Below are positions 1-35,153 of a stretch of 35,153 nucleotides of DNA, piece by piece. The notes under the pieces are model-generated. The model was not told the origin of the DNA and did not search any database. It was given only the letters and a program-made list of their open reading frames with translations. Source of the stretch: Spirochaetota bacterium (GTDB taxonomy: Bacteria; Spirochaetota; Spirochaetia; B11-G9). The DNA lies in assembly GCA_024280415.1 (NCBI GenBank), contig JAJRQE010000060.1:1-35153 (forward strand), given 5' to 3'. Each line of letters begins with the position of its first letter. The stretch's first letter is position 1. Position numbers and translations under genes: made by a program.

Positions 1-1
1 G

Positions 2-64
2 GTGGCTTTAGCTTTAGTAAAACAGGGATTTCCTGACTGGACTAATTTTCTTTTATCTGAATAA
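2..64 (+). CDS. C-terminal tail of an upstream gene truncated by the window edge (..[20 protein letters not shown]), product unknown
   Basis: Open frame 2 from the window edge to TAA at 62-64; too short to identify. Confidence 0.35.
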
Positions 65-99
65 TGGCTTCTATCATTTATATTTCAGGGAGGATCTCT

Positions 100-1338
100 A
101 TGAAATATTTTAAATCTTTTTTATTTTTCGCCATACCGGCTCTGTTTATTGGTCTTGTCTCTTATTTTAGCCGGTTTTTTATAAACACCGAAGTAATAGC
201 CGCGATTCTGGTAACTATATTTTCCGCTGCTCTGTTCTACTTTCTTCAGTATCTTGGAAAAATAAAAATTCTTGAATTTCTTGAAACTCTTGATAATTCT
301 GAAAACAGAGACCTCAATTCCATAATTAGCAGTATTAAAGAGAAACATAACAGATTGCAGAACCAGGAATCAGATAAGAGAAATGAAAGTCTGACAATTG
401 GTTCTTCTGTAAAAAATATCGAAACCAATCTGAGTAGTATAATCGATGACTTTAACTGGGTACTGGATAAAGCAGCTGAAGTCGGGGGAAAAACAGAGCA
501 GCAGAAAACGATAATAAGCAGTACAGCTTCCGAGGTAAAGGGAATTATTGACTCTATTTCGAGTCTTGAATCCAACATTGCCGCAAAAGGAAATCACTTT
601 GAAGCGAGTCTTAAAGAGCTTAATGAGATGTCAGCTGAAACCGCACGAATACAGGAACTGACCCAAACAGCTCAGGTAAATACAAATCATCTTCAAAAAG
701 AAATTTCAAATGTTGCAGTGGCTATTAAGGAAAATCTTTCTTCCATTGAGGAAATTTACAATTCATCTCTTTCTATGAAAAAAATTACAGGGACTATTAC
801 AGATATTTCATCCCAGACAAACCTTCTTGCCATGAATGCGGCAATTGAGGCTGCCCATGCAGGAGAGAAAGGGAAGGGATTTGCTATTGTAGCTTCGGAA
901 GTGAGAAAACTTGCAGAAAGTTCAGCTAAACAGGCAAAGGGAATCGACCTTATACTAAAACAAATGGATACAAAGATTTCCAATGGGCAGGAAATCTCTA
1001 GGAATACGAGTACAATTTTCAAGAGGATATCTGAAAAAATAAACGGAACAATTGAAAATGTTAATCAGATTGCCGATGCTGTAAGCTCACAGTACAGGTT
1101 TATATTAAATCTCCTGCCGGAAATAAAAACCCTTGTAAAGGATATCAGCGATCTCGAACAGATAGCATCAAAACATACTCACCGAAGCGGTAATATCAGC
1201 AGTTTGACAGAAAAGATCGCTACCCTATCCATTGAGATTCAGGAAGGTGAAAAGCTTTTAGTAGAGAAAGATTTTGTCATTCTGGATACATTAAAGGAAA
1301 ACAGAGATACTGCAGCCGGCCTACTAACCAAATTATAG
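100..1338 (+). CDS. Methyl-accepting chemotaxis protein with two N-terminal TM helices and no obvious periplasmic sensor domain
   Basis: Contains the MCP hairpin signature '[36 protein letters not shown]'. ATG at 100 is preceded by GGGAGG, a better start than the ORF-track start at 64. Confidence 0.93.
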
Positions 1339-1547
1339 TAATTCGGATCAATTCTATTCGTTTTTGATTCTAAATCTTCTTTTTTTAAAAAAAAATATTT
1401 GTAATATCGCCTTTTCTAAAGTAGAATAGGCTTAGATTTATTCTAAATAACCCAAATGTATTACCCAATTCTGTGTAGAATAGGCAGATAAAATTGTTTG
1501 CTTGTTCCGTCATGGGTTGAGTGTAAACAAATTTACTGGAGGTAAAT

Positions 1548-2537
1548 ATGAAAAAAGGTTTATTATTTCTACTTATTATTGTACTCGCAGTTACTATGAA
1601 TGTAAGTGCCGGTGGCGCAGGGGAAAAAAGTGATACCCCTCAGAGACAGTTCGTTACTATCGGAACAGGTGGAGTTACGGGTGTTTACTATCCTGCTGGA
1701 GGCGCTATCAGCAAAATTGTAAACAAAAAATATGACGAATACAATCTTAAAGTTACTGTTGAATCAACAGGCGGATCTGTATTTAACGTAAACGCCATTA
1801 TGGCAGGTGATCTTGAATTCGGAATGGTTCAGTCTGACAGACAGGCACAAGCCTGGGAAGGTACAGCAGACTGGGCAGATAAAGGTCCTCAGAAAGATCT
1901 CCGTGCAGTTTTTTCACTCCATCCTGAATCTGTAACCCTTATGGCAGCAGTTGATTCGGGAATCAATACTATTGAAGACCTTAGAGGCAAAATAGTTAAT
2001 ATTGGTAATCCCGGATCCGGTAACAGAGGAAATGCAATTGATGCCCTTGAGAATGCAGGAATTAACTGGGAAACTGATATTCAGGCAGAAGGCCTTAAAG
2101 CTTCCGAAGCTGCAAAAATGCTCCAGGACGGGAGAATTGATGCATATTTCTATACAGTTGGACATCCAAGCGGATCATTTAAAGAAGCAACAGCAGGCAG
2201 AAGAAAGGTAAAATTTATACCTATCGAAAATGTCGATGATCTTCTGGCCAAGTACTCCTACTATGCAAAATCTTACATCCCTGCTGAATACTATCCAAAT
2301 GCTGCTAATACAACAGACACAAATACATATGGTGTAAAAGCTACTTTATGTACATCAGCCAAGGTTTCTGATGATATTGTATATGCTATAACAAAAGAAG
2401 TTTTTGAAAATCTGGAAGATTTCAAGGCTCTTCACCCTGCTTTTGCAACTCTGACAAAAGAAAGCATGCTTGAAGGTTTAACTGCACCTATCCACGATGG
2501 TGCTATGCGTTACTACAAGGAAGTAGGTCTTAAATAA
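1548..2537 (+). CDS. TRAP transporter solute receptor, TAXI family
   Basis: Signal peptide followed by 'FVTIGTGGVTGVYYPAGGAISKIVN', typical of TAXI receptors; SD GGAGG upstream; followed by a TRAP fused permease. Confidence 0.95.
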   Translation: MKKGLLFLLIIVLAVTMNVSAGGAGEKSDTPQRQFVTIGTGGVTGVYYPAGGAISKIVNKKYDEYNLKVTVESTGGSVFNVNAIMAGDLEFGMVQSDRQAQAWEGTADWADKGPQKDLRAVFSLHPESVTLMAAVDSGINTIEDLRGKIVNIGNPGSGNRGNAIDALENAGINWETDIQAEGLKASEAAKMLQDGRIDAYFYTVGHPSGSFKEATAGRRKVKFIPIENVDDLLAKYSYYAKSYIPAEYYPNAANTTDTNTYGVKATLCTSAKVSDDIVYAITKEVFENLEDFKALHPAFATLTKESMLEGLTAPIHDGAMRYYKEVGLK

Positions 2538-2559
2538 GTTCTAAGTTTAATAATCTAAG

Positions 2560-2598
2560 CCGGTATTACTCCAAAAATGTAGAGTAATACCGGTTTTT
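2560..2598 (+). terminator. Strong hairpin plus T-run between TAXI receptor and permease (attenuator/partial terminator)
   Basis: CCGGTATTACTC (2560-2571), 10-nt loop, GAGTAATACCGG (2582-2593), then TTTTT. Confidence 0.85.
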
Positions 2599-2623
2599 AT
2601 CAAAGAGACACCGGAGAAAACCT

Positions 2624-2899
2624 ATGGAACCCGATAAAAATCAGGAAGAATTGGAAAAAGATATAAAAGAAGCCCAGAGGATAGCGGATGAAGCCGAAGG
2701 AGGAACCAGGCATGTAACCGGATGGTCCAGCTGGATTGTTCCTGTACTTGCTTTAAGCTGGTCCCTCTTTCAGCTTTCTGTCGCTTCATGGTTACTAATG
2801 GACTCAACATATATACGATCCATCCATCTTGCCTTTGCAATGAGTCTTGTCTTCTTTACTCATCCTGCATTTAAAAAACAGAAAAAAACAAGATCCTAA
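2624..2899 (+). CDS. N-terminal part of TRAP 4TM/12TM fused permease, separated from the rest by an apparent -1 frameshift
   Basis: Sequence '..YIRSIHLAFAMSLVFFTHPAFKKQKKTRS*' matches the usual N-terminus of fused TRAP permeases; frame 1 continues without a stop from 2875. Confidence 0.8.
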   Translation: MEPDKNQEELEKDIKEAQRIADEAEGGTRHVTGWSSWIVPVLALSWSLFQLSVASWLLMDSTYIRSIHLAFAMSLVFFTHPAFKKQKKTRS

Positions 2900-2979
2900 A
2901 CTATTTTGCACGACAAGATAAATATTCGATACTGGATTATGCAACTGTAATTGCTGCTGTATTTTTTGCCCTCTATCTC

Positions 2980-4686
2980 ATGCTGGATTTTATAGGAATC
3001 AGCAATAGACAGGGCGCACCTATTACAAGAGATCTTATTGTTGGTTTTGCATTAGTTATTTTACTTTTGGAAGCTGCACGCAGAGCATTAGGACCGGCGT
3101 TACCAATTGTTGCAACAGTTTTTATTCTATACAGCTTCTTTGGACCTTATATGCCTGCTGTTATTGCTTTCAAAGGAGTATCAATAAATAGATTCATTGG
3201 TCAGATCACAATGTCCACAGAGGGAATCTACGGTGTTCCCCTGGATGTATCCGCCACTATAGTCTTTCTCTTTGTTCTTTTTGGAGCTATGCTCGATAAG
3301 GCTGGTGCAGGAAAATACTTTGTTGACCTGGCATTCTCACTCCTTGGTGGATTTAAGGGAGGTCCTGCAAAAGCCGCAGTTCTGGCAAGCGGTCTTACAG
3401 GTATGGTTTCCGGATCCAGTATTGCAAATGTGGTAACAACAGGAACTTTTACCATACCATTAATGAAAAGTGTAGGATATCCAGACTACAAAGCTGGTGC
3501 TGTCGAGGTAGCATGCAGTACCAATGGACAGTTAATGCCTCCAATAATGGGAGCGGCTGCCTTTATTATTGCAGAATACTGCAACCTGGAATACTTTGAA
3601 GTTATCAAGGCTGCCTTTATTCCTGCAGTAGTCTCATACATAGCACTTATGTATATAACCCATCTTGAAGCATCCAAATTAGGCTTAAAAGGTGTTCCCA
3701 GAAATGAACTGCCAAAATTCTGGCCTACTTTTGTAAAAGGTATACACTTTACAATCCCCCTGATGTTTCTGATATTTGAACTTGTAGTTCTACGTCATTC
3801 AGCACAAATGGCTGCCTTCAGAGCTATAATAGCACTGGCAATCATTATTCCGGCTCAAAATATTATAACTGCTAAAAGGCATAATATGACAACTACTGAG
3901 GCTGTTAAAAAAAGTATAAACCAGATTGGCGAAGCTTTAATCTCAGGTGCCAAAAATATGATGGGAATTGGAGTAGCTGTAGCTTCTGCAGGAATCATTG
4001 TAGGGGTCGTTACACTGGGGCTAGGTGGAATTATTACTGAAGTTATAGAAGTACTTTCGGGTGGTAATTTTTACCTTATACTTATTATAACTGCAATCGC
4101 AAGTCTTATTCTTGGAATGGGTCTGCCAACAACTGCCAACTATATTGTTATGGCGTCATTAACTGCTCCCGTCATAGTTACTCTTGGAGCACAGAATGGT
4201 TTTGTTTTTCCTCTAATTGCAGCACATCTCTTTGTATTTTTCTTCGGTATTCTTGCAGATGATACCCCACCGGTAGGGCTGGCCGCCTTTGCAGCAGCGG
4301 CAATAGCCAAGTCTGATCCAATTAAAACCGGTATTCAGGGTTTTACCTACGATATAAGAACAGCAATTCTTCCATTTATGTTTATATTTAACACAGACCT
4401 GCTTTTAATTGGAATAACAAATGTATGGCAGGTTATATGGATATTTTTGACCAGTGTTATTGCAATGTTTGCATTTGCTGCCTTAACGCAAGGGTATTTT
4501 ACACAGAAGAACAGGTGGTACGAAGGGATTTTACTTGGACTAGTTGCTTTCACACTGTTACGACCTCATCTTATTGGAGATTTTTTTAAAACAAACGGAG
4601 CCATAGCATCTCTGATAGCAATTGCTGTATATGGTGGTATTTATTTTATGCAGATGCCCAGAAGGAAAGCAGAACAGACAGCATAA
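2980..4686 (+). CDS. TRAP transporter 4TM/12TM fused permease, main part (frame open from about 2875)
   Basis: Polytopic protein with 'GMVSGSSIANVVTTGTFTIPLMKSVGYP' and 'GMGLPTTANYIVMA', typical of TRAP DctM/TAXI permeases. Confidence 0.93.
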   Translation: MLDFIGISNRQGAPITRDLIVGFALVILLLEAARRALGPALPIVATVFILYSFFGPYMPAVIAFKGVSINRFIGQITMSTEGIYGVPLDVSATIVFLFVLFGAMLDKAGAGKYFVDLAFSLLGGFKGGPAKAAVLASGLTGMVSGSSIANVVTTGTFTIPLMKSVGYPDYKAGAVEVACSTNGQLMPPIMGAAAFIIAEYCNLEYFEVIKAAFIPAVVSYIALMYITHLEASKLGLKGVPRNELPKFWPTFVKGIHFTIPLMFLIFELVVLRHSAQMAAFRAIIALAIIIPAQNIITAKRHNMTTTEAVKKSINQIGEALISGAKNMMGIGVAVASAGIIVGVVTLGLGGIITEVIEVLSGGNFYLILIITAIASLILGMGLPTTANYIVMASLTAPVIVTLGAQNGFVFPLIAAHLFVFFFGILADDTPPVGLAAFAAAAIAKSDPIKTGIQGFTYDIRTAILPFMFIFNTDLLLIGITNVWQVIWIFLTSVIAMFAFAALTQGYFTQKNRWYEGILLGLVAFTLLRPHLIGDFFKTNGAIASLIAIAVYGGIYFMQMPRRKAEQTA

Positions 4687-4710
4687 GTTTCATTAAGCAA
4701 TTTTTGATAA

Positions 4711-4744
4711 ACCGTAGAGACGTAGAATGCTACGTCCCTACGGT
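4711..4744. repeat. Palindromic hairpin between convergent TRAP permease and tkt; possible bidirectional terminator or REP-like element
   Basis: ACCGTAG-a-GACGTA-gaatgc-TACGTC-c-CTACGGT; 13 paired positions with one internal mismatch. Confidence 0.75.
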
Positions 4745-6717
4745 ATAATATATGAACCTATTATTTTTACTAAATTTTCAACTGTTAACCCAAAATATTT
4801 CTTTACCTCTGCTGCGGGTGCCGATATCCCAAATGTATCGATTGAAAGAATATCATCAGAAGATGTAGCAATACCTTCCCATCCGGATCTGACACCTGCT
4901 TCCACTACAACCGTTTTAACTCCTGGAGGGATTAAACTGCTTCTAAAAGAACTTTCCTGTTTTTGAAAAGTCTCTCTGGAGATCATCGAAACTACTCTCA
5001 CATTTTTTGATGTGGCTTTTGCAGCATCCAGCGCTAAATTAACCTCAGAACCTGTAGCAACTACTACTACTTCCGGTTCTCCGGAACACTCTGATGCAAT
5101 ATATGCACCTTTTCGAATTGTGCTTTTCCAGTCTGAATCGGATTTATCAAAAACAGACAGATTCTGCCTTGTTAATGCGAGAACTGTTGGTCCTGTTTTA
5201 TTTTCTACTGCCATTTTCCAGGATTCTACTGTTTCTTCCGCATCTCCAGGTCTTAAAACTGTGAGTCCGGGGATAATTCGCATTGAAGCAAGATGTTCAA
5301 CAGGCTGATGCGTAGGGCCGTCTTCGCCGACAAAAATAGAATCATGGGTAAAAATAAATATTGTAGGCAGATTCATTAATGCAGCAAGGCGAATAGTTGG
5401 ACGCATATAATCTGCAAAAACCATAAAAGTTGCACAAAAAGTTCTTAACACTCCATGGAGAGTAATACCATTTGCTATTCCACCCATTGCATGTTCTCTT
5501 ACACCAAAATGAAGAGTTCTTCCACCTCTGTTTGAAAGGCTATAATCCCCAAAGTCCATTGCTGTATTGTTTGAAGGTGCAAGATCAGCTGATCCTCCAA
5601 TTATATTTGGGACTGAAGAGGTCAGAGCCTTAATGACAGTACCACTTGATTTTCTGGAAGCCTCACAATCTCCTGTTTTAAACTGAGGCCACTTAACTTT
5701 GCTTAAATCAATTTTATCTGCAAAAAATAAATCCCATTCTTTTTTTAACTCAGGATTGTTTTTTGACCAGGAACCAAACATCTCTGTCCATTTGGTATAA
5801 TCATTTACAGAATTATCTTTCTTTTCATTAAAAAATCTGACTGCATCCGGATGTATATAAAAAGATTCATCTACCGGAATACCAAGGTTTTTCCTTGTTA
5901 AGGTTATTTCATCACCTCCAAGAGGAGCTCCGTGAATACCTGCAGTGCCCTCTTTATTTGGAGAGCCTTTACCAATAATTGAATTAAGGATAATTAGAGT
6001 AGGCTTTGCTGTTTCTTCCTTAGCCCGGATTATCAGATTCTCTATATCTTCCGGGTTATGCATATCTCCTTCAAAAGTCTGCCAGTTATATGCCTGAAAA
6101 CGCTTTTTTACGTCTTCTGTAAATGCCAGTTCTGTAGAACCCTCAATAGTTATTCTATTGCTGTCATAAAAAACAATAAGTTTACCGAGCCCGAGATGCC
6201 CCGCCAAAGAAGCTGCTTCGGAAGTAAGTCCTTCCATCATACATCCATCCCCGGACAGTGCGTAAGTAAAATGGTCGATGATTTTTGTATCTTCTGTATT
6301 GAATTTATCAGCAAGGAAAGTCTCCGCAATAGCCATACCAACAGCATTGCTGAACCCTGCCCCAAGGGGCCCGGTAGTTGTTTCAACACCCTCAGTATGA
6401 TTCAATTCAGGATGACCAGGAGTTAATGATCCCATCTGTCTGAACCTTTTCAACTCATCCAGAGAAAGATTATATCCGGAAAGATGTAATAAAGAATATA
6501 TAAAAGCTGATCCATGACCTGCAGAAAGTACAAATCTGTCGCGATTAATCCATTTTGGTTCTTTAGGATTATGTTTTAAAACATCACCATAGAGCAATGC
6601 TCCCAGTTCCGCACATCCCATGGGCAGTCCAGGATGTCCTGAGTTTGCAGCCTGAACCTGGTCCATAGATAATGAACGAATACTAAGGGCTGCCGCTTTT
6701 ACGCCTTCTAAATTCAT
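4738..6717 (-). CDS. tkt: Transketolase
   Basis: 'AANSGHPGLPMGCAELGALLYGDVLKHNPKEPKWINRDRFVLSAGHGS' TPP-enzyme signature; ATG at 6717 preceded by GGAGGAAT. Confidence 0.96.
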   Translation of the reverse strand: MNLEGVKAAALSIRSLSMDQVQAANSGHPGLPMGCAELGALLYGDVLKHNPKEPKWINRDRFVLSAGHGSAFIYSLLHLSGYNLSLDELKRFRQMGSLTPGHPELNHTEGVETTTGPLGAGFSNAVGMAIAETFLADKFNTEDTKIIDHFTYALSGDGCMMEGLTSEAASLAGHLGLGKLIVFYDSNRITIEGSTELAFTEDVKKRFQAYNWQTFEGDMHNPEDIENLIIRAKEETAKPTLIILNSIIGKGSPNKEGTAGIHGAPLGGDEITLTRKNLGIPVDESFYIHPDAVRFFNEKKDNSVNDYTKWTEMFGSWSKNNPELKKEWDLFFADKIDLSKVKWPQFKTGDCEASRKSSGTVIKALTSSVPNIIGGSADLAPSNNTAMDFGDYSLSNRGGRTLHFGVREHAMGGIANGITLHGVLRTFCATFMVFADYMRPTIRLAALMNLPTIFIFTHDSIFVGEDGPTHQPVEHLASMRIIPGLTVLRPGDAEETVESWKMAVENKTGPTVLALTRQNLSVFDKSDSDWKSTIRKGAYIASECSGEPEVVVVATGSEVNLALDAAKATSKNVRVVSMISRETFQKQESSFRSSLIPPGVKTVVVEAGVRSGWEGIATSSDDILSIDTFGISAPAAEVKKYFGLTVENLVKIIGSYIIP

Positions 6718-6766
6718 ATAATTCCTCCGAATTTTCTTCTTTAATGACAATATTATTATTGTTTAG

Positions 6767-6800
6767 AGCTTCTTGCAAAACTATTGTTTTGCAAGAAGCT
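6767..6800. repeat. Perfect 15-bp inverted repeat with 4-nt loop in the pgl-tkt intergenic region
   Basis: AGCTTCTTGCAAAAC-tatt-GTTTTGCAAGAAGCT. Confidence 0.9.
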
Positions 6801-6861
6801 GTCATGGGGTCAGAAAGCTAATCTGTTACACTGCAACATTTTAACTTTTCTAAAGATCCTT

Positions 6862-6895
6862 GCTAATTTCAAAACCCAGGAGTTTTGAAATTGGC
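6862..6895. repeat. Second inverted repeat in the pgl-tkt intergenic region
   Basis: (GCT)AATTTCAAAAC-ccagga-GTTTTGAAATT(GGC); 11 perfect pairs extended by G-C/C-G/T-G. Confidence 0.85.
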
Positions 6896-6983
6896 TCTTT
6901 AGTATATTAAATTCGGGTAGATCTTGCAATATGGTTTTACTATATCTTTCATAATACTTTCTTTAAGGTTTCTAAATGCTTAC

Positions 6984-7670
6984 TTATAGTGGATTATCAA
7001 AAAAAATAGTACTGTTTGAATTTACAAGCCCTGCGGGAATGGATCTGTCATCATCAATAACCCTTTGAACAATTTCTTTTTTCCCTTTCCCTGATATTAT
7101 AAAGATTCTATTATCTGCACTGTTTATAAGAGGCAAAGTCATAGTCAGTCTCTCGGGTATATCAAATGGTTTTGGAGCAATTGTTGATATAAACAACCTA
7201 TATTGTCCCCGTAAACAGGCTTCTCCCGGAAAAAGAGATGCTGTATGGCCATCCGGACCTATACCAAGCACAATAAGATCAAAGGCCGGATAATTATCTG
7301 GAAAAACATTCCTGATACGATCTTCATACTCTTTTGCACATTCAGATACCGAATTGATATCTGTATTAATAGGAAATATGTTTTCCCGGGGAATATCAAT
7401 TTTAGACAGAAGTGTTTTTTTAATCATCCCGAAATTACTGTTTGAATTGTCGATTGATACTTTCCGTTCATCTACAAGAAAAATATTTACCAGTTTCCAG
7501 TTAATTTCCTCTTCTGCAAGAAGCTCATAAAATCGAACAGGAGAACTGCCTCCCGATAGAGCAACTGTAAAAAATTTTCCTTTTGCAGTTCTTTGAATTA
7601 TTAGATTTCTGGTAAAGCCTGCTGCAGCTTGGCTCATCTGTTCTTTATTAATAAAATGTTTTATTTTCAT
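6984..7670 (-). CDS. pgl: 6-phosphogluconolactonase
   Basis: 'VALSGGSSPVRFYELLA' and 'FDLIVLGIGPDGHTASLFPG' motifs of the SugarP_isomerase/6PGL family; adjacent to zwf. Confidence 0.94.
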   Translation of the reverse strand: MKIKHFINKEQMSQAAAGFTRNLIIQRTAKGKFFTVALSGGSSPVRFYELLAEEEINWKLVNIFLVDERKVSIDNSNSNFGMIKKTLLSKIDIPRENIFPINTDINSVSECAKEYEDRIRNVFPDNYPAFDLIVLGIGPDGHTASLFPGEACLRGQYRLFISTIAPKPFDIPERLTMTLPLINSADNRIFIISGKGKKEIVQRVIDDDRSIPAGLVNSNSTIFFDNPL

Positions 7671-7688
7671 ATAATTCTGGCTTTCCTT

Positions 7689-9230
7689 CTACTTAACTAT
7701 CCATTTTCTACCATCATTTTTTATAAAATCATCGGCCTCATCGGGACCCCAGGTTCCAGCTTCGTAGAAAAATAGTTTTATTTTTTTATCGTCGAAACTC
7801 GACTTATCCCATTCCCTTAAAATAGGGGTAATAAGATCCCATGAAACTTCAACTCCCTTCTTACTCCAGAATAAAGTCTGATCACCTATCATACAATCCA
7901 GTAGAAGAGTCTCATAATCATCAGAGAGTTCACTGCCATAAACATCAGCATAGTTAAAATCCATATCCAGAGGATAGAGACACATTTTCGAACCAGGTGC
8001 TTTTGCCTGATATTTTAGAAAAACCCCCTGTTCTGGCTGAATCCCGAAAATAAGAACATTAGGTTCCAAAGGATTCTCTTTAATATCCTTTACAAACATA
8101 CTGTGGGGGACTTCTTTAAATACTATTGTTATCTGTGTTTTTTTCTCTTTTAAGGCTTTTCCTGCTCTCATATAAAAAGGAACACCTTCCCAACGAACAT
8201 TATCTATAAATAATCTTGTAGCAACAAATGTTTCCGTAGATGAATTTTTGGAAACACCATCCTCATCTCTGTAGGATTTAACCTGTTCCCCCTTAATTGC
8301 ACCCTCTTTATACTGCCCTCGAATAATGGTAGAAGGCGAGGAAATATCTTTAAAGGGGCGAATAGCCTTCATTACCTTCACTTTTTCATCCCGAATTAAT
8401 TCAGCATCAAATTTTGATGGAGGTTCCATTGCAACAAGTGCAAGAAGCTGAAGCATATGATTCTGAAGCATATCCCTGACAAGGCCGGAATTATCAAAAT
8501 ATCCGGCTCTGTGACCAACGCCAAGCTCTTCCGAAACCGTAATTTGAACATGATCTATAAAATTTCTGTTCCATACATTTTCAAAAATAAGGTTGGCAAA
8601 TCGAAATGCGAGTATATTCTGTACTGTATCTTTCCCAAGGTAATGATCAATTCTGTATATTTGTTCATCGTCAAGGTAAGACAGTAACTCTTTATTCAAT
8701 GCAACAGCAGAGTTAAAATCCCTGCCGAAAGGTTTTTCAACTATAACCCTCTGGAAAGGAGTATTGTTCTGCCCCTTCTTGACCAGCTTTGCTTCTGATA
8801 ATTTTTTTACAATTATTCCATACAATGAAGGGGGAGTTGCTATATTAAATATTATATTACTATCCGTTTTAAACTTTCTGGAAAGCTTTTCATTTAATGA
8901 TTTCAACTTTTTATAAGTGTCAGGATCATCATACTGACCTGATACGTAAAAACATCTGTCCAAAAATTCCGCTTTTTTACGATCCGAAGATTTCTCTGCA
9001 ACTTTTTCAATTGCCGAAGCAACCAGCTCCCTGAAGGAACCATCGTTTAGCCCGGATCTGGCTACACCAGTAATAAAAAACTTAGAAGGTATTCTGCTTC
9101 TTTTGTATAATTCAAATAATGCAGGCAGCAGTTTCCTTTTGGTTAGATCCCCGGATGCACCGAATATAACAATACCGCAGGGTTCTGCAGTCTCAAATTC
9201 GCAAACCGGGCCGGAATATTTAATATCCAT
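7689..9230 (-). CDS. zwf: Glucose-6-phosphate 1-dehydrogenase
   Basis: 'VIFGASGDLTKRKLLPALF' NADP-binding motif and 'RIDHYLGKDTVQNILAFRFAN' active-site motif. Confidence 0.97.
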   Translation of the reverse strand: MDIKYSGPVCEFETAEPCGIVIFGASGDLTKRKLLPALFELYKRSRIPSKFFITGVARSGLNDGSFRELVASAIEKVAEKSSDRKKAEFLDRCFYVSGQYDDPDTYKKLKSLNEKLSRKFKTDSNIIFNIATPPSLYGIIVKKLSEAKLVKKGQNNTPFQRVIVEKPFGRDFNSAVALNKELLSYLDDEQIYRIDHYLGKDTVQNILAFRFANLIFENVWNRNFIDHVQITVSEELGVGHRAGYFDNSGLVRDMLQNHMLQLLALVAMEPPSKFDAELIRDEKVKVMKAIRPFKDISSPSTIIRGQYKEGAIKGEQVKSYRDEDGVSKNSSTETFVATRLFIDNVRWEGVPFYMRAGKALKEKKTQITIVFKEVPHSMFVKDIKENPLEPNVLIFGIQPEQGVFLKYQAKAPGSKMCLYPLDMDFNYADVYGSELSDDYETLLLDCMIGDQTLFWSKKGVEVSWDLITPILREWDKSSFDDKKIKLFFYEAGTWGPDEADDFIKNDGRKWIVK

Positions 9231-9468
9231 ATATTCTCCTTGTTCCAGAAACTGAAAAGTACCGGACTAAGTGTACTTCCAAATCAAGAATAAGGTTCAC
9301 ACGGAATACAGTCAAGTGCAGATCAATTATTGAAATAGGATTTAAAATTATTATGCCATTAATGCGAATAATGATGTTGATGATTCCTGGGTTTATTCGG
9401 AAAAAAATAAAAGCAGGGGAAAATCATCCTACAATCAAAATGAACCTGGATAATTTACTAACCTGCAT

Positions 9469-9594
9469 GAATTCAGGATTGGAATTGGAATTCATACGGG
9501 AAAAGTAATTATCGGAAACCTTGGATACAGGAAAAAGAAAGAATTTACAGCAATAGGAGACACTGTTAATACTGCCTCCAGAATTAACCTTTAA
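9469..9594 (+). pseudogene. Remnant of a class III adenylate/guanylate cyclase catalytic domain
   Basis: Frame 1 reads [41 protein letters not shown], the C-terminal core of the class III cyclase homology domain; in-frame TAA at 9451-9453 upstream and no intact ORF around it. Confidence 0.8.
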
Positions 9595-9820
9595 ATAGGT
9601 AGTTTTTTGCACTGTATCGCTTTTTGAACTTTGAAATAGCCCCTCTCTAAAATAAATAATTCAAGGCCTCAAAACTTGACAAAAAGATGCTCCTAATTTA
9701 GACTTTACCCGATCGGATCCATGAAGGTTCCCTTTTTTATTGAATACTAAATAATCGATAAACTGCTTCTTCTTTATCATGAAGATAAAGGAGGAAATGT
9801 ATTAAAAGAGGAGAAGCGTC

Positions 9821-10519
9821 ATGCATATGATCGATGCACTAATATCACCTGAGGTTGGAGGAACCCTGGCGGCGGCGGCGGCGGCAGTCGGCGGATACTC
9901 CATAAAAAAAATAAGTACCAGATCAGAAGAACATAAAAGTTTTATACCTCTCATTGGAATTTCTGCAGCCTTTGTTTTTGCTGCTCAGATGATAAACTTC
10001 ACCATACCCGGAACCGGCTCCAGCGGACATATAGGAGGAGGATTGCTCCTTGCAATTCTATTAGGCCCTCATGCAGCATTTTTAGCTCTATCCGTAATAC
10101 TGATTATTCAGTCACTGTTCTTTGCAGATGGCGGTATTCTTGCCCTGGGAGCCAATATTATAAATATGGGATTCTTTACCTGTTTTATAGCTTATCCGTT
10201 TATTTACAAACCCATTTCAACCCGATTTAAATCTGGTACTGTTATTTTTGGAGCAACCATAGCTGCAGCTGTAATTGGCCTGCAGCTGGGTGCTTTCAGT
10301 GTAGTTCTGGAAACACTGATTTCGGGTAAAACAGAACTTCCCTTTAAGACCTTTTTATTCCTCATGCAACCCATTCATCTGGCTATAGGTATAGTGGAAG
10401 GATTTGCCACAGCAGCATTAATTCTATATGTCCGAAAGAATGCACCTGAAATTCTGATCGGGGATATGCAAAAGAAAACTTCGGGACTAAAAAAATTATT
10501 CCGGTTATTGCAGTACTGA
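9821..10519 (+). CDS. cbiM: ECF transporter substrate-specific component CbiM-like (cobalt/nickel); frame breaks at an A7 tract near the C-terminus
   Basis: Starts with Met-His (MHMIDALISPEVGG), characteristic of CbiM/NikM; polytopic; followed by CbiQ and CbiO. Confidence 0.9.
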   Translation: MHMIDALISPEVGGTLAAAAAAVGGYSIKKISTRSEEHKSFIPLIGISAAFVFAAQMINFTIPGTGSSGHIGGGLLLAILLGPHAAFLALSVILIIQSLFFADGGILALGANIINMGFFTCFIAYPFIYKPISTRFKSGTVIFGATIAAAVIGLQLGAFSVVLETLISGKTELPFKTFLFLMQPIHLAIGIVEGFATAALILYVRKNAPEILIGDMQKKTSGLKKLFRLLQY

Positions 10520-10845
10520 CTCTGCTTTTCGGAGGTTTTTTCTCATGGTTCGCTTCCGGTTATCCGGATGGTCTTGAATGGTCTCTTGAAAAAACCACAG
10601 GCAATGCAAAAGGATCTGAAGTTCCCTCCGGAGGAATTCATGAGATGCTGCAATCTTTTCAGAGATCAACAGCCTTTCTACCTGAATATGGATTTAAGGA
10701 TTCGGATAGTTTGGGTGAATCGGCATCTGTACTGGCAGGTACAACCATTTCCGGTCTTACAGGAAGTCTGCTAACCTTACTGATTATCAGTACAGTTATC
10801 ATACTGATAATTATTTATAAACACTGGAGAAAACGGCAGACATAG
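10496..10845 (+). CDS. CbiN-like C-terminal domain, in -1 frame relative to cbiM and without its own upstream start codon
   Basis: Frame 1 reads IIPVIAVLTLLFGGFFSWFASGYPDGLEWSLEKT...YKHWRKRQT*; 'PDGLEWS' is the CbiN/NikN signature. Confidence 0.85.
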
Positions 10846-11648
10846 TGAGAAATCCCAGAGGTGCAATACGACAAATAGAATTGCTCTCTTTAAAAAATAC
10901 ATTCGTCCACCGGATAAAACCTCTTCAGCAGTTTATTGTAACCCTGGTTTTTATACTTATAATAACCTCCTTTGATCAGTATTCGGTCTCGCAGATGCTG
11001 CCAATGCTTCTGTACCCTGCAGTTATTATTGTATTGGGAGAAATTCCTTTAAGGTTTATTATTAGAACAATTTTACCAGTAATACCCCTAATTATTTTGT
11101 TTGCAATAGCTAATGCTTTTTTTGATAAATCGGAATGGGTCTTGCTTTCTGGTGTTACTATCAGTGCCGGATGGATTTCAGCTCTGGCTCTGGTGTTGCG
11201 GAGTCTTATGACCATGACAGCTATTCTTTCATTTATAGCAACGGCAGGTATGAATGGCCTGTTTTCAGCATTGGAAAAGCTTAAGATTCCGGATTTTTTT
11301 ATAACTCTCCTCGCTTTTACATTTCGCTATATTCACTTACTGATGGAAGAAGCCGGACACATAATAAGAGCCTACAGACTGCGTTCACCTGGACAAGAGG
11401 GGATTTCATTTCAGAACTGGGGACCGTTGGCAGGACAGTGGTTTATCAGATCTTACAGGAGGGCAGAAAGAATACACTCTGCAATGTTATGCAGAGGACT
11501 TTCTGAAAAAATACACCAGAACTATCATGACAGGGCAAAACTTGTAGATCTAACCTGGATATTTTTCTGGTGCGGTTATTTTATATTGTGCCGCCTTTTC
11601 CCAATTCCTCTATTATTAAGCAAAGTAACAATAGGAACGGGCATATGA
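10845..11648 (+). CDS. cbiQ: ECF transporter transmembrane component CbiQ
   Basis: 'RYIHLLMEEAGHIIRAYRLR' and 'RSYRRAERIHSAMLCRGLSEK' T-component motifs; GTG start overlapping the TAG of the preceding frame. Confidence 0.93.
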   Translation: MRNPRGAIRQIELLSLKNTFVHRIKPLQQFIVTLVFILIITSFDQYSVSQMLPMLLYPAVIIVLGEIPLRFIIRTILPVIPLIILFAIANAFFDKSEWVLLSGVTISAGWISALALVLRSLMTMTAILSFIATAGMNGLFSALEKLKIPDFFITLLAFTFRYIHLLMEEAGHIIRAYRLRSPGQEGISFQNWGPLAGQWFIRSYRRAERIHSAMLCRGLSEKIHQNYHDRAKLVDLTWIFFWCGYFILCRLFPIPLLLSKVTIGTGI

Positions 11649-12409
11649 TACCCCCCATAATCAATGTAAAGGATATCGGGTATATTTACCCGGATGGGAA
11701 TGAAGCCCTCAATAAAGTTAGTTTCAATGTAAGTAGAAATGAAGCTTTTGGAATAATAGGACCTAATGGAGCAGGTAAGTCAACACTTCTTCAACTTCTG
11801 ATTGGGATCCTGATTCCCAGGAGTGGAGAAATAAAAATAGAAGGAATGCCAGTCGATAAAAAAAATCTGGCTCTCATACGAAAAAAAACAGGCCTGCTAT
11901 TTCACAATCCCGATGATCAGCTTTTCTGCCCTACGGTCAGGGATGACATTGCCTTTGGCCCTAGAAACATGGGGCTTAACAACGACGAAATTGAAATCTG
12001 TGTCAGTCAGGCAATGGAAGCCTCGGGAACAGGACATCTGTCACATAGACCCCCCTACACACTCTCAGGTGGAGAAAAAAAAGCAGTAGCTCTGGCGTGC
12101 ATACTTAGTATGCAGCCTGAAATTTTACTTATGGATGAGACAAGTGCAAATCTTGATCCCGGATCCAGAAGACAACTCATTACCGTTATTAATACACTGT
12201 CCCAAACAAAAATTATTGTCTCACATGATCTGGATTTTATCTGGGAAACCTGTAGTAGGGTTATGATCCTTAACAAGGGCAGCATCACTGCAGCAGGAGA
12301 AACCGGACTGATTCTTTCGGATAGATTTCTCCTTGAACATAACAATCTGGAACTGCCACTAAGGCTGCAGGGATGTCCTGTTTGTGGGAGTTATACCGTT
12401 AGAGGTTAA
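11645..12409 (+). CDS. cbiO: ECF transporter ATPase CbiO
   Basis: Walker A GPNGAGKST, 'YTLSGGEKKAVALA' signature, Walker B 'EILLMDETSANLD'; ATGA overlap with cbiQ. Confidence 0.95.
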   Translation: MIPPIINVKDIGYIYPDGNEALNKVSFNVSRNEAFGIIGPNGAGKSTLLQLLIGILIPRSGEIKIEGMPVDKKNLALIRKKTGLLFHNPDDQLFCPTVRDDIAFGPRNMGLNNDEIEICVSQAMEASGTGHLSHRPPYTLSGGEKKAVALACILSMQPEILLMDETSANLDPGSRRQLITVINTLSQTKIIVSHDLDFIWETCSRVMILNKGSITAAGETGLILSDRFLLEHNNLELPLRLQGCPVCGSYTVRG

Positions 12410-12419
12410 AACAAAGGAT

Positions 12420-14132
12420 TCATACAGGGAATCGAATTGTAAAGGAACTTTCCGGAGATATTTTAATAATCAACTCACCCTCAAGCTGATTAACCAGAGA
12501 TTCTATTATTATCATCCCCAGAGAGTTGGTATTATTTTTTTCAAAGTTTTCAGGTAAACCGATTCCATTATCAGAAAAAACAATTACAATTTTCTCTATT
12601 TCCTTTTTAATGAAAACTCTTATCTCTCCTGACCGGTCATCAGGAAAGGCATGTTTCAGCGAATTAACAGCAAGTTCAGATACTATAAGCCCTATATTAA
12701 TAGTCTGTTTTGTTTTTAGAAAAAGATCTTCGATATTTAGATTAAGATTGATTTTTCCTTTTGATACTTCAAGATTCCCAAGCTCGTTCTCGAGAAGATC
12801 ACTAATATACTTTTTGATACTTATATTCTTAATATCCCTGCTTTGATACAGATGGGTATGAATGAGTGCAATTGACTCTATTTTCTGCTGAAGAGAATCA
12901 AAAAAGGTATCATAACAATGATCAGGATTTTCGCTTTGATACAACCCGATAAAACTGGATACCAGAGAAAGAGAATTTTTCACTCTGTGATGTATCTCTC
13001 GAAGCAGAAGTTCCTTATCATATAAAGTTTCTTTTGTTCTTTTTTCTGATTCTATCTGATAAAACCATAGTTTTGAAATAATTATTGACCAGAGTAATGA
13101 TGCGGCAATTGATCCCAATATCAAAAAAATCATATTCGTAAATGTAGATTTAACAAGGGTTTTAAAAATTGTTTCCGGAAGGCAAACTACAAGTTTCCAA
13201 TAGTAATCCTCTGAATTAAGGAAGGTACTGCTGCCTGCAGGGGATCCGCTTCCTGAAGATGTCCGCATATAATCTTTTAATGGATATATTGTTTTATAGA
13301 TGTAGTAGTTGCCTGTATCCTGAAAAACTCCATTTTTATCCCCATTAATATAAGCCCAGACAGAGGAATATTGCTTTTCAAACCTCACGTCTGCCATTTT
13401 ATTATACATAAATCCAAAAGTTTCATCTTTATTGGGAGAGGAGAGGTAGTAGCTGTCACTGTTTAACAGATAAAATTTTTCTTCGTTATATTTAGACAAC
13501 CGGGATGCAATATCTAATATATTTCTACCATAATAGTTTAAAAGAATAATTCCTTTTTTTATGTTTCTACTATCAAAAACCGGGATTCCCACTCTTATTA
13601 TAGGTTTTTCGGGCATCTCAACTCTACCATTTTCGACATTCAAATCCATAGGAGAAAAGAAAACTTCCCCTCTATCAAGACTAAAGGTGTCCTGAAAATA
13701 GTATCGGTTTCCTTTGAACTGCAGTTTATCTTTGGGCATTATCAAGGGATCATTATTATTATAATTTACCCTTATTATCTCCATACCGTCTTTATCTATA
13801 TAGCGTATCTGATCGTACGTTCCACGCTCAGAACAGATAAGTTTAAAAATCTGTTCCACACTCTCAAGAGAATCCTCAGAATCTGTATCTAAAAAATCAC
13901 TAAAAAGGTCAAATTCCGATAAAATAAGAAGATCCGAAACAATATTATCCAGAATAAAATCGATTTTATTATACCTTAAATCCAGCTGATCCCGGTAAGC
14001 ATTTATTATGCTCTCTTTTTGAGCAGTATACCTGTTAACCCCTACAACTATCAGCAGGAACATTATAACTAATAAGGAGACCAGTAAAACAGTAAAAAAG
14101 CAAAATGAATATTTTAAATTCCCCTGTTTCAT
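12420..14132 (-). CDS. Sensor histidine kinase, HisKA_2 type, with large extracytoplasmic (CACHE-like) sensor region
   Basis: 'LLREIHHRVKNSLSLVSSFIGLYQ' (HisKA_2) and HATPase 'DNGIGLP'; N-terminal TM plus about 300 aa extracytoplasmic region plus TM. Confidence 0.92.
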   Translation of the reverse strand: MKQGNLKYSFCFFTVLLVSLLVIMFLLIVVGVNRYTAQKESIINAYRDQLDLRYNKIDFILDNIVSDLLILSEFDLFSDFLDTDSEDSLESVEQIFKLICSERGTYDQIRYIDKDGMEIIRVNYNNNDPLIMPKDKLQFKGNRYYFQDTFSLDRGEVFFSPMDLNVENGRVEMPEKPIIRVGIPVFDSRNIKKGIILLNYYGRNILDIASRLSKYNEEKFYLLNSDSYYLSSPNKDETFGFMYNKMADVRFEKQYSSVWAYINGDKNGVFQDTGNYYIYKTIYPLKDYMRTSSGSGSPAGSSTFLNSEDYYWKLVVCLPETIFKTLVKSTFTNMIFLILGSIAASLLWSIIISKLWFYQIESEKRTKETLYDKELLLREIHHRVKNSLSLVSSFIGLYQSENPDHCYDTFFDSLQQKIESIALIHTHLYQSRDIKNISIKKYISDLLENELGNLEVSKGKINLNLNIEDLFLKTKQTINIGLIVSELAVNSLKHAFPDDRSGEIRVFIKKEIEKIVIVFSDNGIGLPENFEKNNTNSLGMIIIESLVNQLEGELIIKISPESSFTIRFPV

Positions 14133-14194
14133 AGATCTATTATAGAATAGAGGCTTTTACGTTGTCTATGAAATCAAACTGTTTTTAGCCATTA

Positions 14195-14779
14195 TTACAG
14201 TATCAGATCACATGCCTCCGGGGGCATCCAGTGAGCATCCTTTCCATCCCATTTAACATTACAACCAAGGGGATTGGTAACTGCAACAGAAACAGGCTTT
14301 CCGGATGTTATTTCTCCCAGAGCCCTATCCAGATCATTTACCGTAATTAGATCAGAATTCTTTGGATTATCAACTCCTCTTCCGGTATAAATTAATTTCC
14401 TCTCTTTATTAAATATATAGAAATGAGGTGTTCTTAAAGCTCCGTAAGCCCTGGCAATTTCCTGGCTCTCATCGTAAAGGTAGATCCATGGAAAATTTAA
14501 TTCCTCCATTCTCGAAACCATGTGAGGAAAATCATCGTCTGCATAAGTATTTTTACTGTTTGAATTAATACCGACAAATTTTACACCCATGGATTTATAT
14601 TTTTCTGCAGTTGCCCTTGTAACTTCATCTGAACCTATTACATAGGGACAATGGTTACATGTAAAAAACAGCACAAGAGTATCTGCTTCGTCAAAATCAT
14701 TCAGGGAATAACTTTTGCCGTCTGTAGCAGGCAGCTTAAAGTCGATTGCTTTGGAACCTATAGACATAGTAAAACTCAT
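14195..14779 (-). CDS. Thioredoxin/peroxiredoxin-like family protein
   Basis: '[22 protein letters not shown]...[14 protein letters not shown]' redoxin fold with CxxC. Confidence 0.9.
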
Positions 14780-15013
14780 AAATAATCCTCCTTACCCGAT
14801 TATATAGTAATAATTCTATTTTGTGCAAATTTTTTCCGAGAAAATGACTCTTACAGCTATAGAACTCTATATCTATCTGAGACAGTTTGGGAGTTAGAAG
14901 TTTTCCATTTAAAAGATATATTATTTTCTACAGGAAAGAACAAAGTACTGTTGAGATTATCCGTATCTTAAGTGCTTACAGAGATATAGATTCGATTTTT
15001 TAGAGGATTTAAA

Positions 15014-15127
15014 ATGAAAAAGAGATTAGTAATATTTGTTGGAATGATATTGTTAACCAGTTTAACATTTACTCTGGAAATTGACGAGAATGCGGCAAAC
15101 TTTGCAAATATGGAAAGAATATTGTAG
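15014..15127 (+). pseudogene. Short signal-peptide-like ORF (37 aa), possible fragment of a degraded exported protein
   Basis: MKKRLVIFVGMILLTSLTFTLEIDENAANFANMERIL*; a different frame continues NIVDPYTKRDQYWIIYSTTNGFNWE* up to about 15195. Confidence 0.45.
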
Positions 15128-15198
15128 ATCCCTATACAAAACGGGATCAGTACTGGATAATATACAGTACTACTAATGGGTTTAACTGGGAATAGGTA

Positions 15199-16599
15199 AT
15201 GTTTCTAAGAAAAATAAAGGATAACTTAAAAAAGATACATCTCCGGCTGGCACTAATCTTTTCTCTTATCTTCATAATATCATCGGGAATACTGTTTGCC
15301 TTCTCCTTCTTCTTTATCTACAGCTCCATGAGCGGGTCGGAGGATGAGGAAACCAAGAGAAGACTCTTAAACTACTGGGCACTTTTTCAATCTGACGGAA
15401 TAGAGCTTGTTATTCTGGAAATTGAAAAAGAATCCTTCCTGTATGGAGACAGACCTTTCTTTGCAAGAATTGCGGATCATGATAATAAAACTATTTTTCT
15501 CCGTTATCCGGAATCATGGTCCGAATACTCCATCGAATCTCTAGAAAATCTCCCTGCAAGCAAGTTTGAGGATTCTCTTATCCTTAAAACAAATAATACT
15601 GAAAAAGCATTAAAAGTTTACACAGTCCATTTATCTGAACAATATCTTATGCAGATAGGTATAAGTACTTCCAGGAGTGTTCAGTTGTTAAACCTCTACC
15701 GAAGAAACTTTATTTTTCTGCTTTTAATTTTATTACTCCTTGGGTTTGGTGCAGGGGCATTTTTCTCCGGAAGATTTCTATCTCCCTTACGGGAACTTAA
15801 CTCTGCCTTAAAAAATATTCTCTCTACAGGAGATTTTTCCAAACGAGTTCCTTCCAGAGGTGTAAGAGATGATCTTGAAATAATAATTTCTATGTTCAAT
15901 ACAATGTTAAAGCGTATTGAGACACTTATACACCAGATGAAGGGGAATCTGGATACAGTTGCACATGATCTTCGGACACCTATGACAATTTTTAGAGGGT
16001 ATGCGGAACAGGCTCTAAGCAGACCGGATGATATTCAGGCGTCAAACGAAGCTCTCTCTCTTTCTCTTGAGCAATCAGAAAAAATTCTATCCATGCTAAC
16101 TACCATAATGGATATCTCTGAAGCTGAATCGGGGACTTTGAAACTGAGGGTGGAAACTATTGAACTCCATCTGGTAATGAAAGCATTGGTTGAAATGTAT
16201 GAATTTATTAGCCAGGAGAAAAATATTAAAATTGAACTTAAAACATTCCCATGCAGGATTATTGCTGATCCAGTCAGAATTCGCCAGGCAATCAGCAATG
16301 TAATTGATAATGCAATTAAATACTCCCCTGATGAAGGACTGATTGCTATTGAAATGAACCGGAAAGAAAAACAGGTATATATAGCCATAAAAGACAATGG
16401 GCAGGGGATTCCCAAAGAGGATATGCCGTATATATGGGACAGACTCTACAGAAGTCCTAAAGTACATAATATCCCGGGGACAGGACTGGGCTTAAGTGTG
16501 GTAAGAGCAATAGTTATGGCCCATAAAGGATCATTTTCTGTGGATACTGCTCCTGACTCAGGCAGTACATTCACAATCAGTTTTCCGGAAGCTCCTTAA
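15199..16599 (+). CDS. Sensor histidine kinase with HAMP domain
   Basis: 'DTVAHDLRTPMTIFRGYAEQAL' H-box, 'NVIDNAIKYS' N-box, 'DNGQGIP', 'GTGLGLSVV'. Confidence 0.95.
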   Translation: MFLRKIKDNLKKIHLRLALIFSLIFIISSGILFAFSFFFIYSSMSGSEDEETKRRLLNYWALFQSDGIELVILEIEKESFLYGDRPFFARIADHDNKTIFLRYPESWSEYSIESLENLPASKFEDSLILKTNNTEKALKVYTVHLSEQYLMQIGISTSRSVQLLNLYRRNFIFLLLILLLLGFGAGAFFSGRFLSPLRELNSALKNILSTGDFSKRVPSRGVRDDLEIIISMFNTMLKRIETLIHQMKGNLDTVAHDLRTPMTIFRGYAEQALSRPDDIQASNEALSLSLEQSEKILSMLTTIMDISEAESGTLKLRVETIELHLVMKALVEMYEFISQEKNIKIELKTFPCRIIADPVRIRQAISNVIDNAIKYSPDEGLIAIEMNRKEKQVYIAIKDNGQGIPKEDMPYIWDRLYRSPKVHNIPGTGLGLSVVRAIVMAHKGSFSVDTAPDSGSTFTISFPEAP

Positions 16600-16684
16600 T
16601 TATTACAAAACTGTAATTTAATCGAAAGGTTACTGTAATTATAAAGATATAGAATCTATATAAATCAATTTTGGAGGAGATTCT

Positions 16685-18139
16685 ATGAAAACCAGAAAAT
16701 TTTTAGTAATTCTTTTCTCTCTAATCATAGCTACTGCAACTATACTTTCCGCAGACAATGGATACCATACCTACAGCAGATCAGAAACACCAAACAGCCT
16801 GGTTGCAATTCAATCAGCAAACAGACAAATTGCAAAGGAGGTACTTCCTGCCATTGTCTCTATTGATGTAATCAGTATTGTAGAAAGACAAACTTCAGGA
16901 AATATGTTTTCTTCCCCCTTTGATCTGTTCTTTGGCAGACCATCACCTGAGCGGGATAAAAACAATGAACCCCAGACACAGGAATTCAGATCGAAAGCAC
17001 TGGGGTCTGGTGTAATTGTTAGAAAGGTTGGTAAAACCGTCTATATTCTTACAAATAATCATGTCGTTGGAGATGCAGATGAGATTACAATTCATCTTTA
17101 CGATGAGAGAGTCTTTGATGCAGAAATTGTGGGGACAGATCCAAGAAGGGATATTGCCCTTGTTAAATTTGATACCGATGAGGATATACCTGTTGCCAGA
17201 CTGGGAAACTCTGATAATGTTCAGGTAGGAGATATTTCCTTTGCAATCGGAAATCCCCTGGGATTCAGTTCAACCTTCACCTCGGGAGTCATTAGTGCAG
17301 TTGGAAGGAATGCAGATGAGCGTCTGGGTACCAGCTTTACAGACTTTATCCAGACAGATGCAGCAATTAATCCGGGAAACTCAGGAGGAGCCCTTGTAAA
17401 TATTTACGGAGAAGTTATTGGTATCAACACATGGATTGCAAGTCAGACAGGAGGAAATATAGGTCTTGGTTTTTCTATACCAATTAACAGAGCAAAAGAG
17501 ATAATAGATGATCTTATTACCTCAGGAAAAGTAGAGTATGGATGGCTTGGGATCTCTATGGGAGATCCTTCTGATAATATAATTGACGAGATGAAGCTGA
17601 CAAACAGAACAGGAGCTTTTGTATTTAACGTCTACAAAGACTCTCCTGCAGGAAGGGGCGGAATCAAACCTGGCGACTTCATAACTTCAATAGATAATAA
17701 GAAAGTTGAAGACGGAAATAATCTCTTAAGAATTGTTGGAAACCTTAAACCAGGCAAACAATATATCTTTCGAATTGTACGGAAAGCAAAACCGGTTACC
17801 CTGAATATTGATATAACATCCCGGGGAGATGAGAACTCAATTAGAAACAATGCAAATAAACTGTGGCCCGGCTTCACTATTGTGGGTATAACCGATGAAA
17901 TACAGCAAAGGTTAAACCTTCCAAAGAATATAGGTAAAGTCATGGTTGGATCTGTAGCTCCCGGTTCTCCTGCATTCACTGCCGGCATACGAAACGGTGA
18001 TATCATCAAAGAGATCAACAAGAAGAAAATCAACAATATAATGGATTTCTATGCTGCTCTGAACAGCAGTACCAGTAATGAGATTATATTTAAGGTAAAT
18101 AAGCAGGGAACTGATGTAATACTAGGGATAGTACAATAG
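16685..18139 (+). CDS. degP: DegP/HtrA-type periplasmic serine protease with two PDZ domains
   Basis: Catalytic triad motifs 'LTNNHVVGDADE', 'RRDIALVKFD', 'NPGNSGGALVN'; two PDZ repeats; signal peptide. Confidence 0.96.
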   Translation: MKTRKFLVILFSLIIATATILSADNGYHTYSRSETPNSLVAIQSANRQIAKEVLPAIVSIDVISIVERQTSGNMFSSPFDLFFGRPSPERDKNNEPQTQEFRSKALGSGVIVRKVGKTVYILTNNHVVGDADEITIHLYDERVFDAEIVGTDPRRDIALVKFDTDEDIPVARLGNSDNVQVGDISFAIGNPLGFSSTFTSGVISAVGRNADERLGTSFTDFIQTDAAINPGNSGGALVNIYGEVIGINTWIASQTGGNIGLGFSIPINRAKEIIDDLITSGKVEYGWLGISMGDPSDNIIDEMKLTNRTGAFVFNVYKDSPAGRGGIKPGDFITSIDNKKVEDGNNLLRIVGNLKPGKQYIFRIVRKAKPVTLNIDITSRGDENSIRNNANKLWPGFTIVGITDEIQQRLNLPKNIGKVMVGSVAPGSPAFTAGIRNGDIIKEINKKKINNIMDFYAALNSSTSNEIIFKVNKQGTDVILGIVQ

Positions 18140-18184
18140 GCAAAATATTTACCATGTAACATATTTTTTTAATGTTTTTATTTT

Positions 18185-18221
18185 AACAAAACCTGCTTAG
18201 ATTGCAGGTTTTGTTATTTTT
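18185..18221 (+). terminator. Rho-independent terminator after htrA
   Basis: AACAAAACCTGC-ttagatt-GCAGGTTTTGTT followed by ATTTTTATT. Confidence 0.9.
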
Positions 18222-18285
18222 ATTGACCATTAGTACAAAATCAACTATACTTAATTTTTATTCAAACTAATAAAAGGGGAAAAAT

Positions 18286-19134
18286 GTGAAAAATTACGTA
18301 ATTCTTAGTATTTTAATTATTGGTCTTGTAGTGCTCTTTACAGGGTGCGGAGAAAAAGAACAGACTGAAAAGGTAAATGTAAGACTGGAACTTACACAGC
18401 AGTCAACACTGGATAAAATTGTTGCTTCCGGTGAACTGCGACATGGGTTTGAAGCCGGATATATGCCATTTGAAATGACTGATAAAAACGGTGCCTTCAT
18501 TGGGTTCGATATAGATATGGGAAAGAAAATGGCTGAAGCTCTGGGTGTTAAATGGGTTCCTGTTAATACTGCATGGGACGGAATTATCCCCTCTCTTATG
18601 ACTGACAAATTTGATATTATTATGAGTGGAATGACTGTTACCCAGGAAAGAAACATTAAAATTAATTTTGCTGATCCATACATCGTAATTGGTCAGGCTA
18701 TAATTGTTAACAGTAAATTAAAGGGCAAAGTTACAAGTTATAAAGATCTTAACGATTCTGCATATACAGTTGTATCCAAACTGGGAACAACAGGAGAACA
18801 GGCTGTCAAAGGAATGATTCCAAAAGCAACATACAAAGCTTTTGAAACAGAATCCGAGGGAGCAATGGAAGTTCTTTCCGGCAATGCCGATGCATTTGTA
18901 TATGACCTTCCTTTTGCTGAACTTTTCATGACCCAGCGTGGAGGCAGCGGATCGATTTTTATTCTAAATAAACCTTTTACTTATGAACCCCTCGCATGGG
19001 CAATTAATAAAGGAGATCCGGATTTCCTTAACTGGTTAAATAATTTCATGAAACAGATCAGAAATGATGGTACTTATGACGCTATTTACGATAAATGGAT
19101 CAGAAATGATGCATGGCTTAAAGAAGTAGAATAA
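18286..19134 (+). CDS. Polar amino-acid ABC transporter substrate-binding protein (probable lipoprotein)
   Basis: SBP family 3 motif 'GFDIDMGKKMAEALGVKWVPVNTAWDGIIPSLMTDKFDIIMSGMTVTQER'; GTG start; 'VLFTGCGE' lipobox-like. Confidence 0.94.
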   Translation: MKNYVILSILIIGLVVLFTGCGEKEQTEKVNVRLELTQQSTLDKIVASGELRHGFEAGYMPFEMTDKNGAFIGFDIDMGKKMAEALGVKWVPVNTAWDGIIPSLMTDKFDIIMSGMTVTQERNIKINFADPYIVIGQAIIVNSKLKGKVTSYKDLNDSAYTVVSKLGTTGEQAVKGMIPKATYKAFETESEGAMEVLSGNADAFVYDLPFAELFMTQRGGSGSIFILNKPFTYEPLAWAINKGDPDFLNWLNNFMKQIRNDGTYDAIYDKWIRNDAWLKEVE

Positions 19135-19154
19135 AAAACTTCTTCACAATTCCA

Positions 19155-19200
19155 CAGGTTCCAACCCGGTCATCATATCCTGCTGACCGGGTTGAAACTG
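19155..19200 (+). promoter_or_regulatory. Hairpin between SBP and permease genes (attenuator or mRNA-stabilising element)
   Basis: CAACCCGGTC (19162-19171) and GACCGGGTTG (19185-19194), extended outward by CAGGTT/AAACTG with a bulge. Confidence 0.8.
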
Positions 19201-19230
19201 TCAATCTATATATCCATAAGAAGATAAATA

Positions 19231-20238
19231 ATGGTTCAAAAATTTAAATCTATCCTAAAAGAAAAGCACCATTTCTCCTGGTACATCGGGATTGCCGTAT
19301 TTTTCCTGGTAATTATTGTCACATTATTCCTTATACTTTCAGCCTCAAAGCAGATCGATTATTCATGGCAATGGTATAGAGTTCCTGCAAGATTTTTTAC
19401 CAATGAAGTAATAAAATCAGATACCAGGGGTGAAATTGATTCAATTACCATAGAGGGAACTACCGCAGTTATTGAGGTAAAGACAGAAGATGGAATAGAA
19501 ACATTCAGGGTTCCTGAAAATGAGCTCCTACTCAAAAGGGGTGACTTTGTAGCCCCTGGCACTATACTTGCAGAATCAAAAAAACTAAAACCAGGGATCC
19601 TCCTGCAGGGTCTTGGTCTGACACTCATGATTAGTCTTTACTCTTCTGTTTTTGGAATAATAATTGGTTTATTTGGTGGTCTTGCAAGAATTTCAAAAAA
19701 TCCTGGACTTAAGTGGCTTTCAACAATTTATGTGGAAATAATCAGAGGATCTCCTCTGCTTGTACAAATCCTTATTTGGTATTTTGTAATTGGAACACTG
19801 GTAAATGACAATCTTTCAATGATGGGGATGTCGAAAATACCTCCTGTGGGCTGGGGAATAATTTCTTTAAGTATTTTTGCTGGTGCTTATGTAACTGAGA
19901 TTATTCGCGGAGGTATAGAGTCCATACCAAAGGGTCAGATGGAAGCAGCCCGTTCCAGCGGGATGTCTTATCTCCAGGCTATGGTTCATATCATTCTCCC
20001 TCAGGCATTCAGAATTTCAATGCCCGCATTAACAGGTCAGTTCATAAGTCTGATAAAGGACTCATCCTTATTGGGAATAATATCACTCAGAGAACTTACA
20101 AAGGCGAGCAGGGAGATAGTCTCGAGTACAATGATGACATTCGAATTCTTTCTTATCCTCGCAGCCCTGTATCTGGTAATAACTTTTCCCCTATCTATGT
20201 TCGTAAAACATCTTGAACAGAAGGCTAAGATCAAATGA
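19231..20238 (+). CDS. Polar amino-acid ABC transporter permease with extra soluble domain between TM1 and TM2
   Basis: HisM/GlnP-type '[17 protein letters not shown]' and '[29 protein letters not shown]' EAA loop. Confidence 0.94.
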
Positions 20239-20966
20239 TAAAAGCAGAACACCTATATAAAACATTTCACACCCCCCATGATGTCCATGCTCTTGTGGAT
20301 GTCTCCGCAGAGATAAAGGCAGGGGAAGTTGTGGTAGTAATTGGTCCCTCAGGATCCGGTAAAAGCACATTTCTCAGATCACTTAACTGTCTTGAAGAGA
20401 TAGATTCCGGACATATTGAAATTGATGGTATTGAAGTAAGACATAAAAGAACAAATATCAATAAAATAAGGGAGGAGGTTGGAATGGTATTCCAATCCTT
20501 TAATCTCTATCCCCATAAAACGGTACTTCAGAATGTAACAATTGCTCAGGAGAAAGTAAGGAAGCGCTCTAAAAAAGAAGCAGAAAAAATCGGACTGGCA
20601 CTTCTGGAAAAAGTTGGTATTGCAGATAAGGTAAATGCATATCCTGAGAATCTTTCAGGAGGACAGATGCAGAGAGTTGCAATCGCCAGATCTCTTGCCA
20701 TGAATCCAAAGATAATGCTTTTTGATGAACCAACTTCTGCTCTGGATCCTGAAATGATAGGTGAAGTTCTTGAGGTAATGAAAACTCTGGCAAAAGAAGG
20801 AATGACCATGGTTGTCGTTACTCATGAAATGGGTTTTGCAAGAGAGGTTGCCGACAGGGTAATTTTTATGGACTTTGGTAAAATTGTAGAAGTGGGTACC
20901 CCTGAGCATTTTTTTACAAATCCCACCCACGAGAGAACAAAACTTTTTCTTAGCCAGATTCTATAA
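20235..20966 (+). CDS. glnQ: Polar amino-acid ABC transporter ATP-binding protein
   Basis: Walker [10 protein letters not shown], '[35 protein letters not shown]'; overlaps permease stop by 4 nt. Confidence 0.96.
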
Positions 20967-20969
20967 AAA

Positions 20970-21024
20970 GGAGAAAGGGAAATTAAAGATCTCTCAATTT
21001 CTTTTATTCTCCCTTCTCCTAGTT
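20970..21024. terminator. Imperfect inverted repeat between convergent glnQ and proW (likely bidirectional terminator)
   Basis: AGGAGAAAGGGAAAT ... TTCTCCCTTCTCCT can pair with one bulge. Confidence 0.6.
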
Positions 21025-21042
21025 TCTATTAGCCTGTAGCTG

Positions 21043-21885
21043 CTATTTCTTCTGTGAAAAAGAATAGGTAATTCTATCGACAATAATAGCAAGAAAAACT
21101 ATGGACAAACCGGCCTGGAACCCTCTGCCAACTTCTATTCTGTTTATGGCAAGAAGAACTTCCATTCCAAGACCTTTGGCACCTATCATAGATCCTATAA
21201 CAACCATTGAAAGAGCCATCATGGTAGTCTGATTTATTCCAACCATTATAGATGGCTTTGCAAGAGGCAACTGAACATCAAACAAGACTTGTTTTTTAGT
21301 TGCACCAAAAGCCTTTGCTGCTTCAAGAGCCTCTTTATCAACAGTCCTTATACCTACATTAGTCAGGCGGATCACAGGCGGAACAGCGTAAATAATTGTA
21401 GCGAACATCGCAGGAACTTTACCCATTCCAAAAAACATCAGAGCAGGAATAAGATATACGAAACTCGGCATAGTCTGCATTCCGTCAAGAAGAGGTTTTA
21501 GGATAATTTCCATTTTATCATTCCTGGCCATACCTATGCCAAGAGGCAGCCCAATGAGAAGGGAAAAGAAAACTGAGGCAATTACAAGGCTCAGGGTTCT
21601 CATTGCAAGTTCCCAGTATCCAAAACTGCCTATAAGAATCATGAAAATCATAAAAACAATCCCGGTCCTCATCTTTCCCACAAGCTTCCATCCGGCAAGA
21701 CCTACCAGAAGGATTATTACAAACCAGGGAAGATTCAGAAAAATCTGCTCGATACCAACAACAACATTAAGAATAATAAATCCAACAACATCAAAAAATC
21801 CACCCAAATGAGTCAGAAGCCAGGACATGGCATTATCAACCCATTCAGCTAATGGCAACCCGTCCATTTCAGGAAAATCAAGCAT
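21043..21885 (-). CDS. proW: Glycine betaine/proline ABC transporter permease
   Basis: 'GIGMARNDKMEIILKPLLDGMQTMPSFVYLIPALMFFGMGKVPAMFATIIYAVPPVIRLTNVGIR'. Internal ATG at 21885 with GGAG SD is preferred over the ORF-track start inside proV. Confidence 0.95.
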   Translation of the reverse strand: MLDFPEMDGLPLAEWVDNAMSWLLTHLGGFFDVVGFIILNVVVGIEQIFLNLPWFVIILLVGLAGWKLVGKMRTGIVFMIFMILIGSFGYWELAMRTLSLVIASVFFSLLIGLPLGIGMARNDKMEIILKPLLDGMQTMPSFVYLIPALMFFGMGKVPAMFATIIYAVPPVIRLTNVGIRTVDKEALEAAKAFGATKKQVLFDVQLPLAKPSIMVGINQTTMMALSMVVIGSMIGAKGLGMEVLLAINRIEVGRGFQAGLSIVFLAIIVDRITYSFSQKK

Positions 21886-23143
21886 TCTCTTCTCCTTCAC
21901 TAACCGAGATAGATTCGAAAATCTGGTCTGTTGTAACAACCCCCAGAAACCTGTTATCAGAATCAACCACAGGGATTGGATATGGATTTTCCGAAACAAT
22001 GGGAAAAAGATCTTCAAGAATTGTATCAGGAGATACTGTTGTAATTTTCCTGATAGCAGACTCCGGAATTACTGGAGGTTTATCCACAGAGCTTATTAGT
22101 TTTAAAAGTGTTTCCATTTTTGTCACACCTAAAAGCTGATGAAATTTATTAAGTACAAATGCTGACTTTCGATTATTAGCATTAAGATGTGTCAAAGCCG
22201 TTTTTGGCCCTTCCCAGGCATACAGAAGAACTTTTACGTTTTCCATTATACTCCCGGCAGTAAGAACTTTTGAAGGAGAGGCATCTCTGACAAATTCCTT
22301 AACATAGTCATCAGCAGGATTAGTCACAATATCTTCAGGACTACCAATCTGAACGACTTCTCCATCACGCATTATTGCAATCCTGTCACCAAGTTTTAAG
22401 GCCTCATGAAGATCATGAGTAACAAAAATTATTGTTTTTTTCAGTTTATCCTGCAGCTCAACCAGTTCATCCTGCATCTGTCTTCTTATCAGAGGATCCA
22501 GACCGCTAAAAGGTTCATCCATTAACAGAATCTCAGGATCATTTGCAAGTGCACGAGCCAGACCCACACGCTGCTGCATTCCCCCGCTCAATGATCCCGG
22601 ATAATAATCCTCCCAGCCCCTGAGCCCAACTGTTTCCAGAATTGGCATTGCTCTGGCATACCTTTCGTCTTTTGGCAGTCCCTTGATCTTCAGACCATAA
22701 GCCGCATTGTCAAGCACAGTCATGTGAGGAAGAAGACCATAATGCTGAAATACCATCCCAAAGGTATCCCGTCTAAACTGGATCAGCTGTTCATTATTTA
22801 GTTTTGTTATATCTCTGCCATTTATCATTATGGAACCTGATGTAGGATTAACAAGGCGTATCAGGTTTCGGATCATTGTGGATTTACCACTTCCGGATAA
22901 ACCCATAAGGATATAGAATTCCCCTTTTTTAATTTCCAGATTGATATTCCTCATTCCAAGTATACATCCGGTTTTTTTCTGGATAATTTCCTTTTTCATA
23001 TTCTTAAAAGGACCTTTCAAAATCCTCTTAGGATCCCTTCCAAAAATTTTCCAAAGATCCCTAATAACAATCTGCGGTGTTTCTTCACTATCGGGAAGGG
23101 TTCCTAAGAACCCATTCCCAAGTTTTGCTTCTGATATTTCCAT
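21878..23143 (-). CDS. proV: Glycine betaine/proline ABC transporter ATP-binding protein with CBS region
   Basis: Walker A 'GLSGSGKST', 'LSGGMQQRVGLARALANDPEILLMDEPFSGLDP', C-terminal CBS-like segment. Confidence 0.95.
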   Translation of the reverse strand: MEISEAKLGNGFLGTLPDSEETPQIVIRDLWKIFGRDPKRILKGPFKNMKKEIIQKKTGCILGMRNINLEIKKGEFYILMGLSGSGKSTMIRNLIRLVNPTSGSIMINGRDITKLNNEQLIQFRRDTFGMVFQHYGLLPHMTVLDNAAYGLKIKGLPKDERYARAMPILETVGLRGWEDYYPGSLSGGMQQRVGLARALANDPEILLMDEPFSGLDPLIRRQMQDELVELQDKLKKTIIFVTHDLHEALKLGDRIAIMRDGEVVQIGSPEDIVTNPADDYVKEFVRDASPSKVLTAGSIMENVKVLLYAWEGPKTALTHLNANNRKSAFVLNKFHQLLGVTKMETLLKLISSVDKPPVIPESAIRKITTVSPDTILEDLFPIVSENPYPIPVVDSDNRFLGVVTTDQIFESISVSEGEENA

Positions 23144-23146
23144 TTA

Positions 23147-24091
23147 CTACAGCGCAGCCCTAACTTTATCTGCCACTTCAGGGCTAACCCATTTGGTCCA
23201 GACATCTTCCTTGTTTTTCAAAAACCATTCAGCTGTTTCCTCTGCGTCCCATCCATTTTCATCCATTATTGCCAGAAACTCATTGTTATCAGCTACTGAA
23301 GTAGAGTATTTCTTAAGGAATTCAACAACCCCAGGAGCTTTTACGAGCATGGACTTATTTACAAGAATATTAACTTCTGCAGGATCGTATTCACTCCCCT
23401 TCAAACGAACCATATCAAGCTTTCCCAGAATAGCTGTAGGAGCCCAGTAGTAACCCACCCAGGCTTCCTTTTTCGCGTACGCACCTACCATGGTGGCCGC
23501 TAAAGCAGCATTTGAACCTGCAATACCCAAATTAAAACTTTCCTTAAGGTTATTGTCAGCAAAGATTTTCTCAGAGATCATCATCTGGGACCAACCTGCA
23601 ACTCCACCATAAACAAGACCCTTGCTTCGATCTTCAGGATCAGTAAAAAGTCCTGCATACTCCGGCAGATCTGAAACACTTTTCAGGTTAGGAGCTTTTG
23701 CATCCGATCCTTCTACAAGATATCGTGGAACCCACCAGCCCTGAGGAGCATCGGGCATATTTTTCCCAAGATCCACCATTTCGCCCGAATCTATTCCTTT
23801 ACGATAGACCTCTGGAAAATTAGAATGCCATGATTCCATGTCCACATCTATGTCGCCCTGGATAATCCCGTTTATAATCGGAAGAGTATCTCCAGGCATG
23901 AAGTCTGTTTTAAATCCACCAATTCCATTTTCAATAATAAAAGCAGCGATTCTATTATGAACCTGTACACTATCCCAGGAAACATCACCAAAGACAATAG
24001 TGGGTTCATCGCCATCCTGCTGCCCTGCTGCTGTAAGCACCATGGGTAAAAAGAGTATCAGAATCATAGGTAATAAAAGTAATTTTTTCAT
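23147..24091 (-). CDS. proX: Glycine betaine ABC transporter substrate-binding protein
   Basis: Signal peptide plus 'DVDMESWHSNF' and 'KEAWVGYYWAPTAILGKLDMVRL' typical of OpuAC/ProX; ATG 24091 preceded by GGAGGAAA. Confidence 0.93.
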   Translation of the reverse strand: MKKLLLLPMILILFLPMVLTAAGQQDGDEPTIVFGDVSWDSVQVHNRIAAFIIENGIGGFKTDFMPGDTLPIINGIIQGDIDVDMESWHSNFPEVYRKGIDSGEMVDLGKNMPDAPQGWWVPRYLVEGSDAKAPNLKSVSDLPEYAGLFTDPEDRSKGLVYGGVAGWSQMMISEKIFADNNLKESFNLGIAGSNAALAATMVGAYAKKEAWVGYYWAPTAILGKLDMVRLKGSEYDPAEVNILVNKSMLVKAPGVVEFLKKYSTSVADNNEFLAIMDENGWDAEETAEWFLKNKEDVWTKWVSPEVADKVRAAL

Positions 24092-24342
24092 ATTTTCCTC
24101 CATATTTACTTAGCATACTAACTATATATCTATCCAAAGTCAAGCCACCATTTATTATAACACCAGTATCTAAATAATTATTTAAGCTATAATAGATCCC
24201 AGCCAAGCTGATAGCCTAAAATAGAAATTTTCTCATTAATTTACTTTCAACACTAATACTTTGCACTCTAAGTAAAAATACCCTATACAAACAAAGATTA
24301 TTAGTGCTATTTTAAATAAGAATATACTTTACTGGGGCCATA

Positions 24343-24870
24343 ATGAATAATCAGGATTCTTCGGAAGAAGTCATTGCTGCAATCCGAAAGATAATAAGAG
24401 CAATTGATCTTCAATCTAAAAAGCTGACAAAGCGCTATGGTCTGACAGGGCCACAGCTCATCGTCTTAAAGGAAATTAATAAATTCCCGGAAAAAAAGCT
24501 TTCGGAAATTGCCCGACAGGTAAGCCTTTCCCAGGCAACTGTCACGAGTATTCTGGATAGACTGGAGCAGCAGGGATTTGCGGAAAGACACCGAACAAGC
24601 AGCGATAAAAGAAAGGTACATATTACTTTAAAAGATAAAGCATTGGAAATACTCAAGACTCGCCCTTCCCTATTCCAGGAAGAGTTCTCTGATAGGTTTG
24701 AACAGCTTGCCGACTGGGAAAAATCAATGATACTGGCATCCCTCCAAAGGCTTGCAGTGATGCTTAATGCTGAAAATATTCAATCACCACCGGTTCTGAC
24801 CAGCGGACCTCTGGCTGCGACATCACAGGAGGTTGACCGCTACCTGAACGAGGAGAAGAGTCAATCCTGA
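24343..24870 (+). CDS. MarR-family transcriptional regulator
   Basis: 'KKLSEIARQVSLSQATVTSILDRLEQQGFAERHRTSSDKRKVHITLKDKA' wHTH; divergent from proXVW. Confidence 0.93.
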   Translation: MNNQDSSEEVIAAIRKIIRAIDLQSKKLTKRYGLTGPQLIVLKEINKFPEKKLSEIARQVSLSQATVTSILDRLEQQGFAERHRTSSDKRKVHITLKDKALEILKTRPSLFQEEFSDRFEQLADWEKSMILASLQRLAVMLNAENIQSPPVLTSGPLAATSQEVDRYLNEEKSQS

Positions 24871-24895
24871 ATCTATAAAATGGAGACCCATTCTC

Positions 24896-26077
24896 CTATA
24901 ACTCTGCCATTTGCTCCTTAAGCTTAAGGGCAGCCAGAGCATATCCCCCGTCTGCAGAATCCACAAAGTGAACTTCTTCGCCGGTACCCCTATGGATAAG
25001 GCAGGTAAGAATAGCACGGTCAGAAACATGAAGTCCAAAATTTAAAAAACCCTTATCATATAATTTACTGAGATAGGCTTCAAATTTTTCTCTCTGATAC
25101 TTTGAGCAGGACACAACCATTTTAAGTGATCCGTCAAATTTACGAAAATCTGAATTTATAATATTATCCTGCTTTATATCTTTAAAATTCTTTTTATTTA
25201 TTTTAAGAGGGATATGAAAAAATATGATCATTTTAACAAAAATTATTTCAAAATTAATTCTCATTTTATTAAAAGAGTATAAAAATCCGGATGTTTGTTT
25301 TGAAAATATTCTGGCCTCTCTAAAAGACTGAGCAACAGAAGAAGACTGATTATCCATGGTAAGAGGATGATAGTCAGATTCATGACCAAAATTTTCATCG
25401 ATCGACTTTAGAATATTATTAAATATTTTTGATTTTTCTCTGCTAAACTCTTCCCTTACCTTAATTATAAAGGAAATAGTCTCTCCCCTTGCACTTGGAA
25501 TATCCTTCCATCTGCAGGTAAACCCGGTAAAATCAGCTTTATTCTTTGCAGGAAGATCCTTTCTCAGTCTAAAGGGATTATAAGTTTTGTCATCTTTTAT
25601 CAGTTTTTCAGCTATATCAATACCCCTACCTGTAATTATAGCCTGAATATATCTGTCGGAAACTCTCAATTTCGCAATAAAAAGCTTGTACCCCTTCCGG
25701 TATATTGTGGAGACAGGAACAACCCCTAACCGTAGTTTCAGATCAAATAGATTATGAACAAGCTTCCTTGTATCTACCAAAACATCCTCTACATCTGCCA
25801 GAATATCTCCGGGAATCAGAAAGGTCATCCCGTCTCCCCCAAAAACAAAAGGGAAATTCATATCCTTTTTAATATTGGATATTGCCATGGCAACAAGGCT
25901 TCCTGCTGTATTTACATCTTTATACTTACCATTGGCAATAGCAGAGGTTGAGTTAATTATATCTGTGATAATAATGTACCAGTCCGGAGGAGGTTTATAG
26001 TAGTAATCGTAATTAAAAAGAGACTTAAAGTCCGGAATAAAAGGAATATCATCGTAGGAATAAATTTCTTCGTTCAT
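24896..26077 (-). CDS. DUF3095-like protein with nucleotide-cyclase-like fold
   Basis: 'PPPDWYIIITDIINSTSAIANGKYKDVNTAGS' and 'FPFVFGGDGMTFLIP'; recalled DUF3095 family pattern, keeps two Asp positions resembling the class III cyclase metal ligands. Confidence 0.75.
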   Translation of the reverse strand: MNEEIYSYDDIPFIPDFKSLFNYDYYYKPPPDWYIIITDIINSTSAIANGKYKDVNTAGSLVAMAISNIKKDMNFPFVFGGDGMTFLIPGDILADVEDVLVDTRKLVHNLFDLKLRLGVVPVSTIYRKGYKLFIAKLRVSDRYIQAIITGRGIDIAEKLIKDDKTYNPFRLRKDLPAKNKADFTGFTCRWKDIPSARGETISFIIKVREEFSREKSKIFNNILKSIDENFGHESDYHPLTMDNQSSSVAQSFREARIFSKQTSGFLYSFNKMRINFEIIFVKMIIFFHIPLKINKKNFKDIKQDNIINSDFRKFDGSLKMVVSCSKYQREKFEAYLSKLYDKGFLNFGLHVSDRAILTCLIHRGTGEEVHFVDSADGGYALAALKLKEQMAEL

Positions 26078-26079
26078 AT

Positions 26080-27390
26080 TTATACTATCGGTACAATAAT
26101 TGTAAATGTAGTTTCTTTTTTTAATTCAGAAACTGCAGAGATCTCCCATCCATGAGATTTTATTACTGCTGCAACATTTGCAAGCCCCAGTCCGAAACCT
26201 TCATCATTACGCCCCTTTAAACCCCGGTAGAATGGTTCAAAGATTCGGAAAAGATCGTCCCTTTCTATTCCCTCTCCCCTGTTCACAACAGAAAGGAGAA
26301 TCCCTTCTCCTTTTCTAACAGCAGTAAACGTGACAACAGAATCCGGGTATGAATATCTGTATGCATTATGAAGAAGATTTTCAAAACTTCTTACTACAAG
26401 CTCACGATCCATAATTACCTTAATATCATAGGGAATATCCAGCTCATACTCAAAAGTATGTTTATAGAGGGATGCTTCAAGTTTAAAGGATTCCAGAAGA
26501 TCCCTTAGAAAAGTTCTGAACATAACGGGTTCAAAAGTTTCCTTCCAGTCTCTGGTCTCCAGCTTTACAAAATGGATCAGCTGGGAAATTCGACTGGAGA
26601 GCAGATTTGTCTTTGACCGGATTATCTCCATATATTTATTAAGAGTCTCCTTATCTTCTGCATAACCCGCAAGAACTGCATCCGCATAACCGCTTATTGA
26701 TGTAAGAGGTGTTTTAAGGTCATGGGAAACACTCATAAAAAACCTTGCCCGTCTGTCGTACTCATCCTTAACTTTACGCCGCATTATATCAAAAGAGCGT
26801 GCAAGGGAAGCAATGGAATCATTTCCTTTGGTTTTTAATTCAAATTCGAAATCACCTTCTGCAACCTTCCTGGTTGCTTCTTCGATTCTTTTGAGAGAAA
26901 TATTTATTGATCTGATGAGAATAAGAGATAGGAGTGTAATTACTGAATAGAGAATAAAGGTAAATATAAAAGGAAGAGGTTTATTCCTGAATATTGAATA
27001 TTTATCAATTAAAGGGCGATTAATTATCAGAACAGATCCGTTACCATTCTTATATGTTACAGTTAATGCTTCCAGTGTAACTTTTGGTATATTACCGTTC
27101 TTATTCCTCGCTATAAAATCTGTAAATATTTCGTTTCTTTTTTGGCTATCTCCATCAAGTATCCGTGCATTCATCTCGGGAGGAAGATCCTTAACAAAGG
27201 TTGCAAACTCATTCGGATCAACCTCATTATCTATAAGTTCATACAGCTGGTAGTATCGGGCAAGTTGTTCATGGGTGGCCTTCAAATTTTCTATACTGCC
27301 AAAAGACAACCATACCGTCAGCATAATCAAAGCATTTGGAATTATAAATGTACCTATAATAAGGAGCAGGAATCGAATTTTAAGATTCAC
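26080..27390 (-). CDS. Sensor histidine kinase (HAMP, HisKA)
   Basis: 'MSVSHDLKTPLTSISGYADAVL' H-box, 'NLLHNAYRYS' N-box, 'GFGLGLANV'; overlaps the upstream response regulator gene by 11 nt. Confidence 0.95.
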   Translation of the reverse strand: MNLKIRFLLLIIGTFIIPNALIMLTVWLSFGSIENLKATHEQLARYYQLYELIDNEVDPNEFATFVKDLPPEMNARILDGDSQKRNEIFTDFIARNKNGNIPKVTLEALTVTYKNGNGSVLIINRPLIDKYSIFRNKPLPFIFTFILYSVITLLSLILIRSINISLKRIEEATRKVAEGDFEFELKTKGNDSIASLARSFDIMRRKVKDEYDRRARFFMSVSHDLKTPLTSISGYADAVLAGYAEDKETLNKYMEIIRSKTNLLSSRISQLIHFVKLETRDWKETFEPVMFRTFLRDLLESFKLEASLYKHTFEYELDIPYDIKVIMDRELVVRSFENLLHNAYRYSYPDSVVTFTAVRKGEGILLSVVNRGEGIERDDLFRIFEPFYRGLKGRNDEGFGLGLANVAAVIKSHGWEISAVSELKKETTFTIIVPIV

Positions 27391-28084
27391 CCTTTAATTT
27401 CCTTTTATCAAAAAGATAACCACGACCGTGAATGGTTAGAATATATTCAGGCAAGGCAGGGGAATTCTCAATTTTTTTCCTTATCCGCTGAATATAAACA
27501 CCCACTGTTGTTATATCCCCATACTCCTGCCCCCAGACAGTCCTGTATATCTCATCGGGAGTAAAAGCTGTACCAGGATTCTGAACAAGAAAGCGAAGAA
27601 CCTCAAACTCCTTAGTAGAAAGAAGTATCCGGTTACTGTTTTTCTCAAGATAGTACCCTTCCGGAGAGAGAGAAAACGGCCCGAATGCTATTGAGTCGGG
27701 GATAAAATTATCACGACCTGACAAAGATCTTCTTAGAATGGCTCTTATTTTTGCAACCAGAACCTTAGGAGAAAAGGGTTTATTTACAAACTCATCCGCT
27801 CCCAGGCCAAGACCAAGAACAATATCCTCATCCCCTTCTCTTGCAGATAAAATCAGAACAGGTATGTCTGACTTCTGCCTCAAATCCTGAAGAAACTCAA
27901 ATCCATCCATTCCGGGTAGGTTTATATCCAGAGTAATAAGATCGTATGAACCTTCAGCCATAGATTCAAATCCGGCCTCTGCACTAACAGCAATATCTGA
28001 GTCAATACCATCCTTTGAAAGGTAGAGCTGAACCAGCTCACCAAGTTCCGGCTCATCCTCTATTATTAATACCCTGGCTTTCAT
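27380..28084 (-). CDS. OmpR-family response regulator
   Basis: Receiver 'VLIIEDEPELGELVQLYL...LITLDINLPGMDG...NKPF' and winged-helix C-terminal domain. Confidence 0.96.
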   Translation of the reverse strand: MKARVLIIEDEPELGELVQLYLSKDGIDSDIAVSAEAGFESMAEGSYDLITLDINLPGMDGFEFLQDLRQKSDIPVLILSAREGDEDIVLGLGLGADEFVNKPFSPKVLVAKIRAILRRSLSGRDNFIPDSIAFGPFSLSPEGYYLEKNSNRILLSTKEFEVLRFLVQNPGTAFTPDEIYRTVWGQEYGDITTVGVYIQRIRKKIENSPALPEYILTIHGRGYLFDKRKLKGES

Positions 28085-28085
28085 T

Positions 28086-29480
28086 CTAGAAACTTGTTCC
28101 CCCTATGGATACTCCAAGACTAACAGAAGCCGTGCTTCCCTGTACAGAATATTCTTCCCCTGGATCTCCAAATATTCTTGGGGCACTCAATGTAATATCT
28201 ATATTATCCATACCGCTCCAGGAGAAGGAAGGTTTAATCATACCTGATAAAGAGGAAAAATTCTCGATAAAAAATAATGACAGTGAAAAGTCACTTCCCC
28301 ACATATCCCGCCAGCTCACACTTCCTGCCCCGTAGTGACGGCCATTTTCAAGGAGGTCAGAAGAGGATATTACTCCTGAACCCAGAAGAGAACCCAGTTC
28401 CTGCAAAGTATAAGGATCATCGTATCCCTCCCCATTGTAGTAGTACTGTCCGGAAAAACTAAAATTATAGTTTGCGAAATCATCACTCCATGAATAACCT
28501 GCACCAATGGTTCCCTTAAAAAATATTTTATCATTATATGAAACTGCAGTAACACCCCCATTATCTATGACAAAGGTTTTATCAGAACCATACGAAAGGT
28601 AACCCTCTCCATATAACGAAACATCTCCAATTGCAGAGCTTATGGTTGCCATTGCATCTGGAGCATGATTGTACTGGTAGTAAGCCCCAAATGCGATCTC
28701 ACTGTTTCCAATTACAAATTCCACCTTTGGAGCAAAAGCAATATCCGAATAACTATCTGCCTCTACTGGAATAATTGTATATAAATAGAAATTATTCAGC
28801 ATAAACGGATAGTTGACTTTTACAGCAACAGGGCCGTCAAGATCTGCATCAGGATCTTCCGGATCTATTCTGCTTAAAGAAAGAAGATCCCCGGGGCTGA
28901 AAAAACGCCCCACTCCCCAGTTAACAGACTGCTTTCCTGCCCGGAAAAACAATTTTTGATTCCAGTTAAAATCGGCAAAAAGTTCTGTAATGGTAATAAT
29001 ATCTTCAAATTTTCTCTCCTCTGTACCTGATGTAGTATAAAAAGGAGAAGTTACAATGGCTTTTCCAAATACTCTCGAATCTGCATCCGGTCTTGCATCC
29101 ATAAACAGAGTTACTCCCAGGTTCAGGGACAAATTGTCACTTATTGAACTTCCTCCTAAATTTTCAGGATCAATACCGGTCCAGGAGGAATTAACATCAA
29201 AATAGAAACTGCCTCCCAGCTCAACACCTGAATTATTTGTAAGGAGAAGGGAACTAAGATCCTCCATATTCTCATCTGCAACATTTTCAACAAGAGATAG
29301 ATCCCCTGAAAGTAAATCAGCCTCATCAGAGCCGAAAAGAGACTCCTCATCTGTTTTCAGCTCTACAATTTTTTCACCAAAGAGGGAATCCTCATCGGTA
29401 ACAATTTCCTGTCCAAAAATTCTGGCTGTTAAAAGTATAACCAGGCTAATTATAAATACTGTCAGTTTTTCATTTTTCAT
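28086..29480 (-). CDS. Predicted outer-membrane beta-barrel/porin-like protein with acidic N-terminal DE(D/E)SLFG repeat
   Basis: ATG at 29480 (MKNEKLTVFIISLVILLTARIFGQ) after GGAG; signal peptide; alternating hydrophobic/aromatic strands and 'FRAGKQSVNWGVGRFFSPGDLLS', as in DUF1302/porin-like proteins. Confidence 0.8.
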   Translation of the reverse strand: MKNEKLTVFIISLVILLTARIFGQEIVTDEDSLFGEKIVELKTDEESLFGSDEADLLSGDLSLVENVADENMEDLSSLLLTNNSGVELGGSFYFDVNSSWTGIDPENLGGSSISDNLSLNLGVTLFMDARPDADSRVFGKAIVTSPFYTTSGTEERKFEDIITITELFADFNWNQKLFFRAGKQSVNWGVGRFFSPGDLLSLSRIDPEDPDADLDGPVAVKVNYPFMLNNFYLYTIIPVEADSYSDIAFAPKVEFVIGNSEIAFGAYYQYNHAPDAMATISSAIGDVSLYGEGYLSYGSDKTFVIDNGGVTAVSYNDKIFFKGTIGAGYSWSDDFANYNFSFSGQYYYNGEGYDDPYTLQELGSLLGSGVISSSDLLENGRHYGAGSVSWRDMWGSDFSLSLFFIENFSSLSGMIKPSFSWSGMDNIDITLSAPRIFGDPGEEYSVQGSTASVSLGVSIGGTSF

Positions 29481-29486
29481 ATTAAC

Positions 29487-29673
29487 TCCTATCGCTTTCG
29501 AGAACTTTCTTTCAGAAAGTCTCTGCCTCTTTGCTCTTTGCAAATAAACATGGATCCCAAGGATGCATGGTCGAGCAACAAACTTGTTTGCGACCAGACC
29601 CGACACTTCGTGTCCGGGGGTGCATGGACGAGCAGTGAGTTTGCGAACGACCAGTCGCCCATGTTATTGCTAT
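29487..29673. repeat. Divergent first unit of the nested-palindrome repeat, with two inserted CGAGCA..CGACCAG modules
   Basis: CTCCTATCGCTTTCGAG...CGCCCATGTTATTGCTAT aligns end to end with the 97-bp units except for two inserts. Confidence 0.9.
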
Positions 29674-29867
29674 CTCCTATCGCTTTCGAGCACTTTCCTC
29701 TGGAAAGTCTCTGCCGCTTTGCAAATAAACATGGGTCCCCGACACTTCGTGTCGCCCATGTTATTGCTATCTCCTATCGCTTTCGAGCACTTTCCTCTGG
29801 AAAGTCTCTGCCGCTTTGCAAATAAACATGGGTCCCCGACACTTCGTGTCGCCCATGTTATTGCTAT
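29674..29867. repeat. Perfect tandem duplication of a 97-bp unit (29674-29770, 29771-29867)
   Basis: Both copies read CTCCTATCGCTTTCGAGCACTTTCCTCTGGAAAGTCTCTGCCGCTTTGCAAATAAACATGGGTCCCCGACACTTCGTGTCGCCCATGTTATTGCTAT. Confidence 0.97.
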
Positions 29868-30619
29868 CGATTTACCCTTTCTACATAGGACTTTGTAAAT
29901 ATTGAATCAGGAAGATCTTTTGTTGAAATATCGGTAACTGTAATCTGAGTCTTTTTCCCCTCTATGAGTTCATCCTTGAAAATCATTTTAGTTGCAAGAT
30001 ATTTACCACCCACATTGGCATATGAAGGAAAGAGAGAAGTACGCATAAGCCTCCCTGTTGCACTAAAATCCTCAGACTTTAGAATAAGATTATTGTTACT
30101 GGTAATCCATATTTTTACAGTCGGATATGTAACCTCAGAGTTTGTCCCCTCCAGATCCATAATATAGACATCATACCGTCCAAGTTTACCCTCTTTCACT
30201 GCCACAACCTTGTAGTCATCTGCAATCGAGGATGAACCAAAGTCAGAATTCTTTGCATCTGTTCCGCCGAAACTATCTTTCATAGAGGTATGGTTAAATT
30301 TTCTACTCTGAGGATCATAAAACCACAAATTCTCTCCAATATTAAGATAGCCCTGCCCCTTCTCCGATGCAGGTTCAATAAACAGCATTAGAAACATATC
30401 AGAATCATCCCTTCGAAACTGCTGAACCTTTTTCTTCTCAACTCCTGTATCCTGATCCTCCGAAATCATTGTCATAACTGCCGAAAAATCGATACCGCTG
30501 AAATTTCGGGAAGTATCAACTGTGGCTAAAATTCTATTTGCCTCATCAAGGCTTATTGCACTGAGACCGGATATACCGACCATCAATAAAACCATTAAAC
30601 CTATTATATATTTTTTCAT
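29864..30619 (-). CDS. LolA-like outer-membrane lipoprotein-sorting protein
   Basis: Signal peptide, 'SGIDFSAVMTMISEDQDTGVEKKKVQQFRRDDSDMFLMLFIEPASEKGQGYLNIGENLWFYDPQSRKFNHTSMKDSFGGTDAKNSDFG'. Confidence 0.88.
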   Translation of the reverse strand: MKKYIIGLMVLLMVGISGLSAISLDEANRILATVDTSRNFSGIDFSAVMTMISEDQDTGVEKKKVQQFRRDDSDMFLMLFIEPASEKGQGYLNIGENLWFYDPQSRKFNHTSMKDSFGGTDAKNSDFGSSSIADDYKVVAVKEGKLGRYDVYIMDLEGTNSEVTYPTVKIWITSNNNLILKSEDFSATGRLMRTSLFPSYANVGGKYLATKMIFKDELIEGKKTQITVTDISTKDLPDSIFTKSYVERVNR

Positions 30620-30631
30620 TTTTCTCTCCTA

Positions 30632-31969
30632 TTAATATTGTGCTCTCAAGGCATCCACCACTTTCATCCTGGCAGCCTTTCTGGCGGGCATATAAACTGC
30701 AGCAAGTGTCATTATAGAAAGCAGAATAACAACTTTCAAAATACCCGAAGGGGATGTTATAAACTGAAGTTTCCCGTTATTAAGAAACAGTCCAAGAGGT
30801 GAATCAGAAGTAAACCTGATAAGTCCTGCAGCTATTGTTGTAACCCCAGATAGAATAATTCCCCCAAAAGCACCAAAAAGAGAAAGAAAAAGAGCTTCCA
30901 GCAAAAATATACTCCTTACACTTCCCCGGTGCATTCCAATTGCTCTCATTGTACCAATCTCTTTTGTCCTCTCAATTAAAACCATTCTGAAAGTATTAAT
31001 TAAACCTACCATTGTAATGAGCATAAGGATTATAAAAAGGGAAAGAGAAACAATATTCAGGATATTAACAAGCTGAAGAACGGGTTCCATTATATCGTTG
31101 AGAGTTGTAATACTGAATTTCGTCCCTTCCCATGGTTCTTCCACCGCACCAGGAGCAAATCCCCCAAACATAAAACCGTGTCTCTGATCCTCTTTCTCAT
31201 CATCAGAATCATCTTTTCCCAGATCTACAGGTGATGTTTTTTTAAGTTCAGCTGCCAGACGCTCCGAGGCAATATCCATATCTTCAATATTATTCAGATG
31301 TAAATTTAGATACTGATATTCATTGGGACCAAGACCAATAAGACCGTTGAGGTATCCCATCTCTGTATAAGCCATACTTATAAATGAGAAATTGTCCTGA
31401 TCTTTTGTAATTGCCGCAACAGTAAATTCTCCCACATTCTTCTGTCCCGTTACCGTATCCATCCTGACAAGTACAGTCTCACCAGCCATTACACCTATTT
31501 TATCTGCTATTAATTCAGGAATAATCAGCATCCCGGGATTATCAATATTTTCCAAAGATCCACCCGTAACTGTCAAAGTCTTAAGAAGCATCTCCTCTTT
31601 ATTCCAGTCAACACCGGATATCTGAAGAGTTGTACTCTTTGATCCAAAGATAATCTCCCCCATACCCACCTGCGATCTAATATGATACTCTTCAACAAGA
31701 TCATCGATAGTTGATATTGCTTTACCAAGATCAGCTGTATCCCCTATTACCTGAACAACTCTCCCGCTATCCAGAGTTTCAGTTCCAAGTATATAGATGT
31801 GTCCGCCCATAATCGAAGTAAAATTTGTCTTAAGGGTTTCTGTCATTCCTGAAGTGAAACTTCCTATGGTAATTATTATAAATACTCCGAATGCTATTGC
31901 CCCACCCAGAAGAAAACTACGCTTTTTCTGGCGTGTTATATTTCTTATTGCTATTTTTGATATATTCAT
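30632..31969 (-). CDS. ABC transporter permease, FtsX/MacB (LolC/E-like) family
   Basis: N-terminal TM, MacB-like periplasmic domain, 'RTKEIGTMRAIGMHRGSVRSIFLLEALFLSLFGA' FtsX motif. Confidence 0.93.
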   Translation of the reverse strand: MNISKIAIRNITRQKKRSFLLGGAIAFGVFIIITIGSFTSGMTETLKTNFTSIMGGHIYILGTETLDSGRVVQVIGDTADLGKAISTIDDLVEEYHIRSQVGMGEIIFGSKSTTLQISGVDWNKEEMLLKTLTVTGGSLENIDNPGMLIIPELIADKIGVMAGETVLVRMDTVTGQKNVGEFTVAAITKDQDNFSFISMAYTEMGYLNGLIGLGPNEYQYLNLHLNNIEDMDIASERLAAELKKTSPVDLGKDDSDDEKEDQRHGFMFGGFAPGAVEEPWEGTKFSITTLNDIMEPVLQLVNILNIVSLSLFIILMLITMVGLINTFRMVLIERTKEIGTMRAIGMHRGSVRSIFLLEALFLSLFGAFGGIILSGVTTIAAGLIRFTSDSPLGLFLNNGKLQFITSPSGILKVVILLSIMTLAAVYMPARKAARMKVVDALRAQY

Positions 31970-31974
31970 TTCTA

Positions 31975-33486
31975 TTAATTCTCCCCCATGGCTTTAACCG
32001 GGCTTATCTTTAAGGCAATGGCAACAGGATAGAGACTTGCAGCTACTCCTACAAATGCCACTGTAACAAGAGATAACACTACTGCCTTTACAGATATAAC
32101 AGGATAAAGAACAGGGCCACCAAGTATTACCTGAAAAAATGTATTTGGAGCTTCATAACCAATTGATCCTATAATTTTTGTAATTATCATACCTGCAGCT
32201 GCCCCTATAATTCCAAAAATAACTGAAATCATAATTGTCTCCAGTGTTATCATACTCCGTATAAATGCTTTCTCCGCACCAATAGCTCTCATTGTCCCAA
32301 TTTCCCCTATCCTTTCATTTACAGAAATTACCAGGGTATTCATAATTATTATTACCGCCACAACTGCTACAATCAAAACAAGGAAATTAAAAACAACTGC
32401 AAGGGTATTGGACATTCTGGCTATTACTCCGGCACCAGCCAGCCAACCTGAAGCCTTTGCATCAATACCATTTTCATTAAACCAGTCATTAAGATTCCTG
32501 ATGAACTTTTTTTCATTCACACTGTCATCAAGCTTAACTACCAGATAATGCCATGCATCAGGATCAGTCTGACTGTATTTTCCCCGTTCAGATGTATCTC
32601 CCAAAATGTTTAGATAATCCGAATCATTATACTGGGAAATACCTGTTTCTTCAGAAACAGAAATATCTGCAAGAAGGTCACCTTCAAACAGTCCTGTGTC
32701 ACCGGAACCAAATAGTGAATCCTCATCTACATCTCCAAGAAGAGCTTCTTCATTTGCACTAAGATTTGCCGCAACTTCAGTATATGCTAGCATTCCATTT
32801 ATTATACGAATATTATCCAGATCAATAAACGAGATCATCTCAAGCTGAGGAGATTCATTTACAAACTTAAAAGTTCCACGGACAGTTACCTCCCGGATCT
32901 TCGTTCCGGTTATACTATTAATTCCTGTAAGAAGAACAGAGTCTCCCGGTTTTACCGTTTCTCCACTCGAATCCTTTATCATCCTTACAGCTGCCACAGA
33001 CAGAACGACCCCCTCTTCCCCTGTTTTAAGAAAAGTACCGGAAGTAAGTTCCAGATTATCCCTGAAAGTTTCCTGATACATTCCCGGGTCAACACCGAAA
33101 AGCATAACAAACCCTGTACCATCTTCACCATGTTTCATTAGTGCAGCACCCCCGATCTGAGGATTAACTGCAATAACTTCATCTAATGAATCGAGATATG
33201 AGATAATCTTCCTGGAGGATGGAATAATGGGAGTTAGCTCTTCTTTATTTGTCATAGAACCATCCATAAATAAAGAAACATTTTCCATGGATTTTGCGGC
33301 AATTACCAGATCTCCTGTGAAATTCTGAATATAGGTTTTCTCAATTCCACTTGCAGCTGTTTCCATAAATGAATTTCCAACAACAAGAATCATAATTGCC
33401 AAGGCCATGAGGGTACCAATTATCAATGTCTTGGTTTTATGCTCTTTAAGGTTCCTGTAGGCAATCTTAAATATTAATCCATTCAT
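31975..33486 (-). CDS. ABC transporter permease, FtsX/MacB (LolC/E-like) family, with acidic DEDSLFG-containing loop
   Basis: 'NERIGEIGTMRAIGAEKAFIRSMITLETIMISVIFGIIGA' FtsX motif; large periplasmic domain. Confidence 0.93.
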   Translation of the reverse strand: MNGLIFKIAYRNLKEHKTKTLIIGTLMALAIMILVVGNSFMETAASGIEKTYIQNFTGDLVIAAKSMENVSLFMDGSMTNKEELTPIIPSSRKIISYLDSLDEVIAVNPQIGGAALMKHGEDGTGFVMLFGVDPGMYQETFRDNLELTSGTFLKTGEEGVVLSVAAVRMIKDSSGETVKPGDSVLLTGINSITGTKIREVTVRGTFKFVNESPQLEMISFIDLDNIRIINGMLAYTEVAANLSANEEALLGDVDEDSLFGSGDTGLFEGDLLADISVSEETGISQYNDSDYLNILGDTSERGKYSQTDPDAWHYLVVKLDDSVNEKKFIRNLNDWFNENGIDAKASGWLAGAGVIARMSNTLAVVFNFLVLIVAVVAVIIIMNTLVISVNERIGEIGTMRAIGAEKAFIRSMITLETIMISVIFGIIGAAAGMIITKIIGSIGYEAPNTFFQVILGGPVLYPVISVKAVVLSLVTVAFVGVAASLYPVAIALKISPVKAMGEN

Positions 33487-33488
33487 GC

Positions 33489-34178
33489 CTAGCTCCGCTT
33501 ATTCTCAATAATTTTTCCATCCTTGAGCTGGATCACATGATCTGCAATTTCAACAATTGACTGATCATGGGTGGAAAAAATAAAGGTAGTTCCATATTCC
33601 TTATTCATTTTCTTCATCAGCTGAATTATACTCGCACCTGTTTCAGAATCCAGGTTTGCAGTAGGTTCATCTGCCAGTACAATCTGCGGTTTTGTAACAA
33701 GGGCTCTGGCAATTGCCACTCGCTGTCTCTGACCACCGGAGAGCTCATTTGGCTTATGGGTCTTCCAGTCACCAAGACCGACTTCATCCATTAACCCGAA
33801 AATCCAGGTTTCCCTTTCTAATCGGGGCAGAGGGTTCTTTCCCAAAAGCATTGGAAACTCAATATTCTCAAATACATTTAAAACCGGAATAAGATTAAAA
33901 TTCTGGAATATAAATCCTAAAACTTCGTGCCGAAGATTTGTAATCTCTTTATCCTTCAGATCAATGGTGTTTGTCTCATTTATGGTGACGATCCCCTCTG
34001 TAGGTGTATCAATACATCCAATCATATTTAGAATTGTAGATTTTCCCGAACCCGAGGGTCCTGCAATAGAGATAAAATCCCCTGATTCAATATCAAAAGA
34101 TACCCCCTTAACTGCGTGAACCTCTGTTTTACCCAGGGGATATTTTTTATGGACATCTTTTAATGAAATTACCGTCAT
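33489..34178 (-). CDS. ABC transporter ATP-binding protein, MacB/LolD family
   Basis: '[23 protein letters not shown]', 'ELSGGQRQRVAIARALVTKPQIVLADEPTANLDSETG'. Confidence 0.95.
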   Translation of the reverse strand: MTVISLKDVHKKYPLGKTEVHAVKGVSFDIESGDFISIAGPSGSGKSTILNMIGCIDTPTEGIVTINETNTIDLKDKEITNLRHEVLGFIFQNFNLIPVLNVFENIEFPMLLGKNPLPRLERETWIFGLMDEVGLGDWKTHKPNELSGGQRQRVAIARALVTKPQIVLADEPTANLDSETGASIIQLMKKMNKEYGTTFIFSTHDQSIVEIADHVIQLKDGKIIENKRS

Positions 34179-34239
34179 CTAATTACTCCTTTGGTTGCTG
34201 AGATCGTTCCTCATCGCTTTGCTCTTCCGGTACGACTCA

Positions 34240-34353
34240 TTGCCGAGCAGCTAAGGTTGCATAGTCGAGCAGGGACGAAGTCCCGACCAGACCAACTTGT
34301 TGGCGACCAGGCTTTGGTTGCATAGCCGAGCAGTAAGCGAAGCGCACGACCAG
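34240..34353. repeat. Cluster of CGAGCA-(variable palindrome)-CGACCAG repeat modules upstream of the ABC ATPase gene
   Basis: TGCATAGTCGAGCA-GGGACGAAGTCCC-GACCAG, CCAACTTGTTGG-CGACCAG, TGCATAGCCGAGCA-GTAAGCGAAGCGCA-CGACCAG in succession. Confidence 0.9.
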
Positions 34354-34742
34354 GCTTAGGTTGCTGCTATTCTGATTATGAAGTTATATATAACTTAGGG
34401 AAAAAGCTATAAACATGAGATAAAGAAATATAACAGATTGTTATTTCTGGATTTTGGTTGACGTAAGTATTCTATGGATTTAAGATTAATTGCCGCCCAC
34501 CGTTTCCCCAATTGCGGATTAGGAACTGCAATTAACGACAGACTTGGAAAAGCTTCAGGAAAAAAATAGTAATTTTGCAGGAATCTCAAATATCTTCCAT
34601 TATTTTTTGTGGCAGATGGAAAAAATATTACTTTTTTTGTTGCATTTTCAGCAAAATTGGTGCAATATTTAAATGCAGAGAGGTATTACAATAATTTAAA
34701 CACATCATTTCTGCAAAACCTTCGATTACCAGGGTACTTGTT

Positions 34743-35153
34743 GTGACAGGAGCAGAAACCGAAGCATTGGACGTCCGGATAAAGGGAAGAATCCAGGGTG
34801 TAGGCTTTAGACCATTTATATACCGACTCGCCTCCAGATATAAAATAAAGGGATGGGTAAATAATCAAACCAGCCATGTTAAGATCCATATAGAGGGATC
34901 CAAAGAGAGCAACAGGCTCTTTGTCAGGGATATAAGACTAAAGGCACCTCCAGTCTCCTCCATTGATTCACTCGAAACTTCCGCAGCTCCATTTCAAAAA
35001 TACAGGGATTTCTCCATTATTCCCAGTGTGGATTCCTCGGATTCAGTAACAGAGATAAGTCCTGATATAGCCCTTTGTAAAGAGTGCCTGGAAGATATAA
35101 AATCCGGATCCCGGAGAAAGGACTATGCTTTTACAAACTGTACTAACTGCGGA
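34743..35153 (+). CDS. hypF: Carbamoyltransferase HypF, N-terminal part (truncated by window end)
   Basis: Not in the ORF track. From GTG 34743: VTGAETEALDVRIKGRIQGVGFRPFIYRLASRYKIKGWVNNQTSHVKIHIEG (acylphosphatase domain) ... SPDIALCKECLEDIKSGSRRKDYAFTNCTNCG (HypF zinc-finger). Confidence 0.92.
   Translation, partial: MTGAETEALDVRIKGRIQGVGFRPFIYRLASRYKIKGWVNNQTSHVKIHIEGSKESNRLFVRDIRLKAPPVSSIDSLETSAAPFQKYRDFSIIPSVDSSDSVTEISPDIALCKECLEDIKSGSRRKDYAFTNCTNCG

Follow-up and report, generated by a model that had tools for sequence, protein, structure and literature searches.

Organization of the locus

The stretch of DNA analysed here (35,153 nucleotides, hereafter the window) carries on its minus strand an operon encoding, in the order of transcription, a LolD-like ATPase, permease A, permease B, a LolA-like carrier and a DUF1302-like outer-membrane barrel. 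The ATPase of the transporter lies at 33489..34178. Permease A (P0007, 31975..33486), three genes upstream of the barrel, is a LolC/LolE/LolF/MacB-like member of the FtsX family and is similar to LolE/LolC structures both by sequence profile and by fold. Permease B (30632..31969) has FtsX and MacB_PCD domains, while the periplasmic carrier (29864..30619) matches PF17131 (E 1e-45) and PDB entry 3buu (E 4e-28). The barrel gene (28086..29480) encodes 464 aa from its ATG and matches PF06980 (E 1e-5). Transporter, LolA-like gene and DUF1302-like barrel are thus found together in one operon, which is the arrangement of the MMPL/ABC - LolA_like - DUF1302 systems. Since the matches fall below the NCBIfam equivalog cut-offs, the system is called LolCDE-like and not LolCDE.

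The barrel gene is followed by those of a response regulator, a histidine kinase and a DUF3095 protein, and in this region directly 3' of the barrel (24896-28084) the response regulator and kinase are retained in relatives, with DUF3095 in some. Between the LolA-like and barrel genes (29483-29868) a 97-bp unit is repeated in tandem, with 2.2 perfect copies and one degenerate copy; it has 18 whole or partial matches across the genome, the window copies counted, and some of the others are tandem too. Permeases A and B form a single 969-aa reading frame in one relative (entered as L019, L213 and L218). Permease B also contains, at about residues 262-275, a Met/Phe/Gly-rich loop (RHGFMFGGFAPG; RHGFMFGG in the window) with the counterparts MMGG and SLMGGSFFG in other families, which may serve the carrier as a hydrophobic hook.

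The motif in the barrel tail

The preliminary description of the barrel had pointed to two copies of DE(D/E)SLFG, 15 residues apart, in an acidic and probably disordered stretch after the signal peptide. Both copies are indeed there, DEDSLFG at residues 29-35 (29376..29396, minus strand) and DEESLFG at residues 44-50 (29331..29351, minus strand), within an acidic tail of the mature protein (residues 24-70, 29271..29411, minus strand) which also includes a secondary element, LVENVADE. The tail is predicted to be disordered, being modelled as coil of very low pLDDT ahead of a first strand at residue 86; the barrel model is of low confidence (mean pLDDT 51) and was used for disorder and rough topology only. 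The codons of the two copies differ (GAT GAG GAT TCC CTC TTT GGT and GAT GAG GAG TCT CTT TTC GGC), which bears out the view that they do not come from a fresh duplication of DNA.

In the alignment of relatives only the second copy is conserved, with L48 and F49 invariant among the barrels, and the first is an extra copy missing from several of them. The number of copies is one in L211 and L006 (DEDNLFG in the latter), two in L004 and L005 and three in L010, so the duplication is a variable, lineage-specific detail.

A third copy in permease A

The same heptapeptide, DEDSLFG, occurs at residues 254-260 of permease A (32707..32727, minus strand), in a region reading LGDVDEDSLFGSGDTGLFEGDLL; permease B is devoid of it. 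This copy falls in an insert of the periplasmic domain (residues 226-314, 32545..32811, minus strand) without counterpart in LolC, where the very low model confidence (pLDDT mostly <35) is consistent with disorder. Here too the structure model, with a mean pLDDT of 54, served for disorder and rough topology only. Judged by the layout of the FtsX family, the insert is periplasmic.

A codon-complete DNA pattern for [DE][DE][DE]xLFG gave five matches in the 3.9-Mb genome (three for the reversed-pattern control): the two barrel copies, the permease A copy and two which are in frame in no ORF of at least 80 aa. It follows from this search that all the in-frame occurrences lie in one operon, in two non-homologous proteins; the motif is rare genome-wide, and its presence here is more than chance. 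The codons in permease A and in the barrel are unrelated and the two genes have no DNA words in common longer than 15 bases, which rules out DNA copying between them; the similarity is kept up at the protein level.

Conservation in the ABC systems

Both genes, permease and barrel, are present in 8 of 8 genomes of the window's family, and the motif is found in the orthologous barrels of relatives as well. The family permeases have one copy each, some with a second LFG. D256, L258 and F259 of the permease and L48 and F49 of the barrel are invariant amid otherwise variable segments, even in L219 and L220, whose identity to the window has dropped to 40-42% (permease) and 33-36% (barrel). These last two are MAG contigs labelled Bacillota/Clostridiales that contain the same outer-membrane-directed operon; they may be mislabelled taxonomically, or they may come from a diderm host.

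Relatives of permease A were detected by profile search in 148 of the 299 Spirochaetota genomes sampled. Among the ABC systems, an acidic-[LMI]F core is found in all 18 cognate barrels and all 30 permease inserts, D-E-D-(S/D)-L-F-G being the commonest residues in both sets, and a downstream hydrophobic-acidic element (IVENV, LVEEV, IVEAV) is common to many of them. Moreover, the variants tend to match within pairs: SIFEGD with DIFESGD (L266), EDDMFGQDDMI with EDELFGDDMI (L260), SPESLFSEDDIVE with SFEDLFEQEEIVE (L275), and EDELF on both proteins (L270). Paralogous operons of the same genomes have variants of their own, NLDSLFGIE in the permease and DIDSLFEES in the barrel of L207, FDSLFSFN and IDDLFNQP in those of L208.

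The profile of the barrel tails aligned to that of the permease inserts with an E value of 1.9e-4 (hhalign, score 25.3), a score reached by none of 200 column shuffles, whose maximum was 14.3. Over 18 ABC systems, own pairs were more similar than mismatched ones (permutation p 0.0007).

MMPL/RND systems

PF17131 is present in 215 of the 299 genomes, and in many operons the ABC transporter is replaced by an MMPL/RND protein. The LolA-like gene adjoins that of the barrel or the transporter in the motif-type operons, and in L140 a 1031-aa ORF matching both MMPL and LolA-like profiles represents a natural fusion of transporter and carrier. Long MMPLs (about 870-1040 aa) have an acidic-aromatic insert in their second periplasmic region and their barrels a matching tail, as in the pairs DSFFDDED and DSFFDDSN, SDGWDDWGSDFG and DFDDWGSFSDD, and FDDGFGDDFGEE repeats and DDFGDDSFGDDFG. 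The window's genome has a second system, C177, whose MMPL reads SIFGTSENDE and whose barrel reads DIFGESELDE. In the 2.8-Mb genome G026, [DE]SFFDD is encoded in the MMPL insert and its barrel only, a third DNA match encoding ECFFDD. In a set of 17 genera, composed mostly of MMPL systems and some ABC ones, own pairs again exceeded mismatched pairs (genus-level permutation p <0.001).

The insert is missing from the short MMPLs (about 740-830 aa), whose barrels mostly open almost directly with strands; such systems evidently function without the tag. This bears on the suggestion that the barrel peptide is a tag for sorting or assembly, read by BAM or a periplasmic chaperone. Its position directly after the signal peptide would suit that role, but the peptide is missing from the barrels of short-MMPL systems and is also present on an inner-membrane permease, the latter being the reason why a barrel sorting tag is left unsupported; we regard it as improbable in the extreme.

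The FG-rich low-complexity repeats among many of the variants (FGFG, SLFG) suggest another possibility, namely that aromatic stickers in acidic linkers cohere with each other, FG-like, and bridge transporter and barrel in the absence of any receptor. Against such cohesion stand the strong negative charge of both partners and, in the ABC systems, the single conserved LF core in fixed register, suggestive of a pocket ligand, which make it very unlikely.

Limits of the pairing evidence

Several observations qualify the pairing. Own pairs fall below mismatched pairs in the paralogues L205 and L208, and the excess of own-pair similarity was not seen for L089 and L098 in the mixed, mostly MMPL permutation set. 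A transporter match was not found for two other types of barrel tail, the LPSGLDD repeats of L101/L190 and the DYGALFD of L135/L136/L184. Insert and tail are associated in presence and absence (Fisher p 1e-9), but this association was not taken as independent proof: both follow the ABC clade and a single large clade of the LolA tree, on which a test of independent pairs was not significant. Since the tail-and-insert MMPL systems are roughly one clade and the ABC group of the window is separate, presence and absence amount to few independent events; one lineage within the positive LolA clade, L080, is without both tail and insert.

Shuffling of tails against whole transporters gave strong results for some systems only, on account of low complexity, and many shuffled MMPL tails scored nearly as well as the real ones. 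This, together with the acidic, low-complexity character of both tail and insert, is what could be expected if they were generic acidic disordered linkers, alike through genome composition only. The rarity of the motif genome-wide, the invariant LF, the 0/200 column shuffles and the cognate permutation tests speak against such an origin, which is largely refuted for the ABC systems and appears highly improbable overall.

A simple match of charge was likewise rejected, the LolA-like proteins of motif-bearing systems being no more basic than others. In the alignment of these proteins, near-fixed differences between the long- and short-MMPL systems occur at window residues 90 (R vs G/S) and 248 (T vs R/K); the ABC-linked protein of the window has G at 90 and R at 248.

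Comparison with known systems

The TonB box, a short and flexible peptide, stands at the N-terminus of mature outer-membrane barrels and docks a periplasmic partner there. The position of the window motif on the barrel is similar, but its sequence is different, neither plug nor TonB is involved, and a twin is located on an inner-membrane transporter. The motif was rejected as a TonB box, as PF06980 is the only domain found in the barrel and no plug domain was seen. Eukaryotic lipid-transfer proteins dock, in lipid transfer, by the FFAT motif, in which phenylalanines are set in a disordered acidic tract, and we take the DSFFDDE variant to resemble it. FFAT is read by a VAP/MSP-domain receptor, whereas no such receptor is known for systems of the window type, and the likeness is an analogy only.

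The window system and LolCDE-LolA are alike in having a LolD-like ATPase, LolC/E-like permeases and a LolA-fold carrier. They differ in that LolC recruits LolA through a structured periplasmic hairpin (PMC10865981), whereas the motif of the window belongs to an extra disordered insert that LolC lacks. When permease A was aligned with an E. coli LolC sequence entered by hand, the LolC Hook hairpin (167-179) corresponded to about residues 186-196 of the permease and the insert had only an alignment gap opposite it, close to LolC residue 205; the insert is thus placed outside the Hook region, and its identification with the Hook was rejected. Furthermore, LolCDE-LolA has LolB, and the acceptor position in this operon is occupied by a DUF1302-like barrel instead.

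Systems combining an RND/MMPL transporter, a protein of the LolA superfamily (DUF1329 or LolA_like) and a DUF1302 protein are known in Pseudomonas putida (PP_0765/PP_0766/PP_2018/PP_2019) and Castellaniella (AmeABCD). They have the layout of the window system: inner-membrane transporter, LolA-fold periplasmic protein and DUF1302 barrel. In the available parts of their descriptions no matched tag is mentioned, whereas here it is present on transporter and barrel; moreover, many systems here are of ABC type. Among spirochetes, the Borrelia BBJ23-29 cluster includes an ABC transporter, a LolA-like protein and an outer-membrane barrel, the latter being of Omp85 type and, in the available part of the report (PMC13078400), described with no mention of a twin motif, while the barrel of the window is DUF1302-like and has one.

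A proposed docking-peptide model

The preliminary description had proposed a docking or sorting tag. The docking half is well supported by the conservation, the twin motif on the permease and the cognate pairing across many genera; the sorting half is not supported. Both observations that the preliminary description would have counted against the tag came out the other way, since the motif is rare in the genome, with each in-frame occurrence inside this operon, and orthologous barrels do have it. We propose that the motif is a short linear docking peptide shared by two proteins of one system: the transporter in the inner membrane has it within its disordered periplasmic insert, the barrel in the outer membrane within its disordered N-terminal tail. 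A shared receptor is postulated because the peptide is kept in disordered periplasmic segments of two unrelated proteins of opposite membranes, and because it varies with the partner.

The most likely candidate to bind it is the LolA-like carrier, whose gene lies between the other two, since these operons encode no other soluble periplasmic protein along with both and the carrier must visit both ends. Two precedents led to the same proposal: the Lol permease, which recruits LolA with one of its periplasmic segments (PMC10865981), and the contacts predicted for relatives of the carrier with both transporter and DUF1302 barrel, as AlphaFold co-folding in P. putida put a DUF1329 protein of the LolA superfamily in complex with a DUF1302 barrel and, separately, with an RND transporter (PMC10866462). 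One handle would serve twice, drawing the carrier to the donor transporter and afterwards to the acceptor barrel, so that its cavity would be brought to the mouth of each, and the variants proper to each system (DEDSLFG, SIFE, SIFG, DSFFDD, FGFG-type) would separate systems that run in parallel in the same cell. By relation to Lol and to DUF1302 systems, the cargo is probably a lipid or a lipidated molecule. The twin motif, its conservation and a cognate similarity that DNA copying does not explain are observed, whereas the binding, the LolA-like carrier as reader and the hand-over between the two ends are inferred; we give this model a probability of about 55%.

Twin motifs on both partners would also be compatible with direct docking of the barrel onto the transporter, in which the transporter supplies the receptor, through permease B or the folded periplasmic domain, and the insert occupies it in cis until displaced in trans by the tail of the barrel; the conserved Met/Phe/Gly-rich loop of permease B (RHGFMFGG) would be a candidate site. 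Such competition is nevertheless unlikely, as MMPL-based systems have the twin arrangement without any permease B, and a barrel tail of about 50 residues is short for spanning the periplasm. Alternatively, an unlinked periplasmic adaptor or chaperone could recognise the motif on both proteins, and an extra periplasmic partner, PP_2018, does exist in the related P. putida system (PMC10866462). The operons encode no adaptor, however, and the system-specific variants inside one genome would call for several, so that this reading is quite unlikely.

Implications

A docking peptide read by the carrier would bear on the question of how hydrophobic cargo is handed over from an inner-membrane transporter to a soluble carrier and on to an outer-membrane acceptor in diderms without LolB, such as spirochetes. 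As far as our searches show, the three-part layout of DUF1302, LolA-superfamily and RND proteins was already known and what is new is the matched tag; no earlier report of a matched tag on both membranes was found in the open-licence papers searched. The matched peptide provides a sequence rule for pairing transporters with barrels, and being conserved and removable at both ends, it lets point mutations and swaps probe the hand-over directly. It would also represent, in bacteria, a lipid transfer between two membranes that is guided by a motif. More tentatively, with a little less than an even chance, the trans-envelope lipid systems of spirochetes may in general use a system-specific acidic-aromatic peptide on donor and acceptor, read by a cognate LolA-like shuttle, to insulate parallel routes from each other.
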